Shown here: positions 1 through 64,000 of the stretch, piece by piece
Layout of the letters: every line of letters starts with the position of its first letter
Numbering within the stretch: position 1 is the stretch's first letter
Assembly (NCBI GenBank): GCA_014379595.1
Contig: JACMLM010000071.1
Span: 62,001 to 126,000, forward strand
Direction of reading: 5' to 3'
DNA length: 64,000 nucleotides
Source: Anaerolineales bacterium
GTDB lineage: Bacteria > Chloroflexota > Anaerolineae > Anaerolineales > Villigracilaceae
Notes under the pieces: generated by a model
What the model was told of the DNA's origin: nothing
Databases searched by the model: none
The model's input: only the letters and a program-made list of their open reading frames with translations
Position numbers and translations under genes: made by a program

Positions 1-1
1 C

Positions 2-502
2 ACATATCCAAACCAAAAACCTGGCCTGGTGACTGCCATCGCCGTAATGACACTCACTAGCGGCATTATCAATCTCTTCTGGGGCTTTATAGCATCTGCT
101 ACTGTATTAAGTACCCTTGTAGGTATCGTTTGTTTGCCAATAACGATTCTGCCAACCATTCTCGGCATCTTCGAGATCATATACGCAGCTAAACTCTTAA
201 GTGCACAGCCACAGCCCGTTCGACCTTCACAGTCCATCGCAGTCTTTCAAATCCTTATGTTCTTAGTTGGAAATATCTTCTCCCTGATCGTTGGTATTTT
301 GAGCTTGATCTTTTACAACGACCTAACAGTGAAAGATTACTTTGCCAAACTCAATGGAGTGCAGGTTTATACACCAGTAGTAGTCGCGCCATCTGCACCA
401 GTACCTATGCCTGAGTTAATTCCTGAACCGTCCGAACCTATTGTTCCGGAAGTAGAAGAACCTGTCAAACCGAAGCGCACTCGTAAAATTGCTGGTAAGT
501 AA
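2..502 (+). CDS. Membrane protein of unknown function, 5' end cut by window
   Basis: The reading frame is open back to the first bases of the window, so the GTG at 29 is probably not the start and the gene is truncated at its 5' end. The visible part has two hydrophobic stretches (roughly residues 5-60 counted from the GTG), a polar Gln/Pro loop, and a further long hydrophobic stretch, followed by a Pro/Glu-rich tail ending in a basic Lys/Arg cluster. I recognise no named family. It is followed directly by a strong terminator, so it ends its transcription unit. Confidence 0.6.
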   Translation, partial: TYPNQKPGLVTAIAVMTLTSGIINLFWGFIASATVLSTLVGIVCLPITILPTILGIFEIIYAAKLLSAQPQPVRPSQSIAVFQILMFLVGNIFSLIVGILSLIFYNDLTVKDYFAKLNGVQVYTPVVVAPSAPVPMPELIPEPSEPIVPEVEEPVKPKRTRKIAGK

Positions 503-541
503 AAAAATATTAGACGCCTTCTCAGGCGTCTAATATTTTTT
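503..541 (+). terminator. Rho-independent terminator
   Basis: A-rich 5' flank, then a stem in which tattagacgcct pairs with aggcgtctaata around a short tctc loop, followed by a T run. It begins right after the stop codon of the truncated membrane protein. Confidence 0.9.
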
Positions 542-579
542 AAGATTGTTGCAAGCGACAAATTAGGACGTTCTACCCC

Positions 580-608
580 TTGACTCTCACTCCCCTCACC
601 CATAAAAT
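580..608 (+). promoter_or_regulatory. Promoter of the glycine riboswitch/gcv operon
   Basis: TTGACT at 580-585 and TAAAAT at 603-608 are separated by 17 bases. Transcription would start near 615, just before the riboswitch aptamer. This is a sequence-match call only. Confidence 0.6.
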
Positions 609-619
609 GGAAATACAAA

Positions 620-853
620 TTAACGGATGATAGGGAAGAGACTTGGTTTTGTCAGCAGTTGAACTGCTGACAAACATACAAGCGCCGAAGGTGCAAATCT
701 GGCAACAGGCGAAACCAGATGAAACTATCAGGCAAAAGGACCCTGTATCTGCATTAACTCTGGAAAGTCTCAATTCATAATGAGACACCGACGGTGTAAG
801 TCTGTTTCATCTATTAGTGATGAACTGATAATCTCTCAGGTTCCATTACAGAG
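620..853 (+). promoter_or_regulatory. Tandem glycine riboswitch (two aptamers)
   Basis: The first aptamer shows the family's hallmark segments: GGGAAGAG at about 633, GCGCCGAAGGTGCAA at 682-696 and CAGGCAAAAGGAC at 729-741. The second, after a short linker, shows CTGGAAAG at about 760, CACCGACGGTGTAAG at 786-800 and CTCTCAGGTTCCATTACAGAGGA at about 833-855 (split across P3a and P1). Family knowledge: two adjacent glycine aptamers usually activate glycine cleavage genes. Here gcvH, gcvPA and gcvPB follow. The P1 stem of aptamer 2 (ctctg 758-762 with cagag 849-853) overlaps the first bases of the downstream terminator stem, consistent with a glycine-on transcriptional switch. Confidence 0.93.
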
Positions 854-886
854 GACGCAAGGTTATATAACCTTGCGTCCTCTTTT
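851..886 (+). terminator. Riboswitch expression-platform terminator
   Basis: A perfect 14-bp stem (851-864 with 869-882, loop atat) followed by TTTT. It lies between the second glycine aptamer and gcvH, 33 bases before the gcvH start. Its 5' arm shares gag (851-853) with P1 of aptamer 2, so the two structures compete. Confidence 0.88.
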
Positions 887-919
887 GATTCGCCGAACCT
901 CATTACAGGAGAAAATAAA

Positions 920-1297
920 ATGAATACCCCATCCAACCTCATGTATGCAAAGTCCGACGAATGGTTCGACCCATCCAACGGTGCAGTTGGTATCACTGAC
1001 TACGCTCAAAATCAACTCTCTGATATCGTCTTCGTTGAGATCCTTGTAGATGAAGGAGAGGAAGTCACAGCAGGCAAACCCATAGCTTCTGTTGAATCTG
1101 TAAAAGCATCTGCAGAAATTTATGCACCTGCTTCAGGGAAAGTTGGAGCAATTAATAAGGGTATCATTGAAAAGCCTGAAATTCTTAACTCTGATCCTTT
1201 TGGTGACGGTTGGATGATCAAGATCGAAGGCGGCGCACAGGGTGATTTAATGGACTCCGCCGCATACGAAAAACATTGTGAAGAAAGAGCACATTAG
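920..1297 (+). CDS. gcvH: Glycine cleavage system H protein
   Basis: Lipoyl-carrying shuttle protein of the glycine cleavage system; it accepts the aminomethyl group from the P protein. The 125-residue length fits the family. The lipoylation lysine is K62 in the motif VESVKASAEIYAP, the typical H-protein hairpin sequence. Ribosome binding site caggaga lies before ATG 920. It is the first gene after the glycine riboswitch, followed by gcvPA and gcvPB. No gcvT or lpd is seen in this window, so the T and L components must be encoded elsewhere. Confidence 0.96.
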   Translation: MNTPSNLMYAKSDEWFDPSNGAVGITDYAQNQLSDIVFVEILVDEGEEVTAGKPIASVESVKASAEIYAPASGKVGAINKGIIEKPEILNSDPFGDGWMIKIEGGAQGDLMDSAAYEKHCEERAH

Positions 1298-1300
1298 CAT

Positions 1301-1386
1301 GTCATTGCGAGGAGGATGCTCTTCCCGACGAAGCAATCTCCAACACATTGTAGGAGATTGCTTCGGGCTAACGCCCTCGCAATGAC
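1301..1386 (+). repeat. Interspersed palindromic repeat, copy 1
   Basis: Outer arms gtcattgcgag and ctcgcaatgac and inner arms cgaagcaatctcc and ggagattgcttcg form a nested inverted repeat. A second copy lies at 20109-20196. It sits between gcvH and gcvPA; the bases immediately after it (gagg, 1387-1390 region) serve as the gcvPA ribosome binding site. Confidence 0.9.
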
Positions 1387-1398
1387 GAGGAAATTAAA

Positions 1399-2754
1399 AT
1401 GACCTTTATCCCTATATCCCCAAATGAACGGGATGCGATGCTTAAAACGGTTGGCGTCAAATCATTAGATGACCTGTTCGACGCCATCCCAAAGAAACAT
1501 CGCTTTCCAAAATTAGATCTTCCTCCAGCGTTAACTGAAATGGAAGCAGCAGCGCATCTCAGTGAAATGGCGCAGACAAATGAGAACGTACGCGAGCATA
1601 TGATTTCATTTCTCGGCGCTGGTGCATACAACCATTATGTCCCATCAGTGGTAGATCATATGTTACGCCGTGGCGAATTCTATACTGCTTACACGCCCTA
1701 TCAACCAGAAATTTCACAAGGTACATTGCAGGCGATCTTTGAGTATCAATCGCTGATGACCAACCTAACTGGCATGGAAGTCTCGAATGCATCACATTAT
1801 GATGGTGCGACTGCCACAGCTGAAGCAGTGAGTCTTGCGTATGCTCAATTCCGCGGTAAACGCAAAAAGATCGTTATTTCTCCCACTGTCCACCCGCAAT
1901 ATCGTGAAGTCATTCAAACGTATTCACAAGGTATGGGCTTGGAAAAAGTCGGGGATGATGAATCAGCCAACGCCGAAGCTGGACCCGAAGCGTTGATGTC
2001 ACATGTAGATGAAAGCACCATGCTTGTCGTCGTGCAATATCCTGATTTCTTTGGCCGCATCCACGATTATACAAAGTTGATTGAAGATGCACATGCAAAA
2101 GGTGCATTGGTTTGTATTGTTGCAAATCCCACTGCATTGATCATGTTAAAGACGCCTGCAGAAATGGGCGCGGATATTGTTGTAGGCGAAGCGCAGCCAT
2201 TTGGTATTCCGCTGTGGTATGGCGGGCCGTATCTTGGATTCTTCACCACGAAGAAATCTTATGTACATAAAATGGCTGGACGTTTGATCGGCGAAACAGT
2301 TGACTCGCGCGGTCAACGTGCTTATGTGTTAACTCTTACTGCACGCGAACAACACATCAAACGTGAACGTGCAACTTCAAATATTTGTACTAACCAGGGT
2401 TTGCTTGCCCTTGCATCTGCTTTGTACATGTCAACACTTGGCAAGACTGGCTTACAGCAAGTTGCAAATCTTTGTTATCAAAAAGCTCATTACGCCGCAA
2501 GTGAACTCAGCAAAATAGATGGCTGTGATCTTTGCTTCGACGAACCATTCTTCCATGAATTTGTTTTGTGCTGCCCGAAACCTGCAAGCGAGGTCAATGA
2601 ATATTTACTGGAACATGGCATCTTTGGCGGCTACGATCTCGGACAGGATTATTCATCATTGCAAAATCATCTGCTTATCGCCGTGACTGAAATGAATAGC
2701 AAACAAGAAATCGATACGCTTGTGGAAGTCTTAAAGGAGATGAGCCATGAATAA
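1399..2754 (+). CDS. gcvPA: Glycine dehydrogenase (decarboxylating) subunit 1
   Basis: N-terminal half of the two-subunit P protein, 451 residues, the usual size. The start is ATG 1399 with gacgagg 9 bases upstream. The opening segment FIPISPNERDAML and the later SNASHYDGATATAEA and GEAQPFGIPLWYGGP motifs are characteristic of this subunit. It lacks the PLP lysine, which is in the partner subunit encoded next. The gene overlaps gcvPB by 8 bases, implying translational coupling. A dispersed repeat separates it from gcvH, but the three genes read as one riboswitch-controlled operon. Confidence 0.96.
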   Translation: MTFIPISPNERDAMLKTVGVKSLDDLFDAIPKKHRFPKLDLPPALTEMEAAAHLSEMAQTNENVREHMISFLGAGAYNHYVPSVVDHMLRRGEFYTAYTPYQPEISQGTLQAIFEYQSLMTNLTGMEVSNASHYDGATATAEAVSLAYAQFRGKRKKIVISPTVHPQYREVIQTYSQGMGLEKVGDDESANAEAGPEALMSHVDESTMLVVVQYPDFFGRIHDYTKLIEDAHAKGALVCIVANPTALIMLKTPAEMGADIVVGEAQPFGIPLWYGGPYLGFFTTKKSYVHKMAGRLIGETVDSRGQRAYVLTLTAREQHIKRERATSNICTNQGLLALASALYMSTLGKTGLQQVANLCYQKAHYAASELSKIDGCDLCFDEPFFHEFVLCCPKPASEVNEYLLEHGIFGGYDLGQDYSSLQNHLLIAVTEMNSKQEIDTLVEVLKEMSHE

Positions 2755-4246
2755 GACAGGCGGCACAATCGTCGAACCGACAATTTTTGAACTCTCCTCA
2801 CCCGGCAGACTCGGCGTACGAATGCCCGCATCAGATGTACCCGAAACTGCTCTGCCTCAAAAGAATTTTCTTCGCTCTGAGTTACCTCTGCCCGAACTCG
2901 CTGAAGTAGATGTCGTGCGTCACTACATGCGACTCAGTAAATTCAACTACAGCGTAGACGGTGGCTTCTATCCATTGGGTTCATGTACTATGAAATACAA
3001 CCCAAAGATCAATGAAGATACCTGTCGATACCCGGGCTTTCTTTATACACATCCTTTACAACCCATTGAAACCGTACAAGGCAATCTCGCACTAGTTTAT
3101 GAATTACAAGAATGGCTAAAAGAGATCAGCGGATTTGCAGGTATTACACTTCAACCTGCCGCAGGCGCACATGGCGAATTCGCGGGCGTGTTGATCATGC
3201 ACGCATATCACAAATCACGGAATGATACCAAACGCACAAAGATGTTAATTCCTGATGCCGCACATGGGACAAACCCCGCCTCGGCTGGTTTGTTGGGCAT
3301 GAGCGTTGTCACCATTCCATCAGATGCACGCGGTAATGTGGATCTCAAAGCTCTTGAAGCTGCATGTGACGATACCGTCGTTGGCATGATGCTTACCAAT
3401 CCCAACACACTCGGCATGTTCGACGAGAACATCGAAAAAGTTGTAAAGCTCGTTCATGATTGCGGCGGCTTGATGTATGGTGATGGCGCAAACTTAAATG
3501 CGCTTCTCGGCATTGTGCGCCCGGGTGATCTCGGCTTTGATGTAATGCACTTCAATTTGCATAAAACCTTCTCCGTTCCACATGGCGGAGGCGGACCTGG
3601 CTCAGGCCCTGTTGGAGTAAGCGCACAACTCGCAGACTTTTTACCCGCACCTCTTGTTGGCGTCGTAGAAGAAGCCGAGGATGATGTACCTCCGCTATAT
3701 GGCTTCGTCACACCCAAACATACAATCGGACGAATGAAAGCATTTCATGGTCATTTCGGCGGCGGGTTAGTTCGTGCATATACTTATATTGCCATGCACG
3801 GTCCCGATGGACTCAAAGACATTTCTCAATATGCTGTCCTCAACGCGAACTATCTGCAAGCACGTTTGCGAGACACATACAAGATTCCGTATGACCGCAT
3901 CTGTATGCACGAATTTGTAGCCGAAGGTCAATTTGAAGGCAGTGACGTCCGCGCGCTGGATATCGCCAAACGTTTGATGGACTATAACTTCCACCCACCA
4001 ACAAATTATTTCCCACTCATTGTCCATGAAGCATTGATGATTGAACCCACCGAAACCGAAAACAAAGATACGCTTGATCGTTTTGCCGATGCGTTGATCA
4101 AAATCGCGGAAGAAGCCAAATCCCAACCTGATTTGCTTCACAATGCGCCGAGCACAACCGAATTCGGACGCATGGATGAGGTCAAAGCGGCGCGAGAGTT
4201 GGTATTATGTTGTTGGCTGCCTGAGAATTATGAAACGATGAAATAA
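2747..4246 (+). CDS. gcvPB: Glycine dehydrogenase (decarboxylating) subunit 2
   Basis: C-terminal half of the two-subunit P protein (499 residues) that carries pyridoxal phosphate and decarboxylates glycine. The PLP lysine is K273 in HFNLHKTFSVPHGGGGPGSG. Other family motifs are YPLGSCTMKYNPKIN and DAAHGTNPASA. ATG 2747 overlaps the end of gcvPA in another frame. A strong terminator follows. Glycine oxidation would feed one-carbon units; the riboswitch indicates induction by excess glycine. Confidence 0.97.
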   Translation: MNKTGGTIVEPTIFELSSPGRLGVRMPASDVPETALPQKNFLRSELPLPELAEVDVVRHYMRLSKFNYSVDGGFYPLGSCTMKYNPKINEDTCRYPGFLYTHPLQPIETVQGNLALVYELQEWLKEISGFAGITLQPAAGAHGEFAGVLIMHAYHKSRNDTKRTKMLIPDAAHGTNPASAGLLGMSVVTIPSDARGNVDLKALEAACDDTVVGMMLTNPNTLGMFDENIEKVVKLVHDCGGLMYGDGANLNALLGIVRPGDLGFDVMHFNLHKTFSVPHGGGGPGSGPVGVSAQLADFLPAPLVGVVEEAEDDVPPLYGFVTPKHTIGRMKAFHGHFGGGLVRAYTYIAMHGPDGLKDISQYAVLNANYLQARLRDTYKIPYDRICMHEFVAEGQFEGSDVRALDIAKRLMDYNFHPPTNYFPLIVHEALMIEPTETENKDTLDRFADALIKIAEEAKSQPDLLHNAPSTTEFGRMDEVKAARELVLCCWLPENYETMK

Positions 4247-4263
4247 ATAATATAAATTCACGC

Positions 4264-4297
4264 TAAAACGAGCTGCAATTAGATTGCAGCTCGTTTT
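4264..4297 (+). terminator. Terminator of the gcv operon
   Basis: Stem aaaacgagctgcaa with ttgcagctcgtttt, five-base loop, U-rich 3' side. Located 18 bases after the gcvPB stop. Confidence 0.9.
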
Positions 4298-4389
4298 AAT
4301 TACTTTCAAAACCGTATGGTATCTCGACTAATATCAGAGGGTTATAATCAGGAACCAACCCAAAAATCGATCCCTAGGAGGAGAGATAC

Positions 4390-5196
4390 ATGCTCAACAA
4401 GGTATTATTTCATCGTTTTCCGAATATCAAAAGCTGGCTGACGCGCTTGCAATATGAATTTGTCTCCACAATTGTCAAGGATAAGGGTGCAGTGTTCATG
4501 AATTTTGGTTATACGGCCCATCATCAGGGACAGGAAATTCTTTCTCTTCACCCTGAAGATGAATATCATCGCTATCCCCTTCAGCTCTATCATCATGTGG
4601 CCAAATCTGTAGACTGGAAAAATGTCGAAGCACTGGAGGTCAGTTCCGGGCGCGGTGGAGGCGCACACTTCATCATGAGGCATTTCAAGCCAAAATCCTA
4701 TACAGGTGTGGATTTTTCAACTCGTGCAATCGAGTTCTGTCGCGCACATTACAAAATAGACGGTTTACATTTTCAACATGGCAACGCAGAAGCATTATCA
4801 TTTCCTGATAATTCTTTTGATGTAGTAGTTAATGTAGAAGCATCTCTTTATTACCCCAACATTATGAAATTCTTCCAGCATGTTAAGCGGGTTCTTAAAC
4901 CCAATGGATATTTTCTTTACACCGATTTAAGATATGAAGAAAAAGTGGAAACCTGGCATGATCAGTTAAGACAATTAGGTCTGAAAGTGATCAAAGAAGA
5001 AGATATCACTGATAATGTCCTCAAAGCTCTGGAAATGGATCGTGAACAGCGTATACATCTTATTAAAAAATATGTTCCATCCATTCTTCACAAAACTTTT
5101 TATGAATTCATCGGCCTGACCCCACATTCTCCAGCACAGGGAATTCCACATCTTGATAATCGTAGATACTGGTATTTCGTTCTGCAAAAAGCATAA
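4390..5196 (+). CDS. Class I SAM-dependent methyltransferase
   Basis: 268 residues. The SAM-binding motif I region reads LEVSSGRGGGAHFI (about residues 80-93), followed by YTGVDFS (motif II acidic residue) and the post-motif FDVVVNVEASLYYPN and RVLKPNGYFLYTDLR, typical of Methyltransf_11-type small-molecule or lipid O/C-methyltransferases. The overall pattern resembles phthiotriol/polyketide-type methyltransferases, but the substrate cannot be told. Start ATG 4390 has a strong taggaggaga ribosome binding site; a TATAAT box lies at 4343-4348. Single-gene unit between two terminators. Confidence 0.85.
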   Translation: MLNKVLFHRFPNIKSWLTRLQYEFVSTIVKDKGAVFMNFGYTAHHQGQEILSLHPEDEYHRYPLQLYHHVAKSVDWKNVEALEVSSGRGGGAHFIMRHFKPKSYTGVDFSTRAIEFCRAHYKIDGLHFQHGNAEALSFPDNSFDVVVNVEASLYYPNIMKFFQHVKRVLKPNGYFLYTDLRYEEKVETWHDQLRQLGLKVIKEEDITDNVLKALEMDREQRIHLIKKYVPSILHKTFYEFIGLTPHSPAQGIPHLDNRRYWYFVLQKA

Positions 5197-5200
5197 CTTA

Positions 5201-5236
5201 ATAAAAAGAGACGCTGTACAGCGTCTCTTTTTATTT
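5201..5236. terminator. Bidirectional terminator between convergent genes
   Basis: Near-perfect palindrome aaaaagagacgctg / cagcgtctcttttt with A and T tracts on both sides, shared by the methyltransferase (+) and the lipoprotein (-). Confidence 0.9.
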
Positions 5237-5247
5237 AGAAAATATAA

Positions 5248-6012
5248 TTAATCTTCTTCAGGTGTCCAAAGATGCATGTCGGTCATCAGACAGCGGGTAC
5301 CATAATCTTTATTGGTGCCTGAAAGTACGGTCAAACCGATATTGCCGTATAGAGATCTGCTTTGTGTCAGCGTATATTCGCCCACCAATTCATTATTCAC
5401 GAGTACATACGCATAAGCGCCTTTGACAATCAGAGTGAAATCAGCCTCAACTGGTTTATCGGCAGGGTTATCAAATTTCACATGTCCAGTCCCGCGTGTT
5501 AGTCCAACTGAACTATAGTATGGATTGGCTTCGACAAAGTAAACTTTAGATCTATCAAGGAAGACAGCATAATGCTCATTATTATCCTGTATGGCAAAGG
5601 CAAACCCACAACCAGATGTATCCGCATTACGGTATGCACTTTCCCATATAAAATGAGCACTCATGAAAAAATCACTGACTTTGTTATCTAATTTATTCAT
5701 TCCATAGGAGCCAAGCTGCGCCCATTCTATGAAATAATCTTCGTACTTGGTAAATCCACCGTCGGGATCGGTCAGGTAACCCTTTTCAAAATAACCCTGT
5801 GCTTCGGCATTGAATTCAACTGTACGCTGAGTAGCTTCAATATCAGGTGTTTGCGTGGGCTTTGGTGTTTCAGTGTGTATTAATATATTTGTTGGAATAG
5901 TAGTGATCGTAGCAGTTGGTTGTGGTATAGGAGTAGGTTGAGCAGTTCCACAAGCGAGTGAGATTAAAATGAATATAAGTAGTATCCAAGGATTCTGGTT
6001 GCGATGCGGCAT
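5248..6012 (-). CDS. Lipoprotein with concanavalin-like domain
   Basis: 254 residues. The N-terminus has a hydrophobic signal ending in a lipobox LISLACG, so the mature protein is expected to be lipid-anchored outside the membrane. A Thr/Pro/Ile-rich linker (about residues 25-60) leads to a globular domain with alternating aromatic beta-strand segments (for example SAHFIWESAYR, FAIQDNNEHYAVFLDR, YAYVLVNNELVGEY), suggestive of a LamG/3-keto-disaccharide-hydrolase-like beta sandwich. No catalytic residues are identifiable. Function unknown; a carbohydrate-binding or sensing role is inference. Confidence 0.7.
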   Translation of the reverse strand: MPHRNQNPWILLIFILISLACGTAQPTPIPQPTATITTIPTNILIHTETPKPTQTPDIEATQRTVEFNAEAQGYFEKGYLTDPDGGFTKYEDYFIEWAQLGSYGMNKLDNKVSDFFMSAHFIWESAYRNADTSGCGFAFAIQDNNEHYAVFLDRSKVYFVEANPYYSSVGLTRGTGHVKFDNPADKPVEADFTLIVKGAYAYVLVNNELVGEYTLTQSRSLYGNIGLTVLSGTNKDYGTRCLMTDMHLWTPEED

Positions 6013-6158
6013 ATTTTCCTCTTTGGTTGAAATTGAGATAATACCATCAAACGGGTTAAAAATCTTCGTAACAGGAGCAGCTGTGAGTGGGAAAGATTCG
6101 TTTTCTAGAACAGCAAATAGCTTACAATACGGAAATATTAAATTCAGGAGTTTATAGT

Positions 6159-7031
6159 ATGCAAATCAGTAAAGACATCTTAAAAAAAATAATCGTCTTT
6201 CAACAGACAGAAATCACCGAACATCATATTTATAAAAGGCTTGCAGGCACAATCAAATCCCCCGAAAACGCAAAGATCGTTGCACAGATCGCTTCTGATG
6301 AACTGCGGCACTATGAAGGTCTAAAAAAATATTCAGGGCAAGATGTTGCACCCAACTGGTTTACCATGTGGAAGTATTATCTCATCAGTCGGATCTTTGG
6401 GTTCACGTTTGGGATCAAGCTCATGGAGCTAACTGAAAAAAATATACAAAAAGATTACGACGACATCATTGCCGTTGTTCCTGATGCAGCGGTCTTTAAA
6501 CATGAAGAGGAAATTCATGAGGAAAAACTTGTTGCAATGTTGGACGAAGAACGATTGCAATACGCTGGCTCTGTTGTGCTCGGACTTAATGATGCCCTCG
6601 TGGAATTGACAGGCGCTCTTGCCGGGCTGACACTTGCTCTGCAAAACACAAAATTAATTGCCCTTTCTGGACTCATCACGGGCATTGCTGCCTCGATGTC
6701 AATGGCAGCAAGTGAGTATCTTTCCACTCGTTCTGAAGAGACTACAAAAAACCCAGTGCGCGCCGCAATTTATACGGGCATTGCATACATCTGTACAGTG
6801 TCACTGCTTGTTCTTCCATATTTATTATTTGAAAATTATTATCTTGATCTCGCCATTACTCTCACTACGGCAGTGATCATCATCGCGGTATTCAATTACT
6901 ACATCTCTGTGGCAAAAGGCGAACCATTCCGTGCACGATTTTTAGAAATGGCAGGCCTTAGTCTTGGCGTGGCAACATTTTCATTTATCATTGGATATTT
7001 CATTCGGTTGTGGCTTGGGGTTGAAATTTAA
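6159..7031 (+). CDS. CCC1/VIT1-family transporter with N-terminal ferritin-like domain
   Basis: 290 residues from ATG 6159, chosen because aggag (6146-6150) precedes it; an upstream in-frame ATG at 6087 has no such site. Residues 1-125 are helical with EITEHHIYKRLA, DELRHYEG and KHEEEIHEEKL, Glu/His pairs typical of a rubrerythrin-like di-iron domain. The rest matches VIT1/CCC1: GLNDALVELTGALAGLT, GIAASMSMAASEYLSTRSE and three C-terminal membrane segments. The family moves Fe2+ or Mn2+ across membranes. The fusion suggests iron sensing or delivery coupled to transport (inference). Confidence 0.85.
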   Translation: MQISKDILKKIIVFQQTEITEHHIYKRLAGTIKSPENAKIVAQIASDELRHYEGLKKYSGQDVAPNWFTMWKYYLISRIFGFTFGIKLMELTEKNIQKDYDDIIAVVPDAAVFKHEEEIHEEKLVAMLDEERLQYAGSVVLGLNDALVELTGALAGLTLALQNTKLIALSGLITGIAASMSMAASEYLSTRSEETTKNPVRAAIYTGIAYICTVSLLVLPYLLFENYYLDLAITLTTAVIIIAVFNYYISVAKGEPFRARFLEMAGLSLGVATFSFIIGYFIRLWLGVEI

Positions 7032-7073
7032 TTACACCTCACCCTACCCTCTCCTGAAGGAGAGGAAAATATT

Positions 7074-8264
7074 ATGAAAATATTAACCGTTGACATCGGC
7101 ACAGGCACTCAGGATATTTTTCTTTACGATTCGAATCTCGACATCGAGAACGGATTCAAACTCGTACTGCCTTCGCCTACGATGATGATTCATCGCCGTC
7201 TCAAGCAGTCGCTTCACACGCGGACCCCGATCCTGCTTACTGGACATCAAATGGGAGGCGGCCCTTCGGCATGGGCTATTGAAGAATATGCGCGTGCTGG
7301 AGTCCCTGTGTACATGACGCCCTCTGCAGCGACGACGCTCAATGATGAACTTGATAAAGTGGAGGCGTTGGGGATAAAAATAATTTCCGAAGATGAAGCC
7401 AATAGTCTATCGGCCACCATCAAGCGTCTGGAATTAAAAGATTTTGATTTTGAATTAATTTCTAAAACATTCTCAGATTACGGCGTTTCATTAAATGATC
7501 TGGATGCCATTGCAGTTGCTGTCTTTGACCATGGCAATGCACCCGCCGGAGTTTCAGATCGTCAATTCAGATTTGATTATTTAGATGAAAGAATCAAAGC
7601 AAAGAATTCACTTTCTGCTTTCGCTTATTTATCAAACGATATTCCGAATATTATGACCCGCCTGCAATCTGTAGTGGACTCGGCAAACGAGTTGCCTTGT
7701 CCGCTTATAGTTATGGATACGGCTCCAGCCGCAGTGTTAGGTACAACTTTTGATTCTCAAGTGACTACGCACAGAGAAAAAATTGTATGTAATATCGGCA
7801 ATTTTCATACATTGGCGTTTCGTTTGGGTGAAATGGGAATTGAAGGAGTATTTGAACATCATACGGGTGAAATTGATTTAGCGAAACTTGAATCACTCTT
7901 GCAAAGATTAGCCGATGGTTCACTCAAACATGAAGATGTGTTTGATGACATGGGTCATGGCGCGTTGATGTATTCTCAAGAGAAATTTGAATTTGGAAAA
8001 GATGATTTTGATGTTGTTGTGACGGGGCCGCGAAGGTCAATGTTTCAGACCATAGACCATAGACCGTTGACTGTGAAAAACCGTCCATCGTCTACCGTCC
8101 TCCGTCCATATTTCGCTGTTCCATTCGGTGACATGATGATCGCCGGATGTTTTGGTCTGCTGGCGGCTACAGCGGAGATTCTGCCTGAGTTGGCTGAACC
8201 AATTTACAGGTCGTTAAGAGGCGAAAGCGGGCGTGGAGTCACGCCCTGGGATAATCCAGCATAA
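7074..8264 (+). CDS. DUF1786 protein with repeat-derived internal insertion
   Basis: 396 residues, longer than the roughly 340-350 expected. The N-terminus ILTVDIGTGTQDIFLYDS and GHQMGGGPSAWAIEEYA, and the C-terminal PFGDMMIAGCFGLLAATAE, match DUF1786, sometimes annotated as a putative pyruvate-formate-lyase activating enzyme, although it shows no CxxxCxxC radical-SAM motif; the start resembles ASKHA ATPase phosphate-binding loops. Between VTGPRRSM and YFAVPFGDMM lie about 20 extra residues encoded by a dispersed repeat (8047-8110), in frame. The ribosome binding site aaggagagg sits in a small hairpin (7049-7063). Biochemical role unknown. Confidence 0.8.
   Translation: MKILTVDIGTGTQDIFLYDSNLDIENGFKLVLPSPTMMIHRRLKQSLHTRTPILLTGHQMGGGPSAWAIEEYARAGVPVYMTPSAATTLNDELDKVEALGIKIISEDEANSLSATIKRLELKDFDFELISKTFSDYGVSLNDLDAIAVAVFDHGNAPAGVSDRQFRFDYLDERIKAKNSLSAFAYLSNDIPNIMTRLQSVVDSANELPCPLIVMDTAPAAVLGTTFDSQVTTHREKIVCNIGNFHTLAFRLGEMGIEGVFEHHTGEIDLAKLESLLQRLADGSLKHEDVFDDMGHGALMYSQEKFEFGKDDFDVVVTGPRRSMFQTIDHRPLTVKNRPSSTVLRPYFAVPFGDMMIAGCFGLLAATAEILPELAEPIYRSLRGESGRGVTPWDNPA
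8047..8110 (+). repeat. Dispersed-repeat sequence inside a coding region
   Basis: Low-complexity imperfect repeats (accatagaccatagaccg then ccgtccatcgtctaccgtcc and tccgtcc) lie inside the DUF1786 gene. The 3' part is an approximate reverse complement of the 5' part, as in short palindromic elements, and it is translated in frame. Confidence 0.65.
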
Positions 8265-8276
8265 GAGGAGAAAAAT

Positions 8277-8699
8277 ATGAAACAACATTTACATATCATC
8301 ACATTGGGCGTTAGGGATTTTGAAAAATCAAAAAAATTCTATGCAGAGACCTTAGGATGGAAACCTTCGGGAGCTCAAGATGATATCGCGTTCTTTCAGG
8401 CGGGGGGCGTGGTGTTGGCGATCTATCCTCGCGAGAAATTGGCGGAGGACGCTCTTGTTAGCCCAGAGGGTTCTGGCTTTTCAGGAATCACTTTGGCGCA
8501 GAACGTGGGCAGCGAATCTGAAGTGGATGAGATTATCAAGGATTTGAAATCAAAGGGAGTGAAGATCATTAAAGAACCGCAAAAAGTATTTTGGGGCGGA
8601 TATAGCTCATACTTTGCAGACCCCGATGATTATTACTGGGAAGTGGCATATAACCCATTCTCTGTATTTGATGAGCAAGGTAATTTGAAACTCGAATAA
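8277..8699 (+). CDS. VOC-family (glyoxalase/bleomycin-resistance fold) protein
   Basis: 140 residues with two beta-alpha-beta-beta-beta halves: HLHIITLGVRDFEKSKKFYAE at the start and YSSYFADPDDYYWEVAYNP at the end. H5 and the Glu in YYWEVAYN are the usual metal-ligand positions. The family covers glyoxalases, dioxygenases and drug-binding proteins; no substrate can be assigned. Strong aagaggaga ribosome binding site, 12 bases after the DUF1786 stop, so probably cotranscribed with it. Confidence 0.85.
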   Translation: MKQHLHIITLGVRDFEKSKKFYAETLGWKPSGAQDDIAFFQAGGVVLAIYPREKLAEDALVSPEGSGFSGITLAQNVGSESEVDEIIKDLKSKGVKIIKEPQKVFWGGYSSYFADPDDYYWEVAYNPFSVFDEQGNLKLE

Positions 8700-8767
8700 A
8701 AAAGTGAGAAGTTTGAACAGTCTTTTTCGTCTTAACTGTAAATCCAAAATTTCAAAGGAGTACTAAG

Positions 8768-9007
8768 ATGAAAAAGAATCCGTGGATCGCTGCTGTTTTG
8801 AACTTCTTCTTTATGGGGCTTGGGACGTTGTACATTGGACGGCGCAAACTCACTGGCGCGGGGTTAACCCTTGCTGCAATCGCGTTGACTTATGTAGAGT
8901 TGCAGTTGCAAGCCGCCGCACCTGCTTTGTATCCGATCATGTTTGGTGCGGTGTTCGTAGCGAATACTGTTCTGGCAATTGACGGCTATAACGAAGCGAA
9001 GATGTAG
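8768..9007 (+). CDS. Small TM2-like membrane protein
   Basis: 79 residues, start ATG 8768 with aaggag upstream. It opens with MKKNPWIAAVLNFFFMGLGTLYIGRR, the pattern of TM2-type proteins in which a Pro/Trp start leads into a helix with a Gly-Leu-Gly-Tyr turn. Two or three further hydrophobic segments follow and the protein ends in a short polar tail. Function unknown; integral membrane location is clear. Confidence 0.75.
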   Translation: MKKNPWIAAVLNFFFMGLGTLYIGRRKLTGAGLTLAAIALTYVELQLQAAAPALYPIMFGAVFVANTVLAIDGYNEAKM

Positions 9008-9014
9008 CCCGAAT

Positions 9015-9085
9015 TGTCACCCTGAGCGATAGCGAAGGGTCTCTACAACATTGACAGAGATTCTTCGCTACGCTCAGAATGACAA
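9015..9085 (+). repeat. Palindromic repeat overlapping the sigma-factor gene end
   Basis: Inverted arms tgtcaccctgagcgatagcg and cgctacgctcagaatgaca (inexact) form a hairpin. Related sequence (gtctccctgagcgatagcgaagggtctc) occurs as the reverse complement within the element at 12114-12217. The stop codon of the minus-strand sigma factor lies inside it. Confidence 0.85.
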
Positions 9086-10066
9086 GGTTGTTGGCAAACC
9101 AAATCTTGTAACAAGTTGCGGGGATAGGAACGCCGTGACTTCTCCAACCTTGTCTTCAGCAAAGATTGGCATTAGCAAGCCGAAGGCTTGATAGTTCTCC
9201 CCCTCTCCTCGATAAATGCCAAACGCGGGGTTTCCATTTGCGGATGTTGGGATTAATTTCCATTTTATGTTTGGCATGAAAACAAAATTTTGTAACGCGC
9301 GTTGAATGGATTCGCGTCCTTCATACCAGACTCCGAGTGGCGGCATGGCGAAGGTCGCTTTTTCGTGCAGGAGTTTAATCAATGAATGAACATCGCCAGA
9401 TTCCCATGCATGGACGAATTGATCTAAATTTTGTTTCAGAGCGGAAGTTTCTTCATAAGAAGATGCTTCAAGATTTTTTCGCGCACGATATAAAAGATTA
9501 TTGATCGAATCAACTGTGAGACCCAGTGCATCGGCAGCATCGTCTGCACTCCAGTTGAAGACTTCACGCATGAGCAAAACAACACGTTGACGTGCGTTCA
9601 ATTTTTGCAAGGCAACCATGAACGCGAGAGAAATTGTCTCGCGGCGTTCATAGGAAAATTCTGGAGATGGGCCAATGCCGCTTAACCATGAATCAGGCAG
9701 AGGGTCCAGCCAGGAGGCGGGTGACGTAGGTGGAAGCGGAGGAGAATCAGGGTCAGCAGGGTCGCCATCCAGTGGAAGTAAAATCTGCTTCTTTCGTTTG
9801 CGAAATTCATCCAACCATAAACGAGTCGCGATCACATACAACCAGTTGCGGAACGAACCCTGTCCATCAAATGAATTTAGTTTGCTCCATGCGCGGATGA
9901 AAGTTTCCTGCACAAGGTCTTCGGCATCGTCAAGCGAACCGCTCATACGATAACAATGGACAAGCAGCGGCTTGCGATAAGGCTCAACCAATGCGGTGAA
10001 CGCATCAGAATTTCCAGCGCGGGCGGATATAAGATATTCAGGTTCGTTTGGGGTGGACGTAATCAT
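9074..10066 (-). CDS. ECF sigma-70 factor with C-terminal SnoaL-like domain
   Basis: 330 residues from ATG at 10066, preceded by ggggag; upstream in-frame starts lack a ribosome binding site. Region 2 reads LVEPYRKPLLVHCYRMSGSLDDAEDLVQETFIRAW and region 4 LNARQRVVLLMREVFNWSADDAADALGLTVDSINNLLYRARKNL. After region 4, residues about 205-330 form an NTF2/SnoaL-like domain (WESGDVHSLIKLLHEKATFAMPP). This matches the SigX5/TIGR02960-type ECF factors, in which the tail can replace an anti-sigma factor. The last residues TLSF and the TGA stop come from a dispersed repeat. It is divergent from the lipoprotein at 10350, a possible target. Confidence 0.88.
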   Translation of the reverse strand: MITSTPNEPEYLISARAGNSDAFTALVEPYRKPLLVHCYRMSGSLDDAEDLVQETFIRAWSKLNSFDGQGSFRNWLYVIATRLWLDEFRKRKKQILLPLDGDPADPDSPPLPPTSPASWLDPLPDSWLSGIGPSPEFSYERRETISLAFMVALQKLNARQRVVLLMREVFNWSADDAADALGLTVDSINNLLYRARKNLEASSYEETSALKQNLDQFVHAWESGDVHSLIKLLHEKATFAMPPLGVWYEGRESIQRALQNFVFMPNIKWKLIPTSANGNPAFGIYRGEGENYQAFGLLMPIFAEDKVGEVTAFLSPQLVTRFGLPTTLSF

Positions 10067-10349
10067 AAGACTCCCCAGATACTTTACTTGGTTTTTAGCG
10101 AAATTGCAATCATGCACGATCCATGGATGAATTGGGGTTGTTTTTGAATGGACCACTCACAGCTCCAACGCTCGAAGGATATCGGACTGAGATGCCACTA
10201 GTTGAGATTTGATAATAACGTGCAAGGCACGCAATGAGATATTCAATCTAAAATAGGTGCCCATTGAAAAAATATAAATACGCATTCAAATTCCAGGGAT
10301 CGTGTTTATCTTTTATTCATTAAATTTTATCGCTAAAGGAAACCCATTA

Positions 10350-12038
10350 ATGAAAAAGTTCCAGACGCTCCATATTGTATTCTCGCTTTTAATCGTGCTC
10401 AGTCTATTTTTATCTTCCTGCGGTGTCTCGGAAGAGGAATACTACACAGAGGAAGCATATTCCACTGAAGAACCCGCCGCTGAAGAATCAGGCGATGAGC
10501 CCATAGCAACCGGCGTGCCGGGCGAGGTGATTTACGATCTCGGTTTCACTTCTGAACAAAACGGATTTAGTTTCAGCAACTACGGCGATGAGATCCCAGC
10601 TATTAATTTGACAGCTGCCGAACTGCGCCGCATGTTCGGCGACCAGGTTTGCTCCCGTCTCGATGGAGATGACTGCACCCTGACTCCGCCCGCCGAGCAA
10701 TGGATGGAACAAATTAATGGAGCCATGGCTGGCGGTCATTGTGAAGGTATGGCAGTGCTGAGTCTGATGATGTATACAGATCAGATCCCAGCGTCGAACT
10801 TTGGCGGCTCGGTCGCCAGTGAACTCGATATCAATGATGAATTTCTCCAACGCGAAATTGCCTATTGGTGGGCAACCCAAACTGTCGCTCCAACTTATAC
10901 CAGCGTCATCAAAGGCACACCCATGGAAATTCTGGAGGTTGTCCAGCAGATGGATGCAAGCGGCGAAACCTATAGCATTGGCATTTATAAAGAAGATGGC
11001 TCCGGCGGACATGCCATTACACCCTTTGGCGTGGAAGACAAGGGCGATGGTTTGTATGCCATTCTCGTTTATGACAATAACTACCCGGGCGAAACACGCG
11101 AGTTGTTTGTAGATTCACGCGATAACACCTGGCTGTACGAAGCTTCCATTAACCCACAGGTTGAGTCAGAACTTTACACTGGCAACGCCGATACCCAAAC
11201 CCTTGACCTAACCCCCACCTCCGCGCGCCTCGGTGTGCAGGAATGTCCATTCTGTGATGGCAGCGGAGTTTCAAGCACAAGCGGCGGAAAATTGGCTGCA
11301 TTAGATCAGCAACTAAATCAGATCTTTCTGGATGGCGAGGGTCATATCCTCATCACCGATGACAATGGCAATCGCCTGGGTTATGCGGATGGAAAGATTG
11401 TCAACGAAATTCCCGGTGCCACCTACACTGCTTATCGGATGGATGCCAGCGGAAATGCTCCCGAGCCGATCTACTGGCTCCCGGCCACACTGGATGTAAC
11501 CATCACGATTGATGGCAGCACCCTGACCGAGGAATCTCTGACCGATCTCGTATTGATTGGTGCAGGTTTCAGTATCGGCGTGGAAGGAATTTATCTCGAA
11601 CCCGGTCAAGTGGATACTGCTTATTTTTACCCCGCTGATCAAACGATTGCATATGAAACTGAAGCAGACGAATCTCCCTTCATCGTAATCGGTGTCGAAA
11701 ATCCAGATGCCGAAGCTGATTATTATTTCGAGGTGCAAGGCGCGGATATACAAGGCGGCGGCATCATCACTGTTTACCTCGATACCAAGGCCGGTGACTT
11801 GTTGATAAATGCCGAAAAATTGAACAACGAAGGCACCTTCGATTTCTACCTGACCCGCATCACCGATGAACTCGACGAAGAGTTCGCCGCCGAGGGAATC
11901 CTGCTTAATCAAGGTGCAGTTGTCTACGTCAACTACGCCGAATGGACAGATGCTAACCCTGAAGGTATGTACTTTGGCGTTGACCTGGATGACGATGGCG
12001 TCATCGACGATGAATACGTGGTAGATGATTCTGAATAA
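10350..12038 (+). CDS. Lipoprotein with papain-like cysteine-peptidase signature
   Basis: 562 residues from ATG 10350 (aaagga upstream). Signal peptide with lipobox LFLSSCG, then a Glu/Thr-rich acidic linker. A domain at about residues 90-260 carries GGHCEGMAVLSLMMY (candidate nucleophile Cys), SGGHAITPFGVED (candidate His) and LVYDNNYPGETRE (candidate Asp/Asn), in the order and spacing of a papain-like triad. The rest is beta-rich and acidic, ending in DLDDDGVIDDEYVVDD, which resembles a Ca-binding dockerin-like tail. Catalytic activity and substrate are inference; the gene starts divergently from an ECF sigma factor. Confidence 0.72.
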   Translation: MKKFQTLHIVFSLLIVLSLFLSSCGVSEEEYYTEEAYSTEEPAAEESGDEPIATGVPGEVIYDLGFTSEQNGFSFSNYGDEIPAINLTAAELRRMFGDQVCSRLDGDDCTLTPPAEQWMEQINGAMAGGHCEGMAVLSLMMYTDQIPASNFGGSVASELDINDEFLQREIAYWWATQTVAPTYTSVIKGTPMEILEVVQQMDASGETYSIGIYKEDGSGGHAITPFGVEDKGDGLYAILVYDNNYPGETRELFVDSRDNTWLYEASINPQVESELYTGNADTQTLDLTPTSARLGVQECPFCDGSGVSSTSGGKLAALDQQLNQIFLDGEGHILITDDNGNRLGYADGKIVNEIPGATYTAYRMDASGNAPEPIYWLPATLDVTITIDGSTLTEESLTDLVLIGAGFSIGVEGIYLEPGQVDTAYFYPADQTIAYETEADESPFIVIGVENPDAEADYYFEVQGADIQGGGIITVYLDTKAGDLLINAEKLNNEGTFDFYLTRITDELDEEFAAEGILLNQGAVVYVNYAEWTDANPEGMYFGVDLDDDGVIDDEYVVDDSE

Positions 12039-12052
12039 ATAATTTTGTATAA

Positions 12053-12103
12053 CAGGAACTCCGAGGTTTTGCCTTATTCGTAGGGTAAAATTTCGGAGTT
12101 CTA
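12053..12103 (+). repeat. Imperfect inverted repeat, possible terminator
   Basis: ggaactccgaggttttgcc and gggtaaaatttcggagttc are nearly complementary around a 9-base loop. No T tract follows, so termination is uncertain; it begins 15 bases after the upstream stop. Confidence 0.5.
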
Positions 12104-12113
12104 TTAGAACCTA

Positions 12114-12217
12114 TCTCAAAATACCGTGTCGCTCTGAGGGAGCGTTCTTCGCGACCGAAGAGTCTCGTACTTTGGGGGTAGAGACCCTTCGCTATCGCTC
12201 AGGGAGACATTTTGAGA
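12114..12217 (+). repeat. MITE-like element with 9-bp terminal inverted repeats
   Basis: TCTCAAAAT (12114-12122) and ATTTTGAGA (12209-12217) bound a 104-bp palindromic segment without coding capacity. A related, longer copy lies at 32069-32199 and shares the internal ataccgtgtcgctctgaggg block. Confidence 0.8.
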
Positions 12218-12326
12218 CGGCTTGTAGTTAATTTCATATTTTTACAAGCGTCAAGGATTAAACGCGATCACTGATTTCTCAACCCCTATTCTTGAAACAA
12301 AGAGACTAATACTCAGGCATCTCACC

Positions 12327-12794
12327 ATGGATGATCTTGATGCATTATTTGCTTTGTATAGCGATGCAGATGTAAAGAAATATGTTTACAGTGAAGCTAT
12401 GACGCATGAAGAAACTAAAGAAGAGCTTGAATGGGCTATCAAAGTTTATGCCGAGCAACCTGGATTTGGATTATGGGCAACCATTTACAAAGAGACGGGC
12501 GAGTTTATCGGTCGCTGCGGCTTGCTCCAATGGACAATTGAAGAACGCCCAGAAGTAGAAGTGACTTATATGTTATCGAAAAAATATTGGGGACAAGGAT
12601 TGGGAACCGAGATAGCACAAGCTCTCATGCAATATGGCTTCGAGCAGTTGAAATTACCACGTTTAATATGTTGCATAGACAAAGAGAATCAAGCCTCGAT
12701 CAACGTGGCTACGAATTTGGGAATGATCTTTGAAAAAGAGATGGATACTGGGGAAGGTCCAGAGTTGTTGTATTCTAAGACGCTGGTGGATTGA
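12327..12794 (+). CDS. GNAT acetyltransferase, start codon missing or lost
   Basis: Ribosomal-protein-acetylase-like GNAT fold: GFGLWATIYKETGEFIGRCGL, EVTYMLSKKYWGQGLGTEIA (acetyl-CoA loop) and CIDKENQASINVATNLGM. The family's usual N-terminal LETKRLILRHLT is encoded in frame directly upstream (12291-12326), but between the in-frame stop at 12225 and ATG 12327 there is no ATG, GTG or TTG. Either an ATT at 12288 is used or the gene has lost its start, and translation from ATG 12327 would delete the first beta strand. A fragment of a second copy lies at 13571-13656. Confidence 0.7.
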   Translation: MDDLDALFALYSDADVKKYVYSEAMTHEETKEELEWAIKVYAEQPGFGLWATIYKETGEFIGRCGLLQWTIEERPEVEVTYMLSKKYWGQGLGTEIAQALMQYGFEQLKLPRLICCIDKENQASINVATNLGMIFEKEMDTGEGPELLYSKTLVD

Positions 12795-12840
12795 TGCACT
12801 ATCATTCAAACAATTCGAGTAAAATAGAAAAAATGTTTAC

Positions 12841-12869
12841 TTGACAGCCTCGCTATTTTTGGCGATAAT
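12841..12869 (+). promoter_or_regulatory. Promoter of the NYN gene
   Basis: TTGACA (12841-12846), exactly 17 bases, then GATAAT (12864-12869). One of the best promoter matches in the window; start of transcription near 12877, leaving a leader of about 70 bases. Confidence 0.8.
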
Positions 12870-12876
12870 AGGGGCA

Positions 12877-12947
12877 TATCCCCCAGTAGTAGCTTCGGCG
12901 AACCTGGTGCGAGACCGCCTCACGGCGGTCTCTGTGTTTAAGGGCTT
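12877..12947 (+). promoter_or_regulatory. Structured leader of the NYN gene
   Basis: Contains a perfect 9-bp hairpin gagaccgcc/ggcggtctc (12911-12932, loop tcac) ending 15 bases before the NYN ATG, and a smaller agcttcggcgaacct segment upstream. No T tract follows, so it is not an obvious terminator. It could be a translational control element or the substrate of the nuclease it precedes (inference). Confidence 0.5.
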
Positions 12948-13562
12948 ATGAAAACAAATATCTATATTGACGGTTTCAACTTTTATTACGGCTGTATCAA
13001 AGGCACACCCTATCATTGGTTGGATATAGGAAAGATGTGCAGTTTACTTCTCCCTAACGACCAAATACACCGTATCAAGTATTTCACTGCGCTCGTTGAG
13101 GCCCGCCTAAATGATCCTGACCAACCTGTGCGTCAACGAACGTTCTTGCGCGCCCTGCAAACCATTCCAAATCTTGAAATCATTTTAGGCACTTTTCTTT
13201 CCCATGAGGTAAAAATGCCACTCTCCCCGATTGGCAGCGGTTATGCCAAGGTCATCAAAACCGAAGAAAAAGGCTCAGATGTTAATATTGCCACGCACTT
13301 ATTGATGGATGGTTTTAAAAATGATTATGAACTCGCGGTAGTTGTTTCAAATGATTCGGATTTACTTATGCCTATTCAGGTTGTCACACAAGAGTTCGGT
13401 AAGCCTGTTGGGTTGCTCAATCCACAGAAACATCCAAGCGTAGCATTATTGCCTTATGTTCAATTTATCAAAAAAATTCGCGGTTCCGTTCTCAAAAACA
13501 GTTTATTTCCAGATATGATGAGTGATAAAGACGGAGAGTTTTCAAAGCCTATCGATTGGTGA
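12948..13562 (+). CDS. NYN-domain (LabA/DUF88) ribonuclease-like protein
   Basis: 204 residues. PIN-like NYN fold with the acidic metal-binding residues visible: NIYIDGFNFYYG (D9), TEEKGSDVNIATHLLMDG (Asp in the middle) and AVVVSNDSDLLMPIQ (two Asp). These form the usual NYN active site for RNA cleavage. It has its own promoter and a hairpin leader and is bracketed by two GNAT-derived direct repeats. Stand-alone NYN proteins of this type are found in many accessory regions and have been proposed as RNases; a toxin or defense role here is inference. Confidence 0.88.
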   Translation: MKTNIYIDGFNFYYGCIKGTPYHWLDIGKMCSLLLPNDQIHRIKYFTALVEARLNDPDQPVRQRTFLRALQTIPNLEIILGTFLSHEVKMPLSPIGSGYAKVIKTEEKGSDVNIATHLLMDGFKNDYELAVVVSNDSDLLMPIQVVTQEFGKPVGLLNPQKHPSVALLPYVQFIKKIRGSVLKNSLFPDMMSDKDGEFSKPIDW

Positions 13563-13570
13563 TTTTCTGA

Positions 13571-13656
13571 GGAATTTGGGCATGACTTTTGAAAAAGAAG
13601 TAGATACTGGGGAAGGTCCAGAGTTGTTGTATTCTAAGACCCTGGTGGTGGAGTAA
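13571..13656 (+). pseudogene. Remnant of a second GNAT gene (last 28 codons)
   Basis: The in-frame segment encoding NLGMTFEKEVDTGEGPELLY onward to a TAA matches the C-terminus of the GNAT gene ending at 12794; by my count 7 of 75 aligned bases differ. It starts just 8 bases after the NYN stop and has no 5' part, so it is a truncated duplicate. Confidence 0.88.
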
Positions 13657-13680
13657 AATTATTTTTCGGGTGTATTGAAA

Positions 13681-15570
13681 ATGAAGCAACGCAAAGCAGG
13701 AATCATTACCGCTCTTGATGAGTTAATTCCTTTACTGGGTGATTCATTCATTGTATTTTTTGGAAGCGCAGTTTCAGGAAAACTTTCACCAAGAGCACCA
13801 ATGGTAACTGAAGTTAAGGATTATATTCTTGAGTTAGCGGCTACGAGGATGGAGGATGGCTCCAAAGCTGATAAGTTAGCAGCACAATATGTCGGAAAAC
13901 TCCTGGCAACCAAACCGTATAGGTCGATTCTGGACACTACAAAATTCGAAACCTTTATAGGAAAGTTAAGTAGGTACGTTGGAAAAAATGCAGTCGATGA
14001 CTTGATAGCTAGGCTATATACCTGTGAAGCCGAAGAGTATGGACCAAATCACTCAGCCCTAGGATACCTACTTAAGAAACGTGTGTGCCTTGCCGCATTG
14101 ACCACCAACTTCGACAATGCGCTCGAACTTGCATATCCAAAACTCAAAATATTGGATTACAAAACATCACCAGCACGGTTACCTAGCCGAAAAGAACCGC
14201 CAATTCTTATCAAACTACATGGCGATGCAATTAGTAAAAGTGGCATAGCAACATCCCGAGAAATTTTCGGGGCAACACTTCAAAAACATTTTTCCTTCTT
14301 GAAGGATTTATTGGATGGACAAAAAGTATTAGTGGTAGGCTATAGCGGCAACGGTGACATTGATATTTCTGCTCACCTAGCTAGAACTCAAGCCCAATTT
14401 TTCTGGTGTGATTACAATTTAACTGGCGGCAAATTACCAATTAACGATAATTTGACTCGTGTTCTTTGCGATCTTTCATACATTGAAGGAAAACCAACAC
14501 TAGCACCAATCAATGCGGCAGGAAAGTTTATTCAAAAACTAAATTTAAAAAACTTTAATTTCGGTCAGTTCGCGCGCGACAATTTACTTATTCGTATTGC
14601 AGAATATCATGGTTGGTCAGGAAAACGCGTGGGCGAGAATATAAGTTGGAGAGACGGCGTTAGGGATTGGATGAGTGAGAGAAAACCTTCTGAATTAACC
14701 AGATTTACTGTATCTTTGTTAAGTTGGCATACTGATTTGCCTCATATGCATATAGCCTATTATCGAACAACAACAAGCAAACGACCAAATTCGTCAATCG
14801 ACTACGCTGACGCATTAACGCAATTCAAAGCTTATCATAGTGCAGTTAACTGTCTTGAAAAGATTACCAAAGAAAATTCAAAAAAATCTCTGCCATCCAT
14901 TGAAGCCGTAAAACTCTTGGGGTATAACTTCTGGCGAATGGGAAAATTTGAAGATGCGCTTCTCGTCCTATCTAATTTAATTAATCCAAAGTTCTGGCAT
15001 GGATTTCGAGTAGAGGCCCGATCACATATCTCCGATGCGGCACGAAATTATCTAGAGACTCTCATTGAATTATTTTATAGGGCTTCAAGCAAATCTGATT
15101 ATAACTATGCGCTAAAATTTGCGTTGTCAGATGAAGTTCTGAATAAAATTGTAATGCTAGAAAACCAAAGTGTAGGAAACGAATATTTGCTTCGTTGTGT
15201 CATTTTTGAAATTAAGTATGCAATTGATCGTAAAATTTCCAATGAAGAAATTCGCAGTCTATTTAATGAAGCCTTTTCTATGGAAGAATGGCCCGCTGCT
15301 GCTGTAATATCTCGTTTTTGGCTTCTCGTGAATTGGCGGGAAGCTATCATTCCATGGTGCCAAACAACCCAAGTTCTTTGGAAACGCAGAAAATTAGATC
15401 TGATAATTCAAAATCTTGCGAGTTTAGCTTACAGCATTTTTCGGACAGGAATCGTGTATAGAATACTCTATAATCACCAATGGATCAGGATTCGAACATG
15501 GAGAAGAGAAAAAACGCTCAAACAAAAACAGAAAGAGTGGCTTGTAGAATTAAATTTAGATGGCAAATAA
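13681..15570 (+). CDS. SIR2-domain protein with long helical C-terminal region
   Basis: 629 residues from ATG 13681 (a TTG at 13675 is in frame; neither has a clear ribosome binding site). The N-terminal SIR2_2-type NAD-binding domain shows IVFFGSAVSGK near residue 28, ALTTNFDNALE (N143), LIKLHGD (H180) and VLVVGYSGNGDIDI (about 219). N and H are the catalytic pair of SIR2 NADases. Residues about 290-629 are helical with TPR-like features (LLGYNFWRMGKFEDALLVLSN). SIR2 proteins of this build are commonly NAD-depleting antiphage effectors. AT-rich relative to neighbours; followed by a membrane protein, possibly a partner. Confidence 0.82.
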   Translation: MKQRKAGIITALDELIPLLGDSFIVFFGSAVSGKLSPRAPMVTEVKDYILELAATRMEDGSKADKLAAQYVGKLLATKPYRSILDTTKFETFIGKLSRYVGKNAVDDLIARLYTCEAEEYGPNHSALGYLLKKRVCLAALTTNFDNALELAYPKLKILDYKTSPARLPSRKEPPILIKLHGDAISKSGIATSREIFGATLQKHFSFLKDLLDGQKVLVVGYSGNGDIDISAHLARTQAQFFWCDYNLTGGKLPINDNLTRVLCDLSYIEGKPTLAPINAAGKFIQKLNLKNFNFGQFARDNLLIRIAEYHGWSGKRVGENISWRDGVRDWMSERKPSELTRFTVSLLSWHTDLPHMHIAYYRTTTSKRPNSSIDYADALTQFKAYHSAVNCLEKITKENSKKSLPSIEAVKLLGYNFWRMGKFEDALLVLSNLINPKFWHGFRVEARSHISDAARNYLETLIELFYRASSKSDYNYALKFALSDEVLNKIVMLENQSVGNEYLLRCVIFEIKYAIDRKISNEEIRSLFNEAFSMEEWPAAAVISRFWLLVNWREAIIPWCQTTQVLWKRRKLDLIIQNLASLAYSIFRTGIVYRILYNHQWIRIRTWRREKTLKQKQKEWLVELNLDGK

Positions 15571-15682
15571 TAATTAGGTGATAATTAGCCTTGTTATTCA
15601 ACTTCGGGAGGAATTTGTCCAAGACGTTAGAATTGGATTAGGATACTTTGCAATACAAAAATACTGATTTTGGAGAATTAAC

Positions 15683-16438
15683 ATGGATGTTACGACCGCA
15701 ATTTCAATAGCCATATCAATTGCAGCTTTTGTCCTTTCTTCGATAGCGCTTTGGCAAACGCATTTCGCAAAATTTAAAGTTATTTGTTCTACTGGTAATC
15801 TACAGTTTAAAATTTATCCATTCCAACATAACAAAGAAAGATGGTATATACCAAGCGTCGATATTCCCATCACCATAACCAACGTGGGTGCTCGTGCAGG
15901 AAAGATATTAGGTTTAAGAATCCGTATTAATTATATAGATGTTCAAGTTCCAAAAAACTATGAATTTTTCAATCCTCAATGGGATGTAGATTACAGAATA
16001 TACAATCCTATAAGTGATAAAAGGTTTGAATGGTTTGATAAAGCTATTATAGGAGAATGGATGCCATTTACCGTTTTACCAAAACAAACCGTTACAAAAC
16101 ACTTAATATTTGAGTCCAGATGGGATAAACCTATTATTCAAGAGAATATTAATTTTGAACTTGAGGTATATATCAGTTCTACCAGAAAATGGAAAAAGGT
16201 AGCAAAATGGCAAGGATATCTAACATCGGAAGTGTGGAGCGAAACAATTGACTCAATGGCATCTTTTATTATTAGGGAAGCAAGTTCGGATGCAATTGAT
16301 CTTGAGGACCGCCCAAATCTCACTGACCTGCACAACCAAATTAGAGGGGAATATCTGATATTGAAAGGTGATAGTGATAAAACATCGTCATACTTTGGTA
16401 GCTCTAGCAAAAAAACCAAAAACCGCAAAAAATCCTAA
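15683..16438 (+). CDS. Membrane-anchored protein of unknown function
   Basis: 251 residues, ATG 15683 with ttggaga upstream. A single N-terminal hydrophobic helix (about residues 5-25, AISIAISIAAFVLSSIALW) is followed by a beta-rich region (VDIPITITNVGARAGKILGLRIRINYI; long strands to about residue 180) resembling an immunoglobulin-like sandwich, then a charged tail ending in Ser/Lys-rich KKTKNRKKS. I recognise no family. It lies 112 bases after the SIR2 gene on the same strand with similar AT-rich composition, so it may belong to the same module. Confidence 0.65.
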   Translation: MDVTTAISIAISIAAFVLSSIALWQTHFAKFKVICSTGNLQFKIYPFQHNKERWYIPSVDIPITITNVGARAGKILGLRIRINYIDVQVPKNYEFFNPQWDVDYRIYNPISDKRFEWFDKAIIGEWMPFTVLPKQTVTKHLIFESRWDKPIIQENINFELEVYISSTRKWKKVAKWQGYLTSEVWSETIDSMASFIIREASSDAIDLEDRPNLTDLHNQIRGEYLILKGDSDKTSSYFGSSSKKTKNRKKS

Positions 16439-16492
16439 TAAGACAATAAGGTCCGATTAAAGTTTGATACGGGATATGGATGGAAAAGATTA

Positions 16493-16997
16493 CTACGATA
16501 TAACTAAATCATATCGCTGTTCTCTCAGCGACTTACCGAAAGTAGTTGATTCTTTCTCCTCGACCAATTTGAATCCAAGCCGTTTATAAAGAAATGCGGC
16601 AGACTCTAACTCATGTGTCGTCCACAGATAAGATTGCTTATATCTACACTCATGCAGAAAATCCATATATAGTTTCAAGAGTTTAGAGCCTAACCCAATT
16701 CCTCGATATTCTGGCTCAATAAGAAAATATCTTAACTGCGCGGCCTCTCCCCCTATCCATCAACAGAAGAAAGCCGATCATCCTTTCATTGTGTTCGCAA
16801 ACCCAAACACTACTTCTTTGGGGATCATATTTTTCGTAAAACTCATACAGTCCATTCGCCACATACGCCTCAAATTGAACGCCATAGTTATATTCAGTCC
16901 CATAAAGTCTGCCATGCATATGGATGACGTATCCCATGTCACCTGGACGGAGTTCTGTGCGAATTGAAATATCGTCAAGCGAGTTTTTACTGTCCAT
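16493..16997 (-). pseudogene. GNAT acetyltransferase with a one-base frameshift
   Basis: The first part (16997 down to about 16755) encodes MDSKNSLDDISIRTELRPGD through VCEHNERMIGFLLLMDRG. The second part, in another frame, continues EAAQLRYFLIEPEYRGIGLG and ends TFGKSLREQRYDLVIS, giving a normal GNAT of about 167 residues with a YRGIGLGSKLL acetyl-CoA loop. The frames join if the C5 run at 16749-16753 had four bases. ATG 16997 has a good aggag site. It is either a real pseudogene or an assembly/sequencing error in a homopolymer. Confidence 0.88.
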
Positions 16998-17027
16998 TGG
17001 GATCTCCTGTGATTGATGAAAAATATA

Positions 17028-17855
17028 TTATCTCATTTTCGTTTTTCTGTTAATTATATACATCTGTTTATCAACTGAGACTCTTTGCTTGAAACAGTCA
17101 AATAAACCCAGCCATTGTTCGAAGGTCAGCTCAGATGGAATAGCGTCCAATGGGAAATGCAGGTCTCTAGACAAATGCTTCCACTGTTTGTAAGTAAAAA
17201 TCGGTTTGAAGATTAATTTCAAATTATGTTTCCATCTACCAAACCCATAGCGGACAAAACTACCATAGAGAAAGATATCATCCTCTCGAATGAAGGGTGA
17301 ATGACGTTTTTTGATATGTAAAAGTACAGAGGCTACGTTGGGAGCAGGTTCAAAGTCTGTTTTTCGAAATTCTCGAATGATTTGAATATCAAAAAAAGGT
17401 TTGGCCAGGATCGAGAACTGCGTTTCGTTTGGAGTGCCTGAAAATTTCTCTGCAGCTTCCTTCTGCATCACCAAATATGCTTCGCTTGGTCCTGGAGTCG
17501 TAGAGAGTATCTTGCGTACGATCTCTGCGGTAATGTTATATGGAATGTTAGAAAATATCTTATATTCTCTGTCCGGGATGTGATACTGCAAGAAGTCATT
17601 GGTAACGATTTCAACATTAGCGACACCATGAAATCGTTTGCGTAGGTGTTGTACAAGAATTGGGTCCTTTTCAACAGCAATGACTTTATGAGCTAGTAGA
17701 GCAAGCTCAGCGGTAATGATTCCACGCCCTGGGCCAATTTCGTAAACGATATCACATGACTCGATAGAACTTGCATTGAGCAGTGAGCGCACGAGCTGTG
17801 AGCTTTTTAGAAAGTTTTGTGCCAGAGTAATTTGTTTGTGAGATTTTTTTGCCAT
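17028..17855 (-). CDS. erm: Erm-type 23S rRNA adenine N6-methyltransferase
   Basis: 275 residues. Motifs in order: LAQNFLKSSQLVRSLL (residues 11-26), VYEIGPGRGIITAELA (37-52), VIAVEKDP, and FSNIPYNITAEIVRKIL (101-117). NIPYN followed by T/S and the long C-terminal helical part favour Erm (23S A2058 dimethylation, giving macrolide-lincosamide-streptogramin B resistance) over KsgA, which carries NLPYN. Ribosome binding site gaggtg precedes ATG 17855. The promoter at 18099-18127, leader peptide and terminator upstream suggest inducible expression. Actual resistance is not shown by sequence. Confidence 0.85.
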   Translation of the reverse strand: MAKKSHKQITLAQNFLKSSQLVRSLLNASSIESCDIVYEIGPGRGIITAELALLAHKVIAVEKDPILVQHLRKRFHGVANVEIVTNDFLQYHIPDREYKIFSNIPYNITAEIVRKILSTTPGPSEAYLVMQKEAAEKFSGTPNETQFSILAKPFFDIQIIREFRKTDFEPAPNVASVLLHIKKRHSPFIREDDIFLYGSFVRYGFGRWKHNLKLIFKPIFTYKQWKHLSRDLHFPLDAIPSELTFEQWLGLFDCFKQRVSVDKQMYIINRKTKMR

Positions 17856-17896
17856 GCTTCACCTCTTTCATTTGATTGAAATGGTGAAACAAAAGC

Positions 17897-17931
17897 GCGA
17901 GGACGGACTGATCTCTCAGTCATGGCCTCGC
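17897..17931 (-). promoter_or_regulatory. Second hairpin of the erm leader
   Basis: Stem gcgagg (17897-17902) with cctcgc (17926-17931) and inner gactga with tcagtc. It lies between the leader terminator and the erm ribosome binding site. On the transcript its gccatga segment repeats the first arm of the terminator hairpin, so it can compete for the arm ttcatggc. Confidence 0.65.
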
Positions 17932-17933
17932 AT

Positions 17934-17978
17934 TAAAAAAAGAAGCCATGAACCGCGATCCCATCGCTGATTCATGGC
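17934..17978 (-). terminator. Terminator in the erm leader (attenuator)
   Basis: On the transcript, gccatgaa and ttcatggc (17971-17978 with 17945-17952 on the + strand) pair, with an inner gcgat/atcgc stem, followed by ttcttttttt. It lies downstream of the erm promoter and leader peptide but upstream of the erm coding region. It would also stop any read-through from the patatin-like gene. Confidence 0.8.
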
Positions 17979-18004
17979 ATATGTGTTTTATGTAGAAGCT
18001 TTAA

Positions 18005-18091
18005 TTACTGATACAACATACCGCGAAGAAGATGGGTAAGACGGAGAGATCTGTCCAAAATTCTTTCGCGAATTTGTATCATCATTATCAT
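18005..18091 (-). CDS. Candidate leader peptide of erm (28 residues)
   Basis: An ATG at 18091 (further in-frame ATGs at 18085 and 18082) opens a 28-codon frame rich in Arg and Leu: it begins MIMMIQIRERILDRS and continues LRLTHLLRGMLYQ. The first ATG lies just 8 bases after the TATACT -10 box, so translation would be leaderless or nearly so. Known Erm leader peptides stall the ribosome in the presence of macrolides, and some use Arg-Leu-Arg-type motifs; SLRLTHLLR is reminiscent but not identical. It ends 27 bases before the terminator hairpin. Confidence 0.5.
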   Translation of the reverse strand: MIMMIQIRERILDRSLRLTHLLRGMLYQ

Positions 18092-18098
18092 AGTTCCC

Positions 18099-18127
18099 AG
18101 TATATCCATTATACATACAGTTGTCAA
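18099..18127 (-). promoter_or_regulatory. Promoter of the erm leader and gene
   Basis: On the minus strand TTGACA (18127-18122), 17 bases, then TATACT (18104-18099). A TATAAT overlaps the spacer (18113-18108). Position is about 245 bases upstream of the erm ATG. Confidence 0.8.
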
Positions 18128-18152
18128 CGCCAGCATGCTATTTTTTACATAT

Positions 18153-18271
18153 GACCTCTTGCATAAGTGAGTGCAATACAGCCACAGAGTACACAGAGAC
18201 CTTTGAGAAAAGGCTTTTAAAACTCTTTTTTCTCTGCGCTCTCTGTGGCAAAAAGACTTTCGCAAGAGGTC
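18153..18271 (+). repeat. Nested palindromic repeat (cacagag family), copy 1
   Basis: Outer arms gacctcttgc (18153-18162) and gcaagaggtc (18262-18271) enclose inner arms gccacagag (18181-18189) and ctctgtggc (18241-18249). A related element is at 22231-22299. It separates the patatin-like gene from the erm promoter. Confidence 0.85.
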
Positions 18272-18275
18272 TATA

Positions 18276-19430
18276 TTACAAGTTAGGAAAAGACTGTTGA
18301 AACACTCTCTGCGCGGCTTCATATCCCTCTCTAATTAACATCGCAGATACATCCCCGTCATAATCAATGATGCGTTCCACGGGTAAAAAATCTTCAGGTG
18401 CAGCGATGATCACTTTTACTTCACGGTATTTATATGGTCCCTTCCCCTCAATGCGCTCACGGACTGCAAGCTCGTTGAACATTTGAATCAATTTCAACCG
18501 CTCGCGGAATGATGAAAGCAGCATCCAATCCAAAGTCCAGGTGATGGCATCGCCAAACGAATTGGGCAATTGACGCGCCGTACGCGGAGCGGGATCGTTG
18601 CTCCCCCACCATGGAGTCATCAACACAACTACAATTTCAGCGGGAACATCAATTGGTACATCGCGCATTGTATCCAGAGCAACACCAATGGGAGTATTGG
18701 CTACGAGTGCGCCATCCCAATAAAAGGCATTGGTTTGTGCATCGAATGTCCAAGGGTAGACCAAAGGAATTGAGCATGAAGCAAGTATACGGTCCGCTGT
18801 GATGCCCGTGGTTACATCCCGCCGTGCTTCACCTGTAACACGATGCACAATATCGCGGTTGCTGAACATCATGCGTTCGCCCGTCTGCACATTGGTTGCG
18901 GCGATTAGCAATGCCTTTTCGCTTTTGGATAGTTGTTCAGGGTCAAAATTAAAACGTGTATGCAGTGTCTTGCGCAGCGGACCTGTATCCAGCAAGTTGA
19001 TCCAACGCCCGATCAAACGCTCGCCCCACCACTTTGAAAAAATGGGCAAAGGAGACCAGAAATCTTTTGGTACTGGAGAAGTAGCATCCTGCGATTTGAC
19101 TTGTGGAAGATTTGCACCCATGATCACGCTGAAGGCTTTGCGTGCGATCCAACGTGCGAAGCCACGCATCCCGGGCGGCAACCCTTGAATATCTTTTTCT
19201 TCAAGTGACTTCCACACATTCTCCAACTCATCAGCAGACATGCCCTGTGCAATCGCAGCGCCATTCACCGCGCCGATGGAAGTTCCAACAACAACCTGCG
19301 GATCCCACGCATTCACATGGTCAGAGTCAACACCGGGTTTATTGATTTCCATTAAATATTTATATACACCTGCATGAAATGCACCGCGTCCGCCGCCGCC
19401 TGAAAGAACCAGAGCACGAATCTTGTCCAT
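18276..19430 (-). CDS. Patatin-like phospholipase family protein
   Basis: 384 residues. The oxyanion loop LVLSGGGGRGAFHAGV is at residues 8-22, the nucleophile elbow GTSIG at 49-53 (S51), and the catalytic Asp in WDGALVANTPIG at D239, giving the Ser-Asp dyad of patatin-type lipid acyl hydrolases. No signal peptide is visible, so it is probably cytoplasmic or peripherally membrane-associated. Start at 19430 with aagaggag upstream. It is divergent from arsR but unlikely to be functionally linked. Confidence 0.9.
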   Translation of the reverse strand: MDKIRALVLSGGGGRGAFHAGVYKYLMEINKPGVDSDHVNAWDPQVVVGTSIGAVNGAAIAQGMSADELENVWKSLEEKDIQGLPPGMRGFARWIARKAFSVIMGANLPQVKSQDATSPVPKDFWSPLPIFSKWWGERLIGRWINLLDTGPLRKTLHTRFNFDPEQLSKSEKALLIAATNVQTGERMMFSNRDIVHRVTGEARRDVTTGITADRILASCSIPLVYPWTFDAQTNAFYWDGALVANTPIGVALDTMRDVPIDVPAEIVVVLMTPWWGSNDPAPRTARQLPNSFGDAITWTLDWMLLSSFRERLKLIQMFNELAVRERIEGKGPYKYREVKVIIAAPEDFLPVERIIDYDGDVSAMLIREGYEAAQRVFQQSFPNL

Positions 19431-19504
19431 GATGAATCTCCTCTTAAGATGTTATAGGTCAATTATTAAAGGATGTCAACTATGAATCCAAAAATTTCAT
19501 CCTC

Positions 19505-19532
19505 TTGACAAATAGACGTTTGTCTATATAAT
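19505..19532 (+). promoter_or_regulatory. arsR promoter with operator in the spacer
   Basis: TTGACA (19505-19510), 16 bases, TATAAT (19527-19532). The 18-base site ATAGACGTTTGTCTATAT (19512-19529), with palindromic ATAGAC/GTCTAT, fills the spacer. The arsR ATG follows the -10 box after only 6 bases, implying a leaderless mRNA. Two related sites occur downstream. Confidence 0.85.
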
Positions 19533-19538
19533 GACACT

Positions 19539-19850
19539 ATGAAATTTGATCCTGTTCTCTTTGCCAAAGCCATCTCTGACGATACCCGTCAGAAGATCAT
19601 GAATGCATGTTGTTGCTGCACGGTCTCAGTGAATGAGATCGTTGAGCAATTGGATGTATCCCAACCTACTGTGTCACATCACCTCGCTATTCTGCGCGAT
19701 GCAGGTCTGGTTACAATTCGCGAAGAAGGCAAACAAACTTTTTATACGCTCAACCAGGAACGTGTTGCTTTTTGCTGCGGACAGTTGATGGTCAAGTTTG
19801 CGCCAGAATCAATTGCAACCGAAAACCTGTTGAAAACTATTAAGGCCTAA
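19539..19850 (+). CDS. arsR: ArsR/SmtB-family metalloregulator
   Basis: 103 residues with winged-helix DNA-binding segment VNEIVEQLDVSQPTVSHHLAILRDAGLVTIREEGKQTFYTL. Four consecutive cysteines (KIMNACCCCTVS, about residues 24-27) and a second pair (VAFCCGQL) offer thiolate ligands for As(III) or a similar ion; the arrangement differs from the classical ELCVCDL site. The gene begins an arsenic unit with a Cys-rich peptide and arsM and probably represses itself through the operator in its promoter. No ribosome binding site; leaderless start inferred. Confidence 0.9.
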   Translation: MKFDPVLFAKAISDDTRQKIMNACCCCTVSVNEIVEQLDVSQPTVSHHLAILRDAGLVTIREEGKQTFYTLNQERVAFCCGQLMVKFAPESIATENLLKTIKA

Positions 19851-19851
19851 T

Positions 19852-19889
19852 CGAGACATGTCTTCGGCCGAGGCGAGTCTCGTTTTTTT
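19852..19889 (+). terminator. Terminator after arsR
   Basis: cgagac (19852-19857) pairs with gtctcg (19877-19882), with a GC-rich inner part, followed by seven T (19883-19889). It separates arsR from the next small gene, which has its own promoter. Confidence 0.75.
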
Positions 19890-19918
19890 GGCAGTTTCTA
19901 TAGACAAACTTCTATATG
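19888..19918 (+). promoter_or_regulatory. Second ArsR-type operator and putative promoter
   Basis: ATAGACAAACTTCTATAT (19900-19917) matches the arsR operator at ATAGAC and CTATAT. It lies between a TTGGCA (19888-19893) and TATATG (19913-19918), upstream of the Cys-rich peptide. The promoter elements are weaker than at arsR. Confidence 0.6.
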
Positions 19919-19932
19919 AAAGGAGAAAACCC

Positions 19933-20019
19933 ATGAACGAATTACCAGTCCTCAACAACGTATGCTGTGAAGATGAAGGTTGTGAAGGCGGTTGCTGCGG
20001 TGGTGGCGGCTGCTGTTAA
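19933..20019 (+). CDS. 28-residue cysteine-rich peptide in the arsenic unit
   Basis: ATG 19933 has an ideal aaaggag ribosome binding site (about 7 bases upstream). The 28-codon frame begins MNELPVLNNV and then has seven cysteines in 18 residues, arranged CC-EDEG-C-EGG-CC-GGGG-CC before TAA at 20017-20019. It lies between arsR and arsM, behind an ArsR-like operator. The vicinal Cys pairs with Gly spacers would suit soft-metal or As(III) binding, so a mini-metallothionein or metallochaperone role is plausible; no family is recognised. ArsM itself has similar N-terminal CC pairs. Confidence 0.75.
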   Translation: MNELPVLNNVCCEDEGCEGGCCGGGGCC

Positions 20020-20079
20020 GTTAGTACGATCTCTGTTCGTCGCAAGATGAGCAGAGAGAAATTAATGAAAATTTTTTAT

Positions 20080-20108
20080 TTGTATACATAGACGATCATC
20101 TATATTAT
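20080..20108 (+). promoter_or_regulatory. arsM promoter with ArsR-type operator
   Basis: TTGTAT (20080-20085), 17 bases, TATTAT (20103-20108). The site ATAGACGATCATCTATAT (20088-20105) occupies the spacer, as at the arsR promoter. The transcript would carry the palindromic repeat 20109-20196 in its 5' leader. Confidence 0.7.
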
Positions 20109-20196
20109 CGTCATTGCGAGAAGCGGAGCGACGAAGCAATCTCCGACGCCGTGTAGGAGATTGCTTCGTCGAGAAGAATACCTCCTCGCAATGACG
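20109..20196 (+). repeat. Interspersed palindromic repeat, copy 2
   Basis: Same family as 1301-1386: outer cgtcattgcgag/ctcgcaatgacg and inner cgacgaagcaatctcc/ggagattgcttcgtcg. It forms the 5' untranslated leader of arsM and ends 20 bases before the start codon. Confidence 0.92.
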
Positions 20197-20215
20197 GAAA
20201 CAAAAGGAGAACAAA

Positions 20216-21016
20216 ATGGCTACTGACACATCCATCCATGAAACAGTTCGCGAGCATTATGCCGAGCGGATTAAGAGCAACGCTTCTTGTTGCGGAACTG
20301 ATAACTGCTGCGACACAACAAACAGTCTCTACCCTGAGCAGTTACTTACTACCGTCCCCTCTGACATCGCCAGCACCAGCTATGGCTGTGGCGACCCGAT
20401 CACCCTTGCTTCCCTAAAGCCTGGTCAAACCGTACTTGACCTTGGCTCAGGCGCAGGTCTCGATTGTATTCTGGCTGCCCAAAAAGTTGGCGAGACAGGT
20501 CACGTGATCGGCGTAGATATGACTCCCGAAATGATCGAGCGTGCCCAAGTCAACGCGAAAAAAGTTAATTTGAATAATATTGAATTCAGGCACGGCTATC
20601 TTGAAAGCCTTCCCGTTGACAGCAATACAGTGGATGTAATCATTTCCAACTGTGTCATCAACCTTTCCCCTGACAAAGAAAAAGTATTCAACGAAGCCTT
20701 CCGTGTGCTTGCACCTGGCGGCAAACTCGCAGTCTCAGATATCGTCACCGATGGCATATTGCCCGATGCTATTAAGCAAAGTCTGAGCGCATGGGCTGGC
20801 TGCGTAGCTGGCGCAGTAGATGCAAAAGATTATATTGCCATGATGGAATCTGTTGGCTTTACAGATATCTCTATCAAGCCAGTCTTGTTCGATAAGGAAA
20901 CTGTCGACTCTGCGCTTGCCGATATGGGTGATGCAATTGACCTGAAAACCATCTCGCGCGAAGATGTCTACAAAGCAGTGTACAGCGCGAAGATTACAGC
21001 ATATAAGCCCGCATAA
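20216..21016 (+). CDS. arsM: Arsenite S-adenosylmethionine methyltransferase
   Basis: 266 residues; methylates As(III) with SAM, a detoxification step. SAM motif VLDLGSGAGLDCILAA at residues 73-88. The three conserved arsenic-binding cysteines are C58 (SYGCGDP), C146 (IISNCVINLSPDK) and C196 (AWAGCVAGA). An extra N-terminal SCCGTDNCC (C25, C26, C31, C32) is seen in many ArsM and may capture arsenic. Ribosome binding site aaaggag. It has its own promoter with an ArsR-like operator and ends at a strong terminator. Confidence 0.96.
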   Translation: MATDTSIHETVREHYAERIKSNASCCGTDNCCDTTNSLYPEQLLTTVPSDIASTSYGCGDPITLASLKPGQTVLDLGSGAGLDCILAAQKVGETGHVIGVDMTPEMIERAQVNAKKVNLNNIEFRHGYLESLPVDSNTVDVIISNCVINLSPDKEKVFNEAFRVLAPGGKLAVSDIVTDGILPDAIKQSLSAWAGCVAGAVDAKDYIAMMESVGFTDISIKPVLFDKETVDSALADMGDAIDLKTISREDVYKAVYSAKITAYKPA

Positions 21017-21041
21017 GGCGAAATAACATCTCGCTCTACAA

Positions 21042-21081
21042 ATAAAGAGCCCGTCATCATTTAGATGACGGGCTCTTTATT
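21042..21081. terminator. Bidirectional terminator between arsM and the M48 protease
   Basis: aaataaagagcccgtcatc pairs with gatgacgggctctttattt around a short loop; A and T tracts on both sides serve both convergent genes. Confidence 0.92.
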
Positions 21082-22220
21082 TAAGCTGCGCTAAATCTTT
21101 TTGCTTTTTCTATCCGTTCACCCAACGGAGGATGTGAATAAAACATGAAGACCACCCATTTTTCAGGGTCAATTTCGCCCAGGTTCTGATTCGCCAATCT
21201 TGTAAAAGCGGATGCAAATGCTTCACCTTTCTTTGTGGAAGATAATGCATAATCATCCGCCATGTTTTCACGCCAGCGGGAGACGGCATTATCAATTGGC
21301 GATGTCAACAATCCATAGGCGCTGAGGATGAGCATGAGTGCGGGAAAGGCCGCGATGTCTGCTGGAGAGGTAAAGGAGAAAAAACTTACAGCGGAGTCCA
21401 ATGCCAATGATGCAATGAACAGGCTAAGGGTGGTACTGAGCGTGCCGAAGGCAATCAAAAATGGAATATCCTTGTGGACATGATGCCCCAATTCATGCGC
21501 GAGCACCGTTTCTATTTCATCCAAAGTAAATTCATTAATTAAAGTATCGCCGAGAATAATACGTCGTGTGTTACCGATTCCAGTTAATGCAGCATTGGCG
21601 GCTTTCGTGCGTTTGGACATGTCAAACTTAAAAACACCTTTTACTTTTGTATTCGCGCGTTTTGCAAGATTTAGCAATCGCTCTTCAAGTTCCTTGTGAT
21701 CATCACCAAGCGGAACATATTTATTGAAGAGCGGCATGATCAGCACAGGCGCAAGATTTGAAATGAGGACACTGAAGAGAAGCAAACCGCCCGCCACCCA
21801 CAACCACCACGCGTCACCCGTGAGACGCAAAGCAAGATACAACAACTCAAGCATGATAAGGCCAAGCGGCGCGCCGATGGCCAGACCTTTGAGCTGATCC
21901 ACGAGCCAATCTTTTAGTGACTGATTTGATTGATCAAAACGATGCGGCAGGACAAATCCGCTGTAATAGCCGAGAGGGAGATTGATAATTGCATACGCGC
22001 CGCCAAAGATGATGATATAAAGCGCGACAAGAAGCCAGTCATTTGTTGTAATGGTGGAAAGCCATTCGCGGAGAGAAATGCTCCAGCCAAGGAATAACCA
22101 TGTGAGGGAATATAGGGCGCTAAATATTGTATCTACCAGCCACAATCGGCGTTTGATACGGGAATATTGTTTTGCTTGTTTTTGTTTTTCAGGATCTAAT
22201 GTTGTCATAAAATCATCCAA
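21081..22220 (-). CDS. M48-family membrane metalloprotease (Ste24/CAAX type)
   Basis: 379 residues (alternative start at Met5, 22208). Several N-terminal membrane helices, then zinc motif VLAHELGHHVH (H242, E243, H246) and the third ligand in SRWRENMADDYAL. The order of helices before and after the active site fits Ste24-like proteases rather than HtpX. The family cleaves prenylated or misfolded membrane proteins; the bacterial substrate is unknown. Upstream sequence is occupied by a cacagag repeat within about 10 bases of the start. Confidence 0.9.
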   Translation of the reverse strand: MDDFMTTLDPEKQKQAKQYSRIKRRLWLVDTIFSALYSLTWLFLGWSISLREWLSTITTNDWLLVALYIIIFGGAYAIINLPLGYYSGFVLPHRFDQSNQSLKDWLVDQLKGLAIGAPLGLIMLELLYLALRLTGDAWWLWVAGGLLLFSVLISNLAPVLIMPLFNKYVPLGDDHKELEERLLNLAKRANTKVKGVFKFDMSKRTKAANAALTGIGNTRRIILGDTLINEFTLDEIETVLAHELGHHVHKDIPFLIAFGTLSTTLSLFIASLALDSAVSFFSFTSPADIAAFPALMLILSAYGLLTSPIDNAVSRWRENMADDYALSSTKKGEAFASAFTRLANQNLGEIDPEKWVVFMFYSHPPLGERIEKAKRFSAA

Positions 22221-22230
22221 AAAGAATCTA

Positions 22231-22299
22231 CCACAGAGAACACAAAGAGCACTGAGAAAATCTTTTTAATATCTCAGTGGGCTCAGTGATCTCCGTGGT
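22231..22299 (+). repeat. Palindromic repeat (cacagag family), copy 2
   Basis: ccacagagaacacaaagagc and gctcagtgatctccgtggt are roughly complementary, with inner actgagaaaa / ctcagtg arms. Related to 18181-18249. It fills the gap between the isochorismatase-like and M48 genes. Confidence 0.75.
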
Positions 22300-22305
22300 G
22301 AAAAG

Positions 22306-22869
22306 TTATTTAACCATTTCATTTGCCAGCAAAGCAATGACTTCATCTGATTTCATCACATCGCCATAGGATTCGAGGGCAGACATAAACGCCTTGTGAA
22401 CATGATCTGCAGGGACAACTGTGCCGCCGAATTCCAAATCACGCGTGGCACAGGCATCTTCAGCGACGACCAATTTGAAGCCAAAGTCGCTGGCAGCGCG
22501 AGCTGTCGCATCCACACACATATGACTCATCATGCCTGTAATGACAACGCGTTCTACTTCCCAACTCTTTAATAACTCAAGCAAATTGGTATTGAGAAAT
22601 GAATTGGGTTCATGTTTGTAGACAATTGGTTCGCCTTCAAAATGCGCGGCGGAATCATGAATGTCTGAGCCTTCATCACCTTTGATAAAAAAAGTGGCGT
22701 CTGGTTCCAGTGAAATATGCTGAATGTGGACATGATGACCGCCGTGCTCACGGAAACACTGTAGGAGCATGTATGCCTTCTGTGCAGCAGCAAGAGGTTC
22801 AACGAGTGGATATCTTCCACCAGAAAAATAATCCTTTTGAATATCAATGACAAGCAAAGCAGTTTTCAT
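22306..22869 (-). CDS. Isochorismatase-like cysteine hydrolase
   Basis: 187 residues. The catalytic triad of the family is visible: D9 in LLVIDIQKDYF, K85 in IVYKHEPNSF, and C118 in TGMMSHMCVDATARAA with the preceding cis-peptide region. Members hydrolyse isochorismate, nicotinamide or other amides; absence of further metal motifs prevents a nicotinamidase call. Ribosome binding site aggaga before ATG 22869. Single gene between two dispersed repeats. Confidence 0.88.
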   Translation of the reverse strand: MKTALLVIDIQKDYFSGGRYPLVEPLAAAQKAYMLLQCFREHGGHHVHIQHISLEPDATFFIKGDEGSDIHDSAAHFEGEPIVYKHEPNSFLNTNLLELLKSWEVERVVITGMMSHMCVDATARAASDFGFKLVVAEDACATRDLEFGGTVVPADHVHKAFMSALESYGDVMKSDEVIALLANEMVK

Positions 22870-22886
22870 TTAATCTCCTATACTGT

Positions 22887-23009
22887 TGGTCGAGTAGGCG
22901 GTGCTCTCCCGCCGTATCGAGACCAACACGTTGCATGTAAATTTTAAGCTGGACTCTAACATGGTAGTCTCGATACGTCCCTCTAAGAGCATTCGGGACT
23001 ACTCGACCA
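22887..23009 (+). repeat. Palindromic repeat overlapping the M50 gene end
   Basis: ggtcgagtag (from 22888) and ctactcgacc (22999-23008) bound the element; inner cgtatcgagacc and tagtctcgatacg are also complementary. The right end overlaps the stop codon of the minus-strand M50-TPR gene. Confidence 0.88.
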
Positions 23010-24591
23010 CCAAATCATTTTGAATATTTTTCAACAGTTCTTCTGTTTGTTTTTTCAAGTGTAACTTATCTGTGATGGACATGACTATTTTGAAGTCTGA
23101 CTCGGCTTTTTGAGTTTCGCCAAGCGCTGCATATGATTTTCCGCGGCCTAAATACAAACGCGATTCTTTTGGCAGCAATTCAATTGCACGGGTGTAATCA
23201 GTAATTGCTTTGTCGTGTACATTATTGATCCGATAGGCATCCGCGCGGCCTTGATAGGCATATGCTGAATGCGGACTTTTTAAAATCGCTCTTCCATAAT
23301 AATCTTCGGCCCACTCAAGATTATTTTCATAGACGATCATATTGAGATCGGTCATCACCAAAGAGTCTTTTTCGGAGAGACTCAAAGCCAGGTCCTGATC
23401 TTTATGCGCGGCTTCAAAATCTCCAACTCTGAAATGTGCAATCGAGCGAATGAGATAAAACAACCAGGTTTGCGGTGAATAAGAAATAGCCTTGTTTAAT
23501 TCAGCCAAAGCTGGCTGATATTCCTTTTTATCCAGAAAAACAGATCCACGGTCAAAATAGGGAATCGCCCAGGTTGGGCTAATTTCCTGGGTGCGGGCAA
23601 ACAAGTTCAGGGCCGCATCATAATTCTTTTCCATCGAATAGATCTCACCGCGAAGCTGTAATGCAAAAATATTCGTCGGAGAAAATTTTAAAGCACGTTC
23701 TATATCTGCAGCGGCTCTTTCTTTTTGCAGGATATTCAATAAACAGGCAGCTCGCGCCAGATAATGATTCGCATTTTGCGGTTCGCGGTCAATATCTCGT
23801 GTGTAATACTGGGCGGCACGTTCAAAGTCACCTTGCAAATAATAATAGCCTGCGCGTTTAAAGAAATAATTGACTCCTAAATTGACCCAATGAAGGGCCG
23901 AACGGTTGAGCGTGCCCATCGCAAATGCGATCAAGATACAGGAGGCTAGCAAAACATAATCGCGTGTGACCAGACCCAATATGATCAAGCCTATTAAGAT
24001 AGGAATGCTGACGATAAGCGTAATCAAATCTGCTTTTGATTTTCCAAAGAACATTTCCATTGCGGCATGCAGAATGTTACCGCCATCCAGTGGATAGATT
24101 GGCAGTAGATTGAATACGACCAGAATCACATTGACAAAAGCGAGTGAAAAAAATAATCGGGTAAACGCTTGTGCCCAAAGCAGATTGGATACGCCAATAT
24201 CGCGCGGTACGAATGAATATAAGAGCATATATGCGATCACGAATAAAAACCCCAGGAACATATTAACAAGCGGACCTGCTGCAAAGATGGCAAGATTATC
24301 AACAGGCCTTTCAGCTTTACGGCTCAAGCTGGTGAAACCACCCAACAACCAGAGGACAATATTCTTTACTTCCACACCTACAAGCTTCGCGGCTAGCGCA
24401 TGACCTAGCTCATGTAGGAAAATGCAAGAGACGAATCCCAGCAACCATGAAAACGCGATCACTACTCCATGAAAGTCTACTGGACGAAAGATGTAATAAG
24501 TAACGGGCAACATGAACAACATGGAAAAATGCAGACGGATTTCCATCCCACGAATGCGCCCAACAAGCCATGAAGATGACAGCCATTTCAT
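22999..24591 (-). CDS. Site-2-protease-like M50 membrane protease fused to TPR repeats
   Basis: 530 residues. Zinc motif CIFLHELGHALAAKL (H60, E61, H64) and the third-ligand motif LLPIYPLDGGNIL (D169) define an intramembrane metalloprotease, with about six membrane helices up to residue 245. Residues about 255-520 are seven or so TPR units (for example YYYLQGDFERAAQYYTRDIDREP, AYQGRADAYRINNVHDKAI). M50 enzymes cleave membrane-bound regulators; the TPR tail probably recruits substrates (inference). The final codons and TAG stop come from a palindromic repeat. Confidence 0.9.
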   Translation of the reverse strand: MKWLSSSWLVGRIRGMEIRLHFSMLFMLPVTYYIFRPVDFHGVVIAFSWLLGFVSCIFLHELGHALAAKLVGVEVKNIVLWLLGGFTSLSRKAERPVDNLAIFAAGPLVNMFLGFLFVIAYMLLYSFVPRDIGVSNLLWAQAFTRLFFSLAFVNVILVVFNLLPIYPLDGGNILHAAMEMFFGKSKADLITLIVSIPILIGLIILGLVTRDYVLLASCILIAFAMGTLNRSALHWVNLGVNYFFKRAGYYYLQGDFERAAQYYTRDIDREPQNANHYLARAACLLNILQKERAAADIERALKFSPTNIFALQLRGEIYSMEKNYDAALNLFARTQEISPTWAIPYFDRGSVFLDKKEYQPALAELNKAISYSPQTWLFYLIRSIAHFRVGDFEAAHKDQDLALSLSEKDSLVMTDLNMIVYENNLEWAEDYYGRAILKSPHSAYAYQGRADAYRINNVHDKAITDYTRAIELLPKESRLYLGRGKSYAALGETQKAESDFKIVMSITDKLHLKKQTEELLKNIQNDLVVE

Positions 24592-24630
24592 AACGAATTA
24601 TCTACCATCTTCAAAAGCATGATCCTATAT

Positions 24631-25254
24631 TTACTTCCGCCCAAAATCCGCAGGATTCTCACCCCACAATTTTGTTTCCCATTTCATGATCTTATCTTCG
24701 GGGAGTTCATTCTCTGCCAGCCAATTTTCCGCGCTGTGAATGAGAGCAAAGAGCAAAGCATTCTTTGGGGTGTGCTTAAGTTTTGTCTTGCACACACCCG
24801 TCATCACCCATGTGATGGCATTCTCGGAATCGGAATAAATGGGAACATGTGAATTATGCTTGAACTGCCATGTGAGCGCATGAACAATGGCAAGGAATTC
24901 GCCTACATTATTCGTCCCCTGTTCATATGGACCTGTACGAAATATTTGCTCGCTTGTATCTGTGATCACACCGCGATATTCAAGTTTGCCAGGTGAGCCA
25001 TTACAAGCTGCATCTACACAAATGGACGGGATCACAGGTTGTGTACTGGCTGTTTTCCATTTTCCGTGTGAGGCAGGTTTCCCTTTATATTGATCATACT
25101 TGGCAAGGAACGCGGCTTCAGCTTCCTTATTACTGTCAAAGGCTTTATATTGCGCGCCAACAAAGCCTTTCACTTGTTTTTCACATTCCGCCCACGAAGT
25201 GAAAATGCCTGTCTTGCGACCTTTCCAAACGACGTAATATTTTTGCTTTGCCAC
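24631..25254 (-). CDS. rnhA: Ribonuclease HI with N-terminal viroplasmin domain
   Basis: 207 residues. The N-terminal MAKQKYYVVWKGRKTGIFTS and CEKQVKGFVGAQYKAF form a caulimovirus-viroplasmin (RNA/DNA hybrid binding) domain, as in eukaryotic-type RNase H1. The RNase H core follows with SICVDAACNGSPG (Asp), GTNNVGEFLAIVHAL (Glu) and PIYSDSENAITWV (Asp). It removes RNA from RNA/DNA hybrids. This architecture is common in Chloroflexi and Firmicutes. The core is shorter and more divergent than E. coli RNase HI, so symbol use is by function. Confidence 0.85.
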   Translation of the reverse strand: MAKQKYYVVWKGRKTGIFTSWAECEKQVKGFVGAQYKAFDSNKEAEAAFLAKYDQYKGKPASHGKWKTASTQPVIPSICVDAACNGSPGKLEYRGVITDTSEQIFRTGPYEQGTNNVGEFLAIVHALTWQFKHNSHVPIYSDSENAITWVMTGVCKTKLKHTPKNALLFALIHSAENWLAENELPEDKIMKWETKLWGENPADFGRK

Positions 25255-25322
25255 ACATCAATTTTACATCAAAGACATGTTCTCATGGATTCGATTACGA
25301 TAATCAGCTTTCAATTTATTCC

Positions 25323-25350
25323 TTGACAAAACTTTCAAACCACGTAGAAT
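25323..25350 (+). promoter_or_regulatory. Promoter upstream of a candidate structured RNA
   Basis: TTGACA (25323-25328), 16 bases, TAGAAT (25345-25350). It is followed by a hairpin-rich non-coding segment with a terminator rather than by a gene start. Confidence 0.65.
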
Positions 25351-25356
25351 AACGAC

Positions 25357-25544
25357 CTATCTTATGAAAACATTCAACTTTTGCTCCTGTCTATGGCGGG
25401 GTTCGTAACCACCGCCTGAGACTTTCATCAACAACAAGCAGTCAACGACTCAGGATAGTGGAACGGCCTCCGCGCACAAATCATCCCTGCGCAGGATTGT
25501 TCGCTGTCCTTTTGTTTTATGTTGACTGCTTTTTTATTTTTTCT
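25357..25544 (+). ncRNA. Candidate structured RNA or attenuated leader
   Basis: Two hairpin domains follow the promoter. Domain 1 (25389-25422) pairs gtct/agac and ggcgg/ccgcc around gttcgtaac. Domain 2 is a long compound hairpin: aagcagtcaac (25436-25446) with gttgactgctt (25521-25531), aggatagtg (25452-25460) with cgctgtcct (25502-25510) including G-U pairs, and an inner gcgca/tgcgc stem. A T tract (25531-25543) follows, so domain 2 doubles as a terminator. No coding frame with a ribosome binding site fits. I match it to no RNA family; it may be a stand-alone small RNA or a leader of the sulfurtransferase gene. Confidence 0.5.
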
Positions 25545-25553
25545 TGCCTACGA

Positions 25554-25641
25554 GTGCGTCGCACCTTACTTAATGAGATCAAATCAATCGAAAAGATTTT
25601 GCTGATTAATGAGATAAATCAACCCGTCTGGTGCGACGCAC
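25554..25641 (+). repeat. Inverted repeat with 12-bp arms before the sulfurtransferase gene
   Basis: gtgcgtcgcacc (25554-25565) and ggtgcgacgcac (25630-25641) are perfect complements 64 bases apart. Each arm is itself nearly palindromic. It looks like another dispersed element. Confidence 0.75.
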
Positions 25642-25680
25642 CCACATGCAAATCATCACATCAAAAAGGAAACTTTAATC

Positions 25681-26520
25681 ATGTCTTACGCACATCCCGA
25701 ATATCTGGTCGATACCGAATGGGTCGCCAATCATCTTAAAGATGCAAACGTCCGCATTATCGAATCAGACGAAGATCCGCTTTTGTACTCAATCGGTCAC
25801 GTTGAAGGCGCGGTGCAGGTGGATTGGTTCAGTACATTACAGCATCCATTACGCCGCGATTTTCTCACCAAGGAACAATTCGAAGAAGTCGCGTCCAAGC
25901 TTGGCATTACCAACGACACCACCGTCGTCTTTTATGGTGACAAGTCCAATTGGTTTGCAGCTTATGCGCTTTGGCTATTTCAATATTACGGCCATCAGAA
26001 TGTCAAGATCATGAATGGCGGGCGCATTAAATGGGAGCAGGAAAAACGCCCTCTCGTGAAGGATGTCCCCTCGTATGCTCCAACAACTTACAAGGCGAAA
26101 GATGCGGATAAATCCATTCGCGCATTTCGTGATGACGTCTTCAAGCAACTCGATCAGAAGAAACCTTTGGTGGATGTCCGCTCTCCAAAAGAATATTCTG
26201 GCGAATTAACTCACATGCCCGCTTATCCGCAGGAAGGTGCGACTCGCGCTGGGCATATTCCCACTGCTGTGAGCATTCCCTGGGCGCAGGCAGTTAACGA
26301 AGCTGATGCAACGTTCAAGACTCCCGAAGAACTGCGTGCCCTCTACGAGGGAAAGAATATCAAAGCTGACGGAGATATCATCGCGTACTGCCGTATTGGT
26401 GAGCGCTCTTCATTAACATGGTTCGTGTTGAAATACCTGCTCGGTTATCCAACGGTCAAGAACTATGATGGTTCATGGACTGAATGGGGCAACTTGGTAG
26501 ATGCTCCGATAGAGAAATAA
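25681..26520 (+). CDS. sseA: Thiosulfate/3-mercaptopyruvate sulfurtransferase
   Basis: 279 residues in two rhodanese domains; the second is active with the persulfide cysteine C237 in [15 protein letters not shown], the loop found in actinobacterial CysA-type thiosulfate sulfurtransferases. The first contains [17 protein letters not shown] and lacks the Cys. Ribosome binding site aaaagga precedes ATG 25681. The SufE-like gene follows after one small palindrome, a pairing that suggests persulfide transfer to Fe-S assembly (inference). A structured RNA candidate and an inverted repeat lie upstream. Confidence 0.9.
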
Positions 26521-26528
26521 TTTTTTTC

Positions 26529-26556
26529 GTAGGGGCGGATAGTTATCCGCCCCTAC
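26529..26556 (+). repeat. Short perfect palindrome (gtaggggcggata family)
   Basis: gtaggggcggata (26529-26541) and tatccgcccctac (26544-26556) form a 13-bp stem with a two-base loop in the gap between the sulfurtransferase and SufE genes. T-rich flank is on the 5' side only, so it is a weak terminator at best on the + strand. Confidence 0.85.
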
Positions 26557-26566
26557 ACAAAATATC

Positions 26567-27013
26567 ATGACCTTACCTACCAAATTGCAAGAGATCGTAG
26601 ACGACATCGCAAGCATGAGCCGCGAAGAAAAATTAGAGACTCTGATCGCCTACGCAGAGTCTTTTCCACCGCTTCCTGAGCGCCTTAAAGGTGAACGCGA
26701 AAAAATGGAAGCTGTGCCTGAATGCATGACCCCCGTTTTTCTAATGGCTGAAAAACAACCCGATGGCGGCTTGATTTTTCACTTTGACATTCCACCCCAA
26801 TCCCCAACTGTGCGCGGACTTGCCTCCATTCTCGCAAATGGATTAAATGGCAGCAAGCCTGAAGAAATTATTCTTGTTCCATCAGATTTCTATCACCCCA
26901 TGAATCTACAAGAAGCCGTCTCGCAACAACGCCTGAATGGTTTTATAGGTGTGCTGTCACATATGAAGCAAGTAGCAGTTAATTTTATAGAAAATAAAAC
27001 AGCTCCCGAATAA
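26567..27013 (+). CDS. sufE: SufE-family Fe-S assembly protein
   Basis: 148 residues. The sulfur-accepting cysteine is C53 in AVPECMTPVFL; preceding LPERLKGEREKME and later SPTVRGLASILANGLNGS are family motifs. SufE accepts sulfur from a cysteine desulfurase, and actinobacteria also place it next to a rhodanese as here. ATG 26567 starts directly after a dispersed palindrome without a clear ribosome binding site, so coupling to the sulfurtransferase is uncertain. Its last codons form the 5' arm of the terminator. Confidence 0.9.
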   Translation: MTLPTKLQEIVDDIASMSREEKLETLIAYAESFPPLPERLKGEREKMEAVPECMTPVFLMAEKQPDGGLIFHFDIPPQSPTVRGLASILANGLNGSKPEEIILVPSDFYHPMNLQEAVSQQRLNGFIGVLSHMKQVAVNFIENKTAPE

Positions 27014-27031
27014 ATGGAGCTGTTTTATTTT
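26991..27031. terminator. Bidirectional terminator after sufE
   Basis: A perfect 16-bp stem, aaaataaaacagctcc (26991-27006) with ggagctgttttatttt (27016-27031). The 5' arm lies within the sufE coding region; the other flank serves the convergent lipoprotein gene. Confidence 0.93.
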
Positions 27032-27044
27032 ATTAATAAATTTA

Positions 27045-27977
27045 TTACTTCACAATTAATTTCACCGCATCCATCGCCAGCCATGAACCATCTGCGGCAC
27101 TAATATCCTGTAATTCAAGATAAATCGTTGTGCCTGCGGGAATACCTTCCAAAGTAAATGTTTCGTTGAATGTACCGGGGGCGCCTAAATCAGGTGCACT
27201 GACTGCAACGGGGCCAGCAGCAATTTGATTCCCAACTTCATCATAAATGAAATAAGATAAATTATTTTCAAACGGAGCAGTGCTCACATTGCCTGACACT
27301 TGTAAGCTGCCTGTGACTTCTGCTCCGTTTATAGGAGATGTAATTTCAATGACGCGTTTTGTTCCATCTGGTGTAGCAGTTGTGTAATTCACCATCCGCA
27401 ATTGATTATTTGCCAGCACATAGCGGCGAGTAGTGCCTAGCATGGGGCAGCAGCCTGCGTCTTCAAACCCGTGAGTGACTGCATCGAGAAAGACTTCGCC
27501 GTTTTCTATGCTCATCGAATTGATAATTGGGCGGTCATCGATCATTACTGAATATAAAAATACAGGCAACCCGTTTACATTTGAATAGATGGTAAGGAAT
27601 CCAAACTGACCTGTGCCGCCATAATTCTCAAAAAAGATCGCGGCTGCTTCATTTATTCCGTCTCCGGTGAGGTCACCAATGGAAATATATTCAGTTACAC
27701 CCGCATAGGCAAAGTCGAGCGAGGTGGGATCTGTGCCTTGTTGATATTGACCATCGGTCAACTGTATGACTGTATGCTGTTCCTGTACACCAAGTTGATA
27801 CTGCACATTCTTGAGCTGATCTACTGTCAGTTGCTGAATAGGTGGAATCTCTGTCGGCGCAAGAGTTGCTTCTTGAACAGGAACAGTTGTCGGGTTGGTA
27901 GAAGCGGTTGGTAATCCACAGGCGAGTGTGGTCAGTGTTAATATCAAAAAAAGTTTGGCAAAATTCTTGTAGATCAA
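27045..27977 (-). CDS. Lipoprotein with Ig-like C-terminal domain
   Basis: 310 residues. Lipobox LTTLACG near residue 20, then a Thr/Pro linker. A central domain has SIGDLTGDGINEAAAIFFENYGG, an integrin-like Asp/Gly calcium loop. The C-terminal 100 residues (VIEITSPINGAEVTGSLQVSG onward) resemble the Gmad2 immunoglobulin-like domain of spore-germination and cell-surface proteins. No enzyme motif. It lies directly downstream of another lipoprotein on the same strand, with which it may be cotranscribed. Confidence 0.75.
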   Translation of the reverse strand: MIYKNFAKLFLILTLTTLACGLPTASTNPTTVPVQEATLAPTEIPPIQQLTVDQLKNVQYQLGVQEQHTVIQLTDGQYQQGTDPTSLDFAYAGVTEYISIGDLTGDGINEAAAIFFENYGGTGQFGFLTIYSNVNGLPVFLYSVMIDDRPIINSMSIENGEVFLDAVTHGFEDAGCCPMLGTTRRYVLANNQLRMVNYTTATPDGTKRVIEITSPINGAEVTGSLQVSGNVSTAPFENNLSYFIYDEVGNQIAAGPVAVSAPDLGAPGTFNETFTLEGIPAGTTIYLELQDISAADGSWLAMDAVKLIVK

Positions 27978-27991
27978 AATTTTATCTCCTG

Positions 27992-29074
27992 TTATTCAAT
28001 TGTGAATGTGGAAAAAATACTGGAAAGTTTTTCAAGGATGGCATCCCTATCAAACTCGGCAACTGTGCCAGCTGGATAATTGCCAACATTTGTAGAGTGC
28101 ATAAAGTAGATCACTTCATAGCATCTATTTTTATGAACCGTTCGGTAAATTTCCTGTTGATAGTAGTTGCCTGCCCCTGCACCATCGGAAGTGCTATGAA
28201 CAAACGTTAATCCATTGATAACTTCATCACCAAGGATTTGCTCAAAACCGCCTCCGCTTTCATATGGCTCAGTACAAGTGGATACAATTTGCGAATCTGC
28301 TGAAGAGCTGACAAATAAATAGGCTTCGCTTAGATTCGTTTTTTCGTAAGATTTAGAATCGATCAAGTGGAGTGTCAACTCGGGAGGGATCTTGTAATTG
28401 CCATAGACAGGAATCGAAGGAGCAAAAGTATCGGGGTAGGTTAATGAAATACCAGATATAGGGTTTGTGTATTGAAAATATTGAATATCTTTCCCAGGCG
28501 GATTGATCGCGACACGTAGAACAAATTCAAGCACACTCAAATCGCTATCCGTTGTGAGCGTTATAGAATAATCTTGTGAAGAAGGCAGGGCACCGCGCCA
28601 AAACATACAGGCCGTATCTGGCAGTTGCGGGCAAAGAACAGTTCCATCTGCGCCTTTAATATCTAAATAAACGTATCCCCAATTACCATCAGGCACTTGA
28701 GGAAGAACAGAAACAGACATGATCTGTCCCTTCATCGCATTAACGGTATATGTCTTGCTAGTGCCTGTCTCGAGACTATCTGCAATATCACCATACGTTC
28801 CATTGGCGGCAAATTGAATTGTATTTGATGCACCAGATAGCACAACAGGAGCCGCAAGAGTGGGAGTATCTTCAGTGGGTTGAATTACAGCTTGAGTTTC
28901 CTCAGTAAAAGTGGGGACAGGAGTGAATTGAACAGATTCAGTAGGTAAAGATGTATCGTCAATTGCTGCTTGTGCAGGAGTAGATGTTGGCGCAGCACAA
29001 GCAGTAATAAATAAAGAAAAAAGAAAGCTTGTACTGAGCAAGGTCGAGGTATAGAAAGATATATTCTTTTTCAT
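27992..29074 (-). CDS. Lipoprotein of unknown function
   Basis: 360 residues. Signal peptide ending in lipobox LFITACA, Thr/Pro/Gln-rich linker to about residue 75, then a beta-rich domain (TIQFAANGTYGDIADSLE, GQIMSVSVLPQVPDG) similar to pre-peptidase C-terminal or glycan-binding sandwiches, and a second domain from about residue 200 beginning YTNPISGISLTYPDTF. No catalytic residues are evident. Fourteen bases separate its stop from the next lipoprotein start, suggesting an operon. Confidence 0.7.
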   Translation of the reverse strand: MKKNISFYTSTLLSTSFLFSLFITACAAPTSTPAQAAIDDTSLPTESVQFTPVPTFTEETQAVIQPTEDTPTLAAPVVLSGASNTIQFAANGTYGDIADSLETGTSKTYTVNAMKGQIMSVSVLPQVPDGNWGYVYLDIKGADGTVLCPQLPDTACMFWRGALPSSQDYSITLTTDSDLSVLEFVLRVAINPPGKDIQYFQYTNPISGISLTYPDTFAPSIPVYGNYKIPPELTLHLIDSKSYEKTNLSEAYLFVSSSADSQIVSTCTEPYESGGGFEQILGDEVINGLTFVHSTSDGAGAGNYYQQEIYRTVHKNRCYEVIYFMHSTNVGNYPAGTVAEFDRDAILEKLSSIFSTFTIE

Positions 29075-29106
29075 TTGATCTCCATAAGTGGGTTTGCATG
29101 TTTTAA

Positions 29107-29174
29107 AGTTGACAAGTTAGAAGGTTACAAACAAGTCAACTTGCAAACTTTCCAACGTTTAAACCTTCTAACTT
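29107..29174 (+). repeat. Inverted repeat overlapping the thiolase gene end
   Basis: aagttagaaggtt (29114-29126) and aaccttctaactt (29162-29174) are perfect 13-bp complements; gttgac and gtcaac further pair. The right arm contains the TAG stop codon of the minus-strand thiolase gene. Confidence 0.88.
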
Positions 29175-30379
29175 AAAAACTCAATAACCGTGGCTTCACC
29201 CTGACCAACACCCACACATAATGTGGCGATGCCATATTTCACGTTGCCGCGATTCTTCATTTCATGCACAAGTGTAGTGATGAGACGCGCACCCGAACAG
29301 CCGAGTGGATGTCCGATGGCGATTGCGCCGCCATTAACGTTGACGAGTTCAGGGTCAATACTCAAGTCTTCGATGACTGCCAGAGATTGAACAGCAAAGG
29401 CTTCATTTAATTCCAACAGTCCAATATCTTTTATGGTTAGCCCTGCGCGTTCAAGAGCTTTCTTCGTGGCGGGGATGGGACCGTATCCCATTACACGCGG
29501 TGGCACACCAGAAGAAGCAGAAGTCACAATACGTGCCAAAGGCTTGAGATTCAACGCGTTCGCTTTTTCTTCGCTCATTATTAACAAGGCACATGCTCCA
29601 TCATTTAATCCAGACGAATTTCCAGCGGTGACAGTTCCACCCTCTTTGGCAAAAGCGGGCTTGAGCTTGCCCAGGCTTTCCATTGTTGTATCACGGCGCG
29701 GACGTTCATCTGTATCCACGATCTTTGGGTCGCCTTTCTTCTGTTGAATGGAAACAGGGATGATCTCTTGTTTGAATCTACCTGAATCAATTGCAGCAAT
29801 TGCTCGTTGATGTGAACGCAGTGAAAACGCATCCTGTTTCTCTCGCGTGATATGCGGACGTTCCTTTGCGATATTTTCGGCGGTCTCCCCCATCGAATCT
29901 GTGCCATGCATCTCTTTCATTTTTGGATTCGGATAACGCCATCCCAAAGCTGTATCCCATGCAGTGAGATTGCCGAATGAAAATCCCGCTTCTGCTTTTG
30001 GAATTGAATAGGGTGCGCGGCTCATGGATTCGACTCCGCCCGCGATGTATACATCTCCCTCTCCTGCCTTGATCGCACGAGCAGCTTGATTAATGGCATT
30101 CAAACCTGAAGCACATAAACGATTGACTGTTACGCCGCTTACTTCAACGGGCAGACCCGCAAGCAACGCGGCCATACGTGCCACATTACGATTATCTTCA
30201 CCAGCCTGATTAGCGCAGCCAAGAAAAACTTCTTCGATGAGATTCGAGTCAAGCTTATTGCGTTGGATAATCTCTTTTATAACGAGAGCAGCTAAATCGT
30301 CAGGGCGAACCGATGCGAGTGTTCCTCCCAATGCTCCAATCGGTGTGCGGATCGCATCAATGATGACAGGGTTTTTCAT
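29168..30379 (-). CDS. Acetyl-CoA acyltransferase (thiolase)
   Basis: 403 residues. Active-site cysteine in [15 protein letters not shown] (about C91), catalytic His in [17 protein letters not shown] and second Cys in [33 protein letters not shown] is typical of the PcaF/PaaJ-like 3-oxoadipyl-CoA thiolase branch, but substrate assignment within thiolases is unreliable. Start ATG 30379 has ggagaatc upstream. The TAG stop is provided by a dispersed repeat. No other beta-oxidation gene adjoins. Confidence 0.92.
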
Positions 30380-30439
30380 TTTGATTCTCCGAATATTGTA
30401 TTCAATTTTATTTTACCACCAGCAATTTTTGGTATTCCC

Positions 30440-30480
30440 TTGACAAGCCCGATAAAAGAAAGTATAGTACTAGTACTATA
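30440..30480 (+). promoter_or_regulatory. padR promoter with palindromic operator
   Basis: TTGACA (30440-30445), 17 bases, TATAGT (30463-30468). A perfect 18-bp palindrome TATAGTACTAGTACTATA (30463-30480) covers the -10 box and start site, the expected place for autorepression by the PadR protein encoded next. Confidence 0.85.
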
Positions 30481-30511
30481 TGATTAGTATCACAAAAACG
30501 GAGTGCTAATA

Positions 30512-31078
30512 ATGTCACTAAAACATGCCATCCTAGGCTTCTTATCTTTCAAGCCATTTTCAGGCTACGATCTCAAAAAAGCCTTCGATAATTCTGTGCG
30601 TCACTTTTGGCCCGCCAATCAAAGCCAAATCTACCGCACCCTCTCACAAATGACTGACGATGGCCTGGTCGAAAAAGAGGTCATCGAACGGGAAGAGCGG
30701 CTCGACATGAAAATTTATTCGATCACCAAAGCGGGCCGCTCCGAACTACATGATTGGCTTTCTACTCCCCTGCCTGAAAAAGATACGCGCGAGCCATTCC
30801 TCATTCAAGTATTTTTCGGCGGCAAATTATCAGATAAAGAATTATTGAATCTTTTGCATCATGAAAAAAAGATCGCAGAAGAAAACCTGATTACTTTTGA
30901 TGCCGTGCATCAGGCATCTACTGCACAGCCAAGCAGTATCAATGACCCGCGCGCATTCTTTCTTAGTATGCTCACACTAGAATATGGGATTAAAAGCAAT
31001 CGAGCTTTGCTTGAATGGTTGAACTCAGCCATTAAAAGAATTGAAACAAAAAATTACTCACTCAAGGAAATCAAATGA
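30512..31078 (+). CDS. PadR-family transcriptional regulator
   Basis: 188 residues from ATG 30512, with cggag 8 bases upstream (a GTG at 30503 lies inside that site). Winged-helix start KHAILGFLSFKPFSGYDLKKAFD and IYRTLSQMTDDGLVEKEV are classical PadR; the C-terminal helical half (Vir/PadR-C-type) starts near residue 90. It overlaps the next gene by ATGA, so it likely controls the CPBP membrane protease and itself through the palindrome in its promoter. The inducing ligand is unknown. Confidence 0.93.
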   Translation: MSLKHAILGFLSFKPFSGYDLKKAFDNSVRHFWPANQSQIYRTLSQMTDDGLVEKEVIEREERLDMKIYSITKAGRSELHDWLSTPLPEKDTREPFLIQVFFGGKLSDKELLNLLHHEKKIAEENLITFDAVHQASTAQPSSINDPRAFFLSMLTLEYGIKSNRALLEWLNSAIKRIETKNYSLKEIK

Positions 31079-31950
31079 ATAAACAAATTCGCAATATTAT
31101 TATCGTCGCGCTCTTCGCTGTTGGTGGCGGCTGGCTCGGTATCTGGCTCAATAACGTCACGGGCAACACCATGCCGCCCTTACAAAGTTTAGGTGCGCTG
31201 GTTTGGCTTACTTCTCCCGCACTGGCTGGAATTTTCCTGCGTGCCTTTGGCGGAGATGGCTGGAAGGATTCTGGCTTTGGATTGAATCTCCCTTCAGGCT
31301 GGAAGTGGTATCTGGTAGCGATCCTCGTTTATCCGCTCGTAGCCCTCTTAAGCTTCGGCCTGGCTCTCCCCCTCAAAGCGATCAGCGCGGACGGTTTTGC
31401 CACACAAGGCTTCAGCGCATACACATCTGCTGTTGGCATAATGTTTGTTGGATCGTTAATGAAAAATATCTTCGAAGAATTTGCATGGCGCGGCTATCTC
31501 ACTCCAAGACTGGACGCCGCAAAAATTCATCCGCTTTTGAATCATTTGATCGTTGGTGTTCTTTGGTGGTCATGGCATCTGCCCTACTATTATTACTTCC
31601 TCGACAAAACCATCCTCCAGGGCTTTATCCAAACCAGCCTGCCCATGTTCATTTTCATCGCCCTGATCGGAATATTCCCATCTGCTATTCTTTTTGGTGA
31701 ATTGCGGCTGGCGAGTAAATCGGTATGGCCTGTCTTCATTCTTCATAACCTCCTGAATGCTCTGAGCATGCCATTAGTTATAAATGGCTTCATCAAAATC
31801 AACGGCACGATGGGAACTATCTTCACTCCCACAAATGAAGGAATCGTCACATCCATTTTGTTAGGCGTGGCAGGACTGGCGCTCTATCAATATCGAACGA
31901 AAAGAGTGTTGCAAAATAAATTTTACGACTCCACTCATTTGATAATATGA
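31075..31950 (+). CDS. CPBP-family intramembrane metalloprotease
   Basis: 291 residues, about eight membrane segments. Motif 1 FEEFAWRGYLTPRL (EExxxR), motif 2 LWWSWHLPYYYYF (FxxxH-like) and motif 3 ILHNLLNAL give the Glu and His ligands of the CAAX/Abi-type glutamic protease family. ATGA overlap with padR shows translational coupling. Bacterial members serve in bacteriocin immunity or membrane-protein maturation; which applies here is unknown. Confidence 0.9.
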   Translation: MNKQIRNIIIVALFAVGGGWLGIWLNNVTGNTMPPLQSLGALVWLTSPALAGIFLRAFGGDGWKDSGFGLNLPSGWKWYLVAILVYPLVALLSFGLALPLKAISADGFATQGFSAYTSAVGIMFVGSLMKNIFEEFAWRGYLTPRLDAAKIHPLLNHLIVGVLWWSWHLPYYYYFLDKTILQGFIQTSLPMFIFIALIGIFPSAILFGELRLASKSVWPVFILHNLLNALSMPLVINGFIKINGTMGTIFTPTNEGIVTSILLGVAGLALYQYRTKRVLQNKFYDSTHLII

Positions 31951-32068
31951 GAATCAAAATAGTAATGGTCTGAGCCCGTTTCTGTGAAGAGACGGGCTTT
32001 TATGTTGTTCCCACTCCAAATTTAGTGTATAGTATCGACAACACTACTTCTTGACGCTTTACAAATTA

Positions 32069-32199
32069 TCTCAAAAATACCGTGTCGCTCTGAGGGAGCG
32101 TTCTCCGCGACCGACACTTGCGCAGCACGCCAGTGCAGTGAGAGTCTCGTACGTTCGGGATGAGAGATCCTTCGCTCTGCTCAGGATGACATTTTGAGA
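32069..32199 (+). repeat. MITE-like element, longer copy
   Basis: TCTCAAAAAT (32069-32078) and ATTTTGAGA (32191-32199) are the ends. The internal ataccgtgtcgctctgaggg is shared with 12114-12217; this copy has about 27 extra bases (cacttgcgcagcacgccagt region) in the centre. It occupies most of the 280-base gap after the CPBP gene. Confidence 0.82.
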
Positions 32200-32230
32200 T
32201 GAGCACTAATGACACAGAGGAGTTGAGAAA

Positions 32231-32761
32231 ATGACAAATAAGAAAATCAAGATCAATCGCGCTCCTGTATTAACCTTATGGGCTGCCGTGGTTGCGGAGC
32301 GGCTTGGTTATAACCAAAGTGAAGCTTTGACTCTCGGCAAAGCCGTGGCTGGTCTCAATGCCCAGTCTAAAGGCAGGCGTTTGGGAATCTATGAAGAGAA
32401 GAAAGATGAAGATAAAGGGAAAGATAAAAAAGATGAAAAGCCCGATAAACTGGAATTTATAGAATTACTCGGACGAGGCATTCCAGCTATCAAAACCGCT
32501 CATGGATTTCGCGCCGCGATCAAAGGAGAAGAGATCGACCCCGAGAGCGTTGAGAAATATTTAAAGCAAAAGTTTGGTGAAGATCTGGACGAGGCACGTG
32601 GGGCCATGGAAAAATTAGCAAAGGCTTATCCGCCGAAGAAACTGGAAACCGAAGCATATTCTTTATATGAAAAGTTTCGCCCAAAAATACCTGAGGGAGC
32701 CAAAGGCTGGGGCGCAAAAGGTGAATTGGATTTTGATTACATCAAATCACTAGCTAAATAA
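32231..32761 (+). CDS. Conserved-looking hypothetical protein
   Basis: 176 residues, ATG 32231 with gaggag about 10 bases upstream. N-terminal helix VLTLWAAVVAERLGYNQSEALTLGKAVAGLNAQSKG, then a Lys/Asp/Glu-rich stretch (EEKKDEDKGKDKKDEK), and a helical C-terminal half. No membrane segment or signal. The first part has the look of a small helical DNA- or protein-binding domain, but no family is recognised. Followed by a strong terminator. Confidence 0.72.
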   Translation: MTNKKIKINRAPVLTLWAAVVAERLGYNQSEALTLGKAVAGLNAQSKGRRLGIYEEKKDEDKGKDKKDEKPDKLEFIELLGRGIPAIKTAHGFRAAIKGEEIDPESVEKYLKQKFGEDLDEARGAMEKLAKAYPPKKLETEAYSLYEKFRPKIPEGAKGWGAKGELDFDYIKSLAK

Positions 32762-32799
32762 AGAATTGAGCTTTGAGGTTTGCTTTTTGACAGGCTAAA

Positions 32800-32846
32800 T
32801 AGAATTGTTAACGTGATTTATTCATAAGTTAACAATTCTATTTTTT
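32800..32846 (+). terminator. Terminator after the hypothetical gene
   Basis: tagaattgttaac and gttaacaattcta form a 13-bp stem with a 15-base loop, followed by TTTTTT. A TATAAT at 32855-32860 just beyond may begin the next unit. Confidence 0.9.
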
Positions 32847-32893
32847 CATAATGCTATAATGCCAGCATAAATCCATACGGCATGGAGGATGAA

Positions 32894-34300
32894 ATGGCAG
32901 AATACGATTATGATCTGCTCGTGATCGGCTCAGGGCCAGCGGGACAACGCGCAGCAATTCAGGCGGCGAAACTTAACAAGCGCGTGGCAGTCATCGAACG
33001 TAAAACGATTCTTGGAGGCGTGTGTATCAACACGGGCACGATCCCAAGCAAGACCTTACGCGAGGCAGTGCTTCATCTTTCTGGTTATCGCGAACGTGGG
33101 CTCTATGGCGCTTCCTACACAGTCAAGCAAAATATTACAATGTCTGATCTCATGTATCGTACGGATCATGTGATTCAACATGAACTCGATATTGTGCGCC
33201 ATCAACTCCAGCGCAATCACGTTGAACTGCTCTCAGCCGAAGCATCCTTTGTGAATTCAAATACGGTACGATTAAAATTCGTGGATGATCGTGGCTGGCG
33301 GGATATCACTGCCGCATACATTGTCATCGCAACGGGCACCAGTGCAACAAAAAACGACCACATCCCATTTGACGGAAAACGAATCTTCATCAGCGATGAC
33401 CTGCTTCAGCTCGAAAATCTACCTCGCACGCTGGCAGTTGTCGGCGCGGGCGTGATCGGACTTGAATATGCCTGCATTTTTTCAGCTTTGGGTGTACGAG
33501 TAACGGTCATTGACAAACGCCGCCGTTTGCTTCCATTTGTAGATGCCGAAATCGTTGAGACCCTCACTTATCATTTGAATCAAAACCGCGCCATTATGCG
33601 TCTCGGCGAAGAAGTGAAATCGATTGAACCAACCAAAGATGAACATGGTGACCGTGTCAAAATTCATTTGGCAAGCGGTAAACAGATCGTGACCGAAATG
33701 GCACTCTATAGCATCGGGCGGACAGGAGCAACAAACTCGCTCAACGTTGACGCCGCAGGCATAGAATTGGATGAACGCGGTTTGATAAAAGTAAATGATC
33801 TATTCCAAACGAAGACTCCAAACATATATGCCGTTGGTGATGTGATCGGGTTTCCATCGCTTGCATCTACCTCAATGGAACAGGGACGCCTCGCCGCGTG
33901 CCATGCGTTTGGCATCCAAACGAATCACACCCCTGAACTTTTTCCTTATGGCATTTATACAATTCCCGAAATTTCAACTGTCGGAAAAAACGAGGAAGAA
34001 CTGACTGAACTGGGCATCCCCTACGAAGTAGGGAAAGCACATTACCGCGAGATCGCACGCGGACAGATTATTGGCGACCAGACAGGTCTCTTGAAGTTAA
34101 TCTTTCATCTTGAGACACACGAGTTATTAGGTGTGCATATTATTGGCGAGGGCGCCAGCGAACTTATCCACATTGGGCAGGCAGTGATGGCATTCAAGGG
34201 CAAAGTGGAATATTTCATCAACACTGTGTTCAACTACCCCACTCTCGCGGAATGTTACAAGACTGCTGCGTTTGACGGGATCAACCGTTTGGGTGCGTGA
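32894..34300 (+). CDS. sthA: Soluble pyridine nucleotide transhydrogenase
   Basis: 468 residues from ATG 32894; ATG 32882 is less likely because it would place the ggagg ribosome binding site (32884-32888) inside the gene. FAD site YDLLVIGSGPAGQRAAIQAAK, then GGVCINTGTIPSKTLREA with only one cysteine where dihydrolipoamide dehydrogenases have two, and NAD(P)-binding VVGAGVIGLEYACIFSALG. This pattern defines SthA, which balances NADPH and NADH. Ends before a hairpin. No partner gene is needed. Confidence 0.93.
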   Translation: MAEYDYDLLVIGSGPAGQRAAIQAAKLNKRVAVIERKTILGGVCINTGTIPSKTLREAVLHLSGYRERGLYGASYTVKQNITMSDLMYRTDHVIQHELDIVRHQLQRNHVELLSAEASFVNSNTVRLKFVDDRGWRDITAAYIVIATGTSATKNDHIPFDGKRIFISDDLLQLENLPRTLAVVGAGVIGLEYACIFSALGVRVTVIDKRRRLLPFVDAEIVETLTYHLNQNRAIMRLGEEVKSIEPTKDEHGDRVKIHLASGKQIVTEMALYSIGRTGATNSLNVDAAGIELDERGLIKVNDLFQTKTPNIYAVGDVIGFPSLASTSMEQGRLAACHAFGIQTNHTPELFPYGIYTIPEISTVGKNEEELTELGIPYEVGKAHYREIARGQIIGDQTGLLKLIFHLETHELLGVHIIGEGASELIHIGQAVMAFKGKVEYFINTVFNYPTLAECYKTAAFDGINRLGA

Positions 34301-34330
34301 GAAGAGAAGCTCTATAAATCTATGTATAAA

Positions 34331-34363
34331 GCAAAGAACCGCCTCATAGATGCGGTTCTTTGC
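34331..34363. terminator. Terminator between sthA and DUF2235 gene
   Basis: gcaaagaaccgc (34331-34342) pairs with gcggttctttgc (34352-34363), 12 bp. T-rich tails are modest, better on the minus strand (tttatacat), which suits the convergent DUF2235 gene. Confidence 0.7.
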
Positions 34364-34416
34364 ACAAAAATAGAAACGTGATGGTTTGGATATGGGTATG
34401 AAAGCCACCTTTTTGG

Positions 34417-36018
34417 TCAGGAGGCTTTTTTATTTGATGCGCTCTTCGCCTTATTCCAACGTTTTCGGTCATACTCAATCCTATCGTTATTGAGCGCCCG
34501 CCCCCATAAATTATCATTCGCAAGCTGATCGAAATAAACCTCTTCAAGTTTTTCATTGATGTCATTTTTATCATAATCGCGCAAATCGGATTTTTTGTGG
34601 TGTTCCACTAGAAACTTCGTGCCTTCAAACTCTTCGACCGATGCATCGTTTTTCTGCAGCCAGTTCTGCTTTTCCACCTCGTTATCCCTTAACCACCGCT
34701 CAAATGAAAATGGATGGTCAACCAGCCATGTTTTAAGATCCGGCAGGTTCTGTTCTCCAGACCACCACTTATTCGAAAACCATTCCTGATAAAACACATT
34801 AACTTCCTCATCAAATTTGGAATGCAAATACTTTTCCTGGTTTTCTTTAAGCCACGTTTCAGGGTCTGGATAATTTCCATAGTTTTTCAAGATCCATGGG
34901 CGGTAATTTGGATCCTGTTTGGCGCGCTCAAGTACGCTTGCATGGATAACAGGCGGACCAAAGCTCTCCACCGCTTTTTTATCCCATACATTATCCCGTT
35001 TACCCGCTTTAAATACTCGGCCAAAACCACTACGCGGTGGATGAAAAATATCCGTCGCATCGGGTGAGATACAGAAGTTCCAATATTTTCTGGAACCAAG
35101 ATACAACTTGAGTCCATGCGACACTGCTTTTTGCACCATCCACTCCAGCGCGATATCGGAAAGTCCTGCCTCAACATAGCCCCCGCCTACATCTGTATGT
35201 GATCCGCTGAACCAAACCTGTTTGATCTTCTGCTTGTTTACATCACCATATTGATTCCAAATTGTTGGAAGGAACCATTCGCGGTCGTCATCAATGGACA
35301 AAGCCTGGTAACCATTCTTCACACTGCGGTGTAACGCAAAATCGTGAAAACTATGTCTCCACCAGGGCACGCGATCCAAAACCAGATTTAAACCCGCCAT
35401 CGGAACAACACCCAAAGCTGGGACTGTATCCCACACACCCAGGAATTCAACTTCGGCCCACATATTTGGATGCGCGATCGTGAACTGATTTGCCTGCTCG
35501 GTCAAGTCACTGCGCAAGGCTTTATACATGTTATATGACGTATCGTTGATAATTTGATTTCCGCGATCCACCAGTTTCTCGATAAGCTTGCGCGTATCTT
35601 CGGCATGAATTATTTCATCGTCCTGGGTACGTGGCTTGCGTCCAGTTCCATATAGTTTGTATGCCCGCCGAATTAACGTGGTGCGTGATTTTGAAAGGAT
35701 GCCAAAAAAGTGGATAAAACTGGCCAGGCTTCTTACGGTAGCACCGCCACGGCTAAACCCGAATAAGAATATTTTGTCCCCGGCATTATAATTTTCAAAT
35801 ATGAACTGATAAAGTTGAACGATGTTTTGACTAAAACCCACACCAAAGGCATTCCCGCTAACTCTCCGCCAATCGGTGCCAAGTCCCTGATCATAATAAA
35901 CGATTTGATTCTCGGTACGGTCTTCAAGCATTCTATATAGTTTATAGATATTACTATCATGACCCTTTCCCCCATCCTGTCCTGTTCCATCTGAAAGGAC
36001 CACTATGTTTTTTGGCAT
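34417..36018 (-). CDS. DUF2235 alpha/beta-hydrolase-like protein
   Basis: 533 residues from ATG 36018, preceded by gaggagg; an upstream ATG at 36075 lacks a site. Opens with KNIVVLSDGTGQDGG, then the nucleophile elbow FLFGFSRGGATVRSLASF, and HTDVGGGYVEAGLSDIALEWM. These are DUF2235 hallmarks, the catalytic domain of Tle1-type phospholipase effectors, here without secretion-system genes nearby. The C-terminal part is rich in Trp/Lys/Glu. Likely lipase or esterase; no signal peptide, so cytoplasmic or non-classical. Confidence 0.88.
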   Translation of the reverse strand: MPKNIVVLSDGTGQDGGKGHDSNIYKLYRMLEDRTENQIVYYDQGLGTDWRRVSGNAFGVGFSQNIVQLYQFIFENYNAGDKIFLFGFSRGGATVRSLASFIHFFGILSKSRTTLIRRAYKLYGTGRKPRTQDDEIIHAEDTRKLIEKLVDRGNQIINDTSYNMYKALRSDLTEQANQFTIAHPNMWAEVEFLGVWDTVPALGVVPMAGLNLVLDRVPWWRHSFHDFALHRSVKNGYQALSIDDDREWFLPTIWNQYGDVNKQKIKQVWFSGSHTDVGGGYVEAGLSDIALEWMVQKAVSHGLKLYLGSRKYWNFCISPDATDIFHPPRSGFGRVFKAGKRDNVWDKKAVESFGPPVIHASVLERAKQDPNYRPWILKNYGNYPDPETWLKENQEKYLHSKFDEEVNVFYQEWFSNKWWSGEQNLPDLKTWLVDHPFSFERWLRDNEVEKQNWLQKNDASVEEFEGTKFLVEHHKKSDLRDYDKNDINEKLEEVYFDQLANDNLWGRALNNDRIEYDRKRWNKAKSASNKKAS

Positions 36019-36135
36019 GACAACCTCCTCATATTCAGGAACACCCATTAGGAACTTATCCATATCATAATACAAATATTTATCAAATAAGATACGACTT
36101 GACTATTACTTGTGTACAATTAAGGCAAGGAAATT

Positions 36136-36528
36136 ATGAAAACTACGACAAGTCAATTTGAAAAACTGATGCTCACCATTGCAGACGGCTGGAATGAGGG
36201 AAATGCGCGCAAGTCCGCGGATTGTTTCAGTGAAGATGCAATTTATGTGGAGCCGCCTGAAAAACAACTTTATCACGGGCGTACAGAGCTATTTGAATTC
36301 TTTGGCGGAGACAAGGGTACGGATTTACCTATGAAAATGATATGGCATCACCTTGCTTTTAATGAAGAAGGGCAGATTGGTTTTGGTGAATACACTTTTC
36401 AAATGCACGGTCGTTATCATGGCATTGTGGTCATAAAAGTGGAAAATGGATTGGTCAAGTATTGGCGAGAATATCAATATCCAACCGAATTGGCTTGGGA
36501 GGAATTTACAAGGCATGGCACATTTTAG
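36136..36528 (+). CDS. SnoaL/NTF2-like protein
   Basis: 130 residues, ATG 36136 with aaggaa upstream. The start ADGWNEGNARKSADCFSEDAIYVEPPEKQLYHGRTELFEFFGG is the usual SnoaL-like cone-shaped fold, ending with GLVKYWREYQYPTELAWEEF. Members may be isomerases, hydratases or ligand-binding proteins; the function cannot be assigned. Single gene divergent from the DUF2235 gene. Confidence 0.85.
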   Translation: MKTTTSQFEKLMLTIADGWNEGNARKSADCFSEDAIYVEPPEKQLYHGRTELFEFFGGDKGTDLPMKMIWHHLAFNEEGQIGFGEYTFQMHGRYHGIVVIKVENGLVKYWREYQYPTELAWEEFTRHGTF

Positions 36529-36667
36529 AAAGATATCACAGGAGGAAATACATTTCGAAACAGAAACAGGTTGAAGGTCAACACATGAAGCGATATAGGA
36601 GCGCAGAGTAAAATTCAATTAATACGTTATATTGCGCCAATTCCAAACCTATTGTATAAACTATGCT

Positions 36668-38008
36668 ATGCTAACAAATATCAATCTTTGGACCAAACCG
36701 CCAGTTTTTGAAGGGGATGAAGATAAATCACGAGCGGGTACTCTTTTAAATATAATTTTGTGGATCTTTATCGTAGCAGCCAGTGCGTACGGAATGCTTG
36801 CGCCGATTGAGCCTGAATTTCGTATTCGTCGCCTGATTATCATTGGGCCATTTGTTTTGCTGCTGCTTGGATTAAAACAAATGCTTAACATGGGGTATGT
36901 ACGCTCAACAGGAAATATCATTGTAATCACACTGTGGTTAATGTTTACTACGGCAATGTTCTTTGGCGCAGACTATAACAACCCTGCTTTTATGGGTTAC
37001 CTGGTTGTCGTCGTTTGCGCAGGTCTGATCTTGAACTGGCGCGCAGCCATCGGCTGGAGTATTTTTAGCATACTTACCAATGCGGTCATCTTAACCTTGG
37101 GACAAAGAGGAATTCTAAGTACGAGCCACGGCGAAACTCCGCCATTTGCATTTTGGACTGCGCAAACTGTTTATATTATTGTAACGGCTATTTTGTTAAG
37201 CCAGGCACTTCGCAAAATAGATGAATCTTTGAAAAAAGCACAACATGAAATAAACGAACGTAAACGTGTGGAGGTGGAGCGCGAAATGTTCATTAAGGAA
37301 TTGGAGACGAAGAACGCCGAGCTGGAAAGATTCACATACACGGTTTCGCATGATCTCAAAAGTCCGCTGATCACGATTGGCGGATACATTGGCTTCCTTG
37401 AAAAAAATGTACACGCAGGAAAAATGACAATGTTCGATAACGATGTTCAACGCATCCGTGAAGCGGCGGGGAAAATGCAGGATCTATTGAATGATCTACT
37501 GGATCTTTCACGGGTTGGCCGCCTCGTAAACCCATCTCAGGAAGTGGATTTCGGAATGATCGTGCAAGATGCTCTCTTTCTGGTGGATGAACAATTGCGT
37601 ACAAAGAATATTCAAGTGACCGTGCAGGAAAGCTTTCCAACTGTATTTGGTGACTATGTCCGTCTGGTGGAGGTGATACAAAATTTGATCGATAACGCAG
37701 CAAAATTTATGGGAGAACAGCCTCAGCCACAGATTAAAGTAGGGGTTTCTCTTGAAGATACAGAACCTGTTTTTTTTGTACAGGATAATGGTATTGGAAT
37801 CCATGAAGAACATCATGACCGTATATTTGGTTTATTCAATAAACTTGACTCAACCAGCGAAGGTACTGGCATTGGCCTTGCACTTGTAAAACGCATTATA
37901 GAAACTCACGGAGGCCGCATTTGGGTATCATCCAACAACATAGAACCAGGCTCTACATTTTTCTTTACATTGCCGCAAAAGGAGCAAAACAATGAACCAC
38001 AGGATTAA
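36668..38008 (+). CDS. Membrane sensor histidine kinase
   Basis: 446 residues from ATG 36668. TATAAA (36655-36660) ends 7 bases before it and no ribosome binding site exists, so the mRNA may be leaderless. Five or six membrane helices (about residues 25-180), a coiled coil, then HisKA with YTVSHDLKSPLITIGGY (H228) and HATPase with VIQNLIDNAAKF, FVQDNGIGIHEEHHDRIF and GTGIGLALVKRIIETHGG. No response regulator gene adjoins; the partner must be elsewhere. Overlaps the RidA gene by 17 bases. Confidence 0.92.
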   Translation: MLTNINLWTKPPVFEGDEDKSRAGTLLNIILWIFIVAASAYGMLAPIEPEFRIRRLIIIGPFVLLLLGLKQMLNMGYVRSTGNIIVITLWLMFTTAMFFGADYNNPAFMGYLVVVVCAGLILNWRAAIGWSIFSILTNAVILTLGQRGILSTSHGETPPFAFWTAQTVYIIVTAILLSQALRKIDESLKKAQHEINERKRVEVEREMFIKELETKNAELERFTYTVSHDLKSPLITIGGYIGFLEKNVHAGKMTMFDNDVQRIREAAGKMQDLLNDLLDLSRVGRLVNPSQEVDFGMIVQDALFLVDEQLRTKNIQVTVQESFPTVFGDYVRLVEVIQNLIDNAAKFMGEQPQPQIKVGVSLEDTEPVFFVQDNGIGIHEEHHDRIFGLFNKLDSTSEGTGIGLALVKRIIETHGGRIWVSSNNIEPGSTFFFTLPQKEQNNEPQD

Positions 38009-38390
38009 TATCTCATCAGGCTTGAAGTGGGAGGAAACTATCGGTTATTCACGAGCTGTGAAAATCAGCAATATAGTGGAAGTATCAGGTACAACTGCAT
38101 TCGATGAAAATGGAAACATCGTCGGTGCAGATGATCCTTATCAACAAACAAAATTTATTATTGCTAAAATCGAAAAAGCACTTCTTTCTGCAGGTGCTAC
38201 ACTCAATGATATAGTGCGTACGCGCATGTTCATCACTGATATAAACCGCTGGGAGGAAGTTGGGCGAGCGCATGGTGAATACTTTCATGAGATCAAGCCA
38301 GCAGCCACCATGGTTCAAATTCAATCTCTTATCGATCCTCAGATGTTGGTTGAAATAGAAGCCACAGCTATTCTTCAGAATTCAAAATAA
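37992..38390 (+). CDS. RidA/YjgF-family protein
   Basis: 132 residues. VSGTTAFDENGNIVGADDPYQQTKFIIAKIEKALLSAGATLNDIVRTRMFITD and PAATMVQIQSLIDPQMLVEIEA match the RidA fold; the conserved Arg in VRTRMF that binds imine substrates is present. RidA enzymes hydrolyse reactive enamine/imine intermediates. The gene overlaps the histidine kinase end, so it is cotranscribed, though a functional link is not obvious. Ribosome binding site aaaagga inside the kinase gene. Confidence 0.9.
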   Translation: MNHRINISSGLKWEETIGYSRAVKISNIVEVSGTTAFDENGNIVGADDPYQQTKFIIAKIEKALLSAGATLNDIVRTRMFITDINRWEEVGRAHGEYFHEIKPAATMVQIQSLIDPQMLVEIEATAILQNSK

Positions 38391-38411
38391 AATTCACTGG
38401 CAAGCAATCTT

Positions 38412-39176
38412 ATGTTTTTTCAAAATATTCTTAGATCAATCCAGCAATCTCTGGGTTTTAGTTTCTCTTTTCTTATCTATTATGGCCTGCCTTTTCATCA
38501 CCGCGCGTTGACTCGGATCTATGCTCCCTTCATCAAACCTGGTGATCTTTGCTTCGATATCGGCGCACATCTCGGCGACCGGGTTCGTGCCTGGTCTACA
38601 TTAAACGCGCGCGTTATTGCGCTTGAACCACAGCCTGCATGTATGAATTGGCTGCGCCGCTTATATGGCAGCCGTTCAGATATTGTTTTGATCGAACAAG
38701 CAGTTGGTGCTCAACCCAGTGTAGAAACATTTTTTATCAGCCGTCTTAATCCAAGCATGTCCACACTCTCGCGTGCATGGGTAAAAACTATTCAAGAGAC
38801 TCCGCGATTTGCTGCTGTGCATTGGGACGAACAGATACCCGTTACAGTTACAACTTTGGATGCGTTGATCGCTCAGTATGGCAAACCAGCCTTCTGCAAA
38901 ATTGATGTCGAAGGCGCAGAGTTGGATGTGCTTCAGGGATTAACACAAGCATTACCAGCTCTTTCATTTGAATATATTCCAGCAATGATCGAGACTGCCC
39001 TTGGCTGCATAAAAAGATTGAGTCAACTGGGGAGTTATGAATATAACTGGAGAGTAAGCGAATGGCCACGGCTGCGCTCATCTGTTTGGCTCAGCGCGGA
39101 AGAAATGATCACTTGCCTCAAGAACATGCCGCGCGATAATGACTCGGGTGATGTATACGCACGGCTGATTTTATAG
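38412..39176 (+). CDS. FkbM-family methyltransferase
   Basis: 254 residues. SAM-binding KPGDLCFDIGAHLGDRVRAW and VIALEPQPACMNWLRRLYG, then TTLDALIAQYGKPAFCKIDVEGAELDVLQGL, the FkbM signature (DxxG then KIDVEGxE). FkbM enzymes methylate sugars, polyketides or lipids. It begins 21 bases after ridA with no clear ribosome binding site. Substrate unknown. Confidence 0.9.
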   Translation: MFFQNILRSIQQSLGFSFSFLIYYGLPFHHRALTRIYAPFIKPGDLCFDIGAHLGDRVRAWSTLNARVIALEPQPACMNWLRRLYGSRSDIVLIEQAVGAQPSVETFFISRLNPSMSTLSRAWVKTIQETPRFAAVHWDEQIPVTVTTLDALIAQYGKPAFCKIDVEGAELDVLQGLTQALPALSFEYIPAMIETALGCIKRLSQLGSYEYNWRVSEWPRLRSSVWLSAEEMITCLKNMPRDNDSGDVYARLIL

Positions 39177-39222
39177 AGTAGGGTAACAATCTACTTTTTT
39201 CAACATGCTATAATCCAAAATT

Positions 39223-40038
39223 ATGAAATATGAATCTATCCCATCTTTGACTCTCCCTAAAATTGGATTTGGTACGTGGAAATTAGGCGGCGGTTCATCT
39301 GCTGACCCGAAAGCTGATCCTGTTTCGATGGCCGCACTTCGGTCCGCGCTGGACATGGGCTACACTCACTTCGATACGGCTGAGATGTATGCAAATGGCC
39401 ATAGCGAGGAACTGCTCGGCTTGGCAATCCGCGAGTCAAAGTTCAAGCGTGAAACTTTATTCATTACATCCAAAGTGCTGCCTTCGCACTTGCAATATGA
39501 CCAGGTTCTGCAAGCCTGCGAAAATAGTTTGAGACATTTGCAAATGGATACTATTGACTTGTATCTTATTCATTGGCCCCAGGCTGGTATGAAACTCAAA
39601 GATACATTTCGTGCATTGAACAAACTTGTAAAAGATGGAAAAGTAAAACATCTTGGTGTAAGCAACTTCAGCATCAAATTACTCAAAGAAGCGCAGGAAC
39701 ATTCGGAAACACCGATCATTACTAATCAAGTCCCTTATAGCATCGCAGATCGTTCCTACGTAAAAAATGGCCTGTTGGACTATTGCCAGCAAAACGATAT
39801 CCTGCTCACTGCCTACTCCCCTATTGAAGAAGGCAGGCTCCGCTCAAACAAAAATCTTGATGAAATTGCCAAAACACATAATGCAACTCCTTATCAGATC
39901 GCGCTGGCTTGGGTGATTTCACAACCGCGAGTTATCACGATCCCTATGTCTACAAATTCAAAACATATTGCTGAAAATTTTCAAGCGGCAGATATTGAGT
40001 TGACCGATAAAGACATCTCCCAACTTGCAAATCAATAA
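39223..40038 (+). CDS. Aldo/keto reductase
   Basis: 271 residues with the AKR catalytic tetrad D51, Y56 (HFDTAEMYANGHSEELLG), K84 (FITSKVLPSH) and H117 (DLYLIHWPQ), and the NADPH-binding QIALAWVISQPRVITIPMSTNS near the end. Reduces aldehydes or ketones. TATAAT at 39209-39214 stands 8 bases before the ATG and no ribosome binding site is present, suggesting a leaderless mRNA. clpS starts at the very next base, so the two are cotranscribed. Confidence 0.93.
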   Translation: MKYESIPSLTLPKIGFGTWKLGGGSSADPKADPVSMAALRSALDMGYTHFDTAEMYANGHSEELLGLAIRESKFKRETLFITSKVLPSHLQYDQVLQACENSLRHLQMDTIDLYLIHWPQAGMKLKDTFRALNKLVKDGKVKHLGVSNFSIKLLKEAQEHSETPIITNQVPYSIADRSYVKNGLLDYCQQNDILLTAYSPIEEGRLRSNKNLDEIAKTHNATPYQIALAWVISQPRVITIPMSTNSKHIAENFQAADIELTDKDISQLANQ

Positions 40039-40344
40039 ATGAAACTTCAAATACTACCAGAAATTGAAATCCTCGAAGAAACTGAAACAGAGTTTGAGCC
40101 GTTGTATCGTGTCATCATCTACAATGATCACGTGACAACAATGGATTTTGTTGTGCATGTTCTAAAAAATATCTTTTTTCTTGCAAATGACAGGGCGGCA
40201 GAAATCATGCTGATTGCACATATAAAAGGCAACGCTTATGTGCAAACGCTTCCAAAAAGTGAAGCAGATATGCGTGTGAATAAGGCACATTTTGCAGCCA
40301 GTCTCGAAGGCTATCCTCTCCAATTTTCTATAGAACCTGAATGA
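40039..40344 (+). CDS. clpS: ATP-dependent Clp protease adaptor ClpS
   Basis: 101 residues. LYRVIIYNDHVTTMDFVVHVLKNIFFLANDRAAEIMLIAHIKGNAYV is the ClpS core; the N-degron pocket residues N-D-H and the helix with MLIAH are present. ClpS delivers N-end-rule substrates to ClpAP/ClpCP. It starts immediately after the aldo/keto reductase stop and overlaps the acyltransferase by ATGA. No clp ATPase gene is in this window. Confidence 0.92.
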   Translation: MKLQILPEIEILEETETEFEPLYRVIIYNDHVTTMDFVVHVLKNIFFLANDRAAEIMLIAHIKGNAYVQTLPKSEADMRVNKAHFAASLEGYPLQFSIEPE

Positions 40345-41207
40345 ACTCTTCACAACTGCAAACACTCACTCAAATCAATCTTGATGATTTGGTGACATCC
40401 TTTGGCTGGCAAAATTATCCTATCCTTGCAAGTTTGCTCAAGCTAATTTTCAAAAAGCCTGCACAGGTTTTCGCTCAACATGTAATTGAATGTGACGATA
40501 CGATTGGCTCACATGGAATCGTTGAAGGCGGATTGAATCTTACGAAAAGATATGTGCAAAACCTTCGCATCTTTAACACGGAGCGGATACCTAATTCAGC
40601 GTTTCTGGCTTTATCCAATCATCCAGGCATGACGGATACAGTTGCATTATTCGCAGCATTGAATCGAAAAGATTTGCACATCATTGCATTAGACCGTCCA
40701 TTTTTGAATGAACTTCCCCATACAACCAAACAATTGTTTTATGTGTATGATGACCCAGCGAAGAGAATGACTCTCGTCAGGCAGGTCAGCTCACACCTTA
40801 AGTCGGGAGGCGCGGCGTTGACATTTCCAGCAGGTGAAATCGAACCTGATCCTGATATTTATGCTGGTGCAGTTGAGTCATTAAAAAATTGGACAGTTAG
40901 TGTTGGGGTTTTCGTCCGCATGTCACCTGAGGCGGCAATATTGCCTGTGTTAGTGCGAAATGTAGTTGCTAAAAAATATGCAAATCACTGGTTATTGAAA
41001 ATCAAAAAGACAAAAGATGAAAAAGAAAAACTTGCCACAGCGCTGCAATTACTTGGCATGATTATTTTCAATGAAAAGCCTGTCACTGTAACAATTCAAA
41101 TCGGGAAACCCATTTACGCAAAAGACTTGGGAACCATGGATACAACCGTCATTCATCAAGCCGTATTGGCAGAAATGAAACATCTAATTGAAAACCCGCC
41201 TAGTTAA
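40341..41207 (+). CDS. Lysophospholipid acyltransferase-like protein (PlsC type)
   Basis: 288 residues. FLALSNHPGMTDTVALFAAL carries an NHPGMTD version of the HX4D acyltransferase motif, and GGAALTFPAGEIEPDPDIY the FPEG-like substrate motif; both are somewhat divergent. No obvious membrane helix. Probably transfers acyl groups in glycerolipid synthesis. ATGA overlap with clpS places it in the reductase-clpS-acyltransferase operon. Function below family level is uncertain. Confidence 0.85.
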   Translation: MNSSQLQTLTQINLDDLVTSFGWQNYPILASLLKLIFKKPAQVFAQHVIECDDTIGSHGIVEGGLNLTKRYVQNLRIFNTERIPNSAFLALSNHPGMTDTVALFAALNRKDLHIIALDRPFLNELPHTTKQLFYVYDDPAKRMTLVRQVSSHLKSGGAALTFPAGEIEPDPDIYAGAVESLKNWTVSVGVFVRMSPEAAILPVLVRNVVAKKYANHWLLKIKKTKDEKEKLATALQLLGMIIFNEKPVTVTIQIGKPIYAKDLGTMDTTVIHQAVLAEMKHLIENPPS

Positions 41208-41209
41208 TT

Positions 41210-42499
41210 TTATGGTCGTCGGACTCTATTTACTATAATCGAAGCTCCTGTTGAAGGAGTAATAACAACTTCTGGATCAATCGGTTCATCCCCATTAAAT
41301 TTCAATAATTCAGGCCATTTCCAAATGATTAGCAGTGTACCGATGATAGAGCCAATTCCACCAGTGACGACAGCCAAGGCCGCACCAAAGAATTGCGCCA
41401 CTGCGCCTGCCTCCACTTCACCGAGTTGCGGGCCGCCCATGAAGAAGATTTGATTCACGCTGGTCATTCTTCCGCGGATGTGATCGGGGGTTTGTAACTG
41501 CCTGATCGTGTTTCGTATGATGGTGCTGACTCCATCCGCTGCGCCTGTAGTAGCAATCGCGATCCATGCAATGATAAAAGATGAGGTGATGCCGAAGACA
41601 ATAGTTGCCAATCCAAAAACGATTACCGAACCTAAAAATATAAGTCCCTGTTTTGGTATATGTTTAATTTGAGAAAGAACCAGTGCAACAGCCACTGCAC
41701 CTACTGCCGGTGCGGCAGAAAGATAACCATATTCCACCACGCCAACTCGCAATACATCCTTGGCGATGAGCGGCATCAGTGTACTGGCAGAAGCAAAAAA
41801 TGTAGCCACAAAATCTAACATCATGGAGGAAAGGATAATGGGCTTGCTCAAAATAAATTGAATCCCCTCGCGGATCGCTTTCAAGCTGACGCCTGCTGTC
41901 TTTTCGGCAAAGCTTTGTGGCACATCGCCGATCATGAACAAAGCGAATAAGACAGCTGCAAATGAAATTGCATTGAAATAATACACGGCCTCCTGCCCAG
42001 CAAATGCGATCACAAATCCGCTTAAGGCTGGGCCTAGCACCGAACCAATTTGAAATGAGGTAAAAGTCATGCTAAAAGCATTGGGCAGATCTTCTTTGGG
42101 TACGATGTTAGGAACCAATGCCTGACGTGAGGGTCCATCAAATGCGACAGCAATCGCCTGCAATGCGGTGATCACGTAAATGTACCAGATGGTGACCTGC
42201 CCGAATTGTGTGAGCAAGCCCAAAGTTAAAGCAAGAACCGCGGCGACACTTTGAGTGATGAACATCACCTTTCGCCTATCCACTGAATCAGCAAGCGCAC
42301 CGCCGATCAAAGAGAAAATAATAATGGGGATAATGCGTGCAAGGCCTATACCGCCGAGGGCAATGGGGTTTTTATCCAATTGACTGACATGCCAAAATAA
42401 AGCCCAGAGCTGCATCTGGGTTCCTGTGATCGAGATCAATTGTCCGAGCCAAAGGTAGAAAAATTTTTTATGTTTTAAAGATGGCGGGATGTGCAGCAT
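41210..42499 (-). CDS. MFS transporter (MFS_3/EntS-like)
   Basis: 429 residues with twelve predicted membrane helices. LWLGQLISITGTQMQLWAL, LADSVDRRKVMFITQSVAAVLALTLG and PNIVPKEDLPNAFSMTFTSFQIGSVLGPALSGF are typical of the MFS_3 group that exports siderophores and drugs. Ribosome binding site aaggat precedes ATG 42499. It converges with the acyltransferase gene, 2 bases apart, with no visible terminator between. Substrate unknown. Confidence 0.92.
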   Translation of the reverse strand: MLHIPPSLKHKKFFYLWLGQLISITGTQMQLWALFWHVSQLDKNPIALGGIGLARIIPIIIFSLIGGALADSVDRRKVMFITQSVAAVLALTLGLLTQFGQVTIWYIYVITALQAIAVAFDGPSRQALVPNIVPKEDLPNAFSMTFTSFQIGSVLGPALSGFVIAFAGQEAVYYFNAISFAAVLFALFMIGDVPQSFAEKTAGVSLKAIREGIQFILSKPIILSSMMLDFVATFFASASTLMPLIAKDVLRVGVVEYGYLSAAPAVGAVAVALVLSQIKHIPKQGLIFLGSVIVFGLATIVFGITSSFIIAWIAIATTGAADGVSTIIRNTIRQLQTPDHIRGRMTSVNQIFFMGGPQLGEVEAGAVAQFFGAALAVVTGGIGSIIGTLLIIWKWPELLKFNGDEPIDPEVVITPSTGASIIVNRVRRP

Positions 42500-42566
42500 T
42501 TAATATCCTTATTTGGAATCAGGGAGCTTGCTCCCGTAATACGCCAGCGAGCTGGCTGACTCCATG

Positions 42567-43388
42567 TTAAGTACCCCAATCACGGAGATATAAAAAGTCG
42601 TAGCCAATGGTACGGTTGCTAATCTTTGCAATGGGCGGCTGCATTCGTTTGAATTGATTGCGTCGAATGCGTGTTGTTACAGCATTGACAAATTTTTCAT
42701 CGAAGCCCGCTTCTATTGCCTCTGGCGATGAATAGCGTTGGTCAACTAATAAATAAAGCAGCCTATCTACATCGCCATAAGTGAAGCCTAATTCATTTTC
42801 ATCTGTTTGACCTTCCCATAAATCGGCTGAAGGCGGTTTATCAATGATCGGCGCAGGAATATTTAATGCACGCGAAAGCTGACGCACTTGCGTTTTATAT
42901 AGATCGCCAATTGGATTCATCGCACTGGCAGAGTCACCATAATGCGTACTGTACCCTAACAGTATTTCAGTTTTATTACTTGTACCGATCACAAGTCCTT
43001 TGAAGGCTTCGCTTTGATCATAAATCACGATCATGCGTTCACGCGCCATGATGTTGCCCATACGCATCTTTGATATTTCAGGATTAAGTTTAAAGAGCGG
43101 CTCAACCATATCCGTGATTTCAAATGTCTTATTTTGTATACCAAGCTGGTCAATTAATAGTTGAGCATGGTCAAGCGAGTCTGTGCTGGATGCCTTATAT
43201 GGCATTCGTATTGCAAGAACATTTTCTTTTCCAAGTGCTTCTACTGCGAGAACACATGAAAGCGCAGAATCAAGTCCGCCGGAGAGAGCCACTACCGCAC
43301 GAGTCATACCAATACGAGTGACTTCAGATTTGATAAAGCCTGTTAGGATTGTTTGAGCAAGGTCAGTATTGATGGTGAGGTCTATCAT
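42567..43388 (-). CDS. nadE: NAD+ synthetase (synthetase domain as separate protein)
   Basis: 273 residues. PP-loop VVALSGGLDSALSCVLAVEALG (SGGLDS at 36-41), MGNIMARERMIVIYDQSE and GTSNKTEILLGYSTHYGD are NadE motifs. Amidates deamido-NAD+ to NAD+. It starts 1 base after the nitrilase-family amidase gene, so the two together correspond to the fused glutamine-dependent NadE. The partner can supply ammonia from glutamine. Confidence 0.94.
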   Translation of the reverse strand: MIDLTINTDLAQTILTGFIKSEVTRIGMTRAVVALSGGLDSALSCVLAVEALGKENVLAIRMPYKASSTDSLDHAQLLIDQLGIQNKTFEITDMVEPLFKLNPEISKMRMGNIMARERMIVIYDQSEAFKGLVIGTSNKTEILLGYSTHYGDSASAMNPIGDLYKTQVRQLSRALNIPAPIIDKPPSADLWEGQTDENELGFTYGDVDRLLYLLVDQRYSSPEAIEAGFDEKFVNAVTTRIRRNQFKRMQPPIAKISNRTIGYDFLYLRDWGT

Positions 43389-43389
43389 T

Positions 43390-44238
43390 TTATTTTTGCA
43401 ATATTCTTTGTAGTTCAGACATGGTTAAGTTGGTGCGTTCGTCACGTAAAAGCGGAAGACGTGCGCGCGTGCGGCGTAATTGATTTAGATCCATTTGGGC
43501 GAAAGTGATAGCTTCTTCATTATATGGGCCGCGAGCAATCTCTTCCCCATTCGGATCAAAGATCGTAGCTCCACCCCAGAAGTGCAAACCATCTTCATAG
43601 CCCACACGGTTTGCGTGTGCAACAAAGGATGTAAACATGCTGGCATAGGCTTTGGTGACACGTTCCACCCAACGCGCAGATTCGAGTTTTTCTTTATCGT
43701 TCAACCCTCGACCTGGAGATGCGGAGGAAAAAATCATAATATCTGCGCCATCGAGCCACAGCAAATAAGGCGGTGAAGCATGCCAGAAATCTTCACAAAT
43801 CAGCAAACCCATACGCCCAAAACGTGTGTCAAATGCGCGGACCGAATCTCCCCAGGCAAAGAAACGACCTTCATCAAAAAGGCCGTAGGTTGGTAAATAA
43901 ACTTTATGATGAACATGAACGACTTTCCCACCAGACAGATAAGCAGACGCAATGAAAAAGCGGTGACGTGAATCCTCGTCTACGAATCCAACTACCAAGT
44001 CCAGATCGCGAGATTCCTTAAGCAAATGTTTAAAGACAGGGTCATCATCTGTCGGTCTATGTGCGACCGAAGCGACTAAATCCTGCAATACATATCCAGT
44101 TAAAGAAAGTTCAGGAAAGACGAGCAAATCTGTTTTTTCGGATTTAGCCCGTTTGATATACTCCAGATGCTTTTCAAGGTTTGCTTCTACATCCCCAAGT
44201 TTGGTATTGATCTGGGCAAGCGCGAGATTGAGTTTCAT
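43390..44238 (-). CDS. Nitrilase-family amidase, likely glutaminase partner of NadE
   Basis: 282 residues with the Glu-Lys-Cys triad: E43 in LLVFPELSLTGY, K112 in VHHKVYLPTYGLFDE and C148 in MGLLICEDFWHASPP. YLPTYGLFDEGRFF is specific to the glutaminase domain of glutamine-dependent NAD synthetases. Encoded immediately before nadE on the same strand. A TAAGAT box about 8 bases before ATG 44238 and no ribosome binding site hint at a leaderless start. Confidence 0.9.
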   Translation of the reverse strand: MKLNLALAQINTKLGDVEANLEKHLEYIKRAKSEKTDLLVFPELSLTGYVLQDLVASVAHRPTDDDPVFKHLLKESRDLDLVVGFVDEDSRHRFFIASAYLSGGKVVHVHHKVYLPTYGLFDEGRFFAWGDSVRAFDTRFGRMGLLICEDFWHASPPYLLWLDGADIMIFSSASPGRGLNDKEKLESARWVERVTKAYASMFTSFVAHANRVGYEDGLHFWGGATIFDPNGEEIARGPYNEEAITFAQMDLNQLRRTRARLPLLRDERTNLTMSELQRILQK

Positions 44239-44260
44239 TTATATGAATCTTACCATTAAA

Positions 44261-45175
44261 CTATGGGGATAAATAAGGGGTATCAGCCAGATCAAGGCAA
44301 GGCTTGTCTATCAAATAATAATCATCATGATTGGGATCTAATACGGGATTTTCGCTATATACCCCACCCCGCAAAATGTCATCTGGAGTCTCTGGATCAA
44401 AAACATGAGCACCGTCGTCATCCGGATGGCTAAAACATGAATAGGAACTGGGGAATCCTAGTAAATGAATGATCTCGTGAGCGATAACATTTTCCCATAA
44501 ATAATCAATACAATCAATCTTATCCCGCACACTGTAAGCACTAGGAAATACTTTTGCAATAAGGTAGCCCTTCCCAGACTGTGACCATCCGCATGTATAT
44601 GCTTGGGAAATTTCAAAATAAGCAACATATAATTTACGAGGTTTAAGTGGGAATTCTTTCATTTGATAAATATAATCTTCCATTGCTTCAGATAAAAATC
44701 GTGTACCATCAACTTCCAGATCATATTTTCCGTACTCATTTTTTGCGTACTCTAAAATTTCATCTTCCGTAACTGGAAGCGGAATATAGGTAATATCCAG
44801 ATTACCTTGATAAGTATCCAAAATGAATGATCTTCCACTTGTCTGCTCAGCAAACCATTCATTCATTAGCTCCATACTTTCGTCAATAGAACCATCAAAA
44901 TAACGCTCGGTATCATTGAAACCATTTGGCACTACATAAAGCACATGAATCTGATATTTATCTGGATGATTATCAGGGCGGTCTGAATAAGATAATTCGC
45001 CAATAGGAGCAGGAATTTCTGTTGGAGTTAGTATCGGTGTCGGAGTTGTTATAGGAGTATTCGTCTGTGTTGGTTCTACTAAAGGCGTAGCTGTTGGAAC
45101 AGGCATAATGGTCTGGCAGGCTAAGGCCATAAGTATTAACAGTAGGAAGGGAAATTTATTAATAGTAAGATTCAC
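44261..45175 (-). CDS. Lipoprotein with HExxHxxG metalloprotease motif (first of three)
   Basis: 304 residues. Lipobox LMALACQ, Thr/Pro linker, then a domain that is paralogous to the protein at 46520: ELSYSDRPDNHPDKYQIHVLY and LDTYQGNLDITYIPLPV match its DRTDDYAGKYQVHVVY and FDTYQGELDITFVQFDL. ENVIAHEIIHLLGFPSSY gives a HEIIHLLG zinc-binding motif of metzincin type. Probably a surface-anchored peptidase; the third ligand is not certain. Confidence 0.8.
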   Translation of the reverse strand: MNLTINKFPFLLLILMALACQTIMPVPTATPLVEPTQTNTPITTPTPILTPTEIPAPIGELSYSDRPDNHPDKYQIHVLYVVPNGFNDTERYFDGSIDESMELMNEWFAEQTSGRSFILDTYQGNLDITYIPLPVTEDEILEYAKNEYGKYDLEVDGTRFLSEAMEDYIYQMKEFPLKPRKLYVAYFEISQAYTCGWSQSGKGYLIAKVFPSAYSVRDKIDCIDYLWENVIAHEIIHLLGFPSSYSCFSHPDDDGAHVFDPETPDDILRGGVYSENPVLDPNHDDYYLIDKPCLDLADTPYLSP

Positions 45176-45229
45176 CTTTAATTCATCTCCTCTTATAACA
45201 GCAGATCTCCGCTGCCATAGTTAACAATA

Positions 45230-46489
45230 TCATTTAGTAATTGCCACCTGCACGGTATCACCTTCATCGGTTGATTCGATAACTGTAACTGTTACACCTT
45301 CTACAGTAAATGATTCACCTGCAGCCAACGGAGACTGATCACGATATGGATCATTTTCTAGAATGGGATATACAACAATAGGGCCTTCACCAGAATAGAT
45401 AGATGTATCTACTGTGTAGACCAGCGCTCCCTCTTTGACGAGTTTCTGGTCATATCCTATTCGTCTGCGCGACTCTACAACAAGAAGTTTTGTTCCATTT
45501 AGCGGAACTATAATCGCTTTTGTACCTCCATCTGTTTCAATTGCTGTTAGCGTTGTGGTCTGATCAGCAGCCTGTTGACAAATAATTTGGCTATCCTTCA
45601 GCCATCCAAGCTGCCAGCGTTCAAAAGCAAAGTATTCCGGAGCATTGCCAGAAATAAATCCCATTAAACCAAACCCACCTACAAAGCGATGCTGGTCTTC
45701 GTAATTTGATGGGTCATAATTATAGGCATATAGATCAGGCAGCGACATAATATGGCCTGTTTCGTGGTTTAGCCAAAGAAACCCCCAGCCCAATAAGTCT
45801 GCTCCGGAGGTTACACCATTTTCAAAAGTCCTGCCATCGGCTGTGTAACCTTCACCTTGGTTTGCTCCCAAAGCAGGTCCAAAGGGAACCTCGCTCGCCT
45901 GCGGCGGAACCACCACAATGACAGAGGCTGCTGTGGAAAAATCTACATCCGCGTCTGCTAAATTTACCGCATCTTGAATAAACTCAAGATGGCCTTCATA
46001 GCTTCTTAGCCCTTGCCCATAATGAGATGATGGCTGACCCAATCTCAACCAGACAAAATGTGGTTCCAGGATATATGCCATGTTGCCATAAGATATATCA
46101 CTATAGAAATTTTCTGCATCAGGCGAGATCAAAGCGAATACTTCTTCAGGGGTTTGTGAGGCAGGAGCGTCTTCAAAGTCTGCAAAAAGAACAATAGTTT
46201 TGACAGTACCTATAGAAGGCAATTTATATGTAGGCCTTGGAAGGCCCAGCCCAACATTTGTAAATGCAGCAGGTTCAGCTTTACATGCAGCGATAAAAGA
46301 ATCTGGTGTAGAAGTTGCAATGACAGTAGTTGTTGGAATAATTGTCGCTGTTGGCTGGATATCTTCAGCCAACTGTGTAAATGTTGGTTCTGTCACAGAT
46401 GTAGTAACAGGTATATTTCCTCCACATGCCACAAGTAAAAATATTAAAAGAACGCATAAAAGAATAAAGATACTGAACTTACTTTTCAT
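45230..46489 (-). CDS. M6-like metallopeptidase lipoprotein (second of three)
   Basis: 419 residues from ATG 46489 with gaggagaag upstream. Lipobox FLLVACG, Thr-rich linker, then TVKTIVLFADFEDAPASQTPEEVFALISP and WLNHETGHIMSLPDLYAYNYD. HETGH with PDLY and GFGLMGFISGNAPEYFAFERWQLGW resemble immune-inhibitor-A/M6 peptidases. Surface protease inferred. It sits between two paralogous metalloprotease lipoproteins and reads in the same direction. Confidence 0.82.
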   Translation of the reverse strand: MKSKFSIFILLCVLLIFLLVACGGNIPVTTSVTEPTFTQLAEDIQPTATIIPTTTVIATSTPDSFIAACKAEPAAFTNVGLGLPRPTYKLPSIGTVKTIVLFADFEDAPASQTPEEVFALISPDAENFYSDISYGNMAYILEPHFVWLRLGQPSSHYGQGLRSYEGHLEFIQDAVNLADADVDFSTAASVIVVVPPQASEVPFGPALGANQGEGYTADGRTFENGVTSGADLLGWGFLWLNHETGHIMSLPDLYAYNYDPSNYEDQHRFVGGFGLMGFISGNAPEYFAFERWQLGWLKDSQIICQQAADQTTTLTAIETDGGTKAIIVPLNGTKLLVVESRRRIGYDQKLVKEGALVYTVDTSIYSGEGPIVVYPILENDPYRDQSPLAAGESFTVEGVTVTVIESTDEGDTVQVAITK

Positions 46490-46519
46490 TTCTTCTCTTC
46501 TCCTCATAGATATGGAATA

Positions 46520-47932
46520 CTAATCATCCAATAAATAATCGCTCGGCCAGTCTTCAGGTACTTCTGGGTTATTAGGAAGAGGCTCCAAAAACACAGAGTT
46601 AGCAAGATCCGGGCATCCTTCAATGCCATGTTGATAATAATCATCATGTCCCACGTCAAGGAACTGTTGCTGGCCCGCATTTGCGTAGGCAAACATCAAA
46701 TCAATGGACGAGTCGTACACGTGACTGGTATTGTCTTCTCTATTATGCGGAGCACATTCTGCGGTAAACCCGATTCCATGCAAGGCCTCGTGCAACATGA
46801 CAAACTCTGTATTCCATGCATAAGCATCCACACCAAGACGTCCATAACCGCAATCTCTGGTGCCAAGGAAAAACACACCGGGAAAACTGGAGTGGAGTGA
46901 ATATCCACAGTAATTTGGGTGGCTTTCTTCAAGATAAAAAATATAGTATTTCCCCTTTTGATAAAACTCCTGTTCAACCAGTTCATCAATAATATAGTCC
47001 ATGTAATAATCTTCAATTATTGAATTATCTCTGACGTGATACTTATCATAATCTGCTCTATATCTTTCCAATGCTTCTCTCGCTGTTAGATCAAACTGAA
47101 CAAAAGTAATATCTAATTCACCTTGATACGTATCAAAACGCAAAGTGGAACCACCAGTCTGTTCCCGAAACCAGTCATTTGCCAGTTGTACAGATTTGGA
47201 AATTGAGCCATCAGTATCTCTACTCAAGTCTTTATTACCATCAAACAAGGCGTAAACAACATGTACCTGGTATTTACCCGCATAATCATCTGTACGATCA
47301 TAAATTGAACGTTGACCAATTGGAGCTGGGGTAGGAGTAGAGGTAGGAGCAGGCGTGGGAGTTTTTTTCAATATGTTGGATGAAAGGTCTACAGGTGAAC
47401 CCGCGGGAATGCCTATCAGCTCAACTGCATCAATTGCATCCCAATCTTCCAGTAATCCACTTGCGGCTGAAATACGAATACCAACGATTGGATCACTATA
47501 ATCTTTAATTGCAGTAGTGTAGACAAATGGACATTCTGTAACTGATTGCTCCAAAGAAAAATCGACATCCTGAGGTTTACGATCAGCATCAAGAAACTGT
47601 ATTACAAGGTCTGAGGGTATTTCCGATGTCACATGAATATTTATTGAAGATGGGATAACAGGTTGATCAAAATACACATCCAACAATTTTGCATCTCCCA
47701 ATGTGCTGATCGTTCCGCACCGCAGGGTATTTGGCCTTCCAACTGTCTGACCTACGAGCATCGAATCAGCGAGAGCACCGGAAGCCCATTGAGCAACCAG
47801 AGGTATCGGCGTTATAGTAGGAGTACCTGTTGACGCAGCAGGCGGTGTTGGCAATGCAGTACTGCTATTACATGCAACAAGTGCAAAAGTGATAGTACAT
47901 ATGATTTGAAAATAAAAATTTTGTTTTTTCAT
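46520..47932 (-). CDS. Lipoprotein with HExxHxxG metalloprotease motif (third of three)
   Basis: 470 residues from ATG 47932 (ttaaaaggttgg upstream); a longer frame upstream would be translated tRNA and is rejected. Lipobox FALVACN, a first beta domain (VGQTVGRPNTLRCGTISTLG, ISAASGLLEDWDAIDAVELIG), a Thr/Pro linker, then the metalloprotease domain with EFVMLHEALHGIGFTAECAPH (HEALHGIG). Clearly paralogous to 44261-45175. First gene of the three-lipoprotein run. Confidence 0.82.
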   Translation of the reverse strand: MKKQNFYFQIICTITFALVACNSSTALPTPPAASTGTPTITPIPLVAQWASGALADSMLVGQTVGRPNTLRCGTISTLGDAKLLDVYFDQPVIPSSINIHVTSEIPSDLVIQFLDADRKPQDVDFSLEQSVTECPFVYTTAIKDYSDPIVGIRISAASGLLEDWDAIDAVELIGIPAGSPVDLSSNILKKTPTPAPTSTPTPAPIGQRSIYDRTDDYAGKYQVHVVYALFDGNKDLSRDTDGSISKSVQLANDWFREQTGGSTLRFDTYQGELDITFVQFDLTAREALERYRADYDKYHVRDNSIIEDYYMDYIIDELVEQEFYQKGKYYIFYLEESHPNYCGYSLHSSFPGVFFLGTRDCGYGRLGVDAYAWNTEFVMLHEALHGIGFTAECAPHNREDNTSHVYDSSIDLMFAYANAGQQQFLDVGHDDYYQHGIEGCPDLANSVFLEPLPNNPEVPEDWPSDYLLDD

Positions 47933-48011
47933 ACCCAACCTTTTAATTATAGATATAGTTTTTCTTAAAAAATAAGGCCAAGAAGCCATAAGCTTTTTGG
48001 CCTTATCTGAG

Positions 48012-48098
48012 CGGGGAGGGAGGGATTCGAACCCTCGGTGGACCGGAGCCCACAATAGTTTTCGAGACTATCCCATTCAACCACTCTGGCACCTCCCC
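48012..48098 (-). tRNA. tRNA-Ser (anticodon CGA)
   Basis: On the minus strand GGGGAGGTGCCAGAGTGG starts the molecule; the acceptor stem GGGGAGG pairs with CCTCCCC, the anticodon arm is atagt-ctCGAaa-actat, there is a long variable arm (gggctccggtcc) as expected for serine, and the T arm contains GGTTCGAATCC. Length 87; the CCA end is not encoded. It separates the lipoprotein cluster from the beta-CASP gene. Confidence 0.96.
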
Positions 48099-48133
48099 AT
48101 TTGTTATGAGGGCGAAATTATAATCGAAAAAAT

Positions 48134-49534
48134 TTATAGCTCAACGCTTTCGTGCATGTCAGGATAATGCACTTGATCCATCCCCTGTTCCTTTAAAAGA
48201 CTTTTCAAAGTCATTGCCTGTTTTTCCTCCCCATGGACCAAAAAGATCTGCTTCACCGAATCTTTCACGCCCGTTGCATACTTCATGAGCAAATCCTGTC
48301 CTGCATGGCCGGAAAGCCCGCCAATAGTGACCACATCACATTTGCGTTGGTATGTTTTGCCAAAAATTTTAACTTCTGGTTCAAGGTCTGCAAGCCTGCG
48401 CCCCATGGTATTGGGCGCCTGCCAGGAGACAATACAAATGGTATTTTTTGGATCCTCAATATTATTCTTTATGTGATGAACAATTCGTCCCATTTCCGCC
48501 ATGCCCGAAGCGGAAATAATGATCATTGGCTCTTTACGTTCATTTAACGCTTTAGATTCTTCCACCGATTTCACATATGTCAACATTTTGAAATCCAAAG
48601 CCGGATGACGCGATTCCATGACAAACTTACGGGTCTGCTCGTCAAAACATTCGGGATGATTCTTGAATATCTGAGTCGCATTCACTGCCAGAGGACTATC
48701 CACAAATACTGGCGCGCTTGGCACATCGCCAGCCTGCATCATTTGATTCAGGTTATATACCAGTTCCTGCGTACGTCCTACAGCAAAAGCTGGCACAATT
48801 ACCTTTCCACCGCGCTCAAGTGTTCGCTTCACAACAGCGCGGAATTCAACAAAGGCAATCTCAGGATCGTTATGCAGCTTATCGCCATATGTCGATTCCA
48901 TGATCATATAATCAGCCGCGTCAGGAAAAACAGGGTCATACAAGAGAGGTATATTATTTCTACCAATATCGCCGGAAAATATCAGGCGAATCTTTTTGCC
49001 TTTCTCTTCAATCTCAAGTGAGATGCCTGCTGCGCCAAGGATATGCCCTGCTTCAAAAAATCGCGCAATCACGCCTGGAATTGGTTCGAACGTCATGCCG
49101 CGCGTCGCGTCCACAGCATTGAACATACCTGTAACTTCTTCTGCATCATGTTCGGTATACAACGGCTCAATCGGCGTCTCTCCGCGTTCGGCACGCTTCT
49201 TGTTCACATACTTTGCATCAGCTTCCTGAATGCGCCCCGAGTCTCGTATCATCAAACTTGCAAGTTCTGCTGTTGCGCGCGTGGTATAGATCGACCCCTC
49301 AAATCCTCGTTTGACAAAATTTGGTAAATTTCCCGCATGATCAATATGTGCATGAGAAAGAATCACAGCATCCACTTTGCGCGGATCGTGATGGAAATTT
49401 AAATTGCGTTCATAAGTATCTGCACGCCTACCCTGAAACAAACCACAATCTAAAAGTAATCGCGAACCGTTCACTTCGATCAAATGCTGGCTCCCCGTCA
49501 CCGTATGAGCCGCACCATGAAAACTAATTCGCAT
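48134..49534 (-). CDS. Metallo-beta-lactamase/beta-CASP ribonuclease-like protein
   Basis: 466 residues from ATG 49534 (ggaggtag upstream). Motif HAHIDHAGNLP at residues 61-71 and SGDIGRNNIPLLYDP, YMIMESTYGDKLH form the metal site; FAVGRTQELVYNLNQMM and SASGMAEMGRIVHHIKNN plus TIGGLSGHAGQ form the beta-CASP part. Family members process RNA (CPSF73/RNase J relatives, YsgA-type). It overlaps the RNase D gene by 11 bases, so two RNA-processing enzymes are coupled. Confidence 0.92.
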   Translation of the reverse strand: MRISFHGAAHTVTGSQHLIEVNGSRLLLDCGLFQGRRADTYERNLNFHHDPRKVDAVILSHAHIDHAGNLPNFVKRGFEGSIYTTRATAELASLMIRDSGRIQEADAKYVNKKRAERGETPIEPLYTEHDAEEVTGMFNAVDATRGMTFEPIPGVIARFFEAGHILGAAGISLEIEEKGKKIRLIFSGDIGRNNIPLLYDPVFPDAADYMIMESTYGDKLHNDPEIAFVEFRAVVKRTLERGGKVIVPAFAVGRTQELVYNLNQMMQAGDVPSAPVFVDSPLAVNATQIFKNHPECFDEQTRKFVMESRHPALDFKMLTYVKSVEESKALNERKEPMIIISASGMAEMGRIVHHIKNNIEDPKNTICIVSWQAPNTMGRRLADLEPEVKIFGKTYQRKCDVVTIGGLSGHAGQDLLMKYATGVKDSVKQIFLVHGEEKQAMTLKSLLKEQGMDQVHYPDMHESVEL

Positions 49535-50663
49535 TATTACTACCTCCAAGAACATTTAAGATTTGATCTCCAAATCTCTGCACGCGCGTAGGCGTCTCCT
49601 TCATTACAAACGCCAACTCCATCACATCTTTCGGGGGGTTCTCTGCAAGCACCCACAAATATGGTTTTGGCAGCACGATATCTGACTCAACACCCATCTC
49701 CAGCCCGACCTTTTTTCTCCACAATTTTAATTTCTCCATCCGACGAAGGAACGCATCATTCTTCGTTTGAGCCTGCTTCCGTTCAACCAGCGGAGCTTCC
49801 ATCCCATGGTGGATCGCACCTAAAACCGCCCCTCCCCATAACGCGATCTGTTTTTCACTTAGTCCAACGGCAGAAAGATCCACTTTTTTCTCCGGTGGAT
49901 TCTTTGCAAGCAAAACAAAAATATCATCCATAATAACTTTATATGGCGGACGATTTAATTTCTCCGCTTCCTTATCTCGCCATTTGCATAAATACGACAA
50001 AATAGTCAGCTCACGCAATGAAATATCCTTACGCCCTGAAAATCGCTCCCAAGATTCGCCCTGCACCTTTTGTTTGGATTCCTCCAAAATACAGGCACGC
50101 GTAAAGTCCTCGATGGCAAACTCCAGACGTTCCTTTTCGCGCAGTTCCTTTTCCAAAACATCGCGCAAGTCAAAGAGGTAATGTGTATCGAGTCGTGCAT
50201 AATGAATCTGTTCTTTTGTTAGAGGCCGCGCCGCCCAGTTTGCTTTCTGATGGCGTTTATCCATTTGAATTTTAAACTTATCGCCAAGTAATCTATCCAA
50301 CCCCACAGCAGGGTATCCTAATACACGCGCCGCCTGCATTGTATCAAACAGATTCGCAAAAGAGAATCCAAAATCACGCCGCAGGCAGATCAGATCATAT
50401 TCTGCGGCATGGAATATTTTCTCGATATTTGGAGTTGAAAAAATGGGGGAAAGCACGCTCAGATCCTTCAAGATAAGGGGATCAAGCAGATAATCTGCAT
50501 TGACTGAAGAGAACTGCATTAAGCAAACCTGCTCGCGAAAAGCGTGCAAACTATTAGATTCAGTATCCACTGCTACACGTCTTTGTGCAGTGAGGTCGTC
50601 AACCATCTCTTGCAATAATTGCTTGGTATTTACCCAAATGGGTGGGGGCAGAATTTCAGACAT
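49524..50663 (-). CDS. rnd: Ribonuclease D
   Basis: 379 residues. DEDD exonuclease motifs: VAVDTESNSLHAFR (D33, E35), FHAAEYDLICLRRDFG, and IHYARLDTHYLFDLRD with the DEDDy tyrosine. Two HRDC-like helical regions follow (RELTILSYLCKWRDKEAEKLNRPPYKV). It trims the 3' ends of tRNA precursors; tRNA-Ser lies about 1.4 kb downstream. TATAAT (minus strand, 50677-50672) ends 8 bases before the ATG, no ribosome binding site, suggesting leaderless translation. Confidence 0.93.
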   Translation of the reverse strand: MSEILPPPIWVNTKQLLQEMVDDLTAQRRVAVDTESNSLHAFREQVCLMQFSSVNADYLLDPLILKDLSVLSPIFSTPNIEKIFHAAEYDLICLRRDFGFSFANLFDTMQAARVLGYPAVGLDRLLGDKFKIQMDKRHQKANWAARPLTKEQIHYARLDTHYLFDLRDVLEKELREKERLEFAIEDFTRACILEESKQKVQGESWERFSGRKDISLRELTILSYLCKWRDKEAEKLNRPPYKVIMDDIFVLLAKNPPEKKVDLSAVGLSEKQIALWGGAVLGAIHHGMEAPLVERKQAQTKNDAFLRRMEKLKLWRKKVGLEMGVESDIVLPKPYLWVLAENPPKDVMELAFVMKETPTRVQRFGDQILNVLGGSNNAN

Positions 50664-50741
50664 ATCGGCTGATTATAAACCTTATATAAGCAGAGTAAGA
50701 AATTACATCTTTAAATACAATTTTTCGTTTCGGCGAAACAC

Positions 50742-51173
50742 TCACAATTCCTTCTCCATCAACATGCCATCTTCGCCGTCATTATAATAGGTCTTCCAAA
50801 CATCGATTGTTACATAACCTTCTCTTTCATACATGGCAATAGCAGCATGATTCGAGATTCGCACCGTCAAGCGTGCCCGCGGCACTCCAAGTTTGTCTTC
50901 ACAAGCATGTAACAATACTCGGCCTATGCCTCTTCGCCGATAGCGTGGATCAATCGCAATAGTAGCAATCCATCCCCAGCCATCGTGTGGACGCGGGTCT
51001 CCAGCCACAAATCCTATCATCTTGTTTTCTTCCATCGCTTTAAGTCGGATCACATTGGGGAAAGTTAAAACAGAAATCAGATCAAATAAATGCCAGGCAT
51101 CTTTTGCAAAACTTTCATACTCTAATTTACGAAGTGCGCTGAGGTCAAGGATGGTTGCTTTGATAATTTCCAT
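50742..51173 (-). CDS. RimI-like GNAT acetyltransferase
   Basis: 143 residues from ATG 51173 (another Met three codons upstream). GWIATIAIDPRYRRRGIGRVLLHACEDKL is the acetyl-CoA loop and ARLTVRISNHAAIAMYEREGYV the C-terminal half, characteristic of RimI and related N-alpha-acetyltransferases. Substrate may be ribosomal protein S18 or other N-termini. Single gene upstream of rnd on the same strand. Confidence 0.85.
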   Translation of the reverse strand: MEIIKATILDLSALRKLEYESFAKDAWHLFDLISVLTFPNVIRLKAMEENKMIGFVAGDPRPHDGWGWIATIAIDPRYRRRGIGRVLLHACEDKLGVPRARLTVRISNHAAIAMYEREGYVTIDVWKTYYNDGEDGMLMEKEL

Positions 51174-51244
51174 TTGCAACAATTGTTTTGATTAAAAAAG
51201 TCGACAGACATTAATTTAATTTGTTCGCAACAAAATTTCCAACA

Positions 51245-52282
51245 TTACATATTCTCTTTTGCCATATTAAAATTTCTTTTCCACAAGGTTTCAGCAGCAT
51301 CTAACGTTTTATCGTACCCAAGTTGAAAATAATAACAAATGACAAAAACCAGGATGGCACCGGGGAAAAGCCGATACCAGCCATCATAAATACGAAACGG
51401 GAACTCGATCATCCGAAACATAATTTCCCAAATCGGACGATGGAATAAATAAGCAAAAAAAGATGAATAAGAAATAGCGTTCCAGATCTTATGGTCCAAA
51501 TATCCTGTTCGAAAGATTTTCAAAGCCAGCACAATCATGGTGATAATGTGAAAATCTGAAGCTAAAATATAAGCCCAGGATGTAACTTTATAGTCTCCAA
51601 AGCAGAAAATTCCAAACATTACAAAACCAATAAAAACAAGCAATAATTGAACAGGCAGAGATATTTTTATCAGCTTTTCATAAACATCTTCAAAACGGGC
51701 AAGAAGAATTCCCAGCAAAAAAATCAGATAATATTCAAAAAATCTATAGTCGAACAATCCATATTGGCGATTTATTAAATAAGACCCAACGAACACAAAA
51801 ACTGACCATATCAAGAGATTTCTTGTTGAGCTGGACAAAAACAATCCAAAAATCACAAAATATGAAAAAACAACACTTATATACCAAAGTGTGAGCAGTT
51901 GTTTGACATAAAGAGGTGAGAATAAAAACTGCAGATTTAAAGAATATACAATAAGATCATCTCTCTGTAATGAATAATACATAATAAACATAAAGGAAAG
52001 CAATGCAAGCCAATAGGGGGGGAAGAGACGTACGATTTTCGACCAAATGAACATCAGAAAATCTTTTTGTTTATTCTTATTTGAATGTTCAATAAAATAG
52101 CCCGCCATAAAAAAGAAAGAGCCAAGAAAAAAACCGCGCAAATACGGACCAATAGGCTCCAATTTAATTCCATATAATGTAAGTGAATAGATATCACTGT
52201 GTGAGAACATCAACAAAATAATTGATGCCGCCCGTAAAATTTCGAATTCAGAAAGTTTTTTTGTCTTATCTGCCTGAATCAT
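51245..52282 (-). CDS. Acyltransferase-3 family membrane protein
   Basis: 345 residues from ATG 52282 (ggaga upstream). Ten or so membrane helices, starting FEILRAASIILLMFSHSDIYSL with the conserved His pattern (here FSHSD) and FHRPIWEIMFR near the C-terminus. The family O-acylates surface polysaccharides, lipids or antibiotics. AT-rich relative to neighbours. The wecC-wecB genes 2 kb away suggest surface glycans, a loose association only. Confidence 0.87.
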   Translation of the reverse strand: MIQADKTKKLSEFEILRAASIILLMFSHSDIYSLTLYGIKLEPIGPYLRGFFLGSFFFMAGYFIEHSNKNKQKDFLMFIWSKIVRLFPPYWLALLSFMFIMYYSLQRDDLIVYSLNLQFLFSPLYVKQLLTLWYISVVFSYFVIFGLFLSSSTRNLLIWSVFVFVGSYLINRQYGLFDYRFFEYYLIFLLGILLARFEDVYEKLIKISLPVQLLLVFIGFVMFGIFCFGDYKVTSWAYILASDFHIITMIVLALKIFRTGYLDHKIWNAISYSSFFAYLFHRPIWEIMFRMIEFPFRIYDGWYRLFPGAILVFVICYYFQLGYDKTLDAAETLWKRNFNMAKENM

Positions 52283-52385
52283 GCAGATCTCCATTAAACA
52301 ATAAATTTTTCATCGTGTCTTTTCCAAAACCTTCCTATCCAAAATGCGGAGTGTATTCTAAATTAAGAATACTTTACTGCTTTTT

Positions 52386-52427
52386 AATACAATAAAGCCT
52401 CCCGTTAACGGGAGGCTTTATTGTATT
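52386..52427. terminator. 42-base perfect palindrome acting as terminator
   Basis: aatacaataaagcctcccgtt (52386-52406) is the exact reverse complement of 52407-52427. It follows the slipin stop (minus strand) within 12 bases and has A/T-rich flanks. Confidence 0.9.
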
Positions 52428-52438
52428 ACAGTTTATAT

Positions 52439-53344
52439 TTACTTCTTGATGTCTTTGCCTAGGAAATTATCCAGCATGCTGGTAAATTCCATTGGGAAGA
52501 TAAACTTGGTAGACGGGCTTGAGCCGATGGATTTTAGCGTTTCAAAATATTGAAGCGTCATTGTCTTCTGATCAACAGACTTAGCAGTATTAAAGATGGC
52601 TTCCAAAGCAATAGCAAAACCTTCTGCGCGTAATGCCTGCGCTTGCTTATCACCTTCTGCGCGTAAGATATTAGACTCACGTTCACCCTTGGCTGACAAG
52701 ACAGCGGCTTGCTTGGTACCTTCTGCACGATTGATTGCAGCTTCCTGATCACCCATAGACTCAGTCACAAGCGCGCGGCGAATACGTTCAGCAGACATCT
52801 GACGGTTCATCGCATCCTGTACTTCACGCGGCGGGACGATCTCGCGGATTTCAACATTGGTCACTTTCACACCCCATCGCTCAGTTACTTCATCAAGACG
52901 AGTGCGGAGCATGTTGTTGATATGCTCACGCTCTGAAAGTACATCATCTAATGGAATACCACCGATCACAGCACGTAATGTAGTAGCCGCAATACCAGCC
53001 GCAGCTGATTCAAAGTTCCCTACCTGCAAAATAGACTCAGTTGGGTCCAAAACTTTGTAGTACCAAAGGAAATCAATGGAGATCGGTGCGTTATCTTTAG
53101 TGATCGAGGTCTGATGAGGAATCTCACGCACCTGTTCACGCAAATCCACTTTCACAGCACGATCAATTACGGGGATGAGCAAAACGATTCCAGGTCCTTT
53201 TGTACCCACGGAACGGCCTAGTCGAAATACAACCAGGCGCTGATATTCAGGAATGATGCGGATCGCATTGGCTAGAAATACAAAGCCAATGACGAGCAAT
53301 GCACCAACAAAACAAAGTAATCCACCACCAAAAATTTCGGGCAT
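52439..53344 (-). CDS. Slipin/stomatin-like SPFH membrane protein
   Basis: 301 residues. One N-terminal membrane helix (VGALLVIGFVFLANAIRII), then band-7 core YQRLVVFRLGRSVGTKGPGIVLLIPVIDRAVKVDLREQV and VTNVEIREIVPPREVQDAMNRQMSAERIRRALVTES, with a coiled coil rich in Ala/Glu. It partners with the NfeD protein encoded just upstream, a widely conserved pair that organises membrane domains. 21 bases separate the two genes. Confidence 0.94.
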   Translation of the reverse strand: MPEIFGGGLLCFVGALLVIGFVFLANAIRIIPEYQRLVVFRLGRSVGTKGPGIVLLIPVIDRAVKVDLREQVREIPHQTSITKDNAPISIDFLWYYKVLDPTESILQVGNFESAAAGIAATTLRAVIGGIPLDDVLSEREHINNMLRTRLDEVTERWGVKVTNVEIREIVPPREVQDAMNRQMSAERIRRALVTESMGDQEAAINRAEGTKQAAVLSAKGERESNILRAEGDKQAQALRAEGFAIALEAIFNTAKSVDQKTMTLQYFETLKSIGSSPSTKFIFPMEFTSMLDNFLGKDIKK

Positions 53345-53365
53345 TATTATCTCCTTTATAAATTA

Positions 53366-53965
53366 TTATGTTGGAATATCTTTTTCAACAACGAGGACAA
53401 ATCCCTCGCGACGGACGACACGAATGGCGCTCCCAGCAGGAATCGACTTGTCGCTTTTGGCGGACCACATTTCGCCTGCTACAAACACACTTCCCTCTTC
53501 ATGAATCTTTGACCTTGCTTCACCAGACGAACCGATTAAGGCTTCCAAATCATGGGTTGGACGGACTACAGCAGCTTGAACAGTTTTTCGAACTGCGATC
53601 CACAAAAAGGCGGTCATAAGCCCGGAAGCTACAAATGCAACAATAGGATTAACTGCAGGTTTCCAACCATCAACAGCGAACAGAAATATTGAACCTACAA
53701 TAAGCAGCAAAATGGAAACCGCAAGATAAAGTTCACGTTTTGGTTTTTGAATAGCATAAACGAACGGCACAATGCTCAACCCAAGCAAAATTATTGCCCA
53801 CGCGTTAAATGATAGGTTATAGACTGCATATCCTGCCAACGCAAGACAAAAGAATGCGCCTATCTCAAACAATCCAGTACCTGGGGTCACAAGCGCCATC
53901 AAGCCAAGTAAAATGCCACCCAGCAAGATTAGATATGCAATGTTCGGTTCTAATAGAAAATCCAT
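53366..53965 (-). CDS. NfeD-family membrane protein
   Basis: 199 residues. Four membrane helices (residues 5-140), then an OB-like domain LIGSSGEARSKIHEEGSVFVAGEMWSAKSDKSIPAGSAIRVVRREGFVLVVEK typical of the NfeD C-terminus. It lacks the N-terminal ClpP-like serine protease, so it is the short NfeD1b type. Operon with slipin downstream. Ribosome binding site ggaggc. Confidence 0.92.
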   Translation of the reverse strand: MDFLLEPNIAYLILLGGILLGLMALVTPGTGLFEIGAFFCLALAGYAVYNLSFNAWAIILLGLSIVPFVYAIQKPKRELYLAVSILLLIVGSIFLFAVDGWKPAVNPIVAFVASGLMTAFLWIAVRKTVQAAVVRPTHDLEALIGSSGEARSKIHEEGSVFVAGEMWSAKSDKSIPAGSAIRVVRREGFVLVVEKDIPT

Positions 53966-54095
53966 TATGCCTCCATTCGATTATACAACAAGAACGATTA
54001 CACTACATACGGTTGATGGCTGTTAAAGTTGTGCAAAGAAGCCAGCATATTGGTTTTATAATAGAAAGTATTAAATCATTCCATTTGGAGACTCA

Positions 54096-55415
54096 GTGAA
54101 ATTTCAAAAAATTTGTATCATTGGCCTCGGATATATTGGCTTGCCAACAGCATCCACTTTTGCCACACACGGCCTTAATGTTCTGGGCGTGGATATTAAG
54201 CCACATATTATTGAAACGCTTAATAAAGGCGAAGTACATATCCATGAACCGGGTTTGAGCGAAGTCGTAAGAAAAGCGATTCAGTCCGGGAAATTTACAG
54301 CAGCGCTCAAACCTGAAGAGGCTGATGCATTTATCATCGCGGTCCCTACTCCCTTTCAAGAAAATAAATTTGGTGAATACAACGGCGTAGCATATAAGTT
54401 GGCGGACATGCGTGCAGTAATATCTGCGGCAGAGTCGATTATGCCATTTTTGAAAAAAGGAAATCTGGTCATCCTTGAATCAACATCCCCTCCGCGTACT
54501 ACTGTGGATTTGGTTGCGCCTATTCTCGCTCGCTCTGGACTTGAAGCTGGGCTTGATTTCCATTTGGCATATTCGCCCGAACGGGTTTTGCCCGGGCAGA
54601 TCATGCGTGAACTCATTGAAAATGCGAGGGTAATCGGCGGCGTCAATAGTGAATCAGCGCAAGCAGGTCATGACCTGTATGCAACTTTTGTAAAAGGACA
54701 GATCGTTCAAACTGATGCTACAACCGCTGAGATGGTCAAATTGATGGAGAACACACATCGAGATGTAAATATTGCGATAGCAAATGAGTTCTCACGCCTT
54801 GCTGATAAATTCGGTGTGGATGTATGGGAAGCGATCTCTCTTGCAAATTTACATCCCCGTATAAAAATCCTTAGCCCTGGTCCAGGCGTGGGTGGACATT
54901 GTATTAGTGTAGATCCATGGTTTTTTGTAGAGGCAGCCCCAGAGTTGAGTCCACTCATTTATCACTCACGAAAAGTGAACGATGCACAACCAGAATTTGT
55001 TGTTAAAATTACTGAACGCGCATTAGGCGCATTAGATAACAAGAAGATTGCAGTACTTGGTTTAGCATATAAACCTGATGTGGATGATCTGCGCGAAAGC
55101 CCCGCAAATGAAATAGTACACATGCTCCAAGAAAAAAGCGCGCAAGTAAAAGCATGGGAGCCATATAACCCTGATGCGATTATGCCAGGTATTAACATGG
55201 CTCCATCTCTTGATGAAGCCATAAAAGATGCAGATGCCATTCTCCTATTGGTCAAGCACACAGAATTCGGAACATTAAATCCAGAAGCAATCGCGAAGAA
55301 AACAAAAGCGCGTATTGTGATAGATACAGTTAATGGGTGGGATAGTGAAATGTGGAAAAATGCTGGCTTTCAATTTTTCCGCCTTGGTGACAGTAAATCG
55401 AAGACTACAAACTAG
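54096..55415 (+). CDS. wecC: UDP-N-acetyl-D-mannosaminuronate dehydrogenase
   Basis: 439 residues, GTG start at 54096 with ggag 6 bases upstream. NAD-binding KICIIGLGYIGLPTASTFATHG, LESTSPPRTTVDLVAP, and catalytic GPGVGGHCISVDPWF (C269) define the UDP-sugar 6-dehydrogenase family; the HCISVDPWF variant fits WecC-type UDP-ManNAc dehydrogenases. Followed by wecB, so the pair makes UDP-ManNAcA for surface polysaccharide. Confidence 0.93.
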   Translation: MKFQKICIIGLGYIGLPTASTFATHGLNVLGVDIKPHIIETLNKGEVHIHEPGLSEVVRKAIQSGKFTAALKPEEADAFIIAVPTPFQENKFGEYNGVAYKLADMRAVISAAESIMPFLKKGNLVILESTSPPRTTVDLVAPILARSGLEAGLDFHLAYSPERVLPGQIMRELIENARVIGGVNSESAQAGHDLYATFVKGQIVQTDATTAEMVKLMENTHRDVNIAIANEFSRLADKFGVDVWEAISLANLHPRIKILSPGPGVGGHCISVDPWFFVEAAPELSPLIYHSRKVNDAQPEFVVKITERALGALDNKKIAVLGLAYKPDVDDLRESPANEIVHMLQEKSAQVKAWEPYNPDAIMPGINMAPSLDEAIKDADAILLLVKHTEFGTLNPEAIAKKTKARIVIDTVNGWDSEMWKNAGFQFFRLGDSKSKTTN

Positions 55416-55434
55416 TCTTGAGCCGGTAGAAACA

Positions 55435-56547
55435 TTGAAAATTCTCTCCGTATTCGGTACACGACCAGAAGCCGTAAAAATGGCACCCATTGTAAAACTG
55501 CTTGCCCAAACAGCAGGTATAGAATCTCGCGTGTGCGTGACAGCACAGCATCGTCAAATGCTTGATCAAGTGTTGAGTTTATTTGAGATCAAGCCTGATT
55601 ATGATCTTGACCTAATGCGAGATGATCAATCTCTTGCACAGCTTAGCGCAAATATCTTTACACACCTTGACCCTGTATTAGAAGATTTCAAACCTGATTG
55701 GGTATTAGCAGTTGGAGATACTACAACAGTGGTCACCACTTCGTTACTGGCATTTTACAGGCGGATCAAGTTCGGCCATATTGAAGCGGGTTTGCGGACT
55801 CATAACAAATGGCATCCTTTTCCAGAAGAAATCAATCGTCGTTTGGCGACCGTAACTGCAGATTTACACTTTGCACCAACTGCATGGTCGCAGGGAAATT
55901 TATTACGCGAAGGTGTTGATGAAAAAGCTGTTATCGTGACAGGTAACTCTGTCATTGATGCACTTAAATTTGTGTCGAAGCAGGATGAACCAAAAGAAAC
56001 AAAAGATATTCTGGCAAAAATAGGAGGTAAAAAAATTATCCTTGTCACAGCACACCGACGCGAAAATTTTGGCAAACCGCTTGAAAATATTTGCAACGCA
56101 CTGAAAGAGCTGGCAGCCCGCGAAGATATTGAAATTGTTTATCCTGTACATTTGAATCCAAATGTACAAGAAACTGTTAATCGGATTCTGAAAGATGTCC
56201 ATCACATTACATTATTGCCGCCATTGGATTATTTGCCACTGGTTCATTTAATGAAACATGCCACACTTATCCTCACTGACTCTGGCGGGCTTCAAGAGGA
56301 AGCGCCCGCTTTTGGCATTCCAACTCTTGTGCTTCGCGATGTAACTGAACGCCCGGAGGGAGTGGAAGCAGGGACACTCAAACTCGTTGGAACAGAGACC
56401 AGTCACATCGTCCACGAGGCGAAGCGGCTTTTAGACGATGAATCCGCTTATGCAGAAATGGCACAGGCTGTTAATCCATATGGTGACGGTCATACAGCGG
56501 AAAAGATCATCCAAGCCCTGTTAAACACATCTATAAAAAGTATCTAA
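55435..56547 (+). CDS. wecB: UDP-N-acetylglucosamine 2-epimerase (non-hydrolysing)
   Basis: 370 residues from TTG 55435, chosen because LKILSVFGTRPEAVKMAP is the family N-terminus; longer in-frame starts overlap wecC and add non-homologous residues. Key motifs: VTAQHRQMLDQ, VLAVGDTTTVVTTSLLAFY, FGHIEAGLRTHNKWHPFPEEINRRL and LTDSGGLQEEAPAFGIPTLVLRDVTERPEG. Converts UDP-GlcNAc to UDP-ManNAc, the substrate of WecC. 19-base gap to wecC. Confidence 0.93.
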   Translation: MKILSVFGTRPEAVKMAPIVKLLAQTAGIESRVCVTAQHRQMLDQVLSLFEIKPDYDLDLMRDDQSLAQLSANIFTHLDPVLEDFKPDWVLAVGDTTTVVTTSLLAFYRRIKFGHIEAGLRTHNKWHPFPEEINRRLATVTADLHFAPTAWSQGNLLREGVDEKAVIVTGNSVIDALKFVSKQDEPKETKDILAKIGGKKIILVTAHRRENFGKPLENICNALKELAAREDIEIVYPVHLNPNVQETVNRILKDVHHITLLPPLDYLPLVHLMKHATLILTDSGGLQEEAPAFGIPTLVLRDVTERPEGVEAGTLKLVGTETSHIVHEAKRLLDDESAYAEMAQAVNPYGDGHTAEKIIQALLNTSIKSI

Positions 56548-56620
56548 TCAACAGGTTTTTGAAAACGGAAGTTTGTAACGTTTCATAAAAATTTTCTGAG
56601 TATAATGAAATGGGTACAAT

Positions 56621-57562
56621 ATGTTTCGCCGATTTCTTGCAATACTCCTCGCATTTTGTCTCGTCAGCGCCAGTTGGGGATATGCCCGCGCGCAGACGCA
56701 GGAGACAAAGTATTTTAGCGAGACCGGTCATAATGTTAAAGGGGATTTTCTAAAGTTTTACAACGCCAATTCCAATGCGACTTTTTTATATGGCTACCCA
56801 ATTACTGAAGAGTTTGCAAGCAAAGATGGCAGAACAGTGCAATATTTTCAACGCGCCCGCTTTGAATATCGTGCAGACCTGCCCGCTGGCGAGCGAATAC
56901 AACTCACCCAACTAGGCCGCGAAATTTACACCAGTACCTCGCCATTGAACGTGACCAATTCATTTGCATGCCGTACTTATACAGAAACAGGCTTTGGAGT
57001 TTGTTTTGCATTTCTTGAATTTTTTGATCAATATGGCGGAGTGACACAGTTTGGATACCCCATTTCTGGATTTGAATATCACGAAAATAAGATCGTGCAG
57101 TATTTTGAAAAAGCACGCCTCGAATGGCAGCCGTGGAAAACTGAAGGCCAGCGCGTGGTTGTTTCTGACCTTGGCCGTTTCTACTTTGATAAACTGGGTG
57201 AAGATATTGGCCTCATTCCTCCTGTCAAGCCGTTGGATAATACAACTACGTCAGTTATTAACTTGCAGGTACGTGCATTTGTATCGAAAGCGGTGGCTCT
57301 TGCAACAGATAGCCAGACTATATTCGTAATCGTTCAAGACCAAAATTTGCTGTCCATTGCCAATGCAGGCTGCACTGCAACAGTTCATTGGCCGGATGGC
57401 CGCAATGAAGCAATCGCGATCACAACCAATGCAAACGGAGTTGGCGTTGTTCCGCTCTCCTTCACGGGCCAACCTTATGGCAGTTTGATCTATGCTGATG
57501 TTATATGTATCTATAATGGCCTACGTGGCAGCACAACAACATCATTTAGAATTTGGTATTAA
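56621..57562 (+). CDS. Secreted protein with LGFP-like repeats
   Basis: 313 residues. Cleavable signal peptide (FLAILLAFCLVSASWGYARA), then two similar units of about 70 residues: YGYPITEEFASKDGRTVQYFQRARFEYR and FGYPISGFEYHENKIVQYFEKARLEWQ. These resemble LGFP repeats, which bind cell-wall glycans. The C-terminal 90 residues look like an Ig/invasin-type domain (QVRAFVSKAVALATDSQTIFVIVQD). TATAAT at 56601-56606. Secreted, probably envelope-associated. Confidence 0.8.
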   Translation: MFRRFLAILLAFCLVSASWGYARAQTQETKYFSETGHNVKGDFLKFYNANSNATFLYGYPITEEFASKDGRTVQYFQRARFEYRADLPAGERIQLTQLGREIYTSTSPLNVTNSFACRTYTETGFGVCFAFLEFFDQYGGVTQFGYPISGFEYHENKIVQYFEKARLEWQPWKTEGQRVVVSDLGRFYFDKLGEDIGLIPPVKPLDNTTTSVINLQVRAFVSKAVALATDSQTIFVIVQDQNLLSIANAGCTATVHWPDGRNEAIAITTNANGVGVVPLSFTGQPYGSLIYADVICIYNGLRGSTTTSFRIWY

Positions 57563-57594
57563 TTATTCCAAGCCACTAGACTTATATTTTAAAG

Positions 57595-57625
57595 AAAAAA
57601 TCCCTTTCGTTGAAAGGGATTTTTT
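57595..57625. terminator. Bidirectional terminator
   Basis: aaaaaatccctttc (57595-57608) with gaaagggatttttt (57612-57625), 14-bp stem, between convergent genes. Confidence 0.93.
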
Positions 57626-58325
57626 ATACCAAACTCTTCATCTCAAACACTGGCCCGTCTTTACAGGTCATCTTCCATTCATGATGGATTGTCAACGCAC
57701 AGACGCCGCATTCTGCAAGTGCGCCGCATGGCATGGGTACGCGGACTAAAACCTGCGCCTCGCGCGGCGATTTAGCCTGCTCCACCTTTCCAAACTTTTC
57801 TTTAAGCTGATTCAGATTCGCACGGGTAATATCAAACGCGGCATAGTCTGCCCAGTGATAAATATCAAGCATTGCCTGCAACGGTTGAACTTCTACGGCT
57901 TCTGGCAGGTTATCAACCACAGAGTTACAAACCACCACAACTTCAGCATGTTGTTTAAGCGAAGTTGATATCAATCCTCGCAGGCGTGCAGGTGACTCAT
58001 CAAAAGCGATCAGCGCTACTTTGCGGGCAGATGTTGGAATCGAGAAGCCATGTCCCAGCGGGCCGCGAAAATTTAGATGTGTACCAGGTATCCAGGATGA
58101 ATCCAAAAGAGGTGCGGAGCGAAATCCATTCGGCGCTGAGTCGCTAAAGAAAACAGGAACAGCTAGAGGGGAATCTGAGCCGAGTGCGTGGGCGAGCAGA
58201 TACTGCCCCGGCGCTGGAATCAGTTCAGGCGGGCAGATAATCCCAGCGCTGGAATCCAAATAAATTTCATGCAGTTTGCCTTCTCCGCTTTTCATAGGAG
58301 AAATGTTAACACGCATTGAAGGCAT
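57624..58325 (-). CDS. PyrK-like Fe-S electron-transfer protein
   Basis: 233 residues from ATG 58325; further in-frame starts (58316, 58295) also lack ribosome binding sites, while a TATAAC box sits about 10 bases upstream. An FAD/oxidoreductase-like fold with PGTHLNFRGPLGHGFSIP, then a [2Fe-2S] cluster region MPCGALAECGVCALTIHHEWKMTCKDGPVF with four Cys, as in the electron-transfer subunit of dihydroorotate dehydrogenase B. No pyrD adjoins, so the partner enzyme is not clear. Confidence 0.78.
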   Translation of the reverse strand: MPSMRVNISPMKSGEGKLHEIYLDSSAGIICPPELIPAPGQYLLAHALGSDSPLAVPVFFSDSAPNGFRSAPLLDSSWIPGTHLNFRGPLGHGFSIPTSARKVALIAFDESPARLRGLISTSLKQHAEVVVVCNSVVDNLPEAVEVQPLQAMLDIYHWADYAAFDITRANLNQLKEKFGKVEQAKSPREAQVLVRVPMPCGALAECGVCALTIHHEWKMTCKDGPVFEMKSLV

Positions 58326-58383
58326 AAGCAAGCGAGTTATAATTTATGAACAATAAGTTTAATTTTATGTTTCGGAGGAAACG

Positions 58384-59409
58384 ATGAATATTTCAGGTTT
58401 GCTACAAGGACTTGCGGGTTTTGCCTGGTTCGGGTTGATCGGTGTGGTGGTTATGATATTTATACGCGCCAGCCGCAACCAACCCGCCAAGGGATTAAAT
58501 TCGCTTGTGGTCGTGTTACTAGTTGCAGCGGTGATACTGACCGCAGTAGGCGCTGGGCTTGTATATGTACAGCCAGAAGAACGCGGCGTTGTGTTCTCAG
58601 CTTTTGCTCAAGGTGGTCTGCGGAAAGAAGCGCTCGACCCTGGTGTGCATTTGATTATTCCCTTTATTGAGCAGGTGCGTACTTACCCGATCTCGCGCCA
58701 AACCTATACAATGTCCGCTACAACTGGCGAAGGCAATGTGGCTGGTGATGATTCGATCCGCGCCCGTACAAACGATGGACAGGAAGTTTTCATTGAGGCA
58801 TCGGTCATCTTTTCGATTGATCCCACTGAGATCATCTCTTTGCATATTACATGGCAAGATCGTTATACCGACGAATTAGTGCGCCCCACTGTGCGCGGTA
58901 TCATACGTGATGTCACTTCACAATTTGGTGTCGAAGAAATTGTAAGCACTCAACGCACTGTGCTTGAAGAACAGATTACAGCTTTAATGGAGACAAAGTT
59001 CAAGGAAAATAATTTAATCCTAGTGGACTTTGTCTTGCGTGATATTCACTTTAGCGAGGAATACGCCCTGGCAGTTGAGCAAAAACAAATTGCCGAACAG
59101 CAGTCACAGCAAGCCAAGTTTGTGGTTGAGTCGAAAAAGCAAGAAGCTGAGCAGGCACGTCAAGTAGCACAAGGTGCAGCTGATGCGGCAGTCATCGCGG
59201 CACAAGGCGCTGCAGAAGCAAGGCTCATTCAAGCTGCAGCGGAAGCTGAAGCCAATCAATTGATCGCTCAATCGATTACTGATGAATTGGTGCAATATCA
59301 ATACGTTTTGAAATTGGCGCCCGGCGTAGAGACAATCTTTATACCCAGCGGCAATCAATTCATTTTGCCATTGCCCAACACAACAACACCGAGCACAACG
59401 ACGCCCTAA
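58384..59409 (+). CDS. Prohibitin-like SPFH membrane protein
   Basis: 341 residues. Two N-terminal hydrophobic segments (residues 10-28 and 37-62), then band-7 domain VQPEERGVVFSAFAQGGLRKEALDPGVHLIIPFIEQV and VLEEQITALMETKFKENNLILVDFVLRDIHFSEEYALAVEQKQIAEQQ, and a long Ala/Gln/Glu coiled coil, ending with a Thr/Pro tail. Ribosome binding site cggagga. Prohibitin-type scaffolds modulate membrane proteases; independent of the slipin pair at 52-54 kb. Confidence 0.92.
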   Translation: MNISGLLQGLAGFAWFGLIGVVVMIFIRASRNQPAKGLNSLVVVLLVAAVILTAVGAGLVYVQPEERGVVFSAFAQGGLRKEALDPGVHLIIPFIEQVRTYPISRQTYTMSATTGEGNVAGDDSIRARTNDGQEVFIEASVIFSIDPTEIISLHITWQDRYTDELVRPTVRGIIRDVTSQFGVEEIVSTQRTVLEEQITALMETKFKENNLILVDFVLRDIHFSEEYALAVEQKQIAEQQSQQAKFVVESKKQEAEQARQVAQGAADAAVIAAQGAAEARLIQAAAEAEANQLIAQSITDELVQYQYVLKLAPGVETIFIPSGNQFILPLPNTTTPSTTTP

Positions 59410-59423
59410 TCAATAAAGTTGGT

Positions 59424-59470
59424 AAAATAATGACCAGCAACTTGTGATAGTTGCTGGTCATTTTATTTTA
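59424..59470 (+). terminator. Terminator before selD
   Basis: aaaataatgaccagcaac and gttgctggtcattttatttt form a stem with an 8-base loop and a T-rich tail. selD begins 16 bases later, so selD needs its own promoter or read-through. Confidence 0.88.
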
Positions 59471-59485
59471 TCGCCAGGAGATTGA

Positions 59486-60544
59486 ATGCCAATACCACAA
59501 AGCGGACGCGAAATTCGCCTGACCACACTTTCAACGTGTGCTGGTTGAGCGTCTAAACTTAGCGCCGAAGCGCTGACGCAGGTTCTGCGTCCCATCAGAG
59601 ATATCTTTGATCCCGCCTCGTATCCGGACCTGTTGGTTGGTCTCGCAACCCCGGATGACGCGGCCGTTTGGCGTTTAAGTGAAGACAAGGCGATTGTGGT
59701 AACAACCGATTTCTTCACACCAGTTGTGGATACAGCGTATGAATACGGAGCGATTGCAGCAGCAAACAGCCTCTCGGATGTTTATGCCATGGGCGGGTTG
59801 CCTTTCCTTGCATTGAATATTGCGGCATTGCCTGATAACCTGCCTGTAGAAATTTCAGCTGAAATATTACGCGGCGGAGCAGAGAAGGCGCGTGAGGCTG
59901 GGGTTGTCATCGCCGGCGGGCATACTGTCAAAGATACAGAACCGAAATATGGATTGGTAGTAATCGGATTTGTTGATCCGCGAAAAATGCTTAGTAAAGG
60001 TGGATTAAGAGTTGGTGACGCGCTCGTGCTCACAAAACCATTAGGAGGTGGCGTGACAACAACTGCGCTAAAACAGGGGAAAGCATCAGATAGTGATGTA
60101 AAGGAAGCGATAGAATGGATGTCTCGTTTAAATAAAACTGCAGGGCAACTGGCCCTGGAATTCGACCTGCGTGGTGGAACAGATATTACAGGGTTTGGCC
60201 TCCTGGGGCATGGAATGGAAATGGCAAATACTTCAAATGTTTCACTCTCTATCGAAACTGCTAAACTCCCCTTCTTAAGTGGTGCGCGTGGCTATGCTGA
60301 AAAAGGTATCTTCCCAGGCGGTGCATTTGATAATAAAAAATATTTTGAGAACAATGTACGCTTTGATAAAAAGTTAGACGAGCCAATTCAAATGCTGTTA
60401 TTCGATCCACAAACCAGCGGCGGATTATTACTTGGTGTGCCACAGGAAAAATTGTATTCATTTGAAAAACGTGCAAAAGAGTTGGATCAACCGACTTGGG
60501 TCATCGGCGAAGTACATGCGGGGCAGGGTATAGATGTTCAGTAG
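59486..60544 (+). CDS. selD: Selenide, water dikinase, selenocysteine-containing
   Basis: 352 residues plus stop when the in-frame TGA at 59546-59548 is read as selenocysteine (position 21). ATG 59486 has ccaggag upstream. The sequence around it reads RLTTLSTCAG-U-ASKLSAEAL, aligning with the catalytic Cys/Sec and following Lys of SelD (E. coli GAGCGCK). After it come VGLATPDDAAVWRL, VTTDFFTPVVDTAYEYGAIAAANSLSDVYAMGG and the C-terminal FDPQTSGGLLLG. SelD makes selenophosphate for Sec-tRNA synthesis. A hairpin-rich segment follows the UGA. Ordinary gene calling would start it late, at 59633. Confidence 0.92.
59546..59592 (+). promoter_or_regulatory. UGA codon and candidate bacterial SECIS
   Basis: After UGA (59546-59548) the RNA can pair gcgtc (59549-59553) with gacgc (59575-59579), with inner agcgc/gcgct around cgaa; alternatively gacgcag/ctgcgtc (59575-59591) closes a loop gcaGGTTctgc, resembling the GGUCU apical loop of the E. 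coli fdhF element. The GGU-like loop is about 33 bases from UGA, within the range used by SelB. Confidence 0.65.
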
Positions 60545-60686
60545 CAGGTGTGTTAGAGTTAATTGATCATCAAGACTACTGATGAAATTAAATTTAAAAG
60601 AAAAAATATCCATAATTATTGGAAAATTCCACACATCAAGTAAAATATTAGAGACGGATAAAAGCTATCCGTCAGGAAGAGTAAGG

Positions 60687-61997
60687 ATGAGTTCCTGGAA
60701 CGAGATTTTAATTATCGCAATATTGATTTTAATTAATGGTGTTCTGGCGGGGTCAGAAGCGGCACTTGTAGCTTCCCGTAAAGCACGGCTTCAAAATCGT
60801 GTGAACGAGGGTGACAAGGCTTCGCTCTTAGCCCTAAAACTGATAGAGAAACCGAATGTTTTCCTATCAACCACACAAATTGGTATCACATTGATCGGCG
60901 TTCTGGCAGGTGCCTTGGGTGGTGCAACGTTAGCTGAACGTCTGGCTGTGACATTAGCACAAATTCCCTTGATTAGTGAATATAGTGAATCGATAGCGCT
61001 TGCTACAGTCGTTATTGTGATCACCATTCTGTCTTTATGGTTGGGAGAATTGGTTCCAAAGCGATTGGGTCTGCACAGCCCGGAACAGATCGCTCGTATT
61101 ATTGCCGGCCCAATGTTATTAATATCGAGAATATTCTCACCGTTAATCAGTTTAATGAGCTGGGCAACAGACCTGATATTACGCCTAATCGGCGTAGAAC
61201 CTTCCATTGATCCCCCCATTACGGGAGAAGAATTACAAGTATTGATCGATCAGGGAACACAGGCCGGCGTCTTTGAAGAATCTGAGCAGGATATGGTCGA
61301 AGGTATATTCAGCCTCGGAGAGTCACGTGTATATTCATTGATGACCCCCCGCACCGAGATCGTCTGGCTGGATATTAATGATACAAAAGAAGAGATTCAG
61401 CAAAAGATAGCTGAATGCCCATATTCACGTTTTCCTGTACGGCAGGATACACTGGAAACTATCGTTGGTATTGTCAAGTCACGTGATCTGCTGGTGACAA
61501 GTTTATCCGGTCACGAGATCAAACTCAAAGAACTGCTCAAACCTGCTTTTTATATCCCTGAAACCATGTTTGCAACCCGTGCGTTGGAATTATTCAAAGA
61601 AAAAAATACAGAGTTATTGCTGGTTATTGATGAATTTGGGGGCGTACAGGGTTTGCTCACCATCAACGATATTCTTGAAGAAATCGTGGGACAAATGGAA
61701 TTCGAGGAGCCTCAGGCTACTCAAAGACAGGATGGTTCCTGGCTGTTAGACGGCATGTTGGAAGTGGATAAGTTCAAAGAACTCTTTGAGTTTACTGTAT
61801 TGCCTCACGAAGATGAGTATGAGACTTTAAGCGGTTTTATTATGACATCCCTTGGACGTGTGCCGCAAGCTGCAGACCATTTTGATTGGAATGAATATCG
61901 TTTTGAAGTAATGGATATGGATGGGCGCCGAGTAGACAAAGTATTGGTGACCACATTGCCAAAAACATCTGTTCCGCAACCACAGGGAAAACAATGA
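60687..61997 (+). CDS. CNNM/CorC-type membrane protein with CBS domains
   Basis: 436 residues from ATG 60687, preceded by ggaagagtaagg; a start at 60582 adds 35 non-homologous residues without a site. DUF21 membrane part (LINGVLAGSEAALVASRKARLQ, STTQIGITLIGVLAGALGG), then paired CBS domains (SLMTPRTEIVWLDINDTKEEI, LLLVIDEFGGVQGLLTINDILEEIVG) and a C-terminal CorC-HlyC domain. Earlier called hemolysin-like; related proteins export Mg2+/Co2+. Overlaps DUF1330 gene by ATGA. Confidence 0.92.
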   Translation: MSSWNEILIIAILILINGVLAGSEAALVASRKARLQNRVNEGDKASLLALKLIEKPNVFLSTTQIGITLIGVLAGALGGATLAERLAVTLAQIPLISEYSESIALATVVIVITILSLWLGELVPKRLGLHSPEQIARIIAGPMLLISRIFSPLISLMSWATDLILRLIGVEPSIDPPITGEELQVLIDQGTQAGVFEESEQDMVEGIFSLGESRVYSLMTPRTEIVWLDINDTKEEIQQKIAECPYSRFPVRQDTLETIVGIVKSRDLLVTSLSGHEIKLKELLKPAFYIPETMFATRALELFKEKNTELLLVIDEFGGVQGLLTINDILEEIVGQMEFEEPQATQRQDGSWLLDGMLEVDKFKELFEFTVLPHEDEYETLSGFIMTSLGRVPQAADHFDWNEYRFEVMDMDGRRVDKVLVTTLPKTSVPQPQGKQ

Positions 61998-62281
61998 CTG
62001 CATATGTTGTCGTGGATATAGAAGTGACCGATCCAGAAGGGTACAAGGAATATGTCAAATTGGCGCCTGAGGCTGTAAAGCTATACGGCGGAAAATACAT
62101 TGCGCGCGGTGGGTCGAACGAAACTTTGGAGGGCGATTGGCAGGCAAAACGTCTTGTAATCCTGGAATTCCCATCGATGGAAAACGCTAAAAACTGGCTT
62201 AATTCATCAGAATACGCGCCGGCACGTAGACTACGCCATAAATATGCTCGAACAAACATGGTAGTCGTTGAAGGCGTGTAA
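61994..62281 (+). CDS. DUF1330 family protein
   Basis: 95 residues. AYVVVDIEVTDPEGYKEYVKLAPEAVKLYGGKYIARGG and LEGDWQAKRLVILEFPSMENAKNWLNSSEYAPARRLR match the ferredoxin-like DUF1330 dimeric alpha/beta barrel. Function unknown; ATGA overlap shows coupling to the CBS-domain protein. Confidence 0.92.
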   Translation: MTAYVVVDIEVTDPEGYKEYVKLAPEAVKLYGGKYIARGGSNETLEGDWQAKRLVILEFPSMENAKNWLNSSEYAPARRLRHKYARTNMVVVEGV

Positions 62282-62309
62282 TTTGTAAAATGGTATAATT
62301 TTTCTTCAT

Positions 62310-63473
62310 ATGAGTCCTGAATCTACATCCAAAACAAAAGTCTGCCCCACTTGTGGAACACGCCTGAGCGAGAACGCCGCGCGTTGTCTTGTGTGTGGCA
62401 CTGAGTTCAATGCACGGCCTGAACCAAAAGTTGCTAAGAAAGTTGAAAGATCGGTACAGGCCACCCGCATGCCGGTAATCACGTTAAGCCTGCCAGCCGC
62501 AATTGGTGTTATCGCAGTTGTAATCATTGTAGCTGCCACCCTTGTGTTCTTTTCGCTACGCGCAAGAGCTCCAGTGGGTACGTTTGACACACAAGAAACT
62601 GCTACGCCCACTGAAACGCCAACTGCGAGTCCGCCTCCAACAGCGACACAACCTGCAACTGAAATTCCTACAGCTACTCTTCAAGCTCCATTTGACTATA
62701 CGGTTGCAGCGGGTGACAACTCTTGCTCACAACTCGCATTTAACTTTGGCATTTCGGTCCAAAGCATTATCATCGCGAATAATTTAGCTTCATCCTGTCC
62801 AATTAGTGTAGGGCAACTGCTCAAAATTCCATACCCCACACCTACTATTCCGCCGGCAGCTACAAATACATCCCTGCCGATAGATGCAACCAAGAACGCA
62901 TGTGATACAGTTCCGATCACTGTGCAAGATGGTGATACTCTCTCTACTATTTCATTAAATTATGCTGTTCCGCCCGAAGCAGTAAAAGAATATAACGGTA
63001 AAACAACTGATAACGTATTCATCGGGGAAAATTTACTCATACCTCTGTGTATGCGTGCAGCAACACCTGGGCCAACCCCCACGGCGACAATCCCGCCTCC
63101 TTATCCCGCCCCGAACCTGCTTCTGCCTGCGGACGGTGCCGCCTTCACTCTGGCAAATGACGTGGTGACTCTGCAGTGGGCTTCCGTCGGCACATTGCGT
63201 GATGGCGAAGCCTACCAAATTACTGTGGAAGATATCACTGCTGACAAACCTAATCGACAAACAGATTATGTAACCGACACAAAATATATTGTTCCTGTTA
63301 GCTTGCGTCCAAAGGATAATGTGGCGCATGTTCTCCGCTGGTGGATTACTCCTGTCCGTCAGGCTGGGAGCGACGATCAGGGCCAACCCATTTGGGTTAA
63401 TTCGGGTGCGACAAGCGAGAAGCGCGTTTTCACCTGGGTAGGAATTGCTGTAGAAGGCACGCCCAACCCTTAG
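62310..63473 (+). CDS. Zinc-ribbon, membrane-anchored LysM protein
   Basis: 387 residues. An N-terminal zinc ribbon (VCPTCGTRLSENAARCLVCGTEF, four Cys) is cytoplasmic, then one membrane helix (about residues 50-75), a Thr/Pro linker, and two LysM domains (DYTVAAGDNSCSQLAFNFGIS, PITVQDGDTLSTISLNYAV) outside, with Cys pairs, followed by a beta domain. An extended -10 TGgTATAAT (62291-62299) lies 10 bases before the ATG and no ribosome binding site is seen. Peptidoglycan binding by LysM is family knowledge; overall role unknown. Confidence 0.85.
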   Translation: MSPESTSKTKVCPTCGTRLSENAARCLVCGTEFNARPEPKVAKKVERSVQATRMPVITLSLPAAIGVIAVVIIVAATLVFFSLRARAPVGTFDTQETATPTETPTASPPPTATQPATEIPTATLQAPFDYTVAAGDNSCSQLAFNFGISVQSIIIANNLASSCPISVGQLLKIPYPTPTIPPAATNTSLPIDATKNACDTVPITVQDGDTLSTISLNYAVPPEAVKEYNGKTTDNVFIGENLLIPLCMRAATPGPTPTATIPPPYPAPNLLLPADGAAFTLANDVVTLQWASVGTLRDGEAYQITVEDITADKPNRQTDYVTDTKYIVPVSLRPKDNVAHVLRWWITPVRQAGSDDQGQPIWVNSGATSEKRVFTWVGIAVEGTPNP

Positions 63474-63502
63474 GTCCAGAAAGATTCGTTTACTCTAAAT
63501 AT

Positions 63503-63540
63503 CTAAAACTTCCTGCTTTATATCAGGAAGTTTTTATTTA
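63503..63540 (+). terminator. Terminator after the LysM gene
   Basis: aaaacttcctg (63505-63515) with caggaagttttt (63524-63535), loop ctttatat-like, T-rich tail. Confidence 0.9.
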
Positions 63541-63543
63541 ACC

Positions 63544-63601
63544 TTGACAAATCCAGTAAATTGATTAAACTATGTGAATTATTCAATAAGTTGAATAATT
63601 C
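63544..63601 (+). promoter_or_regulatory. Promoter and 11-bp inverted repeat operator
   Basis: TTGACA (63544-63549), 16 bases, TAAACT (63566-63571). GAATTATTCAA (63576-63586) and TTGAATAATTC (63591-63601) are perfect complements around taag, just after the start site: a likely repressor operator for the regulator encoded next. Confidence 0.78.
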
Positions 63602-63617
63602 AATAAACGGAGAAAAC

Positions 63618-64000
63618 ATGTCCCCTTTTGCATTGAATTTGGAAAAACCTAAAAACGACAATCTACTCGTTTCCGTAGAGCCGGCCCTGAATGGGTTTGG
63701 AAGCATGCTTCTGCTTGCAAAGGATGAAGGCAGCAGCCCAGGCATCCACGAGTGGGTCACAAAGACCCGTGCACAAATGACTCAAGACGAACTCTTTCGC
63801 CATAAGCTGGTGATCATTGGTTTGCACTATGCAGTGATACCCACCAACAACTGGAGCTCTTTTGAGGCGTATCTTGAGAACTTGGAAAAGACTCCCCCAT
63901 CTGCTTTTCGCCATTCCTTGCTGGATTCATATTCCAAGATTTGCATTACAAATGAATCACTTGTAGATAAAGATAAACCTGTAGATTGGGATGAAGTGCT
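63618..64000 (+). CDS. Probable ArsR-like regulator, 3' end cut by window
   Basis: ATG 63618 with cggaga upstream; 127 codons visible without a stop. The start MSPFALNLEKPKNDNLLVSV continues EPALNGFGSMLLLAKDEG, IHEWVTKTRAQMTQDELFRHKLVIIGLHYAV and FEAYLENLEKTPPSAFRHSLLDSY. This matches the N-terminal part of long Chloroflexi ArsR-type regulators whose winged helix is at the C-terminus, beyond the window edge. The palindrome before it supports a regulator. Assignment by recollection of the family, so moderate confidence. Confidence 0.6.
   Translation, partial: MSPFALNLEKPKNDNLLVSVEPALNGFGSMLLLAKDEGSSPGIHEWVTKTRAQMTQDELFRHKLVIIGLHYAVIPTNNWSSFEAYLENLEKTPPSAFRHSLLDSYSKICITNESLVDKDKPVDWDEV

Follow-up and report, generated by a model that had tools for sequence, protein, structure and literature searches.

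In a 64,000-nucleotide stretch of the genome of an uncultured Anaerolineales (Chloroflexota) bacterium (hereafter the window), a short gene between arsR and arsM encodes a peptide of 28 residues, seven of which are cysteines. Conservation among relatives indicates that this is a real gene, and its product is probably (we put the likelihood near 0.6) a thiolate 'sponge' induced by trivalent arsenic and resembling a miniature metallothionein.

Organization of the locus

The peptide ORF is flanked by arsR on its 5' side and by arsM on its 3' side, all three on the + strand, and the following features were identified:

19505-19532, + strand: predicted arsR promoter, TTGACA-16-TATAAT, which contains the operator ATAGAC-N5-TCTAT at 19512-19527
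19539-19850, + strand: arsR, encoding an ArsR/SmtB repressor of 103 aa (NF033788, 79.5 bits; also an HTH_5 match)
19852-19889, + strand: predicted arsR terminator, a stem-loop followed by seven T
19900-19915, + strand: putative peptide-gene operator ATAGACAAACTTCTAT, ATAGAC-N5-TCTAT, a strict pattern match
19919-19925, + strand: ribosome-binding site AAAGGAG upstream of the peptide ATG
19933-20019, + strand: peptide gene, ATG at 19933 and TAA at 20017-20019, 28 residues, product MNELPVLNNVCCEDEGCEGGCCGGGGCC
20030-20057, + strand: predicted hairpin after the peptide stop, 12 pairs here (z -4.4 over 20017-20085), then an A/T run
20088-20103, + strand: putative arsM operator ATAGACGATCATCTAT, a strict pattern match
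20216-21016, + strand: arsM, arsenite methyltransferase (NF008823, 312 bits against a cut-off of 263), with SCCGTDNCC near the N-terminus

The cysteines are residues 11, 12, 17, 21, 22, 27 and 28 of the peptide, all within its final 18; six are paired as CC and one stands alone, with Glu, Asp and Gly as spacers. A sequence-only reading of this DNA had proposed a small gene with a good ribosome-binding site behind an ArsR-like operator, with seven cysteines in CC pairs in its last 18 residues; the count agrees with this, the AAAGGAG site is conserved among relatives, the ATAGAC-N5-TCTAT operator lies upstream, and ArsR and ArsM family matches stand on either side as that reading had them. No other ORF of 20-32 aa with at least seven Cys exists in the window. 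Nevertheless, composition alone is insufficient against chance, because 40 order-1 Markov copies of the window also yielded four such ORFs in total, in three copies; it is the conservation in relatives that argues against a chance ORF. A longer in-frame start, ATG 19858 (53 aa), was rejected, since the conservation and the ribosome site start at MNEL and the extra upstream part consists of the terminator and operator.

The strict operator pattern, ATAGAC-N(3-6)-TCTATATNA, has three matches in the 4,473,196-base genome, located upstream of arsR, the peptide gene and arsM, while the reversed control gave one match in the same genome. A simple promoter scan of the window called a promoter before arsR (12/12 matches), but upstream of the peptide gene and of arsM it called no consensus sigma-70 sequence. 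Among 33 peptides of the named loci, 26 have an operator (two mismatches or fewer) in the 80 nt before the ORF; of 2000 windows of 80 nt drawn at random from these loci, true operators included, 88 contain one. The seven peptides without such an operator belong to five arsR-arsM-peptide loci, with the peptide close behind arsM, and to L152 and L154. Upstream of arsM the operator (at most two mismatches) was found in 62 of 70 loci. In the clade of L114, L116, L120, L121 and L124 the peptide operator is altered to ATCGATATGTATCTAT-like forms and the arsR operator stays at ATAGAC or near it, possibly reflecting separate tuning.

The hairpin after the stop codon, CTCTG...CAGAG, is kept in all 20 aligned loci, which we chose from the 36 with a peptide, and at five of its 11 pairs both sides have changed with pairing preserved; outside the common layout, most loci show other stem-loops after the peptide. 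A scan of 19400-20300 against Rfam returned only two sub-threshold matches, taken as chance. In the common layout, the peptide gene has the outline of a self-contained cassette, composed of the arsR terminator, its own ArsR-type operator, a ribosome site, the ORF and the covarying hairpin. Among 15 ArsM loci in which no peptide was detected, 13 run from arsR through one operator directly to arsM, which suggests that peptide, operator and hairpin are a removable unit; of the other two, L072 carries the remains of a second copy, a decayed tail, and L075 has a different short gene.

Some further observations were made on the locus. The genome with the decayed tail (G136) has an intact peptide gene (L078, 4546-4629), and about 1.8 kb further on, beside arsM, lies the decayed second tail, GECCEGGNCGCGFC; in this stretch before arsM (L072) its hairpin is still recognisable. 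A palindromic repeat, GTCATTGCGAG..., occupies 20106-20196 of the window, after the arsM operator and ahead of the ribosome site of arsM, and the 20100-20215 segment has a predicted fold of -50.8 kcal/mol (z -7.1). Searching the genome with a query containing this repeat gave 62 matches, among them the repeat's own position and cases in which both strands of a single copy were counted; similar repeats are found at the equivalent spot in L047 and L064. The window's ArsR has a rich set of cysteines, with CCCC ahead of the helix-turn-helix and FCCGQL near the C-terminus, and this set differs among relatives, for example CCC versus CCCC.

Distribution in related genomes

The peptide query gave matches in 36 of 150 genomes of the same family at E <= 1, many of them weak. 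Of 30 loci examined from this search, 20, the window's own included, have a full short ORF with an M-x-[ED]-L start, a CC end and an AAGG-type ribosome site before it, and ten have no such ORF. arsR is present in 18 of the 20, the remaining two being contig starts. Fourteen loci read arsR-peptide-arsM; the other six are arsR-peptide with arsM 1.8 kb on (L012), arsM-peptide (L015), arsR-peptide without arsM (L019, L024), peptide-arsM at a contig start (L023) and arsR-arsM-peptide (L029). With ArsM as the query, 45 of 57 genomes of the genus matched at E <= 1e-80, and of 30 loci from this query a filter detected a peptide in 15 and none in the other 15.

The ArsR query against named species genomes gave 79 loci, 77 from Chloroflexota (one of them Brevefilum fermentans) and two distant, all containing arsR by construction. 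Thirty-five, all from Chloroflexota, carry a peptide relative of 23-29 aa: 32 by a uniform filter, L152 by hand, and L118 and L125, which stop at contig edges and whose peptides were read from L015 and L023, taken to be from the same genomes. To pass the filter, an ORF of 17-45 aa needed four or more Cys, a Cys content of at least 15%, a Cys among its final two residues and a stretch resembling a ribosome site. The C-terminal Cys is therefore partly built in, in contrast to the prevalence of exactly seven cysteines. A locus counts as lacking the peptide when this filter detected none in the sequence covered, and some loci stop soon after arsM (e.g. L134, L149). The peptide-search and ArsR-search sets are not independent, because many assemblies are common to both.

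The order arsR-peptide-arsM holds in 20 of the 35 loci, and two have other genes between peptide and arsM (L096, L133). Five read arsR-arsM-peptide (L109, L127, L142, L143, L144), four have no arsM nearby (L111, L114, L116, L120), two are split over contigs (L118, L125) and two have the peptide far behind arsM (L152, L154), at 1.8-2.6 kb from arsR (2.6 kb behind it in L152). The peptides of these last two loci (L152, 5873 onward; L154, 5161-5238) are of a second type, MKIFYNDPGCCDEEEQGSCCGGG(G)CC, preceded by arsM, by a second methyltransferase-like gene and, in L152, also by a permease-like gene; they may have had an independent origin. One of the relatives, L101, is a Candidatus Villigracilaceae.

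On a quick tree of ArsR and ArsM with 78 rows (36 with the peptide and 42 without; 31 of 75 inner branches weak; L166 and L167, at 35-38% ArsR identity, left outside), the presence of the peptide needs 13 changes, at least seven of them on starred branches. This suggests that the peptide gene comes and goes, and its apparent absence from 42 of the 78 rows points to a dispensable gene. No full-length relatives were found outside the window's own family-level group, f1, among 396 genomes of the class, 400 of the order and 400 of the phylum, and a protein-level search of plasmids gave no peptide match. Weak partial matches in L041-L043, L182-L184 and L044 (the last inside f1) were not accepted as members, since neither arsR nor arsM was matched there at E 1e-3 and no short ORF resembled the family; the weak match L180 is an ArsM frame, and L181 has neither arsR or arsM nor a family-like ORF. 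In L183, from a distant genome of the phylum, the weak match to the peptide profile is a GCCGEP-repeat frame ending in RCC (1288-1428, minus strand), with no adjoining arsR or arsM match.

Composition and selection

Counting the window's own, 36 peptides were compared. Seven cysteines occur in 26, six in seven, eight in two and four in one (L143); 34 end in CC, and His is absent from 35. All 36 ORFs start with ATG, and 34 have AAGGAG upstream. Beyond the start Met the peptides are 27% Cys, with about 1% Phe plus Tyr and no Trp, and the first Cys motif is CC in 21 and CxC in 12. The N-terminal block, MNELPV, is conserved and the Cys-rich part drifts. The number of cysteines, the start, the frame and the CC end are mostly conserved, and exact Cys spacing and length are not; the sequence-only reading had looked for conservation of start, frame and spacing, and only the first two are kept. 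Drift in spacing and length with a kept number of cysteines is what would be expected if the thiols outweigh a fixed fold.

In 29 gapless pairs with at least 55% identity, which are not independent of each other, uncorrected pS is 0.507 and pN 0.166, and pS exceeds pN in 27 of the pairs. These values indicate that amino-acid change has been held back, as under selection at the protein level.

Comparison with known families

The peptides match no known family convincingly. A search of 34 peptides against Pfam gave only Conotoxin_I2 (four members, best E 0.045), and against NCBIfam only IscR (one member, E 0.63), both taken as chance. Profile A2, built on 34 rows (L094, identical to L092, L152, a near-copy of L154, and the four-Cys L143 were left out, and L045 was added), matched no PDB structure at E <= 10. 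Its one weak match inside an ArsM frame (G676, E 0.014) draws attention to a likeness between the peptide and the N-terminal Cys stretch of ArsM, SCCGxxxCC, there part of an enzyme; this may be a matter of composition only.

In size and composition the peptides fall within the general definition of a metallothionein, being very small, rich in Cys in CC and CxC arrangements, and with few or no aromatic residues, even though none of the 34 members matched a known metallothionein family model in Pfam or NCBIfam. With bacterial metallothioneins of the SmtA/BmtA kind they share small size and abundance of Cys. A further parallel is the SmtB-smtA pair, in which a metallothionein is under a repressor of the ArsR/SmtB family; for the peptide, ArsR control is predicted from the operator. 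The window peptide has about half the length of SmtA, and differs from bacterial metallothioneins in being without His and in lying in an ars locus. PMC10612145 reports the binding of three to four Zn by three bacterial metallothioneins and names His and hydrophobic residues as typical of the bacterial proteins.

ArsD, a folded protein about 120 aa long, is a second point of comparison. The peptides, of 23-29 aa (28 in the window), are much shorter, and no ArsD family model matched. The likeness lies in the ars locus, in the CC pairs and in a CC-x4-C motif present in 26 of the 36 peptides, a weak argument in so Cys-rich a chain; ArsD has CC pairs and, according to PMC12607644, uses Cys12, Cys13 and Cys18 in transfer to ArsA. 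Phytochelatins and synthetic Cys-rich arsenic-binding peptides are also short thiolate chains, in which As(III) is held by three sulphurs. The present family differs from them in being ribosomally encoded, apparently repressor-controlled and lineage-specific. On these comparisons the peptides are a new family of small proteins, metallothionein-like in outline and outside the described families.

Proposed function and alternatives

The reading that we prefer, the arsenic-induced sponge, would work as follows. Without arsenic, ArsR would sit on the three near-identical operators and keep arsR, the peptide gene and arsM shut. Trivalent arsenic, or another thiol-seeking metalloid, would bind the Cys clusters of ArsR and release it; in ArsR proteins, Cys pairs or clusters are the binding sites for As(III) (PMC13236881). 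The peptide would then be produced from its own short transcript. Its flexible chain of Gly, Asp and Glu, with hardly any His or aromatic residues, would present seven thiols arranged as CC and CxC pairs. These could hold As(III) as a tris-thiolate, with room for two As per peptide, and the captured As(III) would be kept off the proteins of the cell and buffered ahead of methylation or exit. ArsR binding at the sites, transcription, translation, As(III) binding with its stoichiometry and metal preference, and the detoxifying effect are all predicted here from sequence, and a chain of this kind would be a ligand for Zn, Cd, Cu or Hg as well.

The sequence-only reading had offered a mini-metallothionein or a metallochaperone for ArsM. 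The first half gains from the metallothionein-like composition and the selection at the protein level; the second is weakened by genomes in which peptide and ArsM occur apart. Four genomes have arsR and the peptide (G116 with L116, G001 with L111, G523 with L114, and G108, taken as the same as G524, with L120), and none contains an ArsM above the NF008823 cut-off; likewise, the protein search of G116, G001, G523 and G524 found none at E <= 1e-20. Weaker NF008823 matches occur in all nine genomes and all 14 control genomes and were taken as other methyltransferases. The four are MAGs with a stated completeness of 95-96% (no value is given for G523), and they fall in one starred tree group of seven rows, the other three of which have arsM, so the ArsM-less state probably reflects few evolutionary events. 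Conversely, arsM was matched in 41 of the 42 tree rows without a peptide. A genome can thus apparently have the peptide and no ArsM, and arsM is often present where no peptide was found. Delivery of As(III) by the peptide to ArsM or a pump, in the manner of ArsD with ArsA, would suit the position of the gene, which immediately follows arsR and precedes arsM in 20 of 35 loci and immediately follows arsM in five, as well as the ArsD-like CC-x4-C; yet its place relative to arsM is not fixed, and this motif easily arises in a chain with 27% Cys. Together with the separate occurrence of the two genes, this leads us to regard a metallochaperone as unlikely.

We consider it rather improbable that the peptide modulates regulation, taking As(III) from ArsR or binding ArsR and so setting the threshold or speeding re-repression rather than detoxifying in bulk. 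Its closeness to arsR speaks for this, since 17 of the 18 arsR genes in the peptide-search loci are directly before the peptide (in L029 arsM lies between), and inspection by eye showed no further ars gene beside them in the ArsM-less genomes. The distances in L152 and L154 are less close, however, and a pure buffer would yield an identical layout. In raw counts, the 4-Cys state of ArsR accompanies 21 of 36 peptides and nine of 42 tree rows without one, but co-evolution of the two was not upheld by a tree-aware test (seven pairs, median p 1), whose pairs are too few to reach 0.05.

Poly-Cys leaders that act by attenuation are known in mycobacteria, and the hairpin and the position directly before arsM in 20 of 35 loci would also suit a Cys-codon leader for arsM, or a cis-acting uORF with an irrelevant product. 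In four of these 20 loci (L101, L112, L137, L146) arsM has no good operator before it and hence may share the transcript of the peptide; these alone may show the arrangement of a leader peptide, upstream of and co-transcribed with the gene that it controls, which the family as a whole does not. In the other 16, arsM has its own operator (at most two mismatches), in the five arsR-arsM-peptide loci the peptide is behind arsM, and in the four loci without arsM nearby no same-strand gene directly follows, as judged by eye. As selection acts on the amino acids, a leader seems very improbable. Hardly credible is a RiPP precursor, in which MNELPV would be the leader and the variable Cys/Gly part the core: the conserved N-terminal block and drifting Cys-rich part have this form, but a scan of four non-ars genes that flank the locus in the window found no RiPP enzyme, and no modifying enzyme was recognised by eye in the neighbour lists of related loci.

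Biological significance

Bacterial arsenic resistance is usually described in terms of efflux, reduction, oxidation and methylation, and to our knowledge sequestration by a dedicated encoded peptide of the ars regulon is not among its standard parts. No report of such a gene was found among the matches listed in the open-licence literature, which is weak evidence of absence. The peptide gene is a clear case of a regulon gene that is easily missed for its shortness. With some 35 natural variants, chemically simple and synthesisable, the family would allow selectivity for As(III) to be measured directly, and the variants have potential use in sensors and remediation.

The ArsM-less genomes bear on how small an arsenic defence could be, as in some relatives the peptide is the only arsenic gene found beside arsR. 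Their search covered ArsM, ACR3, ArsB and ArsP. ACR3 and ArsB are absent from the four genomes and from the window's own genome (ACR3 is present in G076, G063 and G092); ArsP was found among the four only in G116 and is also lacking from the window's genome. In G001, G523 and G108/OLB14, then, none of ArsM over the cut-off, ACR3, ArsB and ArsP was found. Tentatively, and with less confidence than we place in the sponge itself, we suggest that arsR and the peptide could form a complete two-gene arsenic defence, a sensor and a thiol sponge with no pump, reductase or methylase. The entire output of the regulon in these three genomes would then be a 23-29-residue 'phytochelatin' made on ribosomes.
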